DNA of 64,000 nucleotides, taken from the NCBI GenBank assembly GCA_002101205.1, contig LWTM01000070.1, forward strand, positions 1 to 64,000. The letters are read 5' to 3'. Each line of letters begins with the position of its first letter. The first letter of the stretch is position 1. The DNA is from Cycloclasticus sp. symbiont of Poecilosclerida sp. N. GTDB lineage: Bacteria > Pseudomonadota > Gammaproteobacteria > Methylococcales > Cycloclasticaceae. A program made the position numbers and the translations under genes. This document shows, piece after piece, positions 1 to 64,000 of this stretch. The notes beneath the pieces are model-generated. The model was not told the DNA's origin and did no database searches. It saw only the letters and a list, made by a program, of their open reading frames with translations.

Positions 1-361
1 TGCCTTGCGCTGAAATGGCAGCAGATGAGACTGGGTTTCCGACTGGTGCACGGGCACACCCAAATCAATCCGGTTGGGGTGAAAAACTTCCAATATTTTA
101 AAGGTTTTCGCTACTTTAAAGGCACTGTAATGCGGTAGCATTACAGTGCCACTGCCCACGCGCATTCGCTGTGTTGCGTTATCATCTCTGGGCATGGTCT
201 AGCATAGCCTAGCGTATCGTGATGCTCGGCTAACTAGTCGTGATGATAACCGACATCGTCACAATATTTAGCTAATTTAATACTTGTAAAAAGCCCCGAA
301 GACTCCGGTTGATCATCATGAACAGGCGATTGTTCTAATACGCTTAACCGTAAATTATTAG
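1..361 (-). pseudogene. Luciferase-like (LLM class) flavin-dependent oxidoreductase, broken and running off the left edge
   Basis: Translating the minus strand in pieces gives a recognisable N-terminal third of a bacterial luciferase-like monooxygenase: an opening LRLSVLEQSPV, then a GYHHD-stop-LAEHHDT segment matching the family's GYxRxWxAEHH strand, then after a frameshift near 190-200 RMRVGSGTVMLPHYSAFKVA and RIDLGV. An in-frame TAG replaces the residue after GYHHD (about 225), and the reading frame changes before RMRVGSG. No ATG is seen at the expected start; a TTG at 361 is in frame. It lies just downstream of the reductase gene on the same strand. The family assignment rests on motif recall. 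The damage is seen directly. Confidence 0.7.
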
Positions 362-395
362 ACAACGTGTCTATTCATAATTATATTCACTTCTT

Positions 396-1418
396 TTAAA
401 AGAAACGGTCAAAATGGAGCTGATTAAAAGGCACTTTGTGCTTTATCATTAGCATTTTTTGTATTGCATGGGTCATCGGTGGCGGCCCACAAAAGTAAAA
501 CTCATACGCTGACAAGTTTTCACTTAGTTCTTTCTCTACGAGTTCGTGAATAAACCCCACTGCACCATCCCAGCCCTCTTTATCCGCCAAATCAGGGTCA
601 GAGACAGCGTTATAGCTTATAAGCCGATGTTTTACATCACCAAACTCAGCCAGAATAGCGGGCGTACAAATATCTTTTGGTCCGCGGCCACCATAAAAAA
701 GGTGCAGTTTATGCTCATTAATCCGTGGATCTGTGGCAACTGCCCTGGCTATAGAAATCATCGGAGATAAACCCGAACCACCGCCAATACAAACGATCTC
801 TCTGGGGATTTCTGCTTTTAAAAATGCCAAGCCATAAGGCCCGTCAAGCTCTATAGTGTCACCTACTTTTAAGCATTCAAAAATAAAATTAGAACCTCGT
901 CCATCAGGCATTTTCTTAATAATGAAACACCACGTACCATCCTCATTCGGCAAGTTAGACATTGAATAAGCCCGATCACCTTTTACCCTCGGCAGGGACA
1001 GCAATGCAAACTGCCCAGGAATAAAGCACGCTGGCAGGCTTGACTTGAAAACAAACTCTGCCATGTCATCGGTTAACTTTATTGACTCAACAAAACTAAC
1101 TGTAACCCTTCTTGGCGTGCTTTGCGGCACCGAATGCTGATCAAAATTGACTTTAATTGTGCAGTCAGACGTTGCTCGGCATTGGCAGGCCAATTTACGG
1201 CCTTTTCGAATATCTCGAGGCGACAATCCTGGCGCATCTGGCCATAAATCTTCGACCTCACCGTCCAGTAATTCGAACTTACAACACCCACAACCACCTG
1301 AGTTACATTCATAAGGAAAACCTAAGCCTGCCCTTAAAGCAGACCTAAGTAAGGTATCTTCCTCATTTTGTTGATATTCGAAGCCTTTCGCATCAATTTT
1401 AATTTTAAAACTTGGCAT
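396..1418 (-). CDS. Ferredoxin reductase of a toluene/alkene monooxygenase-type electron transfer chain
   Basis: A 340-residue NADH-dependent iron-sulfur flavoprotein, the component that passes electrons from NADH to a Rieske ferredoxin or directly to an oxygenase. Residues about 1-90 are a plant-type 2Fe-2S domain with cysteines spaced C-x4-C-x2-C-x31-C (38, 43, 46, 78). The middle is an FAD domain with RAYSMS, and the C-terminal third an NAD domain with CIGGGSGLSPM and the terminal CGPPPM motif. Length and domain order fit TmoF/phenol hydroxylase P5-type reductases. ATG at 1418 is preferred over the in-frame GTG at 1421 because AAGGG sits about 7 bases before it. Its ferredoxin partner upstream and the gene downstream are both broken and no oxygenase subunit is in the window, so it may be an orphan or serve another locus. 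Confidence 0.85.
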   Translation of the reverse strand: MPSFKIKIDAKGFEYQQNEEDTLLRSALRAGLGFPYECNSGGCGCCKFELLDGEVEDLWPDAPGLSPRDIRKGRKLACQCRATSDCTIKVNFDQHSVPQSTPRRVTVSFVESIKLTDDMAEFVFKSSLPACFIPGQFALLSLPRVKGDRAYSMSNLPNEDGTWCFIIKKMPDGRGSNFIFECLKVGDTIELDGPYGLAFLKAEIPREIVCIGGGSGLSPMISIARAVATDPRINEHKLHLFYGGRGPKDICTPAILAEFGDVKHRLISYNAVSDPDLADKEGWDGAVGFIHELVEKELSENLSAYEFYFCGPPPMTHAIQKMLMIKHKVPFNQLHFDRFF

Positions 1419-1454
1419 CACTTAACCCTTTACCTTAATGTGACCTGAACGGTG

Positions 1455-1734
1455 TTATATCCGCACATCAACCAGTACTTCATCATATTCAGCTTTAAGT
1501 GGGTACTCCGCAATTTGGCCATCTTTTGAGTTAATACCTTTCCCCGATTTAGAATCAAACTGCCAAAGATGTGTGCTACACGTTAAAACTCTGTTTTCAT
1601 GAACGCCATCGGCTAAATCAATTTCTTGGTGAGGGCAAACTCCCTGAAATGCTTTGAAATTAGAATCCTCTTGAGCAGCTAAAATAATCCGCTAAAAAGC
1701 CATAGTCCAGAGTTTCAACTCCCATTTGTTTCAT
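1455..1734 (-). pseudogene. Rieske [2Fe-2S] ferredoxin (TmoC-like), frameshifted and lacking its N-terminus
   Basis: The minus strand from about 1692 down to the TAA at 1455-1457 encodes a Rieske domain: CPHQEIDL and, 20 residues on, CSTHLWQFD, the two C-x-H and C-x2-H ligand pairs of the cluster, then the usual ending with AEYPLKAEYDEVLVDVRI. The upstream part (MKQMGVETLDYG, from 1734) is in another frame and joins at about 1690-1700, so one frameshift separates them. The first 30 or so residues expected for TmoC are missing: an IS-end sequence at 1751-1792 begins 17 bases before the first remaining ATG. It lies 37 bases upstream of the reductase gene, the expected order of a monooxygenase operon. 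Confidence 0.8.
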
Positions 1735-1750
1735 TTTTGCAGTGGATGTT

Positions 1751-1792
1751 AGTCCCATTTTGCCGGGTGGGCAACTATCCTGACAGCAGGGG
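1751..1792 (-). repeat. Solo IS end, copy of the end at 3758-3799
   Basis: Read on the minus strand, these 42 bases match the plus strand at 3758-3799 with only a few differences; the shared core is GCAAAATGGGACT preceded by TAGTTG and CACCC. The second copy lies just outside a decayed integrase-type transposase, so this is probably a left-over terminus of the same kind of element, here ending inside the N-terminal region of the Rieske ferredoxin gene. Confidence 0.65.
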
Positions 1793-1870
1793 CCGGATAA
1801 AGATGATTATAAAAAGAAAAAATTTCTGCATAACTTCAATATCCTAATCTGAATATTGTTAAAATAAACA

Positions 1871-2574
1871 ATGCAAAAATCATTCTCAGCACAGGCCGAA
1901 CTTTTCGTTTCAACCGCTGATTTAGAGCACCCTCTACTTCATAGCCTTAATGATACCGAAGCACTATTGGAGTGGGCTGAAATAGAGACATTACTTTTAG
2001 AAGCGGCGCAATCGGGTTCAGGTAATAGTAAAGATGGAAAACCAAAGAAAGGCCCAGAGGCTGGTTGGTATGTTAAAAATGACAGTCGTGGTAACAAGAG
2101 GGCCACCTATGGTTTTATTCATCGCCAAAGCGTGATGCCAGGCAATGTTCACGATTCTCAAGAGCGTGACACTTTATTGTTAGGTGATGAAACTGCGCTA
2201 TAGGCGGATGCTCCTTATAGTTCACAACAGACCAGCGATAAGTTAGCAAAACATGGTATCGACGATCAAGTGCAACGTAAGAGGTATCGGGTAAACTTTC
2301 ATCAGAAGAAGAGCAAACCCGTAACAAAGTGATTGCAGACACCCGAGCAGGTGGTGAGCGTCCTTTTGCCACGTATTAAGAGACTCTACGGGCTTGGCAG
2401 AACACGGTTTATGGGCAGGCTAAAAATACGACAGTTTATGGCCCAGTTGCCATGGCAGCAAACATTCGCAAAGGGGCTAAGCTTTTAATACTCTCCGGTT
2501 ACCAGAGCCAAGTTATGCGGGGTAAATATGTCGAAATCAGTGTTAAGCACTGGAAACAGAAAAAAAATCGATAA
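1871..2574 (+). pseudogene. IS5-family transposase relic
   Basis: The reading starts MQKSFSAQAELF and continues for 110 codons to a TAG at 2201-2203, then resumes as ADAPYSSQQTSDKLAKHG, shifts frame at about 2280-2320, and resumes with RNKVIADTRAGGERPFATY and finally GPVAMAANIRKGAK. These are the recognisable blocks of an IS5-group DDE transposase. Compared with intact relatives as I recall them, two internal pieces are missing: a large one after EIETLL, where the sequence jumps directly to EAAQSGSGN, and a short one before IHRQSVMPGNVHDS. Two stops and one or more frameshifts make it non-functional. A second, differently deleted relic of the same family is at 13484-14042 and a third at 60680-61150. 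Confidence 0.8.
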
Positions 2575-2587
2575 TTAACAACACCAT

Positions 2588-2791
2588 ATGCCCCATATTC
2601 ATGTGCATTATCAGAATGATAGCGCAATTATTGAAGGTTCTAGTGGTGCAATATTATGAGGGAAAGCTACCCGAGCCTAAACAGAAACGTGTAGATGCCT
2701 AGATAGAAATACACAAAGACGAACGAATGGCTGACTAGGATTTTGCCATTTTAATGGTGAACCTGTATTTAAAAGCGGCCCTTTAAAGTAG
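2588..2791 (+). pseudogene. DUF4160 protein relic
   Basis: Starting at ATG 2588 the frame gives MPHIHVHYQNDSAIIEGSSGAIL, the N-terminus typical of the small DUF4160 family, then a TGA, then GKLPEPKQKRVDA, a TAG, IEIHKDERMAD and another stop. The characteristic ending NGEPVFKSGPLK is in a different frame and terminates at 2789-2791. Several stops and a frameshift show it is dead. It is followed 7 bases later by a DUF2442 relic; the two families commonly occur as a gene pair, often listed as toxin-antitoxin-like, although their function is not established. Confidence 0.6.
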
Positions 2792-2798
2792 GTAAAAA

Positions 2799-2915
2799 AT
2801 GAACCCTCGTGTGATTAGTGTTGAAGCAGAACAAGGTCATAAGCTAAAAATTGTTCATTGAAAATGAAAATGTCGTACTTATGAGTTGAATTCGCCAGGT
2901 ATTGTGCTATAAAAG
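2799..2915 (+). pseudogene. DUF2442 protein relic
   Basis: ATG 2799 opens MNPRVISVEAEQGHKLKIVH, matching the start of DUF2442 proteins, which continue with a beta-strand pattern of the type FxNGExRxFD. Here a TGA follows immediately; the next residues (KWKCRTYELNSPGIVL) are a degraded continuation in a nearby frame. It lies directly after the DUF4160 relic, the partner usually found next to this family. The assignment rests on about 35 residues. Confidence 0.5.
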
Positions 2916-2951
2916 ACATGAAAATTAGATTATTTATTGGAGAAAATTAAA

Positions 2952-3494
2952 ATGGTTAAACTCAACAGGGTTACTTTTCTAATACTATTTGCATCTCTAG
3001 TTAGCTGCGCACATAATGAAATTAGCGGAATGAAGTTCCCTGATGGTCAAGTGCAGCAGATAGCGCGTCACGGTGAGGTTAAGTGGTTACCATGTCCGCC
3101 TCATTTGCCTACTGGTTGTGAAATCAGTATTCTTGACGGTCATCCTGAAAAAGCCGATCTTTTTACAGTTCGCTTCAAAGTGGATGATACTTTTTTTATG
3201 CGGGCACATACACACCCCAAAGATGAGCGAGTCACAATCATTTCAGGTAATGTTTCAGTTGCATTTGGAAGGGATGCAAAACATGAAGATGCAAAGCACT
3301 TCAAAGCTGGAGATTATTACATTAATGCAAGGAATTCGATACATACGGTTTGGATAGATTCGCCCTCAATTATTCAAATAACAGGGATAGGACCTTGGGA
3401 AGCAAATTTTGTTAATAACGACCCTTCCATAAGCCATGATTTTAATCCTGTTTCCCGTTCTTATGGTAAAAATATTCCTTTATCTTTACCATAA
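2952..3494 (+). CDS. Cupin-fold lipoprotein of unknown function
   Basis: A 180-residue protein with an N-terminal lipoprotein signal: a basic start, a hydrophobic stretch (TFLILFASL) and a lipobox LVSC with the modified cysteine at about residue 19. The rest has a cupin pattern: HTHPKDERVTIISG, a His-containing metal-binding strand (G-x5-H-x-H like) around residues 85-100, then GDYYINARNSIHTVW, the second conserved cupin motif with its His, around 120-135. It probably binds a metal and sits at a membrane facing the periplasm; substrate unknown. ATG 2952 is chosen because GGAG at 2939-2942 lies at the right distance; a TTG at 2937 is in frame but overlaps this site. It is the only intact gene among relics and may itself have arrived with them. 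Confidence 0.75.
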   Translation: MVKLNRVTFLILFASLVSCAHNEISGMKFPDGQVQQIARHGEVKWLPCPPHLPTGCEISILDGHPEKADLFTVRFKVDDTFFMRAHTHPKDERVTIISGNVSVAFGRDAKHEDAKHFKAGDYYINARNSIHTVWIDSPSIIQITGIGPWEANFVNNDPSISHDFNPVSRSYGKNIPLSLP

Positions 3495-3757
3495 AACCTA
3501 AAAACACCTTGTTTCCCTTGCTTTATTACTCTACTTCTAAGCTTTTCCACTTAGGAATTTTTCAGCCTAATATGTACGGGCATATCGGGACAACTTGAGT
3601 AACCGTATCGGCAAACTCTAAATTGTATATAAGCCCAACTCGCTTAATAGTAGAGGTGAACGTTTGCACGTCGTTAAGTTCTGAACTGAATAGCAAAGCT
3701 ATAGAAACTAAGGGTGGGGATTTTTAAATAAAACGAAGTATTAGATATGCTCAATAT
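3495..3757. other. Non-coding stretch after the cupin gene
   Basis: I see no coding frame, RNA structure or repeat that I can support here. It separates the cupin gene from the IS end beginning at 3758. Confidence 0.4.
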
Positions 3758-3799
3758 CCCCCTCTGTCAGGGTAGTTGTTCACCCAGCAAAATGGGACT
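3758..3799 (+). repeat. IS terminal sequence (second copy)
   Basis: This matches the minus strand at 1751-1792 over about 42 bases, including TAGTTG, CACCC and GCAAAATGGGACT. It precedes the decayed integrase-type transposase that begins near 3895 and reads toward it, so it is best explained as that element's left end. No matching right end was found downstream of 4408. Confidence 0.6.
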
Positions 3800-3894
3800 T
3801 CAATAATTAATGAGGGGGCGTAGAGAGTAATAAATGAGCTATTCAAAGGGGTAACAATAAGCAAATCATCTGCGGTTGTATTCTCCCCATCGCG

Positions 3895-4408
3895 TTTTAT
3901 TTCGGCCAAGTTAAGCCAAAGCGAATACGCGAATTTAAGCATCACGCAAAGCGCTGGCGTTATGATGTGAAAGCCAAACAACTTGGTGAGTTGATGCAGG
4001 TTGATTACATGAGCGTTAGCTTCACAGAAGGCTTTAACTTCAAAGAATTTAAAGTGACAGGCCCCATCACAGGAACAACGATTATGCGTAGTTACTCTAG
4101 AACAAGCAGTCGCAATGCAGGGCGCTTTCTTGACTGCCCGATAGATCATGCCCTTTGAATTACTCTCTATCGAGGTAGATGGTGGTGGTGAGTTTAGAGA
4201 AGAATTTGAGGATGCTTGTAAAACAAGAGAAATCCCACTCTTTGTTTTACCGCCAAGAAAACCGAAGTGGAATGGCTGTTTGGAGAGAGCTAACGAGACG
4301 ATGTGTTATGAGTTTTATTTTTTTATCAAGGAGCTTTAATCACAGAGGCTGTTAATCGAAGACTTGAAGTCTATCAGCAATATTACAATAACTATATGGC
4401 TCAAGGTG
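3895..4408 (+). pseudogene. Integrase-type (rve/DDE, IS481-like) transposase relic
   Basis: Three fragments in different frames reconstruct the catalytic half of an integrase-core transposase: HHAKRWRYDVKAKQLGELMQ then VDYMSVSFTEG (3940-4035, with the first catalytic Asp), VTGPITGTTIMRSYSRTSSRNAGRFLD (to about 4140), then LLSIEVDGGGEFREEFEDAC and PLFVLPPRKPKWNGCLERAN (4157-4290, second Asp and the terminal Glu), and a tail ITEAVNRRLEVYQQYYNNY (4339-4398). The usual RPHQAL ending is missing. Frameshifts near 4140 and 4335 make it inactive. Family assignment by motif only. Confidence 0.7.
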
Positions 4409-4554
4409 GCATATAATTGGGAATGTTTATAGGGTATTACCAACACCCATGTAAGACACCTGACTTGTCTCACCGGCACTAAATCCGAACATAACCTTGA
4501 ATATTAAGTGTTGATGTTTTAATCTAACGGGCATCATTTTTGGGGGTAGTATTG

Positions 4555-4716
4555 ATGGTTAAGGAAGCCAATAAAGCGGTTGTGTCGGATGATGATGTGC
4601 CAAAACAAGATGTATTAGACAACTCAAAGAAGACAAAAGAAATCAATGGTCGACCAGGGCTTGAACCAACCCGTTATGGAGATTGGGAAAAAAATGGTCG
4701 TTGTATTGATTTTTAA
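4555..4716 (+). CDS. Small DUF1674 protein, SDHAF4-like succinate dehydrogenase assembly factor
   Basis: A 53-codon gene from ATG 4555 to TAA 4714-4716, preceded by GGGGG at 4542-4546. The first 30 residues are charged and probably flexible; the end, NGRPGLEPTRYGDWEKNGRC then IDF, is the DUF1674 signature (G-x-EPTRYGDWE-x-GR-C-x-DF at the extreme C-terminus). In eukaryotes this family (SDHAF4) binds the flavinylated SDHA subunit before it joins SDHB; bacterial homologues are taken to act similarly. The position, 244 bases upstream of sdhC on the same strand, supports that. It may be co-transcribed with sdhCDAB. Its short length makes it easy to miss in automated annotation. Confidence 0.8.
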   Translation: MVKEANKAVVSDDDVPKQDVLDNSKKTKEINGRPGLEPTRYGDWEKNGRCIDF

Positions 4717-4960
4717 AGGGTTCTGCATAATGTAGCGAGCGCAGACAAGGCAACAAAAGTAAGCACTTTAGGCGGGCAAAAATTAGCGAAAAAGCGGAGT
4801 TATTCTCATGAGACCTACTTTTGTAATGTAAATGAGCATTTTGAGCTGATTTTTACCAATAGTAGGTGCTTTAAGCAATGCTGTATTGTCAAGCGCAGTA
4901 GTTATGCTGGGGGTCTCTTTATAAACAGTTTGATTTTTTGGATAGATAACGAGGTTTTAT
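4717..4960. other. Spacer between the DUF1674 gene and sdhC
   Basis: 244 bases with no supported gene. It must hold either a promoter for sdhC or read-through from the small gene. I could not pick a convincing promoter. The sdhC ribosome binding site is the AGG at 4951-4953. Confidence 0.3.
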
Positions 4961-5356
4961 ATGAGTAGCAATAACAGACCATTGTCACCTCACTTAGACG
5001 TGTATCGGTTGCCTTTATCAGCACTGATTTCCATAGTCCATCGAGGCACGGGTGCTTTTCTTACGACTGGAACAATCGTATTAGTATGGTGGCTAGTGGC
5101 ACTAGCAGGCGGGGAAGCGTCATTTATGGGCGCTCAAGATTTTATGAGCGGTTTTATTGGACGACTTGTTTTGTTTGGCTGGTCTTTTGCCTTGTTTTTT
5201 CACCTGGCAAACGGTATTAGGCACTTGGTTTGGGATGCAGGTTATGGTTTTGAAAAAGATGAAGTCGAAAAGAGTTCCTTTATTGTTATTGGCACATCTG
5301 CTTTTTTAACCATCATGATTTGGGTCGTTGCGTTCTCATCTGGGGCAGGGGTATAA
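4961..5356 (+). CDS. sdhC: Succinate dehydrogenase cytochrome b556 subunit
   Basis: A 131-residue membrane anchor of respiratory complex II. Three hydrophobic helices lie at about 20-50, 63-90 and 106-130. The N-terminal RPLSPHLDVY and SIVHRGTG motifs and HLANGIRHLVWD at 81-92 are the family signature; H81 corresponds to the heme b axial ligand of SdhC and S24 in SIVHRGTG lies in the quinone-site region. First gene of sdhCDAB; its stop is one base before the sdhD start, so the two are probably translated together. Confidence 0.97.
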   Translation: MSSNNRPLSPHLDVYRLPLSALISIVHRGTGAFLTTGTIVLVWWLVALAGGEASFMGAQDFMSGFIGRLVLFGWSFALFFHLANGIRHLVWDAGYGFEKDEVEKSSFIVIGTSAFLTIMIWVVAFSSGAGV

Positions 5357-5357
5357 A

Positions 5358-5738
5358 ATGAGTTTAAGAACACCTTTGGGTCAAGCAAAATGCTTAGGTT
5401 CAGCAAAAAAAGGATTTCACCACTGGTGGGCTCAGCGCGTTACTGCTGTTGCGCTTATTCCATTAACCATTTGGTTTGCATATAAAGTAGCTGTATTGAG
5501 CATGTCTGATTATCAAACAGTTTCCGAGAGCATAGGGTCACCTTGGTCAGCCGCATTGATAGTTTCATTGATAGTGGCGGCTTTTTACCATGCTGCTTTA
5601 GGTATGCAAGTTATCTATGAAGATTATGTGAGTAATAAAGCGGTTCGTATTGCTGCGATTATGGCTACAAACCTTTTGCTATTTTTATTGGCTACGGCGG
5701 CGACAATTGCTGTATTGCGTATCGCCCTTGGAGGCTAG
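5358..5738 (+). CDS. sdhD: Succinate dehydrogenase hydrophobic membrane anchor
   Basis: A 126-residue second anchor of complex II with three transmembrane helices (about 26-48, 62-86, 101-124). HHWWAQRVTAVAL near residue 21 and YHAALGMQVIYEDY at 77-90 are the family blocks; H78 and Y90 have the same 12-residue spacing as the heme ligand and quinone-site tyrosine of the E. coli subunit. An upstream in-frame start at 5328 would lie inside sdhC; ATG 5358, one base after the sdhC stop, gives the usual N-terminus. sdhA begins 6 bases after its stop. Confidence 0.96.
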   Translation: MSLRTPLGQAKCLGSAKKGFHHWWAQRVTAVALIPLTIWFAYKVAVLSMSDYQTVSESIGSPWSAALIVSLIVAAFYHAALGMQVIYEDYVSNKAVRIAAIMATNLLLFLLATAATIAVLRIALGG

Positions 5739-5744
5739 AGTTTA

Positions 5745-7538
5745 ATGAGCATTGAAGATTATGAAATAACTGAGCACAAATATGACGTTGTTATCGTTGG
5801 TGCCGGTGGAGCAGGTTTGCGGGCAACATTCGGCATGGCTCAAAAAGGACTGAAGACAGCTTGTATTACAAAAGTATTCCCAACGCGTAGCCACACAGTT
5901 GCAGCTCAAGGAGGCATCAGTGCGGCGTTAGGCAATATGGGTAAAGACGACTGGCGCTGGCATATGTATGACACGGTTAAGGGGTCAGACTGGTTAGGCG
6001 ACCAAGATGCGATTGAATATATGTGTCGTGAAGCGATTCCTGCGATTGTTGAATTGGAACATTATGGGGTGCCCTTTTCTCGCACAGAAGAGGGTAAAAT
6101 TTACCAGCGCCCATTCGGCGGCATGACAACAAACTACGGTGAAGGTACAGCGCAACGTACTTGTGCGGCAGCGGATAGAACAGGCCATGCGATTCTTCAT
6201 ACGCTATACCAACAATCTTTAAAATACGACGCTGAGTTCTTTATTGAATACTTTGCGCTTGATTTAATTATGGATGACGACGGCGTTTGTCGTGGTGTTC
6301 TAGCCCTTAAAATGGATGACGGCACATTGCATTTGTTCCGTTCCCACATGGCTGTTATGGCAACAGGTGGCTATGGTCGTTCATTCTTTTCTTGTACTTC
6401 TGCGCATACGTGCACAGGCGATGGTAATGCAATGGCACTTCGTGCAGGTTTACCTCTACAGGATATGGAGTTTGTTCAATTCCACCCAACGGGTATTTAT
6501 GGCTCAGGTTGTCTGATTACCGAAGGTGTGCGTGGAGAAGGCGGTTACTTAACTAATTCTAAAGGTGAACGTTTTATGGAACGTTATGCGCCTAATGCGA
6601 AAGACTTAGCATCACGCGATGTGGTGAGCCGTTCAATGACGATTGAAATTAATGAAGGCCGCGGTGTAGGGCCGGACGGTGATCATATATTCCTTCACTT
6701 AGAGCATTTAGGACCCGAAGTGATTGAAGAGCGCCTTCCAGGTATAGCTGAGAGTGCGAAAATATTTGCTGGCGTTGATGTGAGCAAAGAGCCAATCCCT
6801 GTGCTCCCTACAGTTCACTACAACATGGGTGGCATCCCAACGAACTATAAAGGCGAAGTGGTGACATTGAAGGGTAAAAACCCAGATAAAGTTGTCGAAG
6901 GGCTTATGGCGATTGGTGAGGCAGCTTGTGTATCTGTTCATGGTGCAAACAGGCTGGGTTCAAACTCATTGCTTGATTTGGTTGTATTTGGTCGCTCTGC
7001 AGCGATTAGAGCGGCTGAAGTGATTGAAGCGGGTTCAGATCACCCTGATTTAGCCGCAACAGCTTGTGATAAAGCATTAACGCGTTTGGATAAATATAGA
7101 AATGCTGATGGCTCTAAAAAAACCTCTGAAATCCGTTTAAATATGCAGAAAACCATGCAGATGCACGCTGCTGTGTTTAGAACAGGCGAATCATTGGAAG
7201 AGGGTGTTAAGGAGCTTAAAAACGTTATTAAATCATTTGAAGACGTGTCTGTTTCCGACCGTTCGCTTATTTGGAACACCGATTTAATTGAAACGCTGGA
7301 ATTAGATAACTTGCTTTCTCAAGCAGCTGTAACCATTGAAGGTGCACTGAATAGAGAAGAAAGTCGTGGTGGTCATGCGCGTGAAGATTTCCCAGACCGC
7401 GATGATGATAAATGGCATAAGCACTCAATCATGTGGTTTGACGAAAAGAATAAAGTGAAAATTAAGTACCGCCCTGTACATATGTACACATTGTCGGATG
7501 ATGTGGATGTTGTTCCGCCTAAAAAACGTGTCTACTAG
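5745..7538 (+). CDS. sdhA: Succinate dehydrogenase flavoprotein subunit
   Basis: A 597-residue catalytic subunit that oxidises succinate to fumarate at the cytoplasmic face of the inner membrane. [14 protein letters not shown] (15-28) is the FAD-binding fold, and [17 protein letters not shown] (48-64) carries H50, the expected covalent 8-alpha-histidyl FAD ligand. [11 protein letters not shown] and the HPTGIYGSG block are active-site segments, and [19 protein letters not shown] is the conserved C-terminal FAD contact. Length is normal. It is third in sdhCDAB, and putative flavinylation or assembly helpers are encoded on both sides of the operon (4555 and 8343). Confidence 0.98.
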
Positions 7539-7557
7539 ATTTAACGAGGATAAATAA

Positions 7558-8343
7558 ATGGCTGAATTTACACTTCCAAAAAACTCCGTGGTCCAAGAAG
7601 GAAAGGTCTACTCTGCGCCTGAAGGGGCAACGAATCCACAAGAAGTCCATGTTTATCGTTGGGATCCAGACAGTGGCGAAAACCCACGGGTTGATGTTTA
7701 TAATATTGACCTAGATTCTTGCGGCCCAATGGTGCTGGATGCAATTATCAAGATTAAAGACGAAGTTGATCCAACACTGACGTTCCGTCGCTCATGTCGT
7801 GAAGGCATTTGTGGCTCATGTTCTATGAACATCAATGGCAGCAACACCTTGGCGTGTACTAAGGATATTGGCGATATTGATGGCCCTATCAAAATTTACC
7901 CATTGCCGCATATGCCAGTGGTTAAAGATTTAGTGCCTGACCTCACGCATTTCTATGCGCAATATGCGTCTATTAAGCCATGGATTCAATCAACAACGCC
8001 TCCGCCGCCTGATAAAGAGCGCTTACAGTCAAAACAAGATCGTGCACAGTTAGATGGCTTGTATGAATGTATTCTTTGTGCCTGCTGTTCAACATCATGC
8101 CCAAGTTACTGGTGGAATGGTGACCGTTATTTAGGCCCAGCTATTTTGTTACAAGCTTACCGTTGGTTAGTAGATTCACGTGATGAGAACGCCGGTGAGC
8201 GTTTAGATGAGTTAGAAGACCCGTTTAAATTGTACCGTTGTCATACGATTATGAACTGCACAGAAACATGTCCAAAAGGTTTGAATCCAGCGAAAGCGAT
8301 TGCGGAAATTAAAAAGCTTCTCATCGAACGTAAAATAGCTTAG
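7558..8343 (+). CDS. sdhB: Succinate dehydrogenase iron-sulfur subunit
   Basis: A 261-residue electron-transfer subunit linking the flavin to the quinone site. An N-terminal 2Fe-2S domain has cysteines 80, 85, 88 and 100 ([10 protein letters not shown] and later C). The C-terminal ferredoxin-like domain has [11 protein letters not shown] at 171-181 and [12 protein letters not shown] at 228-239, giving the 4Fe-4S and 3Fe-4S clusters. The N-terminus is about 20-25 residues longer than E. coli SdhB, as is common outside the enterics. The TAG stop overlaps the GTG start of sdhE (TAGTG), indicating coupling. Confidence 0.98.
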
Positions 8344-8579
8344 TGTCTGAAAAATCAAAGCTCCTTTGGCGCTGCCGACGTGGTGTGAAAGAGCTTGATG
8401 TTTTGTTTACCCAGTTCGTAGAAAACTCTTACGATAGTTTGTCTAAAAGCGAAAAGCTTGCATTTGATAAATTACTGAAAATAGAAGATCCAGATATTTT
8501 GGGTTTTATGCTTCACGGTGAGAAGCCGACGGATGCTGACGTGGCTGATATAGTTGAAAAAATTCATACCAGTATTTGA
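8343..8579 (+). CDS. sdhE: FAD assembly factor SdhE
   Basis: A 78-residue small helical protein of the SdhE/YgfY (SDHAF2) family, which promotes covalent attachment of FAD to SdhA. The RGxxE signature is present as R13-G14-V-K-E17 within RRGVKELD, followed by a conserved F-x2-Y-x-S-L pattern and DILGFMLHG. It starts at a GTG overlapping the sdhB stop, so it is part of the sdh operon. The product is cytoplasmic. Confidence 0.95.
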   Translation: MSEKSKLLWRCRRGVKELDVLFTQFVENSYDSLSKSEKLAFDKLLKIEDPDILGFMLHGEKPTDADVADIVEKIHTSI

Positions 8580-8675
8580 TCTTTACTTAAAATAATCGCT
8601 AACGCTTAAGCTGACTCTTGGTTTGATTTTTATTCTTCCAATCATTTCTTGCTGGTAAAGAACTGCTATTAAAGG

Positions 8676-10277
8676 CTAAGGTGTAAGAATCGTATCTTTT
8701 TGGAAGTTCTTTTGATCCAAGCTAGGGTAATCAAGCGTGTAATGCAAGCCCCTGCTTTCTTTTCTAAGAAGGGCGCTATTGACGATGAGTTCCGCAGTGT
8801 TAACGAGGTTTCTTAATTCTAGAAAATCACTCGTTACGTGAAACTTTCCGTAATACTCGTCAATCTCTTCTTTCAGTAAGTTAATTCGATGTTTCGCCCG
8901 CTCTAATCGTTTAGTCGTTCTAACGATTCCGACGTAATCCCACATAAACCTACGTAACTCAGCCCAGTTGTGTGAGACAACAATAGCTTCATCTGAATTA
9001 ATCACGAGAGAATCATCCCATGCTTTAATGCTGGGAGATGTGGGTGGGTTTTGCAAGAACTTCGCAATATCGGTACTGGCTTGTTTTGCGAAAACCAAGC
9101 ATTCGAGTATTGAGTTGCTTGCCATTCTATTGGCACCATGTAGACCGGTGAAGGCAGTCTCACCAATGGCATATAGACCTGCGATGTCGGTTAGTCCATT
9201 TTTATTCGCCATAACACCGCCGCAGGTGTAGTGTGCGGCAGGTACAACAGGCAAAGGCTCTTTTGTCATATCAAAGCCAAATTCAAGGCATCTTTGGTAA
9301 AGCATTGGAAAGTGCGATTTGGTGAATTTTGCTGTTCTATGGCTCATATCTAGGTAAACCGAAGATATGCCTAAACGCTTCATTTCGTGATCTATGGCTC
9401 TAGCCACAACATCACGCGGTGCAAGCTCCGCTCGCTTGTCGAAGTTTGGCATAAAACGTGTGCCATCCGGCAGTAATAACAAACCGCCTTCGCCACGAAC
9501 AGCCTCACTAATTAGAAAAGATTTCGCTTGTGGGTGGTAAAGACAAGTGGGATGGAACTGCATAAACTCCATATTGGCAACACGACACCCTGCGCGCCAA
9601 GCCATTGCGATGCCATCACCAGTTGAAACATCTGGGTTGCTTGTATATAGATAGACTTTACTAGCTCCACCCGTTGCCAGTGTCACGCAGGGTGCTTTCA
9701 TACTGATAATGGCATCTTTTTTTGTATCTAGAACGTAACAGCCGGAAATATACTTTTTACCATTGTTGTTTGTCTGCGAGGTTACCAAGTCGATCACATT
9801 GTGGTGCTCAAATATTTTAATGCTGGGTCTAGCAAGAACTTGGTCGCTAAGTGCCGACTGGACAGCTTTACCAGTGGAATCATTAGCGTGTACAACGCGT
9901 CGGTGTGAGTGTCCACCTTCTTTGCTTAGATGCAACTTGTTTTTCGAGCGAGTATTGTTGTGCGTAGAAAATTGGACGTTATGCTCCAGTAACCAATCAA
10001 TGCTTGTTTTTCCTTTTGATACGACTAACTCAACAATATCTTCATGGCACAAACCCGCGCCTGACTTTATCGTGTCTTTTTGATGAGAATCGAGTGAGTC
10101 AAGTTCATCGAGAACGGCTGATATTCCGCCTTGAGCATAATTGGTACTGCCTTCAGACATGCTTAATTTAGCTAAAATAGCAATATCAAGATGTTCAGGA
10201 AGAGAAAGCGCTAAACCAAGGCCTGCCGCGCCGCTGCCAATAATAATGACATCATAAGTGAATGAATTATTCGACAT
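8676..10277 (-). CDS. nadB: L-aspartate oxidase
   Basis: A 533-residue FAD enzyme that oxidises L-aspartate to iminoaspartate, the first step of de novo NAD synthesis; the product passes to NadA (encoded at 54438-55550). IIIGSGAAGLGLAL at about 11-24 binds FAD, EGSTNYAQGGISAVLD aligns with the FAD-contact loop of the succinate dehydrogenase/fumarate reductase superfamily, and SEAVRGEGG, VVPAAHYTCGGV and GLHGANRMASNSILECLVF are the other family blocks. It lacks the covalent-FAD histidine of SdhA, as expected. It is transcribed away from rpoE, the common gammaproteobacterial arrangement, and converges on sdhE. Confidence 0.96.
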   Translation of the reverse strand: MSNNSFTYDVIIIGSGAAGLGLALSLPEHLDIAILAKLSMSEGSTNYAQGGISAVLDELDSLDSHQKDTIKSGAGLCHEDIVELVVSKGKTSIDWLLEHNVQFSTHNNTRSKNKLHLSKEGGHSHRRVVHANDSTGKAVQSALSDQVLARPSIKIFEHHNVIDLVTSQTNNNGKKYISGCYVLDTKKDAIISMKAPCVTLATGGASKVYLYTSNPDVSTGDGIAMAWRAGCRVANMEFMQFHPTCLYHPQAKSFLISEAVRGEGGLLLLPDGTRFMPNFDKRAELAPRDVVARAIDHEMKRLGISSVYLDMSHRTAKFTKSHFPMLYQRCLEFGFDMTKEPLPVVPAAHYTCGGVMANKNGLTDIAGLYAIGETAFTGLHGANRMASNSILECLVFAKQASTDIAKFLQNPPTSPSIKAWDDSLVINSDEAIVVSHNWAELRRFMWDYVGIVRTTKRLERAKHRINLLKEEIDEYYGKFHVTSDFLELRNLVNTAELIVNSALLRKESRGLHYTLDYPSLDQKNFQKDTILTP

Positions 10278-10378
10278 ATTAATTATTTATTAGACGGGCT
10301 TTAAAAGATGATAGTATAAAAAAATAGATGCAAATTATACGTATTATTTAATAAATTGGCTTTTTATCATCAACAGTT

Positions 10379-10405
10379 GAACTACTTGCACGTCTCGCTG
10401 TCTTT
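10379..10405 (+). promoter_or_regulatory. Possible sigma-E type promoter upstream of rpoE
   Basis: GAACTA at 10379-10384 and GTCTTT at 10400-10405, about 15 bases apart, resemble the GGAACTT and TCTGA elements of sigma-E promoters, and rpoE is often autoregulated from such a site. The match is imperfect. A short inverted repeat (CTCGCT at 10394-10399, AGCGAG at 10413-10418) overlaps it. Confidence 0.35.
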
Positions 10406-10449
10406 ACAACATAGCGAGCGATTATTTGTTCAGAATAACGGGTAAGTAT

Positions 10450-11022
10450 ATGTCTGATGCGGATGATCAACTACTGATTGAAATGATAAAAGAAGGTAAT
10501 AAAAAAGCCTTTGATAAGCTGGTCATTAAGTATCAACAGCGAATTATTCAGTTAGTTGCTAGATATGTTAAAGATACGAGTGAGGCGCAAGATGTTGCAC
10601 AAGAAGCGTTTATTAAGGCCTATAAAGCATTGCCGAATTTTAGAGGCGAAAGTGCTTTTTATACATGGCTTTATCGCATAGCGGTTAATACGGCAAAGAA
10701 CTATTTAGTATCGAGAGCAAGGCGGTTGAGCGACTATGAGGTAGACGTAAGTGATGCAGAGAACTATGAAGGCGCGTTTCGTTTAAGAGAAAGTGATACA
10801 CCAGAGCATTTGCTGTTGAGTGAAGAGATTAGGCAAACGATTCAACAAGCTATAGCATCGTTGCCAGAAGAGTTGAAGAAAGCGATTTGTTATAGAGAGT
10901 TTGAGGGCTTGAGTTATGAACAAATCGCTGTGGAAATGGATTGTCCAGTGGGGACTGTTCGTTCACGAATTTTTAGAGCAAGAGAAGCAGTAGATAAGGT
11001 TTTAGACCCTTTACTTAATTAA
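10450..11022 (+). CDS. rpoE: Extracytoplasmic stress sigma factor RpoE (AlgU/sigma-E)
   Basis: A 190-residue group 4 sigma factor that directs RNA polymerase to envelope stress genes. Region 2 covers about residues 20-90, with DVAQEAFIKAYKALPNF and FYTWLYRIAVNTAKNYL (the -10 recognition block); region 4 covers about 130-185 with GLSYEQIAVEMDCPVGTVRS, the helix-turn-helix for the -35. ATG 10450 gives the canonical N-terminus; the TTG at 10426 adds eight atypical residues. rseA follows 12 bases downstream, so sigma and anti-sigma are made together. Confidence 0.96.
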   Translation: MSDADDQLLIEMIKEGNKKAFDKLVIKYQQRIIQLVARYVKDTSEAQDVAQEAFIKAYKALPNFRGESAFYTWLYRIAVNTAKNYLVSRARRLSDYEVDVSDAENYEGAFRLRESDTPEHLLLSEEIRQTIQQAIASLPEELKKAICYREFEGLSYEQIAVEMDCPVGTVRSRIFRAREAVDKVLDPLLN

Positions 11023-11034
11023 AGAGAATAAGCA

Positions 11035-11499
11035 ATGAGCGAAACACATAAAGAACAAATATCATCATTACTTGATGATGAACTAGGGTCGGTCGAAACC
11101 GGCGAGTTAATCAAAGCGCTTGAAAGTGATCAGGGCTTGAATAACCAGTTTGATCGGTATGCGCTAATTCGCGAGGCTCTAAATGAAGATGTTGTTGTTC
11201 ATCAAGAATCTTTCTTGAAGAGCGTTCAAGATGCCCTCGTTGCTGAGCCAACAGTGTTAGCGCCGAGACGCGTTAAGCGTGAAAGCAACCGATATGTTGC
11301 CGCTGCACTAGCTGCTTCAGTGGCTATATTCACCGTTGTTATTTTTGATACAGGGTCATTTGTTAACAGTCCAGTACATATTCAATCTGTTGCTTCACTT
11401 GAGGTGCAAGTAGATGAAATGTTAGCTCTGGAAGAAGAACGCAAAGAAGAAATGCTTCAAAGCAAGCCAGGTACACGGTTCGTCACATTCGAAAAATAG
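11035..11499 (+). CDS. rseA: Anti-sigma-E factor RseA, with a short periplasmic part
   Basis: A 154-residue inner-membrane anti-sigma factor. Residues 5-70 form the cytoplasmic domain that holds sigma-E (EQISSLLDDELGSVETGELI and the RYALIREAL helix); a single membrane helix spans about 87-104 (YVAAALAASVAIFTVVIF). Only about 50 residues follow in the periplasm, fewer than the roughly 100 of E. coli RseA, where DegS cleaves and RseB binds. The C-terminus contains a charged helix (VDEMLALEEERKEEML). The gene after it, rseB, is truncated, so control by RseB appears lost or different. Confidence 0.85.
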   Translation: MSETHKEQISSLLDDELGSVETGELIKALESDQGLNNQFDRYALIREALNEDVVVHQESFLKSVQDALVAEPTVLAPRRVKRESNRYVAAALAASVAIFTVVIFDTGSFVNSPVHIQSVASLEVQVDEMLALEEERKEEMLQSKPGTRFVTFEK

Positions 11500-11538
11500 C
11501 TCACTCTTTCAAATAAATAGGTAGTCAATTTTACTAAG

Positions 11539-11700
11539 GTGCTGTCACGCCTTCGCCTTGTGTTGTTGCTCCTTTTAGCGTACCCGAGTGTTGTTTTATC
11601 AATTAAAGCTAGCCCAGAGTCACTTTTGGTTCAAGTTGTTAAGCAATTAAAATCACAGTCTTACAAAGCGAGCGGTGTTTTTATTCGCCCATCAGGAATG
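11539..11700 (+). pseudogene. rseB: rseB (mucB) truncated to its first 50-odd codons
   Basis: A GTG at 11539 opens a signal-peptide-like start (MLSRLRLVLLLLLAYPSVVL) followed by SPESLLVQVVKQLKSQSYKA and SGVFIRPSG, which fits the beginning of RseB, where a short helix is followed by SYxGxFVY. The homology then stops at about 11700 and the sequence becomes the end of an IS3-type relic; the open frame ends at 11733 within the IS. Position immediately after rseA supports the identification. RseB normally protects RseA from DegS cleavage until lipopolysaccharide or unfolded porins bind it. The remaining 50 or so codons cannot encode either RseB domain. Confidence 0.65.
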
Positions 11701-11930
11701 GGGTCTATGATAATTTCTAAATTCTCAAAATAGTGCTTTTCATACTTTATGCGTGAAATCAGTGCCCCAGACTTTGTTTGGGTGGTCACATTCAAACTGC
11801 CTTTCTAATGTGTTGGGCGAAGCATGGTTAATTTGGCCTTCTTTAAAACCTCTGTGCCGCTTATAACTACGCATTGAACTCAGGCCAGCGCTGCGCATGA
11901 TAGTATCTATGCCTAACTTGTCAAGACCCT
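11700..11930 (-). pseudogene. IS3-family OrfB relic, internally deleted
   Basis: Read on the minus strand, 11930 to about 11750 gives LGIDTIMRSAGLSSMRSYKR and HRGFKEGQINHASPNTLERQ then FECDHPNKVWGTDFTH, the block of IS3 OrfB up to the first catalytic Asp. It then jumps directly to KYEKHYFENLEII (about 11745-11705), the extreme C-terminus. The central DDE part is deleted. A sister C-terminus with the fuller ending is at 52440-52560. The relic's end coincides with the break in rseB. Confidence 0.7.
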
Positions 11931-12009
11931 TATTTTAAACGGTGATTGTTATCATAGAAACCACCTGTTTTTTTAGTTCTTGTGTCCTTGAGATGTGTTT
12001 GAGCCTGAT
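11931..12009. repeat. 79-bp dispersed repeat, copy A (copy B at 54298-54374)
   Basis: About 87 percent identical to 54298-54374 in the same orientation, by hand alignment. Both copies have GGTGATT, a partly palindromic centre (perfect GTGAT/ATCAC in copy B), and a run of seven T. Both lie immediately 3' of a minus-strand NAD- or cofactor-related gene (moeB here, nadA there). Pairing of GGTG with CACC here and with CACT in copy B is retained. It may be IS-derived or a small intergenic repeat. Confidence 0.6.
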
Positions 12010-12021
12010 CAGTGCTTTTAG

Positions 12022-12771
12022 CTAAGTGCTGGTGGAGCAGGTAGGGCACTTTGGGTTGCGTGATAGCCGCATATTTTGCCACTCCATCGATAAGCCGTCG
12101 AGCAAAAGAACGCGGCCATTTAATGTGTCGCCAGCCCCCGTTAAGACTTTAATAGTCTCTAGAGCTTGCATGCTGCCAATAATGCCGGTGATGGGTGCTA
12201 TGACACCGTTTTCCGAACAGCTTTCGGCAACTGCGCCATCACGTGGATAAAGACAGTTGTAGCAGGGACATTTCTCATCGCGTGAATCGAAGACGGAAAT
12301 TTGCCCTTCAAACCGAATGGCTGCGCCAGAGACTAACGGGGTTTTAGCTTCAACGCAGGCATCGTTAATGGCAAAGCGCGTTTCAAAATTATCGCAGCAA
12401 TCGACAACAATATCGGCGAGCTTAACTTGTTCTAAAAGATCATTACCCTCTAGTTTTTTATTAATGACGGTTATTTTTATTAACGGGTTAATATTTTCGA
12501 AAGCTTGTTTAGCCGATTCAACTTTAGATAAGCCAATGCTGTTGGTGTTGTGCGCAATTTGGCGTTGTAAGTTCGATAGGTCAACCGCATCAAAGTCGCT
12601 GATGACCATATGTCCGATACCGGCGGCAGCAAGGTATAAACCAACGGGGCTACCTAAGCCACCCATACCTATAATAAGGACGCGTGAGCTAAGCAGAGCC
12701 TGTTGCCCTTCTACTTCTATAGAAGGAAGCATGATTTGGCGACTATAGCGTAGTAGTTGGTCATCATTCAT
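12022..12771 (-). CDS. moeB: Molybdopterin-synthase adenylyltransferase (MoeB/ThiF family)
   Basis: A 249-residue E1-like enzyme that adenylates the C-terminal glycine of a ubiquitin-like sulfur carrier (MoaD or ThiS). MGGLGSPVGLYLAAAGIG near 36-53 is the ATP-binding loop; SDFDAVDLSNLQRQ follows with the conserved Asp and Arg; zinc cysteines are in CPCYNCLYP (about 169-177) and CPTCS at the C-terminus. The length fits MoeB without a rhodanese domain. ThiF cannot be excluded on sequence alone. It stands alone: the usual prfA/prmC neighbours are missing and both flanks are disturbed. Confidence 0.9.
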   Translation of the reverse strand: MNDDQLLRYSRQIMLPSIEVEGQQALLSSRVLIIGMGGLGSPVGLYLAAAGIGHMVISDFDAVDLSNLQRQIAHNTNSIGLSKVESAKQAFENINPLIKITVINKKLEGNDLLEQVKLADIVVDCCDNFETRFAINDACVEAKTPLVSGAAIRFEGQISVFDSRDEKCPCYNCLYPRDGAVAESCSENGVIAPITGIIGSMQALETIKVLTGAGDTLNGRVLLLDGLSMEWQNMRLSRNPKCPTCSTST

Positions 12772-12804
12772 ACATGTTAGTCTACTGCTAAAAACTAGCG
12801 GTTG

Positions 12805-13104
12805 TTAGGAGTAAATAGAACTATGCAGATAATTAACACGGCGTCTGTCTGTTTTTATTAACTTTGTTCTAGACGTTGTGAAGCGAAATGACGCAACGTC
12901 AGCTTGTTTTTGATTTCTATCTAATAGCACGCCCTGTATTGAATACTGACCTAGCCGTAGAGTTCTATGGGAAATAGAAAGGGTTATGTCTAGGTGAACA
13001 ACGGTCACTTTTGCTTTAATGTAATGATAAGGGTTGTGTTGTTCACTTGAATCAACGGTGCTTATCTTTAGGCCGCTGTAAACTGAGCGAGTTGAACTGC
13101 ACAC
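12805..13104 (-). CDS. Uncertain 99-codon open frame
   Basis: A GTG-started frame with no family I recognise. The middle (YIKAKVTVVHLDITLSISHR and TLRLGQYSIQGVLLDRN) has an alternating polar/hydrophobic pattern like beta strands, which gives it some look of a real protein. There is no clear ribosome binding site and the frame continues only ten codons upstream before a stop. It lies upstream of moeB on the same strand, in a region with mobile-element debris, so it could be the C-terminal remnant of a longer gene. Confidence 0.25.
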   Translation of the reverse strand: MCSSTRSVYSGLKISTVDSSEQHNPYHYIKAKVTVVHLDITLSISHRTLRLGQYSIQGVLLDRNQKQADVASFRFTTSRTKLIKTDRRRVNYLHSSIYS

Positions 13105-13301
13105 AATTAAATCCCAGTAAACGCCTGGAACCTACAAGTGCGAACTACGGTTTTGATGAACCATCATGCCAGGTAATGCACTCGCTAGACGTTTTATACG
13201 GCGAGGTCTAGGTCGACTGTATTTATAGAATAAATCCGGGCAGGCCTCGTGTTAATTAATAAGACCGATAATTTACTGCTAACAAGAAAGGGAAATAAAA
13301 A

Positions 13302-13330
13302 TTGACATATGTTGCACAGCAATATATAAT
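13302..13330 (+). promoter_or_regulatory. Consensus sigma-70 promoter
   Basis: TTGACA at 13302-13307 and TATAAT at 13325-13330, separated by exactly 17 bases: a perfect match to the consensus. Transcription should start at about 13337. An inverted repeat, CAGCAA (13317-13322) and TTGCTG (13344-13349), straddles the -10 element and the start point and could be an operator. Confidence 0.85.
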
Positions 13331-13336
13331 TTACAT

Positions 13337-13426
13337 CACGTTGTTGCTGAGAATTTTTTAATAAATTCTGCAAAGGTAATAATGTTCTCCTCCTTCTAGC
13401 GACTCTTTATGAGTCGCTTTTTTTTT
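13337..13426 (+). ncRNA. Candidate small RNA or five-codon leader transcript
   Basis: A roughly 90-nt unit bounded by a perfect promoter and a strong terminator. It contains a hairpin (AGAATTT 13350-13356 with AAATTCT 13363-13369), then an unpaired segment with AAAGG, an ATG at 13382 and four codons (Phe-Ser-Ser-Phe) ending in TAG at 13397-13399, which touches the terminator stem. The same segment contains CCTCCTT, the exact complement of the Shine-Dalgarno consensus. It can be read as an sRNA with an anti-Shine-Dalgarno site, or as a leader peptide whose downstream gene has been lost. I do not recognise a known RNA family. No gene follows within range. Confidence 0.6.
13398..13426 (+). terminator. 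Rho-independent terminator
   Basis: AGCGACTC (13398-13405), a five-base loop, GAGTCGCT (13411-13418), then an uninterrupted T run to 13426. An eight-pair perfect stem. Confidence 0.9.
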
Positions 13427-13483
13427 GCTTGCCTAGAGTATAAAGTAGTGCGTCTGGATAATCTGAGACCTCAGCATAGCTCA

Positions 13484-13788
13484 CCAAATTGGCTCAGAAA
13501 CATCGGCTATTGGGCGTTTTCGAACTCGTTTAGTTGAACATGATCTGCGTGAGCACTTGTTGGGCGCGATTAATCTCCAACTTGAAGCGAAACACATTAT
13601 CATGAAAGAGGGTCGCATTAATATCATTGACAAGGTGAATGGCGCAGCCAGAGAAGGTGCCATGGGGCATGCAACACCTATAGAAGCGATGCAGTCGGGT
13701 TCCTGCAATGGTAAAGATGGAAAACCAAAGAAAGCCCAGGTGGCTGGTTGGCATGTTAAAAAATGACAGTCGTAGTAACAAGTGATTG
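13484..13788 (+). pseudogene. IS5-family transposase relic, N-terminal half
   Basis: The frame reads SETSAIGRFRTRLVEHDLRE, then LLGAINLQLEAKHIIMKEGR and INIID, then a 13-residue foreign insertion, then ATPIEAMQSGSCNGKDGKPK and AGWHVKK, ending in stops near 13764. This is the part of an IS5 transposase that is missing from the copy at 1871-2574. The rest of the coding region is gone, but the element's right end is recognisable at 13898-14042. Between the two, 13789-13897 holds nothing I recognise. Confidence 0.75.
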
Positions 13789-13897
13789 TGGTTAAAAGTC
13801 AACTTTTCAGGCTAATTTTTCATCCCGAGCAGCGTTGTTTTTAACCATCGTATTAAAGCCGAGTTAAACGGAAGCCTTTTCTTCTGTTTTAATGAAA

Positions 13898-14042
13898 ATA
13901 GGATAGGCTAGCCGTGTTGCATAGTAAACCCAAAAAACGATCAAAATCAGCTTGAATTAAGAACATAACCACGGATTTATGCAGAAAATATAGAACATAA
14001 AACAAAAACACATGTTTAACGATAAAATTGAGATGTTATGCT
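13898..14042 (+). repeat. IS5-type right end, 145 bp, inverted copy at 60680-60825
   Basis: The plus strand here and the minus strand at 60680-60825 differ at about 9 of 145 positions by hand alignment, and the last 65 or so bases are identical. In both places the segment follows IS5 transposase remains in the transposase's orientation, so it is best read as the element's 3' end. Its final bases contain the ATG used here as the murJ start. The other copy ends 36 bases before grxD. Confidence 0.8.
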
Positions 14043-15621
14043 GAACCCTCGGGATAAAAGTGCATTAAATACTGGAGTGAGTACGCTGAGTAAATCGTTA
14101 ATAAAATCGACGGCCGTTGTTGGCAGCATGACGATGATTTCGCGTGTCTTGGGCTTTATTCGAGACATTGTTATTGCACGCTTTTTTGGTGCAGGCGAAG
14201 GAACGGATGCTTTTTTTGTCGCCTTCAAAATACCTAACTTTATGCGTCGTTTGTTTGCCGAAGGGGCGTTTTTACAAGCGTTTGTGCCGGTATTATCAGA
14301 GTATAAGGAAAACAAACCAACTGAAGCGCTAAAAGAGCTAATTGAAAAAACGGCTGGAACGCTGGCGACGGTGCTGTTTTTTATTACCCTACTTGGGGTT
14401 GTTGGAGCGCCCATTTTGATTTATATGTTTGCCCCCGGGTTTGACGCGACGGATTCGAGGCATGACCTCGCTGTAGAGATGCTACGTTTAACGTTTCCCT
14501 ATTTGTTTTTTATCTCTTTAACGGCGATGGCGGGTGGGGTACTAAATACGTATGGTAAATTCGCTATTCCTGCGATAACGCCTGTGTTTTTAAACCTTTC
14601 ATTTTTGGTCGCAGTGTTTTGGTTATCGCCGATGTTAGATAGACCCGTTATGGCACTAGCTTGGAGTGTTCTATTGGCGGGTATTGTACAGCTAGCTTTT
14701 CAGTTTCCTTACCTCGCTAAGTTAGGCCTAATACCTAGGCTGAAATTTGACCGTGAGCACGCAGGCGTGAAAAAAATCATGAACCTGATGTTGCCGGCGT
14801 TATTTGGTGTGTCGGTAACGCAAATAAACTTACTGCTTGATACTTTACTAGCGTCATTCTTAGTCACTGGAAGTGTTTCGTGGCTATATTTTTCTGATAG
14901 ATTGGTGGAGTTTCCATTAGGTATTTTCGGTATTGCATTAGCGACAGTGGTTTTACCTAAATTATCGAAAAGCCATATATCTGGAAAGCATGATGAGTTT
15001 TCAGCAAGTTTGGATTCAGGCTTGAGGTTTGTAGTTTTACTGGCTGTGCCGGCTGCAGCAGGGCTGTTTTTTTTAGCGCAGCCGATGTTAACAACATTGT
15101 TTCAATACGATGCATTTACGACAAGCGATGTGGAGATGGCGTCACTGAGTTTGATGGCTTATGCTGTCGGTCTTCCGGCGTTTATTTTAGTTAAAGTGTT
15201 GGTGCCTGGCTTTACCTCGCGACAAGATATGAAAACACCCGTTAGAATTGGTGTTATTGCGGTGGTATCGAATATGCTGATGAGTGTTGTGTTGGTGTTC
15301 TTTTTGCAACATGCGGGTCTGGCGCTGGCGACATCGTTGGCGGCATTTGTAAACGCGAGTTTGCTATTTAGAGCGCTAATTAAGCAACGGGTTTATTCAC
15401 CCCAAGCAGGCTGGGGTGCCTTCGTATTAAAAGTAATGCTGGCAAATTTAGCGGTGAGTATTATTTATTTTTATGATTTCTCGCCACTTCAATGGTATGA
15501 ATGGGGAGCATTTGATAGGGCACTTAACCTTAGCTCAGAAATTTTAGCTGTATTGGTGTTGTACGTGGTGAGTTTATTAGCGCTGGGTATTCGTCCACGA
15601 CACGTGCTTTTGAAAGGGTAA
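14038..15621 (+). CDS. murJ: Lipid II flippase MurJ
   Basis: A 527-residue polytopic membrane protein of the MOP superfamily with about 14 helices, which moves lipid II across the inner membrane for peptidoglycan synthesis. The family start SKSLIKSTAVVGSMTMISRV and LGFIRDIVIARFFGAG is at residues 18-53; charged residues in the N-lobe (R37, R40 region) are retained. The family N-terminus begins with about SKSL, so 13-17 extra residues are present; the ATG at 14038 lies in the last bases of an IS5-type end. A GTG at 14077 or a CTG at 14086 (with GGAG eight bases upstream) might be the native start. rpsT, often the neighbour, is absent. ribF follows after 7 bases. Confidence 0.93.
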   Translation: MLNPRDKSALNTGVSTLSKSLIKSTAVVGSMTMISRVLGFIRDIVIARFFGAGEGTDAFFVAFKIPNFMRRLFAEGAFLQAFVPVLSEYKENKPTEALKELIEKTAGTLATVLFFITLLGVVGAPILIYMFAPGFDATDSRHDLAVEMLRLTFPYLFFISLTAMAGGVLNTYGKFAIPAITPVFLNLSFLVAVFWLSPMLDRPVMALAWSVLLAGIVQLAFQFPYLAKLGLIPRLKFDREHAGVKKIMNLMLPALFGVSVTQINLLLDTLLASFLVTGSVSWLYFSDRLVEFPLGIFGIALATVVLPKLSKSHISGKHDEFSASLDSGLRFVVLLAVPAAAGLFFLAQPMLTTLFQYDAFTTSDVEMASLSLMAYAVGLPAFILVKVLVPGFTSRQDMKTPVRIGVIAVVSNMLMSVVLVFFLQHAGLALATSLAAFVNASLLFRALIKQRVYSPQAGWGAFVLKVMLANLAVSIIYFYDFSPLQWYEWGAFDRALNLSSEILAVLVLYVVSLLALGIRPRHVLLKG

Positions 15622-15628
15622 GTCTCGA

Positions 15629-16585
15629 ATGAAATTAATTCGATATTTATCTGATACAAAGCACGCGTTTAATGATTGCGTATTGACCATTGGTAATTTC
15701 GATGGTGTTCATAGTGGTCACAGAATGGTTTTAGGCGTACTGGTCGAACAAGCTAAGTCGCTGAACTTAGCGGCGGCCGTGATGTGCTTTGAACCACAGC
15801 CGATTGAGTATTTTAGGGGCGAAGATGCGCCAGCAAGAATTTCAACAGCAAGAGATAAAATAGAACAGCTGAGACAGGCAGGGGTGGATACGCTATATCT
15901 TGTTCGTTTTAATGTAGCTTTGGCAAACATGTCGGCAGAGCAGTTTGTTTATATGCTTTATGATCAACTGCATGTTAAGCACTTGATAGTAGGAGACGAC
16001 TTTTGTTTTGGGAAGAATCGACAGGGTAACTTTGAGTACTTGCAAAAAGCAGGTGCGCAGCAGGGTTTTCGTGTGCAGCGCGCAGATACATTTCTAATAG
16101 ATGGTGAGCGCGTTAGTAGTACATTAATTCGTACGGCTTTGGCTAGCGGTGAACTGACAAAAGCGGCTTATTATTTAGGCCGTCACTTTAGATTTTCGGG
16201 TCGAGTGATGCATGGGCATAAACGAGGGCGAGAACTTGGTTTTCCAACGGCAAACATATGCGTTAAGAATAGAAAAAGTCCGCTAAGTGGCGTATTTGCC
16301 GTTACAATAGTGCCTGAATCTGGTTTAGTTTATGAGGGCGTTGCGAATATTGGTACACGCCCTTCTATTGGAGATGCAACGAGAGTTTTATTGGAAGCGC
16401 ATTTATTCGATTTTTCAGGCGATTTATACGGCCAGCGCGTTCGTGTTAGTTTGTATAAAAAACTTCGTGATGAGAAAAAGTTTGAGAGTTTAGAGCGGCT
16501 CAAGCAACAAATCTCAATGGACTCGAAACAAGCCAAAATTTATTTCAATCAAACACAATCATCCCGAGAGAGACATGGATTATAA
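15629..16585 (+). CDS. ribF: Bifunctional riboflavin kinase/FAD synthetase
   Basis: A 318-residue enzyme making FMN and FAD from riboflavin. The N-terminal adenylyltransferase domain starts with [13 protein letters not shown] (about 20-32) and has the [11 protein letters not shown]-type second motif; the C-terminal kinase domain has [11 protein letters not shown] (about 200-210) with the PTAN motif. It is in the murJ-ribF-ileS-lspA run and its end overlaps the ileS start by 11 bases. Its FAD supplies the flavoenzymes encoded nearby (SdhA, NadB, MurB), although the genes are not in one operon. Confidence 0.96.
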
Positions 16586-19388
16586 AACAACTCTTAACTT
16601 ACCGAGCACAAACTTTCCTATGAAGGGAAATTTGGCGAATCGCGAACCTATTGCGTTAAAACGTTGGCAAGATATAAATTTATACCAGAAAATTCGAGAC
16701 AAATTTTCAGGCAAACCATCGTTTATTTTGCACGATGGTCCTCCTTATGCCAATGGTCCTATTCATATTGGTCATGCGGTGAATAAAGTATTAAAAGACA
16801 TCATCATTAAGAGCAAAACGCTGCAAGGTTTTGATTCGCCCTATGTGCCGGGTTGGGATTGCCACGGCCTACCGATTGAATTGATGGTAGAAAAGAAAAT
16901 AGGCAAAGCGGGTGTAAAAGTTTCTGCAGCAGAGTTTCGTAAAGCGTGTAGAGCGTATGCGACAAAACAAGTGGCGATGCAAAAAGAAGAATTTATTCGA
17001 TTAGCTGTGTTCGGTGACTGGGATAAGCCTTATTTGAGTATGGACTTTCAGTTTGAGGCTGATATTGTTCGCTCATTGGGCCGTATTGTCGATAAAGGAC
17101 ATTTGCATAAAGGTTCGAAACCCGTGCATTGGTGTACTGATTGTGGCTCAGCCTTAGCGGAAGCTGAAGTTGAATACGAAGATAAGCGCTCACCAGCGAT
17201 TGACGTGCGCTTTACAGTAAAAGACGAAGCGAAGTTCGTTCAGCACTTCCACAGTAGTGATGGCTCGTTAGGGCATGGGGCTATTTCGGTCGTTATTTGG
17301 ACAACAACACCTTGGACATTGCCAGCTAACCAAGCGGTTGCATTGAACCCAGAGTTTGATTATGTGTTGGTGCAAAGTGGCGATGAACGATTGCTTCTTT
17401 CCGAAAAACTATTGAAAGACACGATGTTGCGTTATGGCATTGAAGATTATCGAGTAATGGCATATTGCAAAGGCAAAGAGCTTGAATGTATGAAGTTGCA
17501 ACACCCGTTTTATGACCGTGTTGTGCCGCTTATTGTTGGCCACCATGTTACTGCTGAAGCGGGTACCGGTGCGGTACATACAGCACCAGGGCATGGTCAA
17601 GACGATTATGTTATTGGGCAACGATATAACTTACCCATCGATAATCCAGTGGGCGACAACGGCGTATTCTTAGCCAGTACAGAACTGTTTGCCGGCAAGC
17701 ATGTGTTTGGGGCAAATAACGATGTGATTGAAACGTTGAAAGAGAAAGGCGCATTAGTACATCATGAAGTACTCAATCATAGCTACCCGCATTGTTGGCG
17801 ACACAAAACGCCGATTATCTTTAGAGCGACTCCGCAGTGGTTTATCTCGATGGATAAAAATAATTTGCGTGAAAAAGCGTTAGAAGAAATTAAACGCGTG
17901 TCGTGGATTCCTGATTGGGGTGAAGCACGCATTAATAGCATGGTAGAAGGACGTCCTGATTGGTGTATTTCTCGTCAACGCAATTGGGGTGTTCCGATTG
18001 CTTTGTTTGTTCATAAAGAAACCGCTGAGTTGCACCCAAATACGGCGGAGCTTATTGAAAAAGCGGCGATTCTGATTGAGCGCTCAGGTATTGAAGCGTG
18101 GTTCGAATTAGACGCAGTTGAGTTTCTAGGTGATGAGGCAAGTGAGTACACTAAAATCAATGATGTTCTTGATGTCTGGTTTGGCTCTGGTGTTACTCAT
18201 TCATGTGTCTTAGAACGGCGAGAAAACTTGCTGTCTCCAGCGAATATGTATTTGGAAGGTTCAGATCAACACCGTGGCTGGTTCCAATCGTCGCTGTTAA
18301 CATCCGTTGCGATGAATGATTGTGCGCCATATGACTCGGTGCTCACGCATGGTTTCACGGTAGATGCGAAGGGCATGAAAATGTCTAAATCCAAAGGTAA
18401 TGTCGTTGCGCCAAAAAAAGTGATTAACTCACTGGGCGCGGATGTGTTGCGCCTTTGGGTGTCGGCGAATGATTATAGCGGCGAAATGACTGTGTCGGAT
18501 GAAATTTTAAGACGCGCTTCAGATGTGTACCGTCGTTTGAGGAATACTGCGCGATACTTACTGTCGAATTTGAACGATTTTGATCCAGCAACCGATAGCA
18601 TGGCATTTGATGATATGTTGCCCCTAGACCGTTGGGCGATTGAGAAAACACGCGAAGTTCAAGACGAGATACTGGCTTATTATGATCAGTATCAGTTTTT
18701 ACAAGTGCACCAACTCATTCACCATTTCTGTTCGGTAGAAATGGGTAGCTTTTATTTGGATGTAATTAAAGATCGCCAATACACCTTGCAAGCCAACAGT
18801 TTAGCAAGACGCTCATCGCAAACAGCCATGTTTCATATCGTTGAATCGTTTGTGCGTTTAATCGCCCCGATCTTAAGTTACACCGCAGAGGAAATTTGGC
18901 TAGAAATGCCAGGTGAACGTGAAGAATCTGTTTTCTTGGCAACCGCTTACGATGCTTTTCCGCAGTCTGAAGGCGTAAACACGAATGAACTTGATTTTTG
19001 GCAGCCAATCATCGATGTGCGCGTTTTGGTGAGTAAAGAATTAGAGCGAGTTAGAACTGAGGGTTTAATCGGCTCAGGACTGGATGCAGAAGTCACCTTA
19101 TATTGTGAAGGTGAATTGTTTGAACGATTGGCGAAATTAGATGACGAGTTGCGTTTCATCTTTATTACCTCGTATGCCAAAATTAAGCCATTAGTTGATA
19201 AAACCGAACAGGCAAGCTCAACAGATAACGAGAAATTATTTATTGAAGTGACGGCCAGTGAACATGACAAATGCGTGCGCTGTTGGCATCACCGTCACGA
19301 TGTGGCGCAGTCAGAGAAACACCCTGAATTGTGTGGACGTTGTGTCGAAAACGTAGACGGTGAAGGCGAACAACGCCTATTCGCTTAA
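16575..19388 (+). CDS. ileS: Isoleucyl-tRNA synthetase
   Basis: A 937-residue class Ia synthetase charging tRNA-Ile. [12 protein letters not shown] carries the HIGH motif at 64-67; KMSKSKGN is at about 600; [10 protein letters not shown] is the usual catalytic-domain block. An editing (CP1) domain with [13 protein letters not shown] is at about 240. The C-terminus has a zinc finger with CVRCW and CGRC. The length equals that of E. coli IleRS. It overlaps ribF by 11 bases and is followed by lspA after 11 bases. Confidence 0.98.
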
Positions 19389-19399
19389 CGTACAAACAG

Positions 19400-19873
19400 A
19401 TGTTGAAATGGTTAGGCTTATCGTTGTTGCTTATTGTGCTTGATCAAGCCAGTAAGCTTTGGGTGATGGCAAACTTTCATCTGTACGAATCTATAGCGTT
19501 GTTACCTGGCGTTAATTTCACCTATGTGCATAACACCGGTGCGGCGTTTAGTTTTTTAAGCTCGCAAGATGGTTGGCAACGCTGGTTTTTTGTAGCGATT
19601 GCGCTAGTGGCAACTACGGTTTTAACTGTGTGGCTAACGCGTCTAAAAGATTCTGAACGCTGGATGGCGGTGACCTTATCGCTTATTTTAGGAGGCGCAA
19701 TCGGCAATTTATATGACCGTATTGCCTATGGTTATGTGGTTGATTTTGTTGATGTGTATGTTGGCGTTTATCACTGGCCAGTGTTTAATGTGGCGGATTG
19801 CGCTATTTCAGTCGGCGTTGTGATGATGTTGATTGATACCTTTCGTGCGCATGGCTCAGCTAAGGCTGAGTAA
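19400..19873 (+). CDS. lspA: Lipoprotein signal peptidase (signal peptidase II)
   Basis: A 157-residue inner-membrane aspartyl protease that cleaves prolipoproteins after diacylglyceryl modification of the cysteine. Four helices are visible. NTGAAFSFL (about 50-58), GGAIGNLYDRIAYGYVVDFV with the first catalytic Asp and WPVFNVADCAI with the second are the family blocks. Substrates encoded in this window would include LpoA, MlaA, the BON lipoprotein and the cupin lipoprotein. The usual fkpB and ispH do not follow; its end overlaps the convergent ampD by 18 bases. Confidence 0.96.
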   Translation: MLKWLGLSLLLIVLDQASKLWVMANFHLYESIALLPGVNFTYVHNTGAAFSFLSSQDGWQRWFFVAIALVATTVLTVWLTRLKDSERWMAVTLSLILGGAIGNLYDRIAYGYVVDFVDVYVGVYHWPVFNVADCAISVGVVMMLIDTFRAHGSAKAE

Positions 19874-20419
19874 GCGTTTAAACTCTATCCAATCAAAGCT
19901 TTCGCCGGGATCTGTCTTTCGCCCAGATGCCACATCGCAATGCCCAACAATCGTTTCTTCAGAGAGCAGAGGATAATGCTGAATAAGCGACTTGCAAGCC
20001 TGTGATAGGGCTAAGTATTGCTCTTGTTTGTAAGGTGTGTCATCGGTTCCCTCAAGCTCAATACCAATAGAGAAATCATTACAATTATGTTCCCCTTGGT
20101 AACAAGAAACACCCGCGTGCCATGCACGTTGGTGAAAAGGTACGTATTGAATGACATTGCCGTCACGGCGAATCAATAAATGCGAAGAGACTTTGAGTTG
20201 ATGGATTTCTTCAAAGTAGGGATGTTGGTGTGGGTCTAATTGATTTAAAAACAGGTCGTCAATACAAGAGCTGCCAAAGGTCCCGGGCGGTAAGCTAATA
20301 CCATGCACAATAATTAGTTGAATATCGTTGGCATCAGGCCGTTCATTTTTATTTGGCGAATCTCGAAATGGTGCGTATTTTAGAAGCCCTTCTTTGATTG
20401 TTTGCTGCGGTTGTTGCAT
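19856..20419 (-). CDS. ampD: 1,6-anhydro-N-acetylmuramyl-L-alanine amidase
   Basis: A 187-residue cytoplasmic zinc amidase of the amidase_2 family that removes the peptide from anhydromuropeptides during cell wall recycling. LIIVHGISLPPGTFG holds the first zinc His (about residue 39), WHAGVS follows, and GHCDVASGRKTDPGESFDW carries the second His and the Asp ligand near 155-165. It lacks a signal peptide, as expected for AmpD rather than periplasmic amidases. Its 3' end overlaps lspA. Confidence 0.95.
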   Translation of the reverse strand: MQQPQQTIKEGLLKYAPFRDSPNKNERPDANDIQLIIVHGISLPPGTFGSSCIDDLFLNQLDPHQHPYFEEIHQLKVSSHLLIRRDGNVIQYVPFHQRAWHAGVSCYQGEHNCNDFSIGIELEGTDDTPYKQEQYLALSQACKSLIQHYPLLSEETIVGHCDVASGRKTDPGESFDWIEFKRLLSLS

Positions 20420-20516
20420 AAAAATATAGTGTGTTTAAATCCGTTTATATTGTGTCTGACTATACTACAAACGCGGCTTAACATTTTTATCGTCTAGGAA
20501 TTATGTGATAATAAAA

Positions 20517-20560
20517 GCCTCTCTAGGGGTGATTTTTTATACCGAAGAGGCATCTTTTTT
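20517..20560 (+). terminator. Possible terminator or attenuator before nadC
   Basis: GCCTCT (20517-20522) and AGAGGC (20546-20551) pair around a 23-base loop that can itself pair GGT with ACC, followed by ATCTTTTTT. It lies 44 bases upstream of the nadC start on the same strand, so it may terminate a short upstream transcript or regulate nadC. No known riboswitch motif was recognised. Confidence 0.4.
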
Positions 20561-20603
20561 ATGAATTAAAAGAGAAATGCCCTGACTCATATGGACAGTT
20601 TTA

Positions 20604-21440
20604 ATGATAGATTCGAAAATAATTGATGCCGATATTCAGCGTTTCCTTGCCGAAGATGTGGGCAATGGTGATTTAACGGCGCTTGTTATTGCCGAAGAAA
20701 AGTTAGCCAAAGCAACGATTATCACCCGAGAAGATACCTTGGTGTGTGGGCAAGCGTGGGTCGATGCTGTTTTTAAAAAATTGGATGCGGGCATTAGTAT
20801 TAACTGGCAACTGAAAGAAGGCGAACAAGCATTTGCCGGTGATGTGCTGTGTCATTTATCAGGTTCAGCGCGGGGGTTGTTAACGGGGGAACGCGTGGCG
20901 TTAAATATACTGCAAACCTTGTCGGCGACGGCGTCGTTGGCAAATCAATATGCGAAGGCAGTGGAAGGAACAAATGCTACCGTTTTAGATACGCGCAAAA
21001 CAATTCCTGGGCTTCGTCTTGCACAAAAGTATGCTGTTCATTGTGGTGGGGCGTCGAACCATAGAACGGGGTTATACGATGGCATTTTAATTAAAGAAAA
21101 TCATATTATGGCGGCCGGCTCTATTGCTCAAGCCATCACTTCAGCACGTAAAGCAAGCGCTACAGTGCCAGTTGAAGTGGAAGTTGAAAATATGGACGAA
21201 GTGGCGCAAGCGTTAGAGGCAAAAGCGGATATTCTATTGATTGATAATTTTACGTTAAAACAATTAGAGCAAGCAGTGGCGTTTAACAAGGGCGTTGCAA
21301 AGCTTGAAGCATCAGGCAATGTTACCCTTTCAACAATACGTGATATTGCGGAAACGGGTGTGGATTTTATATCTATCGGTGCGCTAACCAAAAACGTGCA
21401 AGCAGTAGATCTTTCGATGCGAGTTAGCTTAGAGGCGTAA
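20604..21440 (+). CDS. nadC: Nicotinate-nucleotide pyrophosphorylase (quinolinate phosphoribosyltransferase)
   Basis: A 278-residue enzyme converting quinolinate and PRPP to nicotinate mononucleotide, the third step of de novo NAD synthesis. DTRKTIPGLRLAQKYAVHCG with GGASNHRTGLYDGILIKENH (about 130-170) is the family's substrate-binding block; VEVEVENMDE and LIDNFTL are barrel strands; the end contains ASGNVTLSTIRDIAETGVDF with the phosphate-binding SIGALT. The NadA and NadB that supply its substrate are encoded elsewhere in this window. It converges on the BON lipoprotein gene. Confidence 0.97.
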   Translation: MIDSKIIDADIQRFLAEDVGNGDLTALVIAEEKLAKATIITREDTLVCGQAWVDAVFKKLDAGISINWQLKEGEQAFAGDVLCHLSGSARGLLTGERVALNILQTLSATASLANQYAKAVEGTNATVLDTRKTIPGLRLAQKYAVHCGGASNHRTGLYDGILIKENHIMAAGSIAQAITSARKASATVPVEVEVENMDEVAQALEAKADILLIDNFTLKQLEQAVAFNKGVAKLEASGNVTLSTIRDIAETGVDFISIGALTKNVQAVDLSMRVSLEA

Positions 21441-21450
21441 AGTGTTGGCG

Positions 21451-22005
21451 TTAGTAGGTGGTGATTTCAAATAACTTGACGACTCTCTGTACCCCGCCAA
21501 CACGTCTTACGACTTCAATAACGGGAGTTATTTCGTGTTGCTTTAGTAAGCCCATTAAATAGACGACACCATTTTCGGAAACGATTTTTACGCGTGTTGG
21601 GTCAAACCCCTGGATATGGTTTAAGCTGAGCAACGCTATTTTGGACTTGCCGGTCACTACGGTATCGCTGGCGCGAGAAATAAATGAGCTTGGTGCAGCA
21701 ATAACAAGTTCATTGAGGACCTTACGAACTTTTGGCAAATCACGAAGACGGTTAACGATATCGCTACGAAGTGCTTTTGTAGGAACTTCTCCGGTAAGAA
21801 GCAAGACACTGTTATAGCTGGTAGCGTTAACGTGTGTGTTGAGTCTAATTTCGTCTACGCCGTATAGAATTTGTAGAGACTTTAATTCGATGCTTTCATC
21901 CTCTATCACGGAGCCTAGGGTTCGTCTGTCATGGACAGCGGCGCAACCAGATAATTGCGTGAATATAAGGAAAGATAAAATTAAGAAAATGCTGTTAAAT
22001 TTCAT
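21451..22005 (-). CDS. BON-domain outer-membrane lipoprotein (DolP/YraP-like)
   Basis: A 184-residue lipoprotein with a lipobox LSGC (cysteine 21) and two BON domains at about 50-110 and 120-184, each with the pattern of an alpha helix then GxVYLxGLL or LLTGEV. DolP in E. coli binds anionic phospholipids at the outer membrane and supports envelope integrity. Genes for a DiaA/GmhA-type SIS protein, a yraN remnant and lpoA precede it on the same strand, matching the order rsmI<>lpoA-yraN-diaA-dolP of E. coli, so orthology with DolP is likely. Confidence 0.9.
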   Translation of the reverse strand: MKFNSIFLILSFLIFTQLSGCAAVHDRRTLGSVIEDESIELKSLQILYGVDEIRLNTHVNATSYNSVLLLTGEVPTKALRSDIVNRLRDLPKVRKVLNELVIAAPSSFISRASDTVVTGKSKIALLSLNHIQGFDPTRVKIVSENGVVYLMGLLKQHEITPVIEVVRRVGGVQRVVKLFEITTY

Positions 22006-22011
22006 AAAAAA

Positions 22012-22626
<615 letters not shown>

Positions 22627-22630
22627 TTAT

Positions 22631-22732
22631 TCATTGTATCTCATGCTGACAGGGGAGGGGTGAAATTGCGACGACATCGAAGCGGAAGCCGAGTCTGGTT
22701 TGTTCATTTGCAATGTATTGAATGAGAACACT
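22631..22732 (-). pseudogene. yraN: yraN remnant (C-terminal tail only)
   Basis: Between lpoA and the SIS gene, the minus strand reads SVLIQYIANEQTRLGFRFDV then VAISPLPCQHEIQ and TGA at 22631-22633. RFDVVAI near the end is the conserved C-terminal block of YraN (UPF0102), the nuclease-fold protein that normally occupies this position. The remainder, roughly 90 residues, is absent and the remnant begins directly after the lpoA stop in the same frame, so a deletion seems to have joined the two genes. No start codon or ribosome binding site remains that could produce a protein of use. Confidence 0.7.
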
Positions 22733-24676
22733 TTATAACGGCGCGGTATTTCTATCAACGGTTTGTTCTATGGAATAGGATGACGGCATATTAAGCGCAC
22801 GCTCAAGGCGTGGCGCAAGGCCTAACGACGTTACTACGCCACGTTTAAATCGGCCGCAGCTTAGTTGGCGATTAATTTGTCCTTTTTTGTTCATAGAAAG
22901 GATGCCGGTTTTGCCTCTAAAGTGAGAGAAATCGTTAGATTTTAAACGTTTTAAATGCGGGACAAGTTGATGTGCATCATAGCCGAAGGCCATTAGGCGA
23001 CGATGCAGCCCACGTGCGTTTGGCCACAACTGTAATGCACTATCTATATTGGCATCCATATTGTTTTTGGGCTCAATAAGCCACGCCATATCACAGAAAT
23101 AAATACCGTCTAAATCACGGTTCGCGACTTTATTTAGTTCGCCCTCGTAAATTTTAGAGGTGCTGAAAACAGGCATGTTTTCAGCGTGATGGAAACGAAG
23201 TTGAGGTTTAATTAAACGGCCTTCACGTGGCGCGGCAATGAGAAAAATAAAGTCCGCATCATGACGGCGCCTTGCCTCAAATTGAATGTCGAGATTAAGC
23301 CGCTGACGAAGTTGCCTAAATCGGTTTAGACTTTCATCTAACTGCAGTAAATTTTTAATGGGCACGGAGTAATCAGCCTGTTTAAGTGAGTAATTTTGAA
23401 CTTCTAAAATCTCTCCACCTAGTCGCTGCCAGATGTTTGAAAAGTGATTAGCCAAGCGTTTGCCATAACGAGATTGTGGCGTGAGAATAAGAGCTTTTTC
23501 ATGCCCTTTTAGCCAAGCGAGGCTTAAAACTTGAGTGGCATCTTCTTCAGGAGATAATGAAAATTCGTAATAGTTTTTGCTGTGATGAGCATCATTTTTA
23601 TTTAAGCTAATGACTGGAATAGACAAGTCATTTATAGACGCTATTTGCGCAGTATTTGTTTTATCTAACGGGCCAATAATAACGTCAACACTGTCGTTAA
23701 TTGCTTGATGATATAGAGCCTTTATGGGTGTTGAAGATGTGTCATAGAATATAATATTGATGGCTCGGCGATCTGCCGTGGCGTAAGCGGATGCGGTAAT
23801 GCCTTTTTTAATACTAGATGCAGCGTGAGCATATGTGCCTTGGGTCGGTAAAAAAACGCCAATGTTTTTTGCTGCGTCGAAACTAACTAAAGTTTGTTGT
23901 GCGCTGTCTGAAAGGTACCCGTTGTTGGCTGTGTGTGATGGATGTTGTTTTTTCCAAGTGCTGACTTCAATGCTATTTTGGTCAAGAATAACCTGCTGCC
24001 TTAATATGATAGCAAGGTCAATCCAACCCATCATATTGTTATTAACGGTAGGCCGTAAAAGCTCCAAAGCTTGTTGTGATAATAACGATAAAGTTTCGAC
24101 CAGCTTAGTTTGGTTATTGAGTTTTTTGCTCGGTTGCTTAATCAAAGAGTCCAATAAAACACGCTCGCGCGAACTCTCAATTAAATTGCCAGCCTGAAAA
24201 AATGCCGAGCTGTTTAGCTTGTGTAAATCGATACGTTGGTTAACCGTTAGCTTACTTTGTTCAATGCTTATGAGTAGATTACTGACGGCTCCCACTTTGC
24301 TTTGCTTTAGAAGAATATCAGCGAGTGCTAACTTATCGAAAGGAGTAAGCTCAGAAGTGCGATTTAATAGTAAATTTATCAGTTCATTTGCGTGGGTTGA
24401 GTTATTTGACTTAAGATGAGCGTCGATAGCCGCTATGACATATCGGTTTTTTAAAGACGGTTTGTTTATATTTGCTAATTGTGTAAATAGTTGTGCGGCT
24501 ATAGCGAATTGTTCTGCCGACAAAGCTGCTTGAGCCCGTTGTAACAGTGAGTTAGGCTGCTTGTCCCATATTAATTTTGCCGCTTGTTTACTCGCGCAAT
24601 TTGGCAATATCATTGTAATGCTTACCAATAATATGAGTTTTAGTAGGAAGTTAGAACGATTTTTGTAATAACACAT
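22733..24676 (-). CDS. lpoA: Penicillin-binding protein activator LpoA
   Basis: A 647-residue outer-membrane lipoprotein that activates PBP1A from outside the wall. The N-terminus has a hydrophobic segment and the lipobox LPNC (cysteine 27). Residues about 35-250 are helical, TPR-like (ALSAEQFAIAAQLFTQLANI and similar), and 270-620 form a periplasmic-binding-protein fold with GVFLPTQGTYAHAASSIKKG and the IIGPLDKTN and YGKRLANHF blocks. Length and domain order match LpoA. It is divergent from rsmI, as in E. coli; its 3' end abuts the yraN remnant. Confidence 0.93.
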   Translation of the reverse strand: MCYYKNRSNFLLKLILLVSITMILPNCASKQAAKLIWDKQPNSLLQRAQAALSAEQFAIAAQLFTQLANINKPSLKNRYVIAAIDAHLKSNNSTHANELINLLLNRTSELTPFDKLALADILLKQSKVGAVSNLLISIEQSKLTVNQRIDLHKLNSSAFFQAGNLIESSRERVLLDSLIKQPSKKLNNQTKLVETLSLLSQQALELLRPTVNNNMMGWIDLAIILRQQVILDQNSIEVSTWKKQHPSHTANNGYLSDSAQQTLVSFDAAKNIGVFLPTQGTYAHAASSIKKGITASAYATADRRAINIIFYDTSSTPIKALYHQAINDSVDVIIGPLDKTNTAQIASINDLSIPVISLNKNDAHHSKNYYEFSLSPEEDATQVLSLAWLKGHEKALILTPQSRYGKRLANHFSNIWQRLGGEILEVQNYSLKQADYSVPIKNLLQLDESLNRFRQLRQRLNLDIQFEARRRHDADFIFLIAAPREGRLIKPQLRFHHAENMPVFSTSKIYEGELNKVANRDLDGIYFCDMAWLIEPKNNMDANIDSALQLWPNARGLHRRLMAFGYDAHQLVPHLKRLKSNDFSHFRGKTGILSMNKKGQINRQLSCGRFKRGVVTSLGLAPRLERALNMPSSYSIEQTVDRNTAPL

Positions 24677-24746
24677 AGATAAACGACTTAAACAGCATAA
24701 TTAAAAGTGGTAATACGAACCCACAGTATCATTTTCGAGGTTAACG

Positions 24747-25604
24747 ATGTCAAATACTAAAGGCATACTTTATATAGTTGCCACACCGATTGGCAACTTA
24801 TCGGACATCAGTTTACGTGCTTTAGAGGTGTTGAATAGTGTTGATGTGATTGCTGCAGAAGACACGCGTAACAGTGGTGTTTTGTTGAGCCATCACTCTA
24901 TAACAACGCCAATGACGGCCTACCATGAGCATAACGAAGGCAGAAAAAGCAAACCTCTATTAAATAAGTTGGACGCGGGGGAGTCGGTTGCGTTGATATC
25001 TGACGCCGGCACACCGCTGATTAACGACCCCGGTTATTCATTGGTCGAACAAGTAAAGCGTGCTGGTTTTAGTGTTGTTCCTATTCCAGGTGCCTGCGCT
25101 ATCACGGCAGCACTATGTGCATCGGGTATTGCGACAGACCGCTTTAGTTTTGAAGGTTTTTTACCCAGAACTTCCTGTGCGCGTAAATCCGTACTTGAGA
25201 CATATCAAAAGCGACAAGGCACGTTGGTCTTTTATGAATCGAGTCACCGTATTGAAAAATGCATGGCCGATGTGGTGGATATTTACGAGGCATCAAGGAA
25301 CATGTCTATTGCAAGAGAGTTAACTAAAGCCTATGAAACAGTCGTTACGGGAACAGTTGAAGAGGTTTATGCGCAATTCAGTGCGGATACGAACATGCAA
25401 CGAGGTGAGTTTGTCGTATTAATTGAAGGGATTAATAAAAAGCAGCAAAAATCTGGAGGCTTATCGCTAGAAGATATAGACACTTTAAAAACTTTGATGG
25501 CAGAATGTTCAGTGAAGACAGCTGTTAAACTGGCAGTCCAATTGACTGGGCAATCAAAAAAAGAACTGTATAAAAAAGCGTTGGAATTAAATAGTGATGA
25601 TTGA
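24747..25604 (+). CDS. rsmI: 16S rRNA (cytidine1402-2'-O)-methyltransferase
   Basis: A 285-residue SAM-dependent methyltransferase of the tetrapyrrole methylase fold. GILYIVATPIGNLSDISLRA at about 5-24, IAAEDTRNSGVLL, ALISDAGTPLINDPGY (85-100) and PGACAITAALCASGI are the SAM-pocket blocks; FEGFLPR is RsmI-specific. It modifies C1402 in the decoding centre together with RsmH, encoded at 27224. It is followed by the RNase P RNA. Confidence 0.97.
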   Translation: MSNTKGILYIVATPIGNLSDISLRALEVLNSVDVIAAEDTRNSGVLLSHHSITTPMTAYHEHNEGRKSKPLLNKLDAGESVALISDAGTPLINDPGYSLVEQVKRAGFSVVPIPGACAITAALCASGIATDRFSFEGFLPRTSCARKSVLETYQKRQGTLVFYESSHRIEKCMADVVDIYEASRNMSIARELTKAYETVVTGTVEEVYAQFSADTNMQRGEFVVLIEGINKKQQKSGGLSLEDIDTLKTLMAECSVKTAVKLAVQLTGQSKKELYKKALELNSDD

Positions 25605-25649
25605 GTAATAACAATTGCTCAGTACGGCGCAGTTTTGTAAACTGCACGT

Positions 25650-26006
<357 letters not shown>

Positions 26007-26109
26007 ATTCATTTGTAATTTAGTGAAGTCGAACTAGAAAACTTCTGATGGTGCTCCGATTTTCTGGAGTGCATACACAATATGCGACTAAATACTTTAA
26101 AAAGATTTG

Positions 26110-26444
26110 GGGCTGACAGCTAATAATTATTCTTTAATAGCTTTTTTTAGGTCTATTAAAAGCTCGTTTGGCTTTGCGTATGTCACCAAAGTAACGTTCA
26201 TACAGCTCAATTTTACCACTGAACTGCTCACGACGACTCTGCTGTACCAGAGCTATATTCTTTCGCAATTTATGAAAAAACATAGCTGTAGTATTACGCT
26301 GAATACCGATTAAACTAGCGGCTGATCTAGCGGCGGCACCTGCAATAAAGTATTTCATTAACTCTAATGGCTTATTTCTGCTTAATTTAAAATTCTTTAC
26401 GTACACATAACAACCCTAACACGTGGTGTGTTAGGTGTCAGCCC
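26110..26444 (-). mobile_element. IS1595-family deletion derivative, MITE-like
   Basis: Bounded by inverted repeats GGGCTGACAGCTAA (26110-26123) and, on the minus strand, GGGCTGACACCTAA (26444-26431), 13 of 14 matching. Inside, the minus strand from 26406 to 26134 encodes LSRNKPLELMKYFIAG, a helix-turn-helix stretch and ELYERYFGDIRKAKR, a damaged version of the IS1595 DESYFG catalytic block, and then ends: the catalytic remainder is deleted. No 8-bp target duplication is evident. The element could have been mobilised by an intact relative in trans. Confidence 0.75.
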
Positions 26445-26683
26445 TTCATATTTATCAATTAGTTAGAGACCGTTCGGCAATGCTTGCTGATGATTATCAT
26501 GTAAAAGAAGTTTTCTTATTAAAGTGGTCTTGATGTGAATTCTTTTAGTATTTTCTTTAACAAAAACTTGCAACACCATGATTCTTATTGTCTTTATATT
26601 TTATTTATAAGAAGAATAACCGAGAAGTTATAAAAAACGGCTAAGTGTTTGTTCATAAAGCAACTATTTAGGGAGAGAGACGC

Positions 26684-26713
26684 TTGACAGAGTGGTATTT
26701 TTATCACTATAGT
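26684..26713 (+). promoter_or_regulatory. Main promoter of the dcw cluster
   Basis: TTGACA at 26684-26689 and TATAGT at 26708-26713, an 18-base spacer, 54 bases upstream of the mraZ start. It is the only near-consensus promoter before mraZ that I find, and corresponds in position to the mra promoter of other gammaproteobacteria. Confidence 0.75.
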
Positions 26714-26719
26714 GCAAAA

Positions 26720-26746
26720 AAGTGGGTGAAAGTGGTAGAAAAGGGA
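26720..26746 (+). promoter_or_regulatory. MraZ-binding repeats
   Basis: AGTGGGTGAA, AGTGGTAGAA and a weaker AAGGGAAAT follow each other with a 10-base period just after the -10 element. MraZ proteins bind TGGGN direct repeats spaced by five bases to repress their own operon; two of the three units here keep the TGGG/TGGT core. The position over the transcription start fits repression. Confidence 0.65.
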
Positions 26747-26766
26747 AATAACAATAAGAGGTCGGT

Positions 26767-27222
26767 TTGTTCAGAGGAGTTAATAATGTGGCGTTAGATG
26801 CGAAGGGGCGATTGTCTATCCCTACGCGTTACCGAGCGCAATTGAAATCTTCTTGTGATGGGAAAATGGTGGTGACGGTTGATCGCGAACACAGCCTTTT
26901 ATTGTATCCATTGCCCGTTTGGGAAGATATAGAACGCAAGTTAATTAAGTTGCCTACGTTGAATAAGCAGGCGCGCCGTTTGCAGCGTTTATTAATTGGT
27001 CATGCGACTGAATGTGAGCTTGATAGACAGGGTCGTGTTCTGGTGTCTCCACCGTTGCGTGAGTTTGCCGATTTGGATAAAAAAGTCGTGATGATCGGCC
27101 AAGGCAATAAGTTCGAAATTTGGAATGATCAAACCTGGGCGACTAAGCGCGATATTTGGTTTGAAGAGGAGACTGCAGAAGAGGGTGAACTTTCGCCTGA
27201 ACTGGGATCGTTGTCTCTTTAA
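26767..27222 (+). CDS. mraZ: Transcriptional regulator MraZ
   Basis: A 151-residue AbrB-like DNA-binding protein forming a ring that represses the dcw operon. It has two MraZ domains, FRGVNNVALDAKGRLSIPTR at the start (DAKGR motif) and CELDRQGRVLVSPPLREFA in the second repeat (DxxGR). It starts at a TTG, with AAGAGG 5-6 bases upstream at 26756-26761; no ATG is available at the conserved N-terminus. First gene of the dcw cluster; rsmH follows one base after its stop. Confidence 0.96.
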   Translation: MFRGVNNVALDAKGRLSIPTRYRAQLKSSCDGKMVVTVDREHSLLLYPLPVWEDIERKLIKLPTLNKQARRLQRLLIGHATECELDRQGRVLVSPPLREFADLDKKVVMIGQGNKFEIWNDQTWATKRDIWFEEETAEEGELSPELGSLSL

Positions 27223-27223
27223 A

Positions 27224-28159
27224 ATGTCTGGCGATATTTTACATAAACCGGTTTTATTGGGTGAAGCGTTAAGCGGTTTAATACGACAAACTGATGGGGT
27301 TTATATCGATGGAACCTTTGGTCGTGGTGGACATAGCGGGGCTATTTTGCAGACACTGTCAGCAAAGGGAAAATTGCTTGCTATTGATAAGGACGTGGAT
27401 GCAGTGAATTCTTCGCAAGCGAAAAAATTACTAACAGATACTCGCTTTGGCTTGGCGCATGGAAGCTTTACGCAAATGGGAGAAATGCTTGGCCAGCGGC
27501 AGTGGCTTGGTGAAGTTGACGGTATTTTACTGGATCTAGGTGTGTCATCTCCCCAGCTAGATGTTGCAGAGCGTGGTTTTAGTTTTATGAAAGATGGCCC
27601 ATTAGATATGCGCATGGATACGACTCAAGGCGAGTCTGCGGCGCAGTGGTTAGCCCGTGTTAGGGAAACAGATTTGTGTAAAGTTTTACGTGACTATGGC
27701 GAAGAGAAGTTTGCGCGTAAGATTGCAGCGGGTATTATTTTTCAGCGAGAAGAGCGCCCAATTGAAACAACGTCACAACTTGCGAAATTGATCGAAAATA
27801 TTGTGACAAGGCGTGAACCAGGTAAGCACCCAGCGACACGGACATTTCAGGCGATTAGAATTAAAGTTAATCGAGAGCTTGATGACGTCGAAGAGGTGTT
27901 GGTCGATTCAGTGAGTTTACTCAAAAAAGGCGGTCGTTTGGCGGTCATTAGTTTTCATTCGTTGGAAGATAGAATCGTTAAACGCTTTATGCGCGAGAAG
28001 TCGCGAGGTCCTGTTGCTCCGAGAAACTTACCGATACCCACAGATTCTCAGTTACCGGTTTTTAAGTGTATTGGTAAAGCGATTAAGGCATCTGTTGAAG
28101 AAGTAGCGAGTAACGTTCGTAGCCGTAGCGCTGTGTTGCGCATTGCGGAGAAGTTGTAA
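27224..28159 (+). CDS. rsmH: 16S rRNA (cytosine1402-N4)-methyltransferase
   Basis: A 311-residue SAM methyltransferase acting on C1402 of 16S rRNA, complementing RsmI. HKPVLLGEALSGL is the family start, YIDGTFGRGGHS is the SAM motif (about 29-40), DGILLDLGVSSPQLD the catalytic region, and FHSLEDRIVKRFM the C-terminal block. ATG 27224 is chosen because it is one base after the mraZ stop; an upstream in-frame start would lie inside mraZ. TAATG couples it to ftsL. Confidence 0.97.
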   Translation: MSGDILHKPVLLGEALSGLIRQTDGVYIDGTFGRGGHSGAILQTLSAKGKLLAIDKDVDAVNSSQAKKLLTDTRFGLAHGSFTQMGEMLGQRQWLGEVDGILLDLGVSSPQLDVAERGFSFMKDGPLDMRMDTTQGESAAQWLARVRETDLCKVLRDYGEEKFARKIAAGIIFQREERPIETTSQLAKLIENIVTRREPGKHPATRTFQAIRIKVNRELDDVEEVLVDSVSLLKKGGRLAVISFHSLEDRIVKRFMREKSRGPVAPRNLPIPTDSQLPVFKCIGKAIKASVEEVASNVRSRSAVLRIAEKL

Positions 28160-28437
28160 TGGGCAGTCACAGCGTCACCAATATGTCAGTCATTTTATTA
28201 GTGATGGTCATGGTATCGGCACTGAGTGTCGTATTCGTAAAATACGATTCTCGGTTGAAATTTAATCAATTGAAGAAAGAGTTTCGTGAGCAAGATCGTT
28301 TGGGTGTTGAGTGGGGCCGTTTGCAGTTAGAGCAAAACACTTGGTCGACAAATAACAGAATAGAAAAAATAGCACGCGGCACATTAAATCTACAGGTACC
28401 AACTTCAGAGCAAATTGTGTACGTAAAAGTAAAATGA
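28159..28437 (+). CDS. ftsL: Cell division protein FtsL
   Basis: A 92-residue bitopic membrane protein of the divisome that joins FtsB and FtsQ. A transmembrane helix lies at about 8-25 (MSVILLVMVMVSALSVVFV), followed by a periplasmic coiled coil with heptad leucines and the terminal RIEKIARGTLNLQVP, the FtsL motif. The start overlaps the rsmH stop (TAATG) and the end overlaps ftsI by four bases. Confidence 0.93.
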   Translation: MGSHSVTNMSVILLVMVMVSALSVVFVKYDSRLKFNQLKKEFREQDRLGVEWGRLQLEQNTWSTNNRIEKIARGTLNLQVPTSEQIVYVKVK

Positions 28438-30173
28438 ATTACGTTAATCCACACTCTAAAGATAAAGCGCAAAAGGTTGTTGTGCCAGAGTTGGCAGGGC
28501 GCCGCCGGTTCATTTTGGCGTGCTTTATGTTGGCGATGTGTGCGCTTATATATAGAACAGTTGATTTGCAGGTGACGAATAATGCCTATTTGCAAAAGCG
28601 AGGTGAGGCAGTTCATTTACGCGATATCAAATTGCCTGCTTATCGTGGAAAAATCATGGATGCGGGCGGGCACGTGTTAGCCATCAGCGCGCCGGTCAGT
28701 TCAGTTTGGATTAACCCGCAAGAGTTAGAGATAGGTGGCAAAAAAGAAGAATTTGCCAAGCTACTTGGGTTAAAAGTCAGCACTTTAAATCGCAAATTAA
28801 AGAAGACGGCTTCGCGTCGGTTTGTTTATTTACGCCGTCATATGGACCCGCAAGTGGCATCTTTAATCGATGACATGAGTTTACCGGGTGTCTATCTTCA
28901 AAAAGAATACAAGCGTTATTACCCTGATGGCGAAGTGGCGGCGCACCTTATTGGTTTTACAAATATAGATGACGAAGGCCAAGAAGGTCTTGAATTAGCG
29001 CTTAATGAGCAATTGAAAGGCGTTGCCGGTACGGAGCGTGTGTTGCGTGATGGTAAGCGCAGAATGGTTAAGCACGTTGACGATATTCGCGTGCCGATTC
29101 CAGGCCAAGACATTCAATTATCGATTGATAGAAGGCTGCAGTATTTGGCCTATCGCGAGTTGAAAGCGGCGGTTGCTCAGCATAAAGCGTCGGCGGGATC
29201 TTTAGTTTTGTTAAATTCACAAACAGGCGATGTGCTGGCGGTAGCGAATCAGCCAGCGTTTAATCCGAACGATCGCTCGAAGTTCCAAGCAAGCCACATG
29301 CGTAACCGTGCCTTTGTAGATGTTTTTGAACCAGGTTCCACGATGAAGCCATTTACCGTAGTGGCGGGTTTGGAATCGGGTCTGTTTGATGCAACGAGTG
29401 TTATTGATACCAATCCAGGCTATATGAGGGTGGGTCGAAGCCAAGTGCGCGATCATAGAAATTATGGTGAGGTGGATTTAGCCAAGCTATTGCTTAAGTC
29501 AAGCAATGTAGCATCAGCAAAGATAGCGCTGAGCATTCCACCAGAAGGCTTGTGGGGCATGTTGAATGGTTTGGGCTTTGGCCGGTTGACGGGTTTAGGG
29601 TTTCCAGGAGAGGCGCGCGGGAAGTTGGCGAACTATGAGCAATGGCAGCCTATAGAGACGGCCACGCTCTCATTTGGTTACGGGCTTTCAATGTCGGCCC
29701 TACAACTGGCTCAGGGCTATGCGGCTATAGCGAACGATGGTTTGTTGTGCCCCGTTGACGTACTAAAAAGTGACCAGTGTTCGGATGGCGTTCAGGTAAT
29801 CAGCCCAGCGGTGGCGCAAGATGTTCGGCATATGTTGAAAGGTGTCGTGAGTAAGGCTGGGACGGCTCCGAGAGCAAGAGTTCATGGTTATACGGTTGCG
29901 GGTAAAACGGGAACCGTTAAAAAAGCCATCGCTGGTGGTTATGCTGAAGATAAGTATTTAGGTATTTTTGCAGGCATGGCGCCTGCCACCGACCCTAAGT
30001 TGGCGATGGTTGTTGTGATTGATGAGCCAAAAGCAGGCGATTATTACGGTGGGTTGGTGGCGGCCCCTTTGTTCGCTAGGGTGATGACGGGTGCATTACG
30101 GTTAATGAACATTGCGCCGGACGATCTTGAACAGCCGGCGATTGTTGCATCGCTGGACCGAGGTATCCGATGA
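28434..30173 (+). CDS. ftsI: Septal peptidoglycan transpeptidase FtsI (PBP3)
   Basis: A 579-residue class B penicillin-binding protein. A membrane anchor at about 24-44 is followed by a pedestal domain with YRGKIMDAGGHVLA, and the transpeptidase domain has the catalytic STMK tetrad in FEPGSTMKPF (about 300), the SSN motif in LKSSNVASAKIAL and KTGT in VAGKTGTVKK (about 490). It cross-links septal wall in complex with FtsW, encoded downstream in this cluster. It overlaps ftsL and murE by four bases each. Confidence 0.98.
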   Translation: MNYVNPHSKDKAQKVVVPELAGRRRFILACFMLAMCALIYRTVDLQVTNNAYLQKRGEAVHLRDIKLPAYRGKIMDAGGHVLAISAPVSSVWINPQELEIGGKKEEFAKLLGLKVSTLNRKLKKTASRRFVYLRRHMDPQVASLIDDMSLPGVYLQKEYKRYYPDGEVAAHLIGFTNIDDEGQEGLELALNEQLKGVAGTERVLRDGKRRMVKHVDDIRVPIPGQDIQLSIDRRLQYLAYRELKAAVAQHKASAGSLVLLNSQTGDVLAVANQPAFNPNDRSKFQASHMRNRAFVDVFEPGSTMKPFTVVAGLESGLFDATSVIDTNPGYMRVGRSQVRDHRNYGEVDLAKLLLKSSNVASAKIALSIPPEGLWGMLNGLGFGRLTGLGFPGEARGKLANYEQWQPIETATLSFGYGLSMSALQLAQGYAAIANDGLLCPVDVLKSDQCSDGVQVISPAVAQDVRHMLKGVVSKAGTAPRARVHGYTVAGKTGTVKKAIAGGYAEDKYLGIFAGMAPATDPKLAMVVVIDEPKAGDYYGGLVAAPLFARVMTGALRLMNIAPDDLEQPAIVASLDRGIR

Positions 30174-31708
30174 TGTCGGCATATAAAGATATTCCACAAA
30201 TGCCTTTAAAAGATTTATTGGAAGGTTTCGTCCAAGTTGATGATGAGTTATATGTTGCGAGCTTAAGTGTTGATGCGAGGAATATTGAGCCTAATGGGTT
30301 GTTTTTAGCGGTTTCTGGGTCAGCGGCGCACGGTCTTATATATGCGCAGCAGGCGATAGATGCAGGTGTGGCAGCCATTGTTTATGAAACAAAGGAAGAT
30401 GTTGAGTTTTTGGTTGAAAAGTTAAAAAAACAATCTTCAGTTCGTTTGATTGAGCTACCTAATTTAAGTGCGCATATCAGTGAAATTGCAGCGCGTTTTT
30501 ATCAACGCCCATCAGCAGATTTGGCTGTCATTGGCATCACAGGCACGAACGGTAAAACATCTGTTAGTCATTTTATTGCGCAAGCGATGATTGAAGAAAA
30601 AACGCGCTGTGGCGTGATTGGAACAATGGGTTGGGGGGGTGTTGACAGTTTGAGAGAAACAATTAATACAACACCTGATGGTGTTAGTGTTCAGCAACAA
30701 TTGGCTTGTTTGCACGATGAAGGTTTTGCTGTAATAGCAATGGAAGTGTCGTCACACGGTTTGGTGCAGGGTCGAGTAAACGCGGTTGAGTATAAGGGCG
30801 CAGTGTTTACTAATTTAAGCCATGATCATCTTGATTACCATCAAACAATGCAGGCCTACGGGCAGGCGAAACTAGCTTTGTTTGAATATGATTCGCTGGA
30901 ATTTGCTGTGGTGAATCAAGATGATGCGTTTAGCGAAAGAATATTAAACGTATTGCGGCAAGGTGTGAGGGTTATAAAAGTGTCGCGTTTCGAAAGCAAT
31001 GCTGAAATAGATTGTTTGTTTATATCTAATGAACAGTTGCTTGACTCTGGCCTGTCATTTGATGTCTCGCTAAACGGCAGTTCTGCTCGTGTCAACTCAA
31101 GCCTATTCGGTCGTTTTAATGTCGATAATTTAGCATTAACCATAGCGGCATTAGTTGCAATGGGTGAGAGTTTTGAGGACGCTTTAAAAGGAGTTCAAAA
31201 GATAAGCAGCGTTGCAGGCCGCATGCAGCTTGTTTCAAATGATAAATTGGCAATAACAGTTGTAGTTGATTATGCGCACACACCTGATGCGTTGAAACTA
31301 GCACTGTCAAGCCTGCGTGAGCACTGCAAAGGAAAGTTAAAGCTGGTTTTTGGTTGCGGCGGAGACCGAGATGAAGCTAAGCGTTCATTAATGGGTGCTG
31401 TTGCTGCTGAACTGGCCGATGAAGTAATCATTACTAACGATAACCCGCGTCATGAGTCAGCAGAAAAGATAACGGCTCAAATTAAATCAGGTATGTCTGC
31501 TTTTAGTCAGGTCGAAACTGTGTTGAGTCGTGAGCAAGCCATTCATCAAGTGATTATGTCAGCAGGCTTAAACGATATTATTTTGGTGGCTGGAAAAGGA
31601 CACGAAAATCATCAGCAAATAAGGGATAAAAAACTAGCGTTTAGTGATGTTGTGGAAGCTCAAAAAGCACTCAGATGTAGAGCGGGAGAAGCTAGATGCA
31701 AACCATGA
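30170..31708 (+). CDS. murE: UDP-MurNAc-L-Ala-D-Glu:diaminopimelate ligase
   Basis: A 512-residue Mur ligase adding the third amino acid of the stem peptide. The ATP loop GITGTNGKTSVSHF is at about 121-134; NTTPDGVSVQQQL and EVSSHGLVQGRV belong to the central domain with the carbamylated Lys; DNPRHE (about 425) is the meso-diaminopimelate recognition motif, so the product carries diaminopimelate. It overlaps murF by 13 bases. The first and second codons are both ATG. Confidence 0.97.
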   Translation: MMSAYKDIPQMPLKDLLEGFVQVDDELYVASLSVDARNIEPNGLFLAVSGSAAHGLIYAQQAIDAGVAAIVYETKEDVEFLVEKLKKQSSVRLIELPNLSAHISEIAARFYQRPSADLAVIGITGTNGKTSVSHFIAQAMIEEKTRCGVIGTMGWGGVDSLRETINTTPDGVSVQQQLACLHDEGFAVIAMEVSSHGLVQGRVNAVEYKGAVFTNLSHDHLDYHQTMQAYGQAKLALFEYDSLEFAVVNQDDAFSERILNVLRQGVRVIKVSRFESNAEIDCLFISNEQLLDSGLSFDVSLNGSSARVNSSLFGRFNVDNLALTIAALVAMGESFEDALKGVQKISSVAGRMQLVSNDKLAITVVVDYAHTPDALKLALSSLREHCKGKLKLVFGCGGDRDEAKRSLMGAVAAELADEVIITNDNPRHESAEKITAQIKSGMSAFSQVETVLSREQAIHQVIMSAGLNDIILVAGKGHENHQQIRDKKLAFSDVVEAQKALRCRAGEARCKP

Positions 31709-33087
31709 GTCTACAACGATTAGCCAGTACAGTGAATGGTAGCCTTATGGGTGAAAACGTTCACTTCAATGCGATAAGCACGGATACGCGGAGCATAAAA
31801 GAAGGCGACTTATTTGTGGCTCTTCAAGGTAAAAATTTCGATGCCAATGATTTTGTCGATCAAGCGGATGAGAAAGGCGCGGTAGCGGCATTAGTGAGCG
31901 CAGATATCGCGGTTGATATGCCTTATGTAAAAGTGGGCGATACTTTGTCTGCCTTAGCGGCACTAGCAAAACAACAGCGCGAATTGGTGGGTATTCCAGT
32001 GGTGGGCATTACGGGCAGTAATGGTAAGACGAGCGTTAAAGAGATGCTGGCGAGTATCTTGCGACAATCAAATATGGTGTTGGCAACGGAAGGTAATTCA
32101 AATAATCAAATTGGTGTGCCGTTGACGTTGCTGAAGTTAACACTAGAACATGATATTGCTGTGGTGGAAATGGGCGCGAGCAAACGGGGTGATATTGCTG
32201 AATTATGTGACATTGCTCAGCCAACAGTGGTCATTTTAAATAATGTAGGGGCTGCTCATTTGGAGGGCTTTGGTGACTTGCAATCCGTTGCAAATACTAA
32301 AGGCGAAATTGTTAGCGGTTTGAGTAAACAAGGCACGGCGGTATTAAACAGAGACGAGCCGTGGTTTAACCAATGGTGCGAAAAGTTAGCTGGTAGGAAG
32401 TTGGTCAGCTTTGGTGCATCGGCTAAGGCGGATGTCTGGGCGGACCTTGATAAGGCGAATATGGCGGTTGTTAACGGTCAATTCGTCACCCGTTTCACGC
32501 TTCGTTATCAAGAAAATAGGCTTGATATAAAGTTAAATATGTTGGGTCAGCATAACGTACTAAATGCTCTAGCGGCCGCTAGTGCGGCGATTAGTCTCGA
32601 TATTTCGTTTGATGATATTCGTGATGGACTATCTAAGCTACCCTCAGTTGAGGGTCGCATGCAGCCACTTGTCGGTGTCGCTGGCAACATGATCATTAAT
32701 GATTGCTATAACGCGAACCCGAAATCATTTGAAGCGGCCATGTCGTGTTTGGAAAATATAGAGCAACCAGTTTGGGTGGTGCTGGGTGATTTTGCAGAAT
32801 TAGGCGCTGACTGCGGAAAAATTCACCAGCAATTGGGCAAGTCTATTGTTGACAGTTGCGTGCAACGTTTTTATGCAGTGGGCGAAAACATGAAGTTTGC
32901 TGTGAATGAGTTTAATAAATTATCGGCGCCTACTCACAGGCAGGCGATACACTTTTTAAACAAAGAAGAACTATCTGACAATTTATTGCGTGAGTTAGAT
33001 GCAAAGGTTGTCGTGCTTATAAAGGCTTCTCGTTCACAAGGTTTAGAAAGTGTTGTTGAGAAAATAACAGTAAGGAGTGATGGCTAA
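31696..33087 (+). CDS. murF: UDP-MurNAc-tripeptide:D-alanyl-D-alanine ligase
   Basis: A 463-residue Mur ligase that adds D-Ala-D-Ala to complete the pentapeptide. [15 protein letters not shown] is the family N-terminus; [17 protein letters not shown] (about 102-118) is the ATP loop; [15 protein letters not shown] and GRMQPLVG with [11 protein letters not shown] are MurF-specific. It overlaps murE by 13 bases and ends in a TAATG shared with mraY. Confidence 0.97.
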
Positions 33088-34169
33088 TGTTGTTAGTCCT
33101 AGCTGAATGGTTGTCTGAATATCATAGTGGTTTTAGGGTGTTTCAGTACCTGACGATGCGCTCAATTTTAGGTACGTTAACGGCTTTTTTTATCGCTTTC
33201 TTGGTGGGTCCAACGATGATTCGTCGCTTAACATTTCATAAAGTTGGGCAAGCGATTCGAGATGACGGGCCTGAAACACACTTTAAAAAAGCAGGTACGC
33301 CGACCATGGGCGGCACGCTTATTTTGGTAGCAGTTGGGTTGAGCACATTACTGTGGGCGGACCTTACGAATAGGTATGTATGGGTTGTGTTATTAGTGAC
33401 GCTACTGACAGGCGTCGTTGGCTTTATCGATGATTATAAAAAAGTGGCACTGCAAGACCCTAAAGGCTTATCAGCGGGTAAGAAGTATTTAGGTCAATCG
33501 GTCATTGCATTGGGTGCAGCGGCCTTTTTGTTTTATACGGCAACATCGCCAATGGAAACCACCTTGTACGTGCCGTTTTTCAAAGATGTGAGCTTTCAAT
33601 TAGGTTGGATGTTTATCCCTTTAACGTATTTTGTAATTGTAGGCACAAGCAACGCAGTTAACTTAACGGATGGTTTGGATGGCTTAGCGATGATGCCAAC
33701 GGTTTTGGTGGCAGGCGCGTTAGGGATTTTTGCGTATTTGTCGGGCAACGTTCAGTTTGCCAAATATTTAGCCATTCCGAATTTAAGAGGTGCTGGTGAG
33801 TTAGTGGTATTCTGCGGTGCAATAGTGGGTGCTGGCTTAGGATTTTTGTGGTTTAACGCGTACCCAGCGATGGTTTTTATGGGTGATGTGGGTGCGTTAG
33901 CCTTGGGTGCTGCGCTCGGTATTTTGGCTGTATTGGTTCGCCAAGAATTGGTGCTGATGATTATGGGCGGTGTGTTTGTTATGGAAACCGTTTCGGTCAT
34001 TATGCAAGTCGCCTCGTTTAAATTAACGGGTAAGCGAATTTTTAGAATGGCGCCAATTCATCATCATTTTGAATTAAAGGGTTGGCCAGAGCCTCGGATT
34101 ATTGTTCGCTTTTGGATTATCACCGTTATTTTGGTGTTAATCGGTCTATCAACTCTGAAGCTAAGATAA
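33087..34169 (+). CDS. mraY: Phospho-N-acetylmuramoyl-pentapeptide transferase
   Basis: A 360-residue membrane enzyme with ten helices that makes lipid I from UDP-MurNAc-pentapeptide and undecaprenyl phosphate. [10 protein letters not shown] and GFIDDYKK (catalytic DD, about 115-117) with [10 protein letters not shown] and [12 protein letters not shown] and the terminal [11 protein letters not shown] (His-rich motif) are all present. Start and stop codons overlap those of the neighbours (TAATG). Confidence 0.98.
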
Positions 34170-35557
34170 TGGAAGCATTGATGCAAAACTACCGTCACAA
34201 CAAATGCTTAGGTTTAGCCTGTTTGGGGTTGGACCAGGAACATGTTCGTGTACTTGTTATTGGTTTGGGTGTTACGGGTTTGTCAGTGATTAAGTTTCTG
34301 CAAAAAAATGATATTGATGTGGCCGTGGTTGATAGCCGAGATAAGCCTCCTGGGTTAAGTGTAGTTGAAGAGTCTTTCCGTGATATTGCTGTATTTACAG
34401 GAAGTTTCGATCATGCGGCGTTTGAAGCGGCGACGCATATTATTGTGAGTCCAGGTGTCAGTTTAGATGAGGGCGAGATTCAAGCGGCGGCAGAACGAGG
34501 CGTGCCAGTATTTGGTGACATTGATGTATTTGCTGTTTGTGCAGATGCGCCCGTCGCGGCTATCACTGGTTCTAATGGCAAAAGCACGGTGACGATGTTG
34601 CTAGGCGATATGGCGAGTAAGGCTGGTTTAGATGTTCGCGTGGGTGGAAACCTTGGTACGCCAGCGCTCGATTTATTAACTGATCAGCAAGCTGATTTAT
34701 ATGTGTTGGAGCTATCCAGTTTTCAATTAGAAAGAACGTCTCAGCTTAAAGCTGAAGTGGCTACGTTATTGAACATCAGTGATGACCATATGGATCGTTA
34801 TCAAAGCCCGGTTGATTATCGTGTGGCGAAAGAACGTATTTTCTACGGCAATGGCGTGGCAGTTGTCAATCGCCAAGACGACAGCGTACACCCAATGGAT
34901 ATATCTGCTTGCCGCAAAGGAGTTTCTTTTGGTTTAGATAAGCCGCAACTTGGACATTATGGCATGGATCATCAGGCGCTTATTTCAAAGGGCGGCGATG
35001 CGGTATTAAACGTATCTGAATTGAAAATAAAAGGTACGCACAATATTCAAAATGCTCTAGCCGCGATGGCGATGGCTGATGTGTTAAAGGTACCAAAAAC
35101 GGCTCAAATAACCGCATTGAAAGAATTTTCAGGTTTAGCACACAGAACCCAATGGGTAGCCTATATAAAAGGCGCTACGTGGATTAATGACTCTAAAGCA
35201 ACGAACTCAGGCGCATGTTTAGCGGCGCTAGAAGGGTTGAATGCGCCGATTGTGCTAATTGCTGGGGGTGACGGTAAAGGTGCAAATTTTGGTTTGTTAG
35301 CAGATGCGATTAAAAAAAATGTTTCGCAAATCATCCTTATTGGACGTGATGCAAAGAAGTTTGAAAGAGAAGCTGGGGGAACTACGCCTTGTGAGTTTGC
35401 TGAAAGTATAGAGGCGGCTGTCAACTTAGCAGCCAAAAAAGCCCAGGCAGGCGATACGGTTTTGTTATCACCTGCGTGTGCATCGTTAGATCAATTTAGC
35501 AATTATCAGCAGCGTGGTGAACGTTTTATTACAGCTGTCGCAGGATTGGTCTCATGA
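34169..35557 (+). CDS. murD: UDP-MurNAc-L-Ala:D-glutamate ligase
   Basis: A 462-residue Mur ligase that adds D-glutamate. The N-terminal Rossmann motif VLVIGLGVTGLSVIKFL is preceded by about 26 residues, roughly 20 more than in E. coli; ATG 34181 is an alternative start. AITGSNGKSTVTMLLGDM (about 130) is the ATP loop; LELSSFQLERT and INDSKATNSGA are MurD blocks. ATG 34169 overlaps the mraY stop (TAATG), which favours it; the longer in-frame start at 34082 lies inside mraY. It overlaps ftsW by four bases. Confidence 0.96.
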   Translation: MEALMQNYRHNKCLGLACLGLDQEHVRVLVIGLGVTGLSVIKFLQKNDIDVAVVDSRDKPPGLSVVEESFRDIAVFTGSFDHAAFEAATHIIVSPGVSLDEGEIQAAAERGVPVFGDIDVFAVCADAPVAAITGSNGKSTVTMLLGDMASKAGLDVRVGGNLGTPALDLLTDQQADLYVLELSSFQLERTSQLKAEVATLLNISDDHMDRYQSPVDYRVAKERIFYGNGVAVVNRQDDSVHPMDISACRKGVSFGLDKPQLGHYGMDHQALISKGGDAVLNVSELKIKGTHNIQNALAAMAMADVLKVPKTAQITALKEFSGLAHRTQWVAYIKGATWINDSKATNSGACLAALEGLNAPIVLIAGGDGKGANFGLLADAIKKNVSQIILIGRDAKKFEREAGGTTPCEFAESIEAAVNLAAKKAQAGDTVLLSPACASLDQFSNYQQRGERFITAVAGLVS

Positions 35558-36750
35558 GTGCGGCAATATTAAATACGGCTGAATCGTCATTTACGCCAAG
35601 ACGTGGGCACTATTATTTAGATAGGTGGATGTTGTTTGCGGTCATTAGTTTATTGTCTATCGGCTACGTTATGGTGGTGTCAGCATCCTTACATTTGGGT
35701 GAGCGTGTATTTGACGATATCTGGCATTATCCTCTGCGCCAAGCAGGACATATCGTTATTGGCTTGTTAATGGCATTGCTGATGGCAAAAACGCCATTAA
35801 GTGTTTGGGAAAAAAGTGGTCCAAGTTTGATCTTAATTGCGATCGGCTTGCTCGTTTTAGTGTTCATTCCAGGTATTGGTGTAAAAGTGAATGGCAGTTA
35901 TCGCTGGATCAATTTGGGTGTGGCAAGGCTTCAAGTCTCAGAAGTAGTTAAGTTAATTTGTCTTTTATATATGGCTGGCTTTTTGACGCGACATGTTGAT
36001 GACGTAAGAGCATCGATTAAGAGTGTTTTTCGTCTTATTTTGCCATTGGGATTGGTGTTTGCTTTGTTGCTGGCAGAACCTGATTTTGGAGCGGCTTTTG
36101 TGATTGGCTTTAGCGTGATTTGCATGATGTTCATGGGCGGCGCAAGATTGGTCGAATTTGTTGTGCTTGTTTTAGTTGGTGTTGGCTTGGGGGTATTAGC
36201 GATTGTCTCTTCTGCTTACCGTATGGAGCGCGTAACAGCGTTTATGGACCCGTGGGCAGATCACTTGGGCTCAGGTTTTCAACTGACGCAATCGTTGATC
36301 GCAATGGGTAGAGGCGAGTGGTTCGGCGTTGGTTTGGGAAGCAGTATTCAAAAATTGTTCTATTTGCCTGAGGCGCACACTGATTTTATTTTCGCTGTGC
36401 TGGGCGAGGAGCTTGGGTTTGCGGGTTCATGTTCGGTGATTCTATTATTTGGCTTATTGGTTTGGCGTGTCTTTCAGATGGGTAAGGCGGCAGAGCGTTT
36501 GAACCTCAGGTTCGACTCGTTGCTAGCGTATGGTTTAGGTGTATGGATTGGGCTTCAATCTTTTGTGAATATTGCCGTCAATATAGGAGCGTTACCTACA
36601 AAGGGATTAACCTTGCCATTCATGAGTTATGGAGGTAGTAGCATGATTGTTATGTGTATGGTGGCGGGCCTGCTATGCCGTGTTCACCATGAGACGCAAT
36701 TGGACTTAGAAGACCAAATGAAAGGGAGCTCGTCATGGCAGTACGCGTAA
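35554..36750 (+). CDS. ftsW: Septal peptidoglycan glycosyltransferase FtsW
   Basis: A 398-residue SEDS-family polymerase with ten helices that builds septal glycan strands with FtsI. YRWINLGVARLQVSEVVKL (about 126-144), AEPDFGAAFVI with the catalytic Asp, and LPEAHTDFIFAVLGEELGF (about 270-288) and NIGALPTKGLTLPFMSYGGS are the SEDS blocks. It overlaps murD by four bases and murG by 16. Confidence 0.97.
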   Translation: MSAAILNTAESSFTPRRGHYYLDRWMLFAVISLLSIGYVMVVSASLHLGERVFDDIWHYPLRQAGHIVIGLLMALLMAKTPLSVWEKSGPSLILIAIGLLVLVFIPGIGVKVNGSYRWINLGVARLQVSEVVKLICLLYMAGFLTRHVDDVRASIKSVFRLILPLGLVFALLLAEPDFGAAFVIGFSVICMMFMGGARLVEFVVLVLVGVGLGVLAIVSSAYRMERVTAFMDPWADHLGSGFQLTQSLIAMGRGEWFGVGLGSSIQKLFYLPEAHTDFIFAVLGEELGFAGSCSVILLFGLLVWRVFQMGKAAERLNLRFDSLLAYGLGVWIGLQSFVNIAVNIGALPTKGLTLPFMSYGGSSMIVMCMVAGLLCRVHHETQLDLEDQMKGSSSWQYA

Positions 36751-37796
36751 TGATTATGGCGGGTGGAACAGGTGGGCACGTGTTTCCTGCACTGGCTGTT
36801 GCGAACTATCTTCAAGCAGCGGGACATAAAATCAGCTGGCTAGGCACTAAAAAAGGCATTGAGGCAAGAGTAGTGCCGGATGCAGGTTTTGATATTGACT
36901 GGTTAAACGTGAGGGGTTTGCGTGGCAAAGGCTTGATGAGCCTATTGTTGGCACCGTTTATGTTGTTAGCGGCGTGTCGGCAAGCATCGAAAATTATTCG
37001 CCAACGGCAACCAGATGTTGTGCTTGGTTTAGGTGGTTTTGCATCAGGCCCAGGTGGTTTGATGAGCTGGTTGCACGGTAAGCCGTTGGTTATTCACGAG
37101 CAAAATCGTGTTCCAGGAACAACAAATAGCTTACTGAAACATATAGCAAAGCGCGTGTTGGAAGGGTTTCCTTACAGCTTTGACCAACAAGCAAAGGCTA
37201 TTTTTACGGGAAACCCGATTCGAAAAGAGTTACTTGATAACGCGACGGTTGAAAAACTAGCAGGCGCTAATGTTTTAGTCATTGGTGGCAGTTTGGGAGC
37301 CTCGATACTAAACGAAGTTGTTCCGAATGCTTTAAAAGGGTTGCAGGAAAAGTTGTCTATCAAGGTGATTCATCAAGCAGGAAAAGCAACGATTCATAGC
37401 GCAAAAAAGGCATATAAATCGGTCGGCGTGAGAGCGGATGTACGCGAGTTTATTGATGATATGAAAGCCGTTTATCAATGGGCGGATGTGGTGATTTGCA
37501 GAGCGGGTGCCATGACAATATCTGAACTAGCCGTGATGGGCTTGCCCTCTATATTGGTGCCATTGCCACAGGCCATTGATGATCATCAAACAAAGAATGC
37601 AGTATATCTTGTGGATGAGGCTGCGGCGGTATTAATACGCCAATCAGACTTGTCGGTAGAAAAATTATCACAAACCTTACAAAGCTTACTGCGTGATGGT
37701 GAGTTACTTACGAATATGGGCGAAAAAGCACGTTCATTATCAAAACCAGAGGCGACGTCGTTGGTTGCAAATATTTGTTTAGAGGTGGCGTTATGA
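36735..37796 (+). CDS. murG: UDP-GlcNAc:lipid I glycosyltransferase MurG
   Basis: A 353-residue GT28 glycosyltransferase that converts lipid I to lipid II at the inner face of the membrane. [16 protein letters not shown] (about 8-23) and [10 protein letters not shown] are the N-terminal G loops; [11 protein letters not shown] and the C-terminal [20 protein letters not shown] with DDHQTKNA make up the UDP-GlcNAc site. It overlaps ftsW and the start of murC (ATGATG). Confidence 0.97.
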
Positions 37797-39232
37797 TGCC
37801 CGATACGCATTATTCGGCACATATCGGTTTCGGTAAGCTCAAAAGAATTCACTTTATTGGCATTGGTGGTGCGGGTATGAGCGGTATTGCCGAGGTATTA
37901 ATAAACCTTGGCTACGATGTTTCTGGCTCAGATATTCGTGAAAGCAAAGTGACTAAACGGCTTATTGACCAAGGCGCGGTCGTTTATATTGGTCACGCTG
38001 CGAAAAATGTTCAGTGTTGTGATGTAGTGGTGACGTCCACAGCAGTGAATAAAGAAAACGTAGAAGTGGTGGCAGCACTTGAGCAGCGTATACCAGTTAT
38101 TCCTCGCGCAGAAATGCTGGCTGAAATTATGCGTTTTAGGTTCGGTATTGCAATAGCAGGCACGCACGGAAAAACGACAACAACGAGTTTATTAGCAGTG
38201 TTGATGACAGAAGGCCAATTAGATCCTACTTTTGTAATAGGTGGCTTACTCAATAGCGCAGGAACAAACGCGAAGTTAGGCGAGAGTGATTACTTGATTG
38301 CAGAGGCGGATGAAAGCGATGCTTCATTTTTGTACCTTCAACCGATGATTTCCGTGGTAACCAATATTGATGCAGACCACATGAGTACATACGGAGGTGA
38401 CTTTGATCAACTGAAAGAAGCATTCAAATCGTTTTTACACCAGTTGCCTTTTTATGGTTTAGCAGTGATGTGTGTCGATGATCAAAATATTCGCAATTTA
38501 ATCCCGTCTATCAGCAAGCCTATTTTGAGCTACGGTATAGAGAATTCAGCAGATTTTCAGGCACTTGAGGTGCAACAAGAAGGGACGCGAACACACTTTA
38601 ATTTAAAGCGTATTGGGCGAGATGATTTTTTACCTTTAACGGTGAATATGCCAGGCAAGCACAATGTACTAAACGCGTTAGCAGCGATTGCTGTGGCCTG
38701 CGAGTTAGGCGTGTCTGATGAGGCGATTGCGTCTGGTTTGAGCCAGTTTAAAGGTGTTGACAGACGTTTTCAGATGAATGGGGAAGTGACGCTGCAAGAC
38801 GGTTCAGCTTTGCTGATAGATGATTACGGTCATCACCCACGCGAGGTTAAGGCAACCATTCAAGCCGTGCGTGAAGGTTGGCCGAATAAGCGTTTAGTGT
38901 TGGCTTTTCAACCGCACCGTTATTCAAGAACACAGGACTTGTTTGAAGATTTCGTAGATGTGCTGAACGAAGTAGATGTATTGGTGTTGTTGGACGTATT
39001 TTCGGCAGGCGAAGAACGGATTGCAGGTTCAGATGGCCCCGCGCTAAGTGCCGCTATTAGGCAGCGAGGAAAGTTAATTCCTATTTTTGTTAAAGATATA
39101 GAGGAGCTGCCTAGCGTTTTAAAAGAGGTGATATTACCGAATGACATCGTGCTGACATCGGGTGCCGGTGATATTGGGGTGGCTTGTGCAAAAATAAAAG
39201 CGCAATTAAATAACTTAGTGGGCATGAAGTAG
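37793..39232 (+). CDS. murC: UDP-MurNAc:L-alanine ligase
   Basis: A 479-residue Mur ligase, the first in the pathway. [20 protein letters not shown] (about 19-38) is the Rossmann start, [13 protein letters not shown] (about 123) the ATP loop, and [12 protein letters not shown] the central block; [14 protein letters not shown] and QPHRYSRT are C-terminal motifs. The first ATG (37793) overlaps the murG stop and another follows at 37796; AGAGGTGG lies upstream. Confidence 0.97.
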
Positions 39233-39246
39233 GCGGCCTGAACGAA

Positions 39247-40158
39247 ATGATGCAAGCGATGAATCAAACAACAACACGACTAAACGGGCAATTGATGGAA
39301 AGGGAGCCTTTGGCTCGATATACATCGTGGCGTGTGGGTGGTTTTGCTGACCGCATGTATAAACCTAGTGACATAGAAGATGTGCAAAATTACCTACGCT
39401 CACTGCCAAGTGACGAGTCTGTTTTATGGCTTGGGCTTGGAAGTAATGTATTGATTCGTGATGGCGGCATACGCGGTTCTGTTATTTATACACGTGGCTG
39501 CTTGAACCAGATGTGCGAAACAGATGATGGCATGCTATATGTGGAAGCAGGTGTGCCTTGTGCTTTGGTTGCTAAATTGGCAGCGGAAAATAATCTGTCA
39601 GGTGCGGAGTTTCTGGCCGGTATCCCTGGAACAATGGGCGGTGCATTAGCGATGAATGCAGGCGCTTTTGGTGGTGAAACTTGGGGCTTGGTCAATAAGG
39701 TTCTATTAGTTAATCGGCAAGGCGATTTGATTGAGCGTCAAGCCGCTGAGTTTGACGTTGGGTATCGCTCAGTTTCAGTCGCTAAAGATGAATGGTTTGT
39801 GGCGTGTTACCTGGCTATTCCAGCGGGTGGAAATCAGCAAAGTAGAGAAAAAATTCGCCAATTGTTAGTCAAACGTGCTGAAACTCAGCCGACGAAGATT
39901 GCTAGTGGTGGTTCGGTCTTTAAAAACCCACAAGGCTATCATGCAGCGCGTTTAATTGAAGAGTTGGGTTTAAAAGGAAAGCAAATAGGTGGCGCACAAG
40001 TATCCGAGAAACATTCAAATTTCATACTGAATACGGGCGATGCAAGCGCTGAAGATATTGAACGCCTAATTGAATTTGTTAAAAAAGAAGTACAACAAAA
40101 ACAAGGCACTTTATTACAAACAGAAGTGCACATTTTAGGTGAGGCATTAGAGCAATGA
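39247..40158 (+). CDS. murB: UDP-N-acetylenolpyruvoylglucosamine reductase
   Basis: A 303-residue FAD enzyme (type II-like, shorter than E. coli MurB) reducing enolpyruvyl-UDP-GlcNAc to UDP-MurNAc. TSWRVGGFADRMYKP is the FAD-domain start; GLGSNVLIRDGGIRG, FLAGIPGTMGGALAMNAGAF (about 120-140), GSVFKNP with the catalytic Ser and KHSNFILNTGDAS follow. ATG 39247 and ATG 39256 are both possible. It overlaps ddl by four bases. Confidence 0.96.
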   Translation: MMQAMNQTTTRLNGQLMEREPLARYTSWRVGGFADRMYKPSDIEDVQNYLRSLPSDESVLWLGLGSNVLIRDGGIRGSVIYTRGCLNQMCETDDGMLYVEAGVPCALVAKLAAENNLSGAEFLAGIPGTMGGALAMNAGAFGGETWGLVNKVLLVNRQGDLIERQAAEFDVGYRSVSVAKDEWFVACYLAIPAGGNQQSREKIRQLLVKRAETQPTKIASGGSVFKNPQGYHAARLIEELGLKGKQIGGAQVSEKHSNFILNTGDASAEDIERLIEFVKKEVQQKQGTLLQTEVHILGEALEQ

Positions 40159-41099
40159 ACTTAATCAGCACACCTGAAGAGTTTGGAAAAGTCGCTGTAG
40201 CTATGGGCGGTTCTGCGGCTGAGCGTGGGGTTTCATTACTCAGTGGGCAAGCGGTTTTGTCAGCTCTATTGGAGCAAGGTGTTGATGCAGTTTCGTTTGA
40301 TACGAAAGAGTCTAGTTTTGAGCAACTCAAAACGATGCACATAGATCGTGTGTTTAATATCATTCATGGACGGGGTGGTGAAGATGGGCAATTACAAGGT
40401 TTTCTTGAATTGGCTGGCATTCCATTTACGGGTAGCGGTGTATTAGGTTCGGCGTTGGGTATGGATAAGTTAAGAACGAAGTTGTGTTGGTTAGGCGCAG
40501 GAATTCCTACACCGAAATGGATGACGTTAAATGACGCATCAGATATAGAGTTTTGTGTAAAAGAACTGAGTTTCCCCATTATGGTAAAGCCAGCGTTGGA
40601 AGGCTCAAGTCTAGGGGTGGTGAAAGCCAACGATATAAAGCAGTTACGGGAAGCATTCAGAAATGCTTCTAGCTTCGACTGCGAGGTAATGGCGGAACAA
40701 TGGATTGAAGGCAGTGAGTACACCGTAGCAGTTTTAGCTGAAGTAGCTTTGCCAATGATTCGTTTAGAAACGCCAAATGATTTTTACGATTACGAGGCAA
40801 AGTACCAAGCAAATACGACGAATTACCATTGCCCTTGTGGTTTAACAACTGAAAAAGAAAATGAGCTTCAACAACTTTCTATTAAGGCATTTAAAACGCT
40901 GGGTGGTAGCGGTTGGGGTCGAGTAGACCTAATGCTAGATAAGTCTGGCCAGCCTCAATTTTTAGAAATAAATACTGTTCCTGGTATGACAGATCATAGC
41001 CTAGTTCCTCTGGCTGCGAATCGAGCAGGTCTCGACTTTAATGCATTGGTTTGGCGTATTTTAGAAACGAGTTTGGTTATGAATAAGGAGGCGAAATGA
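40155..41099 (+). CDS. ddl: D-alanine:D-alanine ligase
   Basis: A 314-residue ATP-grasp ligase making D-Ala-D-Ala for MurF. VAVAMGGSAAERGVSLLSG is the N-terminal loop, NIIHGRGGEDGQLQGFLEL holds the conserved HGxxGEDG, KPALEGSSLGV binds ATP and FLEINTVPGMTDHSLVP provides the metal ligands and substrate contacts. The order murC-murB-ddl-ftsQ is common in this class. Four-base overlaps on both sides. Confidence 0.97.
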   Translation: MNLISTPEEFGKVAVAMGGSAAERGVSLLSGQAVLSALLEQGVDAVSFDTKESSFEQLKTMHIDRVFNIIHGRGGEDGQLQGFLELAGIPFTGSGVLGSALGMDKLRTKLCWLGAGIPTPKWMTLNDASDIEFCVKELSFPIMVKPALEGSSLGVVKANDIKQLREAFRNASSFDCEVMAEQWIEGSEYTVAVLAEVALPMIRLETPNDFYDYEAKYQANTTNYHCPCGLTTEKENELQQLSIKAFKTLGGSGWGRVDLMLDKSGQPQFLEINTVPGMTDHSLVPLAANRAGLDFNALVWRILETSLVMNKEAK

Positions 41100-41887
41100 G
41101 AGCAGTAACCGCCGATGTTTATGACAGTGCTAAGCCATTATTAAAAGCAATGGTATTGATGTTATTACTCACATTAGGTTTGTGGAAGGTTTTCGATTGG
41201 ATGTCTCAGCCAAACACCATGCCCATTAAGCACGTCCGGATTGAAGCTGAGATGAGATATTTATTGCGCGAAGATATATCAAAAGCAATATCAGATGATA
41301 TGCAAACGGGTTATTTTGCTATCAATAGTCAGAAGATTATTGATGAATTGACGCATATAGAATGGGTTAAAGAGGCACGTATAAGAAGGGTTTGGCCAGA
41401 CACCGTTGTAGTGTCGATTAAAGAGCAATTCCCAGTTGCAATATGGAATGAAACGTCTTTATTAAACCAAGATGGCGATGTGTTTCAACCGAGAAATATT
41501 GAATTACTAGAGCACTTGCCTTCTTTGTCTGCTGTGGATAGCCAAAGTAAATTCGTATTACAGCAGAGTAAAGAAATAGATCAAAAACTTGAATTATTGG
41601 GTTTGTCTGTGCAAAAGCTAGTGCTTTCAAAGCACGGTAGTTGGGACGTTGTATTAAGTAATGGGGTTTTTATTAAGGCGGGTCACCAGTTGCCTGAAAA
41701 AGGAGTCAGTAAATCGTTAAACACGTTGGCATTTTTGCAAAACGAACTATTGCAACAAGCTAGCAGTATAGATTTACGTTATCCAAATGGTATTTCAGTA
41801 ACGTGGAAGAAAGGCTATGTTTTTGGTCGGTCAAGCGAAGCTGTAAAGGCACTTGCCGTCAACAATAATGAGCCAACAAAAGGCTAG
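41096..41887 (+). CDS. ftsQ: Cell division protein FtsQ
   Basis: A 263-residue bitopic divisome protein that recruits FtsL and FtsB. A short cytoplasmic part is followed by a membrane helix at about 18-35 (LLKAMVLMLLLTLGLWKVF), a POTRA domain (IKHVRIEAEMRYLLREDISK to WVKEARIRRVWPDTVVVSIK, about 44-105) and a beta domain with ARIRRVWP and LDLRYPNG-like blocks. Overlaps ddl; five bases before ftsA. Confidence 0.94.
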   Translation: MRAVTADVYDSAKPLLKAMVLMLLLTLGLWKVFDWMSQPNTMPIKHVRIEAEMRYLLREDISKAISDDMQTGYFAINSQKIIDELTHIEWVKEARIRRVWPDTVVVSIKEQFPVAIWNETSLLNQDGDVFQPRNIELLEHLPSLSAVDSQSKFVLQQSKEIDQKLELLGLSVQKLVLSKHGSWDVVLSNGVFIKAGHQLPEKGVSKSLNTLAFLQNELLQQASSIDLRYPNGISVTWKKGYVFGRSSEAVKALAVNNNEPTKG

Positions 41888-41892
41888 AGAAA

Positions 41893-43122
41893 ATGAAGAA
41901 AAATAGTGATAAAAATTTAATTGTTGGTCTAGATATTGGCACATCAAAGGTAGCGACAATTGTCGGTGAAATGATGCCTGATGGAACAATTGACGTGATT
42001 GGTATCGGCTCTAATCCATCACGCGGGTTAAAAAAAGGGGTTGTGGTGAACCTTGATTTAACCGTCCTCTCAATTCAGCGCGCCGTAGAAGAGGCTGAGT
42101 TAATGGCGGGTTGTCAAATAAGCTCAGTATTTGTGGGGATTGCTGGCAGCCATATTAGTAGCTTAAATTCCAATGGTGTTGTAGGCATCAAGGACGATGA
42201 AGTTAATGCATCAGACATAGAAAGAGTTATTGATGCTGCGAGAGCCGTTGTTATTCCGGCTGATCAGAAAATTCTTCACATTATGCCGCAAGAGTTCATT
42301 ATTGATGGGCAAGAGGGTATTAAAGAGCCTATAGGCATGGCGGGTATCCGACTTGAAGTGAAAGTTCATATTGTGACGGGGGCGGTTAGTGCGGCTCAAA
42401 ATATCATCAAGTGTGTACGCCGATGCGGTTTGGAAGTAGAAGATATTATTTTGGAGCAACTTGCATCCAGCACATCGGTGTTAACCGAAGATGAAAAAGA
42501 ACTCGGAGTTTGTTTGGTCGATATAGGCGGTGGAACAACCGATATAGCCGTTTTTTGTGATGGCTTTATCCGCCATACAGAGGTTATTCCAATCGCGGGT
42601 GACCAAGTAACAAATGATATTGCCGTAGCGCTAAGGACGCCAACGCAGCACGCAGATGAAATTAAATTGAAATATGCATGCGCACTGACTCAATTAGTTC
42701 AGCAGGACGAGATGATTGATGTCCCAAGTATAGGCGATCGTCCTAGTCGCAAGATATCAAGAGGCAACTTGGCAGAAATTATAGAGCCGCGTTACGAAGA
42801 GTTAATGATGTTAGTTCAGGCGGAACTAAGGCGTAGTGGGTTTGAAGATATTGTTACTGCTGGTGTGGTGCTAACAGGCGGCAGTGCAAAGGTTGAGGGT
42901 GTGGTTGAGTTGGCGGAAGAAGTATTTCATATGCCGGTTCGTTTGGGTTGCCCACAGTACGTGTCGGGATTAGGCGAAGTAGTACGTAATCCTATTTATG
43001 CAACAGGCGTAGGTTTGTTGCTGTTTGGGCAACAAAATAGTGTGGTTAATAGTGGTGAGGTCAGTGGTGGTTTTGAGGGGATGTGGGCAAAGATGAAGAG
43101 TTGGTTTCAGGGTAATTTTTAA
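41893..43122 (+). CDS. ftsA: Cell division protein FtsA
   Basis: A 409-residue actin-fold protein tethering FtsZ to the membrane. LIVGLDIGTSKVATIVGE (about 9-26) is phosphate loop 1, LVDIGGGTTDIAVF loop 2 (about 208-221), and GVVLTGGSAKVEGVVELAEE the adenosine motif; the 1C domain lies at about 85-165. The C-terminus MWAKMKSWFQGNF is the amphipathic membrane-targeting helix. ftsZ begins 41 bases downstream. Confidence 0.98.
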   Translation: MKKNSDKNLIVGLDIGTSKVATIVGEMMPDGTIDVIGIGSNPSRGLKKGVVVNLDLTVLSIQRAVEEAELMAGCQISSVFVGIAGSHISSLNSNGVVGIKDDEVNASDIERVIDAARAVVIPADQKILHIMPQEFIIDGQEGIKEPIGMAGIRLEVKVHIVTGAVSAAQNIIKCVRRCGLEVEDIILEQLASSTSVLTEDEKELGVCLVDIGGGTTDIAVFCDGFIRHTEVIPIAGDQVTNDIAVALRTPTQHADEIKLKYACALTQLVQQDEMIDVPSIGDRPSRKISRGNLAEIIEPRYEELMMLVQAELRRSGFEDIVTAGVVLTGGSAKVEGVVELAEEVFHMPVRLGCPQYVSGLGEVVRNPIYATGVGLLLFGQQNSVVNSGEVSGGFEGMWAKMKSWFQGNF

Positions 43123-43163
43123 TAACAAATGATTTTTAGATAAACGAAAACAGGGGAAATAAC

Positions 43164-44321
43164 ATGTTTGAATTAATGGACGCACAAACAGAAAATGCAG
43201 TCATCAAAGTTATTGGTGTTGGTGGTGGTGGTGGAAATGCTGTTAATCACATGGTGAACAGTGCAATTGATGGTGTTGAATTTATTTGCGCCAATACAGA
43301 TGCGCAAGCGTTAAAGAACACACCAGCAAGAACAATTCTACAATTGGGCAACAACAGCGCAAAAGGTCTAGGTGCAGGCGCGAACCCTGAGGTAGGGAAG
43401 CAAGCTGCGATAGAAGATAGGGAGCGCATTCAAGAAGTGATTGCGGGCTCAGATATGGTGTTTATAACAGCAGGTATGGGCGGGGGAACAGGTACAGGCG
43501 CTGCACCCATTGTCGCCGAGATAGCGAAAGATATGGGTATTTTAACAGTCGCTGTTGTCACCAAGCCTTTCCCGTTCGAAGGAAAGAAAAGAATGAAAAT
43601 TGCGAGTGAAGGTATTGAAGAATTAAGTCACCATGTTGACTCTTTAATTACTATTCCAAATGAAAAGCTATTGCATGTCTTGGGCAAAGATATGACACTG
43701 CTAGACGCATTTAAAGTAGCAAACGATGTCCTTTTAGGCGCGGTTCAAGGTATAGCAGAATTAATTACCCGCCCAGGCTTAATTAATGTCGATTTCGCGG
43801 ATGTGAAAACGGTGATGTCAGAAATGGGTGATGCGATGATGGGGACAGGCAGTGCGAAAGGCGAAAATAGAGCAAGAGAAGCTGCAGAATCAGCCATTCA
43901 CAGCCCACTGTTAGAAGATATTAATGTACAGGGCGCACGCGGAATACTGGTTAACATAACAGCTAGTTTGGATATGTCGATTGGTGAATTTGAAGAAGTA
44001 GGCCAAGTGATACGAGATTTTGCAGCAGACGACGCAAATGTAGTTGTAGGAACGGTTATTGACCCTGATTTAGAAGGCGAAATGAGAGTGACTGTTGTAG
44101 CGACGGGTCTAGGTCAGTCAGTAGTTGTACCAACACCGATTGTTCCAGTTCAAAGAGACCCAATTAAAGTGGCAGCATTGGAAGAAGAGGACTTCGATAT
44201 CCCGACAGTTATGCGTGATAAGAATGCTGGGACGGCTAGTCAAAAAGCCAGGGGGCTAGACGGGGCAAAAGATCCTGCTTATCTAGATATTCCAGCATTT
44301 TTAAGACGACAAGCGGACTAA
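43164..44321 (+). CDS. ftsZ: Cell division protein FtsZ
   Basis: A 385-residue tubulin-like GTPase forming the Z ring. [15 protein letters not shown] at the N-terminus, the tubulin signature [14 protein letters not shown] (about 105-118), [14 protein letters not shown], and the T7 loop [11 protein letters not shown] are all intact. The C-terminus ends with [11 protein letters not shown], the conserved peptide bound by FtsA and ZipA. Normal length. lpxC follows after a 156-base gap that probably holds its promoter. Confidence 0.99.
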
Positions 44322-44477
44322 GCAAGAGTTCGTATGCTGCTGCTCTTAGACAAAGGTATTTAAAGTACGGGAAAGGGGCTTGTGAATGTTCAATCTTTTA
44401 TAAATAAGTAAAGATATGGTAGGATACAGAGATAAAAGGACTAATATTTTTCAAAAAGATTTGCTTGGGGAGTTTAA

Positions 44478-45389
44478 ATGATTAAACAACGGACACTGAA
44501 AAATGTGATTCGTGCGACTGGCGTTGGCTTGCATAGCGGCGAGAAGGTCTATCTAACGTTACGTCCTGCGGGTGTTGATGTTGGCATTGTATTTCGCCGA
44601 GTAGATTTTGATGAACCGGTTGTAATCCCTGCAAAAGCGCAAAATGTGGGTGATACTCAGTTATCAACGACATTAATACAAGATGGCGTGCGTGTTTCAA
44701 CTGTTGAACATTTACTATCAGCTATTGCTGGCTTAGGTATTGATAATATTTTCATAGATCTAAGTGCTGCCGAAGTGCCGATTATGGACGGTAGCGCGGG
44801 TCCTTTTGTTTTCTTATTGCAATCAGCAGGTATAGAAGAGCAAAACGCAGCAAAACGCTATATTCGAATTAAAAGAGAAGTGCGTATTGACGACGGCGAT
44901 AAATGGGCAAGGTTTGTTCCTTTTGAAGGTTTTAAAGTGGGTTTTAGTATCGAGTTTGACCATCCTGTTTTCAAATCCCGTTTTCAAGAAGCAACCGTAG
45001 ATTTTTCCTCAACGTCCTTTGTTAAAGAGATTAGTCGAGCACGTACATTTGGTTTTATGAAAGACATTGAAATGTTACGTAAACGGAACTTAGCCCTAGG
45101 TGGTAGCATGGATAATGCTATTGTTGTCGATGATTTTAGGGTGCTGAATGAAGATGGCTTACGCTATGAGGATGAGTTTGTAAAACATAAAATTCTAGAT
45201 GCCATCGGTGATTTATATTTATTAGGACACAGTTTAATCGGTGAGTTTCATGGACATAAGTCTGGACATGAACTTAATAATAAGTTGCTAAGAGAGTTGC
45301 TTGCTCAAGAAGATGCTTGGGAAGAGGTTGCTTTTGAAGAAGATGCATTCCCTATTTCTTATATAGAGGCGTTACCGGCATCAGCTTGA
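44478..45389 (+). CDS. lpxC: UDP-3-O-acyl-N-acetylglucosamine deacetylase
   Basis: A 303-residue zinc enzyme that commits UDP-acyl-GlcNAc to lipid A synthesis. The N-terminal [34 protein letters not shown] with zinc-binding His (about 78), and [20 protein letters not shown] with [11 protein letters not shown] are the metal and catalytic blocks. The order ftsZ-lpxC is typical. Its end overlaps the convergent dciA gene by nine bases. Confidence 0.98.
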
Positions 45390-45824
45390 TAAATTATTTT
45401 TCTTGAGTGTCGAGATGAGCTTGTTCATGGAGATACTGAGTTTATCTGAAGCTTCAGCATTATTTGCTACAGATAAGGACTTTAGTGCATTGCTTGAAGG
45501 TTTTTTAGGGCTTTTTTGAGTACGGACTATTTGTTTGCTGAGCACCCTTATTTTTAAAGTACGGACTGGTTCACCAAAGTGCTGAGATAAGGATTTTAGA
45601 ATGGTTTGGCGCATATATAATAGTTTAGATGCCCAAACAGATGAGTCGGTATACAAGATAGAGCTGTTTTTAGTAGAAGTAATATGCAAGCAATGTCTCG
45701 CAAAATCATCTGCTAATGCGGATTGAACGGTACGCAAGAGCACACGCTGTTGAACGAGGGTTTGTTGGATTTTTTGTAGGCCGCTCAAGGCTGCTTTGTC
45801 ATTTTTGAATGGTTGTTTAAACAT
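45381..45824 (-). CDS. dciA: DUF721 protein, DciA-type replicative helicase loader/operator
   Basis: A 147-residue protein whose N-terminal about 95 residues form the DUF721 (KH-like) domain: a basic helix ([21 protein letters not shown]) then a beta region with [20 protein letters not shown], resembling the LxVxVxSSVWAxELxxLxxxLL pattern of the family. DciA is thought to help load DnaB where DnaC is absent. The rest is basic and probably disordered. The start at 45824 (MFKQPF) is preferred; the longer frame to 45896 would run into the divergent M23 gene. Its location between lpxC and secA is the usual one. Confidence 0.85.
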
Positions 45825-45855
45825 AAAGTTAATAAGCGTAAAAAGATTAAAGAAT

Positions 45856-46767
45856 ATGCAAATTATACTGCTAACAAAAGGCCAAAAGAGAACCATCCAT
45901 CTTTCTGGTAATTATAAAAGAACAAAAATCACATTGGCTTGCACTTTTGTTGTCGTGTTAGCGGCTTCTTTTACTTTTAGTGCTTCAATAGACCAAACTT
46001 TAAAAAACCAATCTGTAATGGTGGAAAAAGAGCTTTTAGCGCAGCGCACAGAGGTTGAGAGGATGCGCGAGAAAACACGTAATACGCTTGATAATCTTGC
46101 TTTGCGCGTTGGTCAAATGCAGGCTCAGTTAACACTTTTAAACTCGGTTGGTGAGCACTTGGTACAAAAAGCTAAATTGAGTTCAACAGAATTTAATTTT
46201 GATGAGCTACCTGCACTCGGCGGCGCTGAGGAACAAAGTGTGACGAACAGCTTTACACAAGACCAGTTATTAAACGATATTCAAATGTTGGCAGATAAGC
46301 TTACCCTACGTGAAAAACAACTTGAGTTGCTGGGTGTTTTTTTGGCTAATAAGAAGCTTTCTAAAGAGGTTCGTCCGGCAGGCTTACCCGTTGATAAAGG
46401 TTGGGTGTCTTCTCATTATGGCTACCGTGCAGATCCGTTCACAGGTAAAAAAACATTTCATCACGGCGTTGATATTGCAGGTAAAAGGGGCACGAAAGTA
46501 CTAGCAGCAGCTTCAGGCCTAGTGATCTGGGCGGGTGAAAGGAGCGGCTATGGCTATTTGATTGAAATTGATCATGGTTCAGGGTATGTGACGCGTTATG
46601 CGCACAACGAGGAGATCACAGTTAAAGCAGGTGATGTGATTAAGCAAAATGACATGATTGCTAAAATGGGTTCAACGGGCCGTTCAACAGGGCCACACGT
46701 GCATTTCGAAGTTTTACGCTATGGTAAAAAAGTCAACCCGCGCAAATACCTCTATAGTTCTCGATAA
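45856..46767 (+). CDS. M23-family metallopeptidase, cell wall-associated
   Basis: A 303-residue membrane or periplasmic protein: basic N-terminus, a membrane helix at about 26-46 (TLACTFVVVLAASFTFSAS), a coiled coil at about 50-105 (VEKELLAQRTEVERMREKTR) and a C-terminal M23 (LytM) domain at about 185-300. Zinc ligands are visible: HHGVDIAGKRG (H-x3-D) and GPHVHFEVLRYG (HxH), with GYRADPFTG upstream. It is probably an endopeptidase cutting wall cross-links. The ATG at 45856 fits; its promoter must lie in the 31-base divergent gap or inside dciA. A comparable M23 gene sits between lpxC and secA in Pseudomonas and relatives. Confidence 0.9.
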   Translation: MQIILLTKGQKRTIHLSGNYKRTKITLACTFVVVLAASFTFSASIDQTLKNQSVMVEKELLAQRTEVERMREKTRNTLDNLALRVGQMQAQLTLLNSVGEHLVQKAKLSSTEFNFDELPALGGAEEQSVTNSFTQDQLLNDIQMLADKLTLREKQLELLGVFLANKKLSKEVRPAGLPVDKGWVSSHYGYRADPFTGKKTFHHGVDIAGKRGTKVLAAASGLVIWAGERSGYGYLIEIDHGSGYVTRYAHNEEITVKAGDVIKQNDMIAKMGSTGRSTGPHVHFEVLRYGKKVNPRKYLYSSR

Positions 46768-46779
46768 TATAATGGTTTG

Positions 46780-47385
46780 TATTATGTGCCCGACCCATCC
46801 AGTCAAATTGCTTGCACGATTGGTGGCAATGTAGCTGAGAATTCGGGCGGGGTGCATTGCCTAAAATACGGCTTGACGGTGCATAATATTGAGGCGCTTA
46901 GAGTGCTATTAATGAACGGTGATGAGTTGATTTCTAATCGGTGCAGGTGAGGGTATCGGGCTGTTAGCACTGATGAATGGCTCAGAGGGTTTGCTGGGCA
47001 TTATCACTGAAATTACCGTCAAACTCACCCCAAAGCCCGAACTAGCGCGCGTAGTAATGGCGGCGTATGATAGCGTTCGTGATTGCGCCAATGCCGCTGC
47101 TAAAATTATCAAAGCCGGTATTATTCCTGCGGGGTTAGAAATGATGGACAAATCTGCCATTGAAGCCGCGGAGGGCTTTGCACAGGTAGGTTATCCGCTG
47201 GATGCACAGGCGTTATTACTTTGTGAATTAGACGGCACCGAGGCACAAGTGCAAACCGAACTTGATAAAGAAATAGGCGAAGATGAGGCAACTTTGCTTG
47301 ATGAATATGCGCAGATTATTGACGAGTTTAGTGCAAAATATTATGTGAACGGTGTGAATGTGGCAATTGATAGAGTGCTAGTTGT
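46780..47385 (+). pseudogene. glcD (glycolate oxidase FAD subunit) fragment
   Basis: The first part reads [20 protein letters not shown] and [20 protein letters not shown], the FAD-contact region of GlcD, to a TGA near 46948. In another frame it continues [20 protein letters not shown] and ITEITVKLTPKPELARV, then runs to about 47280 with RDCANAAAKIIKAGIIPAGL and EMMDKSAIEAAEGF. About ten codons are missing between the two parts and the first 100 and last 200 or so residues of GlcD are absent. It sits between the M23 gene and secA. Confidence 0.8.
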
Positions 47386-47461
47386 TGATGATCCAATATC
47401 TAGTTTAGATAGCAATGTATTGTTTATTGGTGGAAATTATGCGGACTTTTGTGCGATTTAG
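47386..47461 (+). pseudogene. AAA ATPase fragment (AAA_13-like) fused to the glcD relic
   Basis: The frame of the glcD relic continues without a stop into VLVVDDPISSLDSNVLF, which is the Walker B and D-loop segment of AAA_13-type ABC-like ATPases (as in RloC-like proteins), then ends after GGNYADFCAI at 47459-47461. The two families are unrelated, so this is a recombination junction at about 47370-47390, not a gene. Confidence 0.6.
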
Positions 47462-47537
47462 GCAAATTTTACCTGAAAATAATAGCGCGTTTTGCGGTAT
47501 CATTTGGCTTTTCGTTTCACATTAAAAACCACTCTCA

Positions 47538-50189
47538 ATGATCTCAAATAGCGTCAAAAATCTTTTTGGTAGTCGAAATGACCGGCTTATTAAGGTTAAA
47601 CAAAAAGCAGTTAAATCTATTAATTCTTTTGAAGAGGCTATCAAAGCCTTGGATGACACGGCATTAAAAGCTAAAACAGAAGAGTTCAAAGCTCGTTTAG
47701 AAAGTGGTGCGACATTAGAATCGTTGATACCAGAAGCATTTTCAGTCGTTCGAGAGGCAGGTATTCGTTCACTAGGCATGCGTCATTTTGACGTACAACT
47801 GATAGGCGGTATGGTGCTTAATGACGGGTGTATCGCTGAAATGAAAACGGGTGAAGGTAAAACGCTGGTGGCGACATTGTCAGCTTACTTAAATGCGTTG
47901 TCAGGTAAAGGGGTTCATATGATTACGGTGAACGATTACCTGGCAGAACGTGACTCTGAATGGATGGGTAAGCTATTCGAATTCTTAGGGATGACGACAG
48001 GTGTGATTGTTAATGTCATGAGCCCAGAGCAGCGCCGTGTAGCCTACGCAGCAGATATTACTTACGGTACAAATAACGAGTTTGGCTTTGATTATCTTCG
48101 CGATAACATGGCATTTGGTAATAAAGACAAGGTTCAACGAGAACTTCATTACGCGATTGTGGATGAAGTGGATTCGATTCTTATTGATGAGGCGAGGACA
48201 CCGTTGATTATTTCTGGCCCGACAGATGACAAGAGTGAATTGTACGTTAAGCTGAATGACCTAGTAAAAGACTTAAAGCGTGAATTTGAGACGCAAGAAG
48301 GCGACTATACTATTGATGAAAAGGCCAAGCAGGTTTACTTAACAGAATTGGGGCATGAAAAGATAGAGAATCTTTTGGTTGAAAGTGGCTTATTGAATGA
48401 AAACGAGAGCCTATATGAAGCCAGTAATATTGGGTTAATGCATCATGTCTACGCTGCGTTACGTGCTACAGCGTTGTATCAAAAAGACGATGATTACATT
48501 ATTCAAAATGGGCAGATCGTTATCGTTGATGAGTTCACTGGTAGGACGATGGCGGGTCGCCGTTGGGGAGAAGGCCTTCATCAAGCGATTGAAGCAAAGG
48601 AAAAAGTAAATATCCAAAGTGAAAATCAAACGATGGCATCTATTACATTCCAGAATTATTTCAGGATGTATGCAAAGCTATCTGGAATGACGGGCACGGC
48701 GGATACGGAAGCTTTTGAATTTCAACAGATTTATGGTTTAGAGGTCATCGTTATTCCAACGCACCGTAACATGTTGCGAGACGACGCAGGCGACCTTGTG
48801 TATTTAACGGCGAAAGAAAAATATGAAGCGGTTATCGAAGATATCGAAGCTTGTTATGAACGTAAACAGCCGGTTTTAGTCGGCACAACGTCCATCGAAG
48901 TATCAGAGTTTATCGCGGACAGCCTAAAGAAAAAGAAGGTGCGCCACGAAGTTCTTAACGCGAAACAGCATGAACGAGAAGCGCAAATCATAGCCAATGC
49001 TGGCGCACTAGGGTCCGTTACAATTGCGACAAATATGGCGGGTCGTGGTACGGATATTGTGTTGGGTGGGAAGCTTGAAGATGGTGGCGATTATGATGAG
49101 TGGGAGAAAAAGCATCAGGCGGTATTAGACGCAGGCGGCTTACGGGTTATTGGCACAGAAAGGCATGAGTCACGTCGTATCGATAATCAGCTTAGAGGCC
49201 GATCTGGCCGTCAAGGTGACCCAGGGGCAAGTCGTTTTTACCTGTCTTTAGAAGATAGTTTAATGCGTATTTTTGCACCAGAAAGAGTATCAAGTTTAAT
49301 GCAAAAATTAGGGCTTGAAGACGGTGAGTCTATTGAGCATCCTTGGGTGAGTAAGGCGATTGAGAATGCACAGCGTAAGGTCGAGGGGCATAATTTCGAT
49401 ATTCGTAAGCAATTGCTAGATTATGATGATGTTGCCAATGAGCAGCGTAAAGTTATTTATGAACAACGTAATGAAATAATGGATTCAGATAATGTTTCTG
49501 AAACCATCGCCTCAATTCGTGAAGATGTTGTTAGTGACCTTATTAGTCAATTTATCCCAATGCAGTCGATGGAAGAGCAATGGGATATAGAAAGCCTGCA
49601 AAAGATGTTGGAAGAAGAGTTTTATTGTAAGTTGGCTATTAAGCAGTTGTTGGAAGACGACGATAATTTACATGAAGAGAACTTGCGTAAACTGATACTC
49701 AATTCAATCACTGACGAGTACGCGAAAAAAGAGATTTTGGCTGGTGCAGAAGTGCTTCGACACTTTGAAAAATCAGTTATGTTACAGACCCTTGATGCAC
49801 TATGGAGAGAGCACTTAGGCGCCATGGATCATTTACGACAAGGAATTCATCTTCGTGGTTATGCGCAAAAGGACCCTAAGCAAGAATATAAGCGTGAAGC
49901 TTTCGAACTTTTCACATCCATGCTGGATGCTTTAAAGCACGAAGTGGTCATGCTCGTCACTAAAGTACGAGTTCGAGCTGAAGAAGATGTTCAAGCCGTT
50001 GATCAGCGGCGTCGAACACAACAAAAAATGGAATTTAAACACGCAGATTCAAATGCGCTTGAATATGATCTTGAACATCAAGAAGATAAAGTGCAACCGT
50101 TTAAACGCTCAGATAAGAAGGTAGGCCGTAATAAACCTTGCCCGTGTGGTTCTGGTAAAAAGTTTAAACAATGCCACGGAAAACTGTAA
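47538..50189 (+). CDS. secA: Protein translocase ATPase SecA
   Basis: An 883-residue motor that drives unfolded proteins through Sec[16 protein letters not shown] (about 101) is the Walker A motif, [20 protein letters not shown] the DEAD-type Walker [12 protein letters not shown] and [20 protein letters not shown] are motifs V and VI; the preprotein cross-linking and scaffold domains follow. The C-terminus has the zinc motif [17 protein letters not shown], used for SecB and ribosome contacts. No secM is found upstream; the 76 bases before the start show no arrest-type leader. Confidence 0.98.
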
Positions 50190-50248
50190 AGCTGAGATAA
50201 ATGGGCGCATATTCTGTTAAGCATAAAATACATTAGGAGTTATCACGC

Positions 50249-51469
50249 ATGCCCGTAGGTGGTCTAGTCTCGTTAAATTTGAAAGCAATATCAGGTATCC
50301 GAATGGGCACGGCATCGGCCGGAATTTCTCAAACTGAGCACGATGATGTAGCGGTCTTTGAGCTGGCTGAAGGCACTCAAACTGCTGCTGTATTTACCAA
50401 AAACAAGTTCTGTGCAGCACCTGTTACGCTAGCTAAACATCATTTACTTGAATCAGTACCAAAATATCTATTAGTAAACTCTGGTAATGCTAATGCCGGT
50501 TTGGGTGACGCTGGTTTGCTATCAGCTAATCAATGTTGCGAAGAGCTCGGCCGATTAGCACGAGCTAAGAAAGCTGAGATATTGCCATTTTCAACTGGCG
50601 TTATTGGTGAAAGTTTACCGGTCGATAAAATCATCGTTTCGTTACAAACAGCGCTTGACCATTTATCTGAGGATAATTGGTATGCCGCAGCTAAAGCGAT
50701 TATGACAACGGATACCGTTGAGAAGGGTTGTACGCGCACTGTAAATCTTGCTGGTGTTGATGTGACAATAACAGGCATTGCAAAAGGTTCAGGGATGATG
50801 CGACCTGATATGGCGACCATGTTGTCGTACATAGCAACTGATATGCCTATCGCTAAGTGTGTACTTCAAAAAATGCTTAAAGAAGCCGTTGATATGTCAT
50901 TCAATGGCATTACTGTAGATGGTGATACGTCGACCAATGACGCTGTGGTTTTAATGGCAACAGCCGCTGTGGACACACCATTTATCGACTCAATTGATGA
51001 TTCGCGTTATGGCGTATTTTTATCAACGTTAATAGAGGTGTGCGCCTTTCTATCTGAAGCGGTTGTACGTGATGGGGAGGGTGCAACGAAGCTTATTAAA
51101 GTGCAAGTTGAACAAGCTGCCAGTTGGCATGATGCAAAAAAAGTGGCTTATACCATCGCACATTCGCCATTAGTTAAGACAGCTTTTTTTGCCAGTGACC
51201 CAAACTGGGGACGTATTTTAGCTGCCGTAGGGCGCGTGAATATCGATAACATTAGAGTCGAGGATGTTGCTATTTATCTGGATGATGTTTGTATTGTTGA
51301 TAGCGGCAAAAGAGCTCTTGATTACAGCGAAGAAAAGGGGCAAGCAGTTATGAACCAAGAAGAGATTACTGTGCGTGTTTGCTTGGCTCAAGGTGAATAT
51401 GAAGCGTCTGTTTTAACGTGCGACCTGTCGTATGACTACGTTAAAATTAATGCGGAATACCGTTCGTAA
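50249..51469 (+). CDS. argJ: Bifunctional ornithine acetyltransferase/N-acetylglutamate synthase
   Basis: A 406-residue Ntn-type enzyme of the cyclic arginine pathway. TTDTVEKG and GIAKGSGMMRPDMATML contain the self-processing site, where the Thr after MA becomes the N-terminal nucleophile of the beta chain (about residue 190). ASDPNWGRILAAVGR and the terminal CDLSYDYVKINAEYRS are family blocks. With an argD-like gene at 63162, it is the second arginine-pathway gene in the window, although unlinked. The downstream gene starts 20 bases later. Confidence 0.96.
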   Translation: MPVGGLVSLNLKAISGIRMGTASAGISQTEHDDVAVFELAEGTQTAAVFTKNKFCAAPVTLAKHHLLESVPKYLLVNSGNANAGLGDAGLLSANQCCEELGRLARAKKAEILPFSTGVIGESLPVDKIIVSLQTALDHLSEDNWYAAAKAIMTTDTVEKGCTRTVNLAGVDVTITGIAKGSGMMRPDMATMLSYIATDMPIAKCVLQKMLKEAVDMSFNGITVDGDTSTNDAVVLMATAAVDTPFIDSIDDSRYGVFLSTLIEVCAFLSEAVVRDGEGATKLIKVQVEQAASWHDAKKVAYTIAHSPLVKTAFFASDPNWGRILAAVGRVNIDNIRVEDVAIYLDDVCIVDSGKRALDYSEEKGQAVMNQEEITVRVCLAQGEYEASVLTCDLSYDYVKINAEYRS

Positions 51470-51489
51470 ACGGTAGTTAAACGGCTGAT

Positions 51490-52431
51490 GTGGCGAAGGT
51501 GCTAAAAGTAGCGGTTGGAGTTATTACAAATAAAGCAGGTGAAATTCTTATCAGTCAACGTTCTGTTGATGCGCATCAAGGTGGCTTATGGGAGTTTCCT
51601 GGCGGCAAGTTCGCAGAAGGTGAAAGTGCACAGCAGGCATTAAAAAGAGAGTTACTTGAAGAGTTAGGCATCATTGTTATTTCAGCTAAGCCAATGTTGA
51701 CGATTGAGCATGATTATGGCGATTTATCGGTTCATCTTGATGTGCATAGAGTTGACGTATTTCAAGGCGAAACGCGCGGGGCAGAAAAGCAACAGATAAA
51801 GTGGCTTGCTGCATCCGAGTTAAATAAATATGCTTTTCCAGCAGCAAACAAAAAAATAATTGATACATTAAGTTTGCCACAGCATTACCCGATTGTAGAT
51901 GAATTATTGGGTGATGCGGATGTCATGCTAAAGCAGCTGAGTAGTTTAATTTCTCGCGGCTATAAACTGATTCAGTTAAGAGCAAAATCATTTGAGGATG
52001 AAGAGTTTGAAACACTTGCTAAGGTTGCTCTTAAGCAATGTGAGAGTAGTGGGGTGCTTCTTTTTTTGAATACTCGTCTAGAGGTGGCACTGTCTTTAAA
52101 CGCATCAGCTGTACATCTAAGCTTTAATGAGTTTTGTTCATCACCATTACCATTTCCTGATGATTTGAGTACGGCTGTGTCCTGCCATTCACAATACGAG
52201 CTCAGCGCAGCACAAAAAGCAGGTGCTTTATTTACGGTGCTATCACCGGTTTCTGCAACACAGTCACACCCAAATGTTAAACCACTAGGCTGGCAGCGCT
52301 TTGCTGAGATAGTCAATAATAACGCATCACCTGTTTATGCGTTGGGCGGTGTTGGCCCGGCAGATTTGCGAAAAGCCAGATCGAGTGGGGCTTATGGGGT
52401 GTCTGGAATTAGAGGATTTTCTCGTGAATAA
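51490..52431 (+). CDS. Nudix hydrolase fused to a thiamine phosphate synthase-like domain
   Basis: A 313-residue two-domain protein. Residues 1-130 are a MutT-type Nudix domain with WEFPGGKFAEGESAQQALKR and ELLEELGI, the full GX5EX7REXXEEXGX box; residues 135-313 resemble ThiE (IQLRAKSFEDEEF, FLNTRLEVAL, VHLSFNEF, SCHSQYELSAAQKAGALFTV, LGGVGPADLRKARSSGAYGV). This fusion is known in gammaproteobacteria next to argJ or secA and probably removes 8-oxo-dGTP; the role of the ThiE part is unclear. It starts at GTG 51490. The nearest intact gene downstream is the carbonic anhydrase, past IS debris. Confidence 0.9.
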   Translation: MAKVLKVAVGVITNKAGEILISQRSVDAHQGGLWEFPGGKFAEGESAQQALKRELLEELGIIVISAKPMLTIEHDYGDLSVHLDVHRVDVFQGETRGAEKQQIKWLAASELNKYAFPAANKKIIDTLSLPQHYPIVDELLGDADVMLKQLSSLISRGYKLIQLRAKSFEDEEFETLAKVALKQCESSGVLLFLNTRLEVALSLNASAVHLSFNEFCSSPLPFPDDLSTAVSCHSQYELSAAQKAGALFTVLSPVSATQSHPNVKPLGWQRFAEIVNNNASPVYALGGVGPADLRKARSSGAYGVSGIRGFSRE

Positions 52432-52439
52432 GGTGTTTT

Positions 52440-52560
52440 AGCTGCCGCTGCTTTTCTAGACAATCCCTAAATTTTCAAAATATCGCTTTTCATACCTCAT
52501 TGGCGACAGTCCGATATTATTACCATGATGTCGCTTAGGGCTGTAGAAAAACGCAAGGGT
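52440..52560 (-). pseudogene. IS3-family OrfB C-terminal fragment
   Basis: The minus strand gives VMTLAFFYSPKRHHGNNIGL and SPMRYEKRYFENLGIV, the terminal F-Y-N-x-K-R-x-H-x-x-x-x-SP-x-x-YE pattern of IS3-group transposases. The last 14 residues resemble those of the relic at 11700-11745 (YEKHYFENLEI). Everything upstream in the transposase is gone, replaced by the IS1595 relic that starts about 40 bases away. Confidence 0.7.
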
Positions 52561-52601
52561 CATGACAAGGTAAGCATGTGAATAATGATCCTAAGATTTT
52601 G

Positions 52602-52900
52602 TTATGACTATGAAAAACAAGTATGTTAGTCGTTCCCACATTTCAGCGAAGTTGTTAGAGAGGTTGTTCGCTATTTTTCTGTCGACTTAAACGCTAGTCA
52701 AATAGCTAAATTAACGCTGCTTAGTCGGCAAACTGTTAACACTTATTTAGAGCAGCCTTTAGGTCTCGAATAGTCGTTTTTTGCGAACACCAATTTTCTC
52801 CTTCGGCAGGACAACTTGAAGTCGATGAAAGCTACTTTGGAGTAAGCCGTGTAAAAGGTAAGCGTGGTCGCGAGGTAAGAGGAATGTCTCGCGTCAATTA
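52602..52900 (+). pseudogene. IS1595-family transposase relic
   Basis: The plus strand begins MTMKNKYVSRSHISAKLLER, shifts frame near 52652 to VVRYFSVDLNASQIAKLTLL and SRQTVNTYLEQP, stops, then resumes with QFSPSAGQLEVDESYFGVSR and VKGKRGREVRGMSRV. The DESYFG block with its catalytic Asp and the GKRGR region are IS1595 signatures. The rest of the catalytic domain is deleted. It is a different copy from the MITE-like element at 26110-26444. Confidence 0.75.
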
Positions 52901-53143
52901 CTTTGTCCGCTTGCAGCACCCATTGTGTTGTCTCTTAAGCCAATAACTATTTGCTGGGTAGGGTAGTACTAGAGTAGTGACGCAGCCTCTTTTTGGGGAG
53001 GAAAGATGGTTATTAGTAGACGGCAGTTTATTTTGGCATCTGGTTCGATATCTTGAAACAACTTGGCTAAACACTGAAAACATCATGAGCTTTGATAATG
53101 TTTCGGGTAGAATTTATGTACCAAAAACACAATAGCTGACGGC
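52901..53143. other. Spacer before the carbonic anhydrase gene
   Basis: No coding region that I can support; probably further decayed insertion sequence, since the IS1595 relic runs into it without a clear end. Confidence 0.3.
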
Positions 53144-53740
53144 ATGAATACCTTAGATCACTTATTTGAAAATAATAAAGAGTGGGCTCAATCCATTACC
53201 AAGGAAGACCCTGGTTTTTTTCAACGCTTATCAAAACTACAATCCCCAGAACTGCTTTGGATAGGCTGTTCTGATAGCCGTGTGCCTGCTAATCAGATCA
53301 CACGGCTCGCACCAGGTGAGATTTTTGTTCATCGAAACATCGCAAACTTGGTTGTGCATACCGATTTAAATTGTCTTTCAGTTATTCAATATGCCGTCGA
53401 CATTTTGAAAATAAAACACATTATTATCTGCGGACATTATGAATGCGGCGGTATTAAAGCGGCCTTAGATGACCGTGATTATGGCCTTATAGATAATTGG
53501 CTTGGGTATATCAAAGATGTTGCTCGGCTACATAGCGAGGAACTAAGCAAACTAGAAGGCGTTGAGAAACAAAGCCGTTTATGTGAGTTGAATGTGATCG
53601 AACAGGTGAGCAATTTACGCAATACAACCATTGTTAAGAATGCCTGGCTCGGCGGTGCAGATTTATCTATACACGGCTGGATTTATAATATCGGCAATGG
53701 CATTCTAAAAGACATTGTCAATGTGCCGAGCGAAGGATAA
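53144..53740 (+). CDS. can: Beta-class carbonic anhydrase
   Basis: A 198-residue zinc enzyme interconverting CO2 and bicarbonate. WIGCSDSRVPANQI provides the first Cys and the Asp-Arg dyad (about 42-46), FVHRNIANLV the substrate loop, and IICGHYECGGIKAAL the zinc His and second Cys (about 98-101). The length is near that of E. coli Can (220). Bicarbonate from it would feed carboxylases, for example in pyrimidine and arginine synthesis. It is isolated between IS debris and a convergent membrane protein gene. Confidence 0.95.
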   Translation: MNTLDHLFENNKEWAQSITKEDPGFFQRLSKLQSPELLWIGCSDSRVPANQITRLAPGEIFVHRNIANLVVHTDLNCLSVIQYAVDILKIKHIIICGHYECGGIKAALDDRDYGLIDNWLGYIKDVARLHSEELSKLEGVEKQSRLCELNVIEQVSNLRNTTIVKNAWLGGADLSIHGWIYNIGNGILKDIVNVPSEG

Positions 53741-53756
53741 ACAAATTTAATTCTGC

Positions 53757-54140
53757 CTAAGATTCAATATCTTCTAATTCTATATTGAGCGCGTGCCCCG
53801 ATATCTTTAACTCGTAAAGCGACACCGCTAGTGACAGCATCATTAGCACCAAGCTAACGAGAAAGGCGACATACCCTAACTGGAGAACACCCATAAATAT
53901 AAGAAACATCGCTGCTGCACAAACTGTAATACTTAGAACACCTAAAATCTGCATCCAAATAATGAGCTTTATTCGTAACCGTAAACTATTAATTTGGCGT
54001 GCAACCAGCTCTTTATTGAACTCGTTAATCTGCCGATGTAAGCCGCGGATAACGCTCGCTAAACCCATAAAGCGGTTCGTATACGCTAACAGTAACAATG
54101 AGATGGCTGGAAATAATAGTGCAGGCGTCGATAAGTCCAC
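53757..54140 (-). CDS. DUF2721 membrane protein
   Basis: A 127-residue integral membrane protein with three hydrophobic segments at about 6-26 (TPALLFPAISLLLLAYTNRF), 58-80 (LKIIWMQILGVL-type) and 82-106. The start STPALLFPAISLLLLAYTNR and the R-x(n)-LH-x3-N-x-F pattern in the first loop fit DUF2721, a family with no known function. No signal peptide beyond the first helix. It converges on the carbonic anhydrase gene 16 bases away. Confidence 0.75.
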   Translation of the reverse strand: MDLSTPALLFPAISLLLLAYTNRFMGLASVIRGLHRQINEFNKELVARQINSLRLRIKLIIWMQILGVLSITVCAAAMFLIFMGVLQLGYVAFLVSLVLMMLSLAVSLYELKISGHALNIELEDIES

Positions 54141-54437
54141 GTGAGCATATCTCGTTATGAAGTAAGTGGAGATTATACTAGACCTTTGACTAGTACGTTG
54201 AAACCGTAGCTTATAGTTTTTTGCTCACGCATCGCTAAGACGGTATGTAATGGTCAACTAAAACTGTAGGAACTGTCACCATCTCGTGGATGGATATTAT
54301 TTTAAACGGTGATTATTATCACAGAGGCCACTTGTTTTTTTATTCCTTGTGTCCTTGATGTGTTTGAACCTGATTACATATTGTACTAATGCTCTCCTTC
54401 GACATAGTGCAGTATATTTATGAACTTACACATACAA
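54141..54437. other. Intergenic region with repeat copy B
   Basis: Contains the repeat described at 54298-54374; otherwise no gene or RNA structure was identified. It lies between the start of the DUF2721 gene and the end of nadA, so it should carry the DUF2721 promoter. Confidence 0.4.
54298..54374. repeat. Dispersed repeat, copy B (copy A at 11931-12009)
   Basis: About 87 percent identical to copy A in the same orientation. It holds a perfect GTGAT/ATCAC stem with a four-base loop and a T7 run. It ends 63 bases before the nadA stop codon; copy A ends 12 bases before the moeB stop. Confidence 0.6.
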
Positions 54438-55550
54438 TTAGAAAAGTGACAACATGCGATCTAGCGATTTTTTCGCCATCAGCTTGTCGCTTTCTTGTAC
54501 TTTTATGGCGTTTACAACGTTACCACTTGCTAGGTTTTCCATCACCCACGCGAGATGCTGCGGGTCGATTCTAAACATGGTGGAGCACATTGCCACGGTA
54601 GGTGACATAAAGTGAACGCGCTTGCCTTGATCTTTTACCTCTTCTTTTAGGCGGTTCACTAAATTTAGCTCTGTCGCAACCAGCCAACGAGTATTAGGCT
54701 TGGCTTCACGCACGGTTTTTAGGATCATTTCGGTTGAACCAACAAAATCCGCTTGCTCGCAGACTTCAAAATTCGCTTCAGGGTGTGCAATTACAACTGT
54801 TTCTGGATATTGCTTTTTGAAATCATCAATTTGGTTCGATTGAAACATTTGGTGCACAGAACAAAACCCTTTCCAAAGAATCATTTTTGCGTTTTTAATT
54901 TGCGCCGTTGTTAAGCCGCCCAAAGGTTGATTGAAGTCCCAAACCACCATGTATTCCATCGGAATACCCATACGGTAACCGGTATTTCTACCTAAGTGCT
55001 CATCGGGAAAAAACAAGATTTTCTCACGCTTCTTAAAACACCAGTCCAGCACTTGTTTGGCGTTTGATGAGGTACACACAATACCGTCATGTCTACCACA
55101 AAAAGCTTTTAAATCTGCCGCTGAATTTATGTAGGTGACAGGCGTCACCAGCTCGTCTGCAACCAGCACGCTATTAAGCTCCGTCCAGCTACGCTCAACA
55201 TTTTTTAGATTCGCCATATCCGCCATGGAGCAACCTGCTGCAAGGTCAGGCAAAATAGTAATTTGTTCTGGGCGCGACAAAATATCCGACACTTCAGCCA
55301 TAAAATGCACGCCACAAAACACGATGTATTGCGCTTTCGAATCGGCGGCATAAGCGGATAGTTTTAAAGAGTCCCCACTCACATCAGCGTGTTTAAACAC
55401 TTCATCTCGCTGATAATGGTGCCCTAAGATCACACAGCTATCGCCCAATGTGTCTTTCGCGGTTTGGATGCGCCGATCACATTCTTCGTCACTGAGCAAA
55501 GAGTAATCTTGAATGTTGTGCACAGGTGTAGACATTCTATTTTGTTTCAA
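54438..55550 (-). CDS. nadA: Quinolinate synthase A
   Basis: A 370-residue 4Fe-4S enzyme condensing iminoaspartate (from NadB) with dihydroxyacetone phosphate to give quinolinate for Nad[21 protein letters not shown] (about 41-60) is the substrate loop; [15 protein letters not shown] contains the first cluster Cys; [16 protein letters not shown] and [19 protein letters not shown] the second; [14 protein letters not shown] with the third is near residue 325. The start overlaps the end of aspS by 14 bases, an unusual pairing. Confidence 0.97.
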
Positions 55551-57321
55551 CCACAGGCGGCTTTCTTAATCGAATGCCCAGTTCTTTCAGCTGTGCATCA
55601 CTGATCATAGCTGGTGCCGATGTTAATGGACAGGCGGCTGTTTGTGTTTTTGGGAAGGCCATCACGTCGCGAATCGTGCTAGCACCTGACATGAGCATAA
55701 CCAAACGATCCATGCCGAAAGCAATACCACCGTGCGGTGGGCAACCGTACTGTAGCGCGTCGAGTAAGAAGCCGAATTTTTCTTTCGACTCGTTTTCGTT
55801 AAGACCGAGCAGATTAAACACGGCTTGCTGCATATCGGTTTTATAAATACGGATAGAGCCACCACCGACTTCGGTACCGTTAAGTACAAGGTCGTAAGCC
55901 CGTGAGATGGTTTCGCCCGGGTTGGCTTGTAAAGCTGCAATATCACCAACGGGTGCTGTAAAAGGGTGGTGCAAAGCTGTCCAGCGGTTTGCTTTTTCGT
56001 CCCAATCGAACATCGGAAAGTCGACCACCCACACAGGTTTCCAATCGCCCTCTAACAAGCCTTGGTCTTCGCCTATTTTGTCACGCAATGCGCCTAATGC
56101 TTCGTTAACAATTTTGATACTGTCCGCACCAAAGAAAACAATGTCGCCTGTTTGCGCTTTTGTACGCTGCATGATGGCTTCAACCACATCATCGGGCAAG
56201 AATTTCAGAATCGGCGATTGTAAACCGTCCATACCAGCAGCGCGGTCATTCACTTTAATGTATGCCAAACCTTTTGCGCCATAAATACCGACGTATTTTG
56301 TATATTCGTCAATATTTTTACGACTAATCGAGCCGCCGCCCGGCACGCGTAACGCGGCGACACGACTTGTTTCACTATTAGCTGGAGCTGAAAACACCTT
56401 AAACTCCACACTTGCCATTAAGTCACCCACATCAGTTAAGGTTAATGGGTTACGTAAATCAGGACGGTCTGTGCCGTATACATCCATTGCTTCGGCATAA
56501 GTAATGGTTGGGAATTGTTCAGGCAAAGCTACATCAATCACCTCAGCAAACAAACGGCGAATCATAGCTTCCATCATCGCCATTATTTGTGTCTCGTCCA
56601 TAAACGAGGTTTCAATATCCAATTGGGTGAATTCTGGCTGGCGATCGGCACGTAAATCTTCATCACGGAAGCAGCGCACTATTTGGTAATAACGGTCCAT
56701 ACCGGCGATCATTAATAATTGTTTAAACAACTGCGGTGATTGCGGTAAGGCAAAGAAACTATTCTCGTGCGTACGACTCGGCACCAAGTAATCACGTGCG
56801 CCTTCTGGCGTTGCTTTGGTTAGGAACGGTGTTTCAATTTCGTAAAAACCTTCATCTTCTAAAAAGCGGCGCAGGTTTAATGTTGCCTCACGGCGCAGTC
56901 GAATTTTTTCTAGCATTTCTGGGCGGCGCAAATCAATATAACGGTAACGCAAACGCGTTTCTTCGTTCACATCGATATCGCCATCTACTTGAATAGGCGG
57001 TGTTTTAGATTCGTTGAGTACTTCTAAATTTAAGCCTAACAGCTCAATTTGTCCTGTCTTCATTTTCTGGTTTGTTGTGCCTTCTGGGCGGCGGCGTACA
57101 CGGCCACGAAGTTTTAGGACATATTCACTACGTACACTTTCAGCAATAGCAAATGAGTTCGCACGATCTGGGTCATAAACCACCTGAACAATGCCTTCAC
57201 GATCACGCAGGTCAATAAAAATAACGCCCCCATGGTCACGCCTTCTATGAACCCATCCGCAAATTTCTACTTCCTCGTCTAAGTGCGTTTCGTTAATATC
57301 GCCGCAATAATGACTACGCAT
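55537..57321 (-). CDS. aspS: Aspartyl-tRNA synthetase
   Basis: A 594-residue class IIb synthetase. An N-terminal OB fold recognises the anticodon ([20 protein letters not shown], about 17-36); the catalytic core has motif 1 near [16 protein letters not shown], motif 2 [18 protein letters not shown], and motif 3 [15 protein letters not shown] near 535; the bacterial GAD insertion domain lies between 280 and 420. The length fits bacterial AspRS. Whether it is discriminating or not cannot be told by eye. It is co-directional with the FmdB gene upstream and overlaps nadA. Confidence 0.98.
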
Positions 57322-57365
57322 ATACTTTACTCCTTACTATGATACAGACAGTTTACGCTATCGTT

Positions 57366-57605
57366 TTATGATTGTTTATCGTTCGTTTTTTTTGACACAC
57401 TATCTGCTAAATTTTTCTTGTTAGCGCTTTTAAAATCTGTCTCGTACCAACCACTACCTTTTAAACGAAAGCCAGTAGCAGAAACCCGTTTTTCTAATGC
57501 GTCTTCCCCGCACCCAGGACACTTTCTTAAGGGCGCATCACTAATTTTTCGTAATGACTCACTATGCTGCTCACATGCGCCACATTGGTACTCATAAATT
57601 GGCAT
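57366..57605 (-). CDS. FmdB-family zinc ribbon protein
   Basis: A 79-residue protein with an N-terminal zinc ribbon: MPIYEYQCGACEQHSESL then LRKCPGCGEDAL, giving CxxC pairs at 8/11 and 34/37. The family (CxxC_CxxC_SSSS or FmdB) has no firmly known role; some members regulate amidases. The end is rich in Ser and Lys. MPIYEY is the canonical start; the longer frame to 57674 adds 23 atypical residues. It lies directly upstream of aspS, the usual place in gammaproteobacteria. Confidence 0.9.
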   Translation of the reverse strand: MPIYEYQCGACEQHSESLRKISDAPLRKCPGCGEDALEKRVSATGFRLKGSGWYETDFKSANKKNLADSVSKKTNDKQS

Positions 57606-57758
57606 AATTAATTTACTCCAAATACTCTCTTGTTTGCGCGTCCAAAAGACAGACACCCAATTGAATTGGGTCATTTTCGGTGATTTACAAGCCCTATGGC
57701 AAGCAATGTATGTAAAATAAACTTACTTTTATGCTCCGCACGCTGAAATAAAACGAAT

Positions 57759-58793
57759 ATGACAACTCAACTAAGCATTACCACACCAGATGATTGGCAT
57801 TTACATTTACGCGATGGCAATGCACTCAATACAACGGTACCTTTCTCAGCCAAGCAATTTCAACGCGCTATTGTAATGCCTAACTTAGCTCAAGCTATTA
57901 CAAATACTGACCGTGCACTTGCTTACCGGCAACGAATTTTAGATGCCGCGCCTGAGGGCAACAGCTTCCAACCGTTAATGGTTCTTTACTTAACGGACGA
58001 TACAAGCGTTGTCGACATCAAACAAGCCAGTGAAAGTAAGCACATTGTTGCCGCAAAACTGTACCCCGCTGGCGCCACAACAAATTCATCAAACGGCGTT
58101 ACTAATATTACGCGATTAGCGCCTATATTTAACGCCATGCAAACTGACGGTATTTTATTATTAGTGCACGCCGAAGTGGTTGATAGCAACGTCGATATTT
58201 TTGATCGCGAACAAGTATTTATAGACAAGCACCTTTGCGCTATTCGACGCGACTTTCCGCAACTACGCATCGTCCTAGAACATGCGACGACCCAACAAGG
58301 CATTCAATTTGTTGAAGAAAGCAACAATACTGCTGCCACGCTAACGCCTCAGCACCTTTTATTTAACCGCAACGATTTACTCGTTAGCGGTATTCGTCCT
58401 CACAATTATTGCCTACCCGTTTTAAAACGTGAAACACACCGGCAAGCATTAGTAAAAGCTGCAACTAGCGGTAGCCCTAAGTTTTTTCTAGGGACAGATA
58501 GCGCCCCACATGCAACTCAAGCCAAAGAAACTAATTGCGGTTGCGCGGGTTGCTTCACCGCCCACGCTGCCATCGAGTTGTATACCGAAGTGTTTGAAAA
58601 AGAGGACGCGTTAGATAAGCTCGAAGGTTTTTGTAGTTTTTATGGTGCTGATTTTTATGGCCTGCCTAGAAATAAATCGACAATCACTTTGATCAAAAAA
58701 CAGTGGAGCGCGCCTGAACATTACTCGTTTGGAGAACAAACACTCACACCTTTTAGACAAGAAACCCCATTAAGCTGGAAGCTTCAAACCTAA
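57759..58793 (+). CDS. pyrC: Dihydroorotase (class II)
   Basis: A 344-residue zinc amidohydrolase of pyrimidine synthesis that cyclises carbamoyl aspartate. PDDWHLHLRDG (about 10-20) provides HxH metal ligands; AKLYPAGATTNS holds the carbamylated Lys (about 98); LLVHAEVVD, VLEHATTQQGI and GTDSAPHATQAKE provide the remaining ligands including the catalytic Asp. Length and motifs match E. coli PyrC. A bidirectional terminator follows 48 bases after its stop. Confidence 0.97.
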   Translation: MTTQLSITTPDDWHLHLRDGNALNTTVPFSAKQFQRAIVMPNLAQAITNTDRALAYRQRILDAAPEGNSFQPLMVLYLTDDTSVVDIKQASESKHIVAAKLYPAGATTNSSNGVTNITRLAPIFNAMQTDGILLLVHAEVVDSNVDIFDREQVFIDKHLCAIRRDFPQLRIVLEHATTQQGIQFVEESNNTAATLTPQHLLFNRNDLLVSGIRPHNYCLPVLKRETHRQALVKAATSGSPKFFLGTDSAPHATQAKETNCGCAGCFTAHAAIELYTEVFEKEDALDKLEGFCSFYGADFYGLPRNKSTITLIKKQWSAPEHYSFGEQTLTPFRQETPLSWKLQT

Positions 58794-58840
58794 GCCAAAA
58801 ACTTCCCCCCATCCGCTTTGCTACTTTCACCCAAATAAAT

Positions 58841-58866
58841 AAAAAGCCCCTTATAAGGGGCTTTTT
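58841..58866. terminator. Bidirectional terminator between pyrC and mlaA
   Basis: AAAAAGCCCC, a six-base loop and GGGGCTTTTT form a ten-pair palindrome with A and T runs on the two sides, so it can end transcripts of both convergent genes. Confidence 0.95.
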
Positions 58867-58883
58867 ATTTTAAATCTCAGTGG

Positions 58884-59615
58884 CTATTCGTCGAGAATAG
58901 ACTCATCATCCATCGGCGGATTGCCGTCAAAAATCAAGTATTCACGGCGCTGAAAATAAGCACTGCGTCGAAACTCATAGGCGTCCAACGATGCCATATC
59001 TGCAATCTTTTTGATCGAAATTAAATCTGCTCGAGTATCCACGCCTTTCAAAGCAATCGTTGTCCACATTACATCCGGATTATGCAACCGCTGAACTGGA
59101 TCAACAGACATGTCAGCGTAAATACCCGCCGCATCACGTAATGTACTTGAACCTAAAAGCGGCAACACCACATACGGGCCAGTGCCGACACCATAAGCAC
59201 CCAATGTTTGACCAAAGTCTTCATTGTGCTTTGACATACCCATATCGGTTGCCATATCAACGAAACCTAACAGACCAAGCGTTGTGTTCACAACAACTCG
59301 CCCACCATCAGACAGCGCTTGGTTAAATTTAAGTTGCAACACGACGTTAGTAAATACAACAATATCATCTAAGTTACTGAAGAAATTTGTAATGCCTTGA
59401 TCAACAATAGCTGGTGTAATAAACTGGTAACCTTGTGCGGCAGGCTCAAGAACGTACTTATCCGCTTTTTCATTAAAATTATAAATGCCTCTATTGATAT
59501 ACTCCAAAGGGTCATTTTCTTCTTGTGATGTCAGCGACGCACAGCCAGAAAGCATCGCTATCACGATAATCGCCGTAGGTACAATCCATTTTTTCAAAAC
59601 CATGACTAATTCCAT
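58884..59615 (-). CDS. mlaA: Phospholipid transport lipoprotein MlaA (VacJ)
   Basis: A 243-residue outer-membrane lipoprotein that removes misplaced phospholipids from the outer leaflet and passes them to the Mla system. A hydrophobic signal ends in the lipobox LSGC (cysteine about 24); DPLEYINRGIYNFNEKADKY is the conserved start of the mature part, followed by AVDQGITNFFSNL-like, DFGQTLGAYGVGTGPYVVLP and LLGSSTLRDAAG. Of several in-frame Met codons, 59615 has GGAG nine bases upstream. The other mla genes are not in the window. Confidence 0.95.
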   Translation of the reverse strand: MELVMVLKKWIVPTAIIVIAMLSGCASLTSQEENDPLEYINRGIYNFNEKADKYVLEPAAQGYQFITPAIVDQGITNFFSNLDDIVVFTNVVLQLKFNQALSDGGRVVVNTTLGLLGFVDMATDMGMSKHNEDFGQTLGAYGVGTGPYVVLPLLGSSTLRDAAGIYADMSVDPVQRLHNPDVMWTTIALKGVDTRADLISIKKIADMASLDAYEFRRSAYFQRREYLIFDGNPPMDDESILDE

Positions 59616-59716
59616 CGAAAACATCTCCAAATATTTTTTAGGTCGCTTTATTTAAGCTACCGAATGATCGTTGCTTTATTATAACCTAATCTTTCCAAAA
59701 GTTAGCTATCAATAAT

Positions 59717-60334
59717 ATGTACGACGCTCGTCAAAAAATCATGTCCCAACGGTTCCGTGGTTATTTACCTGTCGTTATCGACATCGAAACCGCAGGCTTC
59801 AACGCAACCACGGATGCGCTATTGGAAATGGCAGTAGTAATACCTGCAATGGACGATGACGGTCGGCTTTTTATCCAATCGTCTCACCGTGAACACGTTA
59901 TACCGTTTGAAGGTGCAAATCTTGACCCTGCCGCCTTAAAATTCAATGGCATTGACCCATATCACCCTTTCCGGCTCGCCATTGATGAGAAAGAAGCTTT
60001 GCGGAAGTTATTCGCACCCGTCAGGGCTGCTGTTAAGGCGCAACAATGCACTCGTGCCATTTTAGTGGGGCACAACCCCGCGTTTGATATTGCTTTTATG
60101 AATGCGGCGGTAGAGCGGACTAAATTCAAACGCAACCCGTTTCATCCTTTTAGCACCTTTGACACGGCGACTTTAGGCGGCTTAGCTTATGGACAAACGG
60201 TATTAGCTAAAGCAGCTAAAGCAGCCGGCATTGAATGGGATAACGAGCAAGCTCACTGCGCGCTTTACGACGCAGAGCAAACCGCTCGTTTATTTTGCCA
60301 AATTGTTAATCAGTGGGATTCGTTTTCTCAGTAG
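59717..60334 (+). CDS. rnt: Ribonuclease T
   Basis: A 205-residue DEDDh 3'-5' exonuclease that trims tRNA and other stable RNA ends. [11 protein letters not shown] (D22, E24) is Exo [19 protein letters not shown] (about 115-132) Exo II and [15 protein letters not shown] with the catalytic His and Asp near 180 Exo III. It runs toward grxD, overlapping its 3' end by 29 bases; rnt and grxD are convergent in other gammaproteobacteria too. An in-frame Met at residue 9 is an alternative start. Confidence 0.95.
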
Positions 60335-60644
60335 GCGTAACGCTGTCGAGCAAAGTCTTTAATTCGCCATTTTCGAACATTTCAATCAAAATATCCGCGC
60401 CTCCAACTAGCTCAGAATTTACGTAAAGCTGCGGGTACGTCGGCCAGTTTGAATACAGCTTTAAGCCTTCTCGAACTTCATCGTCATCAAAAATATTAAT
60501 GTAAGCAAATTCGGCTTCACACGCTTGTAAAATTTGCACTACTTTGCTCGAAAAACCGCACTGCGGAAAATACGGCGTGCCTTTCATATACAACAAAACA
60601 TTGTGGCTATTTAGTTGCTCTTCAATTCTCTCGTTAACACCCAT
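60306..60644 (-). CDS. grxD: Monothiol glutaredoxin GrxD (Grx4)
   Basis: A 112-residue CGFS-type glutaredoxin that binds and transfers 2Fe-2S clusters. [20 protein letters not shown] contains the CGFS site with the cysteine at about 30, and [20 protein letters not shown] the cis-Pro and glutathione-binding region. The position 5 after KGTP is Tyr-Phe instead of the more usual xxP, still within family variation. The gene's 5' flank is an IS5-type right end (60680-60825), so its native promoter may have been replaced. Confidence 0.94.
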
Positions 60645-60679
60645 TTCTTACGACCTTAAACTTATTAATGTGGGAACCT

Positions 60680-60825
60680 AGCATAACATCTCAATTTTAT
60701 CGTTAAACATGTGTTTTTGTTTTATGTTCTATATTTTCTGCATAAACATGTGGTTATGTCCTTAATTTAAGCTGGTTTTGATCGTTTCTTGGGTTTTCTA
60801 TGCAACACGGCGAGCCTATCCTATA
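60680..60825 (-). repeat. IS5-type right end, inverted copy of 13898-14042
   Basis: About 94 percent identical to the other copy and identical over the 65 bases nearest to the downstream gene. Its minus-strand end lies 36 bases before the grxD start. It is continuous with the transposase remains at 60826-61150. Confidence 0.8.
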
Positions 60826-61150
60826 TAACTTAGTTCAGGCAAGGCAAACCATACCGCGTCAGCAATTTTACGCCTTTACGGATATTTAACGCCATCGCAG
60901 CGAGACCATAGACGGTGGCATTTTTAGCCAGCCCTATGAATCGAGTTCGTGCCATCCCATAGTGTCGCTTGTCTGTTGCAAAAGGAGGCTCTCCTTCGGC
61001 ACGAGTGACTGCAATGCGAGCATTACGCTCTTTGTCTGCCTACGATAAAGGGTTATTCCTATAACCTTGCGTTTATTCTGGCCTGTACGCGGCATCGCAT
61101 ATAAAGTGCTCTCATCACTCAACAATAGTGTATCTCGCTCCTAGCTATCA
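60826..61150 (-). pseudogene. IS5-family transposase relic, C-terminal part
   Basis: On the minus strand, pieces in shifting frames give LLSDESTLYAMPRTGQNKRK (about 61125 down) and then, nearer the end, RHYGMARTRFIGLAKNATV and LAAMALNIRKGVKLLTRYG-like residues with several stops and frame changes. The last block is the conserved C-terminus of IS5 transposases (compare AAMAANIRKGAK in the copy at 2450-2490). The catalytic N-terminal two thirds are missing. Confidence 0.65.
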
Positions 61151-61356
61151 TGGACAAGAATGGGTAGTTCGGGCGACCTGTATTAGAGGCGTAAGTAGAG
61201 GACAGTAATGGCTCTATTTTAGCTCACTTCGACAGTACTTCGGTATCATCAGGTCTATGAAGTATAGAGTGCTCTAAATTAGAGCCTAAAACGAAAATTC
61301 GGGCTGTGTTGAGAATGGTTTTTGCACGTCATATTTGAATAAAATTCATTGCCGAT
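61151..61356. other. Non-coding spacer
   Basis: No supported gene. It contains a short perfect inverted repeat, GCTCTAA-A-TTAGAGC, near 61270-61285, without a T run. Confidence 0.3.
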
Positions 61357-61364
61357 TTGGTGAG

Positions 61365-61500
61365 TTACGCTGTCAGCACTAGCACTGTCAGCGCGCGCAC
61401 CGCCGGTGCACGTACCGCCGGCACGCGTGCTACCTGCGCCGGCGGTGTAAGTACAAGCGTAGCGGGTGCTGTAAGTACACGTGTTGAGGTCTCGATGCGT
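61365..61500. repeat. GC-rich low-complexity patch with short degenerate repeats
   Basis: An island of clearly higher GC than its surroundings made of recurring words: ACCGCCGG appears twice and its reverse complement CCGGCGGT once, and GTAAGTACA occurs twice 27 bases apart. Read forward it gives a Ser/Thr/Ala/Gly/Val-rich string (VSTSTVSART..), without a plausible start context. It lies immediately 3' of hyuB. Origin unknown. Confidence 0.5.
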
Positions 61501-61505
61501 ACGAA

Positions 61506-63056
61506 TTACACCTTGGCTTTAATAACATATTTGCCATAACCGCCGCCGCCAGGGGTTTTTATTGTTAAGCGGTCCCCCACCTTTACTTCTACACTTACTT
61601 TGGCAGCTAAGCATTCGCCATTTAATAAATTCTCACCACTTTTCCCATCGTCACCGCCTTGTAAACCCCATGGCTTATGATGTCGGCGCTCAGTTAATAG
61701 CGTCAGCTGCGCTGATTGCAGGAACACCATTTCTCTGACCAAACCATTGCCTCCTCGATGCTTCCCTAACCCGCCTGAATTCTGTCGAATTTGATAGCGA
61801 TTAACTCTCAATGGATAGTGCATTTCTAACGACTCGATGGGCGTGTTTAGCGTATTCGTCATGTGTGTTTGCACTGCAGACAGTCCGTGATATTGTTCGC
61901 CGGCCCCCATGCCTCCGCCGATAGTTTCATAGTAATTCCAGCTGTTAGACTTTGTTTTAGCGCCTATGGCGACATTATTCATACTGCCATGACTTGCCGC
62001 AGCGATGCGACGAGGCAATGCTTTAGCAAGCGCCCCCATCGTTACATCCACCAAACGGGTGCTGGTTTCCACATTACCTGCTGCCACTGCGGCGGGTTTA
62101 ATGGCATTCACCAAAGAACCTTTCGGCGCGCGAATGCTAATCCGCTGATACACACCGAAACATGCTGGTGTATTAGCGGGCATCAAACATCTAAAAACAT
62201 AGCAAACCGCCGCCGCAATCACGGATAAAGGGCAATTAATATTGCCTCTCACCTGTTCCGCTGTGCCTGTAAAGTCGGCTACAACCTCACCATTGCCCAC
62301 GCTTAAACGCAGCTTTATTTTTATATCTTTGGCGCCTAAACCATCACCGTCCATCACATCTTCAAAACGATATTCGCCGCTAGGGATGCTCGCCAATAAT
62401 TGCTGCATCAAACGGTCGCCATAAATATTTAAATGCACCAATGCTTTTTTATAACGTTCGGCATCCATTTGTTGAACAATCGATAACAACCTGTTGCCAC
62501 CTCTATCATTAGCACTTATTTGCGCATTAAAATCGCCCATGGATTCAATCGTGTGGCCTAGCGCCTGCATAATCTCTTTAAACTCCAGCGACTTCTCTCC
62601 GCCACGCATCACTTTTACCGGCGAAATAACAAGCCCTTCTTCTTCTAAACTCGTTGCTAGCGGCATTGAGCCTGGCGTATCAGAACCAATATCTGCATGA
62701 TGTGCTCGATTGGCTACAAAACCAATTAACTCGCTTTCTACATGCACAGGAGACACTAACGTAACATCAGGTAAATGAGTGCCACCAAGATAGGGGTCGT
62801 TAAACGCCACCATGTCACCTGGGTGCCAGTTGAACAGCCCCACAATATCCTGCATGGCATACGCCATACTGCCCAAATGAACGGGTATGTGAGCCGCTTG
62901 CGCGCACAATTGGCCGCGCACATCAAACACTGCGCAGGAGAAATCCAAACGGTCTTTAATGTTAGGTGAGAAAGCCGCACGTTGTAAAACCGCGCCCATT
63001 TCATCGCACACTGACTCAATACGGCTGGAGAAAATACTTAATTCAATAGCATCCAT
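61506..63056 (-). CDS. Hydantoinase B/oxoprolinase-type subunit (HyuB family)
   Basis: A 516-residue protein of the HyuB family (N-methylhydantoinase, acetophenone carboxylase or 5-oxoprolinase beta subunits). ELSIFSSRIESVCDEMGAVL is the family start, FNDPYLGGTHLPDVTLVSPV (about 86-105) the metal-binding block, HHADIGSDTPGSMP and the C-terminal GGGYGKY end are typical. Such subunits normally act with a HyuA ATPase subunit; none lies in this window, though one may have been upstream of the deletion scar at its 3' side. Substrate cannot be told. argD diverges from it. Confidence 0.88.
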   Translation of the reverse strand: MDAIELSIFSSRIESVCDEMGAVLQRAAFSPNIKDRLDFSCAVFDVRGQLCAQAAHIPVHLGSMAYAMQDIVGLFNWHPGDMVAFNDPYLGGTHLPDVTLVSPVHVESELIGFVANRAHHADIGSDTPGSMPLATSLEEEGLVISPVKVMRGGEKSLEFKEIMQALGHTIESMGDFNAQISANDRGGNRLLSIVQQMDAERYKKALVHLNIYGDRLMQQLLASIPSGEYRFEDVMDGDGLGAKDIKIKLRLSVGNGEVVADFTGTAEQVRGNINCPLSVIAAAVCYVFRCLMPANTPACFGVYQRISIRAPKGSLVNAIKPAAVAAGNVETSTRLVDVTMGALAKALPRRIAAASHGSMNNVAIGAKTKSNSWNYYETIGGGMGAGEQYHGLSAVQTHMTNTLNTPIESLEMHYPLRVNRYQIRQNSGGLGKHRGGNGLVREMVFLQSAQLTLLTERRHHKPWGLQGGDDGKSGENLLNGECLAAKVSVEVKVGDRLTIKTPGGGGYGKYVIKAKV

Positions 63057-63161
63057 AGCTGTCTTAGTTGCTGATTTTCATAGAGAGAATTATAATATCA
63101 GCCATCAAAAACGGGTAGCCTTATTAGGTTACCTTTACTGTTTTAAATATTGAAGATCATT

Positions 63162-64000
63162 ATGAAAAATCACATCATGCCGACGTACGCATCCCTTCCT
63201 GTCCGCTTTGTAAAAGGTGAAGGCGCTTGGTTGTGGGACGACAAAGGTAATAAATATCTTGATGCATTATCCGGTGTTGCTGTTTGCGGATTAGGCCACG
63301 CACACCCCGAAGTAGCCGCCGCTATTAGTGAACAAGCGAATACGTTGATACATACATCAAACCTGTACTGCATTGATAAACAAGAAAAACTAGCAACCAA
63401 GCTGTGTGAATTGACGGGTATGAACGATGCTTTTTTTGGCAACTCGGGTGCAGAGGCAAACGAAGCCGCTATTAAGATAGCGCGCCGCTTTGCCCATAGC
63501 AAGGGTGTTGAGGATTCTATCATCGTTACCATGAATAACAGCTTTCATGGTCGGACACTCGCGACCTTAACCGCGACAGGTAATCTAAAAGTTAAAGAAG
63601 GTTTTGGACCGTTACCAGATGGGTTTCGCCACATTCCATATAATGATATTCCAGCGCTTGAAGCATTAGCGCAGCAACAAGCTAATATCGTCGCTGTCAT
63701 GGTCGAGCCTATTCAAGGTGAAAGCGGCATTAACATCCCTGCTGCTGACTATTTAAATCAATTGCGTGACATGTGCGATAAAAACGATTGGCTACTGATA
63801 CTCGATGAAATTCAAACCGGCATTGGTCGTACAGGCACTTTTTTAGCCAGTCAACAAAACAACGTTCAAGCGGATGTGGTTACTCTCGCAAAAGCACTCG
63901 GCAATGGCGTACCTATTGGCGCGTGTTTAACGCACGGTAAAGCAACCGGCTTATTAACCGCCAGCTCACACGGGTCTACGTTTGGCGGCAACCCCTTAGC
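63162..64000 (+). CDS. argD: Acetylornithine aminotransferase-type enzyme, cut by the window edge
   Basis: The first 279 codons of a class III pyridoxal phosphate aminotransferase, open to the edge. MPTYASLPVRFVKGEGAWLW then DALSGVAVCGLGHAHPEV is the ArgD-type start; NSGAEANEAAIKIAR (about 100-115) binds phosphate, FHGRTLATLTATG follows, LILDEIQTGIGRTG has the cofactor Asp (about 216) and TLAKALGNGVPIGA the Schiff-base Lys (about 246). ArgD transaminates N-acetylglutamate semialdehyde; succinyldiaminopimelate activity is also possible. It starts 105 bases from the divergent hyuB gene. Confidence 0.9.
   Translation, partial: MKNHIMPTYASLPVRFVKGEGAWLWDDKGNKYLDALSGVAVCGLGHAHPEVAAAISEQANTLIHTSNLYCIDKQEKLATKLCELTGMNDAFFGNSGAEANEAAIKIARRFAHSKGVEDSIIVTMNNSFHGRTLATLTATGNLKVKEGFGPLPDGFRHIPYNDIPALEALAQQQANIVAVMVEPIQGESGINIPAADYLNQLRDMCDKNDWLLILDEIQTGIGRTGTFLASQQNNVQADVVTLAKALGNGVPIGACLTHGKATGLLTASSHGSTFGGNPL

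Follow-up and report, generated by a model that had tools for sequence, protein, structure and literature searches.

Organization of the locus

The window, i.e., the whole analysed stretch of 64,000 nucleotides from the Cycloclasticus sp. symbiont of Poecilosclerida sp. N, carries a compact unit between moeB and murJ that is present as a single copy in the genome of this symbiont (the host genome of the unit). A sequence-only reading of this DNA had described here, within about 125 bases, a perfect promoter, a hairpin, the motif CCTCCTT and a strong terminator, and all of these elements were confirmed at 13302-13426, arranged as follows:

13302-13330, + strand: sigma-70 promoter TTGACA-17-TATAAT (12/12 match), with TTGACA at 13302-13307, a 17-base spacer and TATAAT at 13325-13330
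13309-13325, no strand assigned: imperfect dyad ATGTTGC-ACA-GCAATAT, a candidate operator in the conserved promoter spacer
13337-13426, + strand: predicted small RNA of ~90 nt
13338-13385, + strand: 5′ hairpin of the RNA, with a conserved lower 10-pair stem and a variable upper part
13382-13399, + strand: five-codon open reading frame ATG-TTC-TCC-TCC-TTC-TAG (MFSSF) with AAAGG 5′ of the ATG, judged to be no gene
13386-13397, + strand: anti-Shine-Dalgarno seed UCUCCUCCUUCU, unpaired in the predicted fold and the best conserved block, with CCTCCTT at 13389-13395
13398-13426, + strand: intrinsic terminator with an 8-bp stem (13398-13418) and a T9 tract reaching 13426

The promoter is the only perfect sigma-70 promoter in the 64 kb, against 0.04 expected by chance, and transcription would start near 13337, approximately 7 nt past the -10. 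The RNA was predicted to fold with -27 kcal/mol (z = -5.85; none of the shuffled sequences was equally stable) into the 5′ hairpin, the unpaired UCUCCUCCUUCU and the terminator. The dyad pointed out by the sequence-only reading was also found; it had been said to straddle the -10, but it sits mainly in the promoter spacer and overlaps the -10 by its first base only.

The host assembly (1.92 Mb in 77 contigs) represents a repeat-rich, reduced genome, and the unit is the one single-copy piece amid repeat debris. The left flank (12803-13284) matches ~30 places in the genome, and the right flank holds two repeats (13787-14044), one of them with about a dozen genome copies. The next gene 3′ of the unit, murJ, is located ~600 bp away, past the repeats. 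The segment 12803-13284 has the appearance of a patchwork of short repeat elements, probably the remains of a non-autonomous mobile element, and transposase-like debris was recognized by eye in the right flank as well, where a Pfam search gave no match. The repeat at 13898-14044 (~147 bases, about a dozen copies) lies directly upstream of murJ and occurs also upstream of the PQQ_ABC_bind gene at C73; since the listed murJ ATG (14038) falls inside this repeat, the true start of murJ is probably a GTG near 14077. Elsewhere in the window, a class A RNase P RNA was recognized at 25650-26009 (Rfam RF00010, 327 bits).

Conservation of the unit in Cycloclasticus

BLAST searches detected the unit in 15 of 17 genomes of the same genus and in two genomes from another family, the two same-genus genomes lacking it being 58% and 87% complete. 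Retention of the promoter and terminator in close relatives, which the sequence-only reading had set as a check, was thus observed in these 15 genomes. Among the aligned Cycloclasticus sequences, the information content was highest in the seed (1.92 of 2 bits per column), followed by the U tract (1.88), the -35 (1.76), the terminator (1.73), the 5′ arm (1.67), the promoter spacer (1.48; five of its positions were invariant across 18 sequences) and the -10 (1.36). In the flanks and in the stretch just past the -10, it was about 0.5-0.6 bits per column, in agreement with the earlier impression that the unit is the sole piece of this kilobase under visible selection. The seed is not entirely invariant: that of G007 carries two changes (CCCCUUCUC), and in the window its 3′ end reads UUCUAG instead of the CUCUUGG present before the change.

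The two helices were retained together with the sequence. In helix 1 (the 5′ hairpin), 97.5% of the cells were paired over 16 species, with one pair changed on both sides and six pairs changed on one side; in helix 2 (the terminator), 99.2% were paired and two pairs were changed on both sides. Jointly, pairing amounted to 98.3% over 16 distinct sequences, and the three double-changed pairs are compensatory stem changes of the kind that the earlier reading had proposed to look for in relatives. The observed covariation score, part of which could be accounted for by the relatedness of the sequences, was reached by 0 of 500 shuffles, and slid controls were 31-61% paired. Such a pairing pattern across relatives is what would be expected from a structured RNA.

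Separation from the PQQ_ABC_bind gene

In 14 of the 15 same-genus homologues, the PQQ_ABC_bind gene (TIGR03863, E = 2e-145) is located 3′ of the unit on the same strand; the contig of the fifteenth ends too early to show the downstream gene. Both homologues from the second family likewise have PQQ_ABC_bind downstream on the same strand. The distance between the unit and this gene in the relatives is roughly 100-200 nt, and the opposite side of the unit is usually occupied by a divergent alpha/beta hydrolase gene. In the host genome, the hydrolase and PQQ_ABC_bind genes are still neighbours (C73:40258-41064 and 41700-42851), and no unit was found in the intergenic space between them. This ancestral site (G000 C73:41065-41700; L035 5066-5700) is filled by a 158-base repeat and transposase debris, the latter being assigned to the IS1595 type by a PF12762 match (E = 2e-4) that is below the curated cut-off. 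Because the 158-base repeat of C73 is also present just upstream of murJ, recombination between repeat copies could have been a possible route of the move.

If this single repeat-rich, MAG-like assembly is right, the unit would have moved or been cut loose from its neighbour and yet been kept intact. Its retention after separation from PQQ_ABC_bind favours a trans-acting RNA over an orphan attenuator, and the separated copy offers a natural experiment on cis versus trans action. Searches for carriage of the unit by plasmids or phages gave no match.

Distribution beyond Cycloclasticus

A DNA pattern consisting of the seed and terminator matched 30 contigs in 84,980 species genomes, and those of the 30 that are informatively named belong to Cycloclasticus or to methylotrophs, almost all of them methanotrophs. 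Within the order, about 56 of 301 genomes (counted by hand) matched the core model R1 at 36 bits or more. In a class-wide sample, from which the four genomes of this order had been subtracted, matches were obtained in 2 of 365 genomes, namely G503, with the terminator only and the seed lacking, and G501, with four copies. In the order to which G501 belongs, 17 genomes of one family have the unit in 1-4 copies, and 14 of these represent one genus (~1.9 Mb). The copies from this order, among those listed, consist of CTCTCCTCCTCTTGG and the terminator. They are unlinked or tandem and occur mostly in small genomes (L208-L222, L134, L136-L138); one adjoins a gene judged by eye to be RdgC-like.

With model R2, built from Cycloclasticus only, the methanotroph units were mostly recovered at E-values of 1e-13 to 1e-9; for the G501-order units, they were 1e-10 to 1e-7. 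These values overstate independence, since the loci were picked by related criteria. The methanotroph units differ in their 5′ half, which often closes with AGAAC...GUUCU, and they often come after a TonB receptor gene. An RNA of similar anatomy with the seed UAUCCUUCUCUU, or one near it, was seen in Methylomonadaceae-like genomes (L129, L131, L132, L128); in several it lies beside genes that by eye resemble those for arsenic resistance (arsR, arsC, transporter), and it is sometimes tandem. Homology across families between the Cycloclasticus and methanotroph units is likely from these comparisons, and homology is only possible for the G501-order units and for the UAUCCUUCUCUU type found near arsenic genes.

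Predicted function

By sequence prediction, the unit has the attributes of the sRNA class: its own promoter and intrinsic terminator, both conserved, and between the two hairpins a conserved, unpaired, CU-rich seed. These features support the earlier proposal of a regulatory RNA with an anti-Shine-Dalgarno seed. The unit in the window is almost certainly the gene for a regulatory RNA of ~90 nt, and we consider it likely that this gene is free-standing and encodes a trans-acting anti-Shine-Dalgarno sRNA, which would probably switch off protein production from other genes.

The RNA would be transcribed from its own sigma-70 promoter to its own terminator, and its 5′ hairpin and terminator hairpin would leave UCUCCUCCUUCU exposed. 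The sequence CCUCCUU is that of the 3′ tail of 16S rRNA. As the seed carries it, the RNA should pair with the Shine-Dalgarno regions of target mRNAs, and ribosome loading would be blocked. The hfq gene is present in the host genome, and its product is probably bound at the U tract, which is encoded by the T9 tract. The conservation of the promoter spacer and the placement of the dyad between the -35 and the -10 suggest that the promoter may be controlled by a repressor.

An exact search for AGGAGGAGAA gave no other occurrence in the host genome. The pattern AGGAGGA-N(3-10)-ATG was found there at five sites, against two for the reversed control; a comparison of four species gave no common gene with such a site. 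The ribosome-binding site of PQQ_ABC_bind in the relatives was not consistently complementary to the seed. The methanotroph TonB receptor gene showed strong pairing at some candidate starts only, and it did not emerge as a consistent target. The RNA may act through imperfect pairing or on a different partner.

Alternative explanations

The sequence-only reading had also offered a five-codon leader and an orphan attenuator as identities of the segment. AAAGG, the ATG and the stop are indeed present at 13382-13399, as expected from a mini-mRNA or leader-peptide gene for MFSSF. However, the AAAGG was found in the window only and is absent in the relatives, one species reads ACG in place of the ATG, and G010 alone also stops after five codons; in the other relatives, the frame runs for 14-50 codons, through the terminator. 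Moreover, the 5′ hairpin takes up the ATG in its paired 3′ arm. No conserved short open reading frame with a Shine-Dalgarno sequence was found among the aligned relatives, and the leader-peptide gene was rejected on account of its varying start, stop and Shine-Dalgarno; that the unit serves to encode MFSSF is extremely unlikely. The suggestion of an orphan attenuator was correct insofar as the unit once stood upstream of a gene; that gene has not been lost, since C73 still carries PQQ_ABC_bind and lacks the unit. A role in cis, as a leader or attenuator for the PQQ_ABC_bind operon that became an orphan in the host genome, would explain why this gene follows the unit in nearly all same-genus homologues and in both from the second family. 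It would not explain the intact promoter, seed and terminator after separation or the persistence of PQQ_ABC_bind alone, and no alternative antiterminator pairing is evident. In addition, methanotroph homologues adjoin other genes, being located after a TonB receptor gene or beside carboxylase genes, and no downstream gene common to the distant homologues from other families was found. A cis attenuator is decidedly unlikely on these grounds and was rejected.

The position of the unit amid repeat debris and the end of its seed, which in the window has become UUCUAG in place of CUCUUGG, would also fit a former sRNA that is now drifting as a decaying relict in a degenerate intergenic region. The promoter is nevertheless consensus-perfect, the stem and terminator are intact, and even the changed seed end remains pyrimidine-rich and unpaired, which makes such a relict very unlikely. 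A further explanation retains the same anatomy and assigns it another action, the RNA serving as a sponge for a purine-rich sRNA or for a protein, or acting on the ribosome. Extreme conservation of the seed would suit one constant partner of this kind, and an exact long match in mRNA leaders was not found. On the other hand, similarly placed anti-Shine-Dalgarno seeds of known sRNAs act on mRNAs, and GGA motifs of the CsrA type are absent from the transcript sequence; we regard this mode of action as unlikely.

Relation to known sRNAs

With Rfam 15, no family reached its gathering threshold for the window unit or its homologues, and the CyaR model RF00112 gave no match to the window unit up to E = 10. 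Membership in a known Rfam family, including CyaR, was rejected in the absence of a covariance-model match, and searches of the open-access literature yielded no account of an sRNA from methanotrophs or from Cycloclasticus. CyaR (RyeE) of Enterobacterales binds the ompX Shine-Dalgarno sequence with its seed in an Hfq-dependent manner (PMC11795201), and its aSD motif has been noted (PMC3927594). Like CyaR, the unit specifies a short sRNA whose anti-Shine-Dalgarno seed, situated 5′ of the terminator, is conserved and whose 5′ part varies; it differs from CyaR in sequence outside the seed, in its promoter and in its neighbours, and no CRP-type site was recognized in it. Since the RNA would act like CyaR but fails the CyaR model, it would belong to a class already known, the anti-Shine-Dalgarno sRNAs, as a new family that is trans-acting and probably Hfq-dependent.

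A broader proposal, which is doubtful at present, is that of an ancient gammaproteobacterial family of sRNAs mimicking the ribosome tail, with a core of UCUCCUCCUCUUGGC and the terminator, which would put a global brake on those mRNAs whose Shine-Dalgarno sequence is strong. If true, Cycloclasticus, methanotrophs and a second order would all have members of this family, as many as four in one genome; braking could occur, e.g., during one-carbon or short-alkane metabolism, and the sRNA would be important enough to stay after separation in a repeat-riddled, reduced genome. A conserved sRNA in methanotrophs or Cycloclasticus would make it possible to test directly how the metabolism of methane, alcohols and hydrocarbons is controlled after transcription. 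A seed that is near-invariant across orders also raises the question of why one anti-Shine-Dalgarno sequence stays constant while most of the other RNA changes.

Two further groups of sRNAs can be compared with the unit. NmsRA/NmsRB of Neisseria meningitidis repress metabolic (TCA-cycle) mRNAs by anti-Shine-Dalgarno motifs (PMC5362039); they have two motifs and are sibling copies, whereas the unit has one seed and one copy. In the CCUCCUCCC-loop sRNAs of Rhizobiales (SmelA075/SmelA099 type), a CU-rich anti-Shine-Dalgarno motif is kept while the stems vary (PMC3927594); there, the motif is located in the loops of three or four hairpins, and in the unit it occurs as a single copy between two hairpins. 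The tandem copies in some distant unit-bearing genomes bear a looser likeness to the NmsRA/NmsRB siblings.
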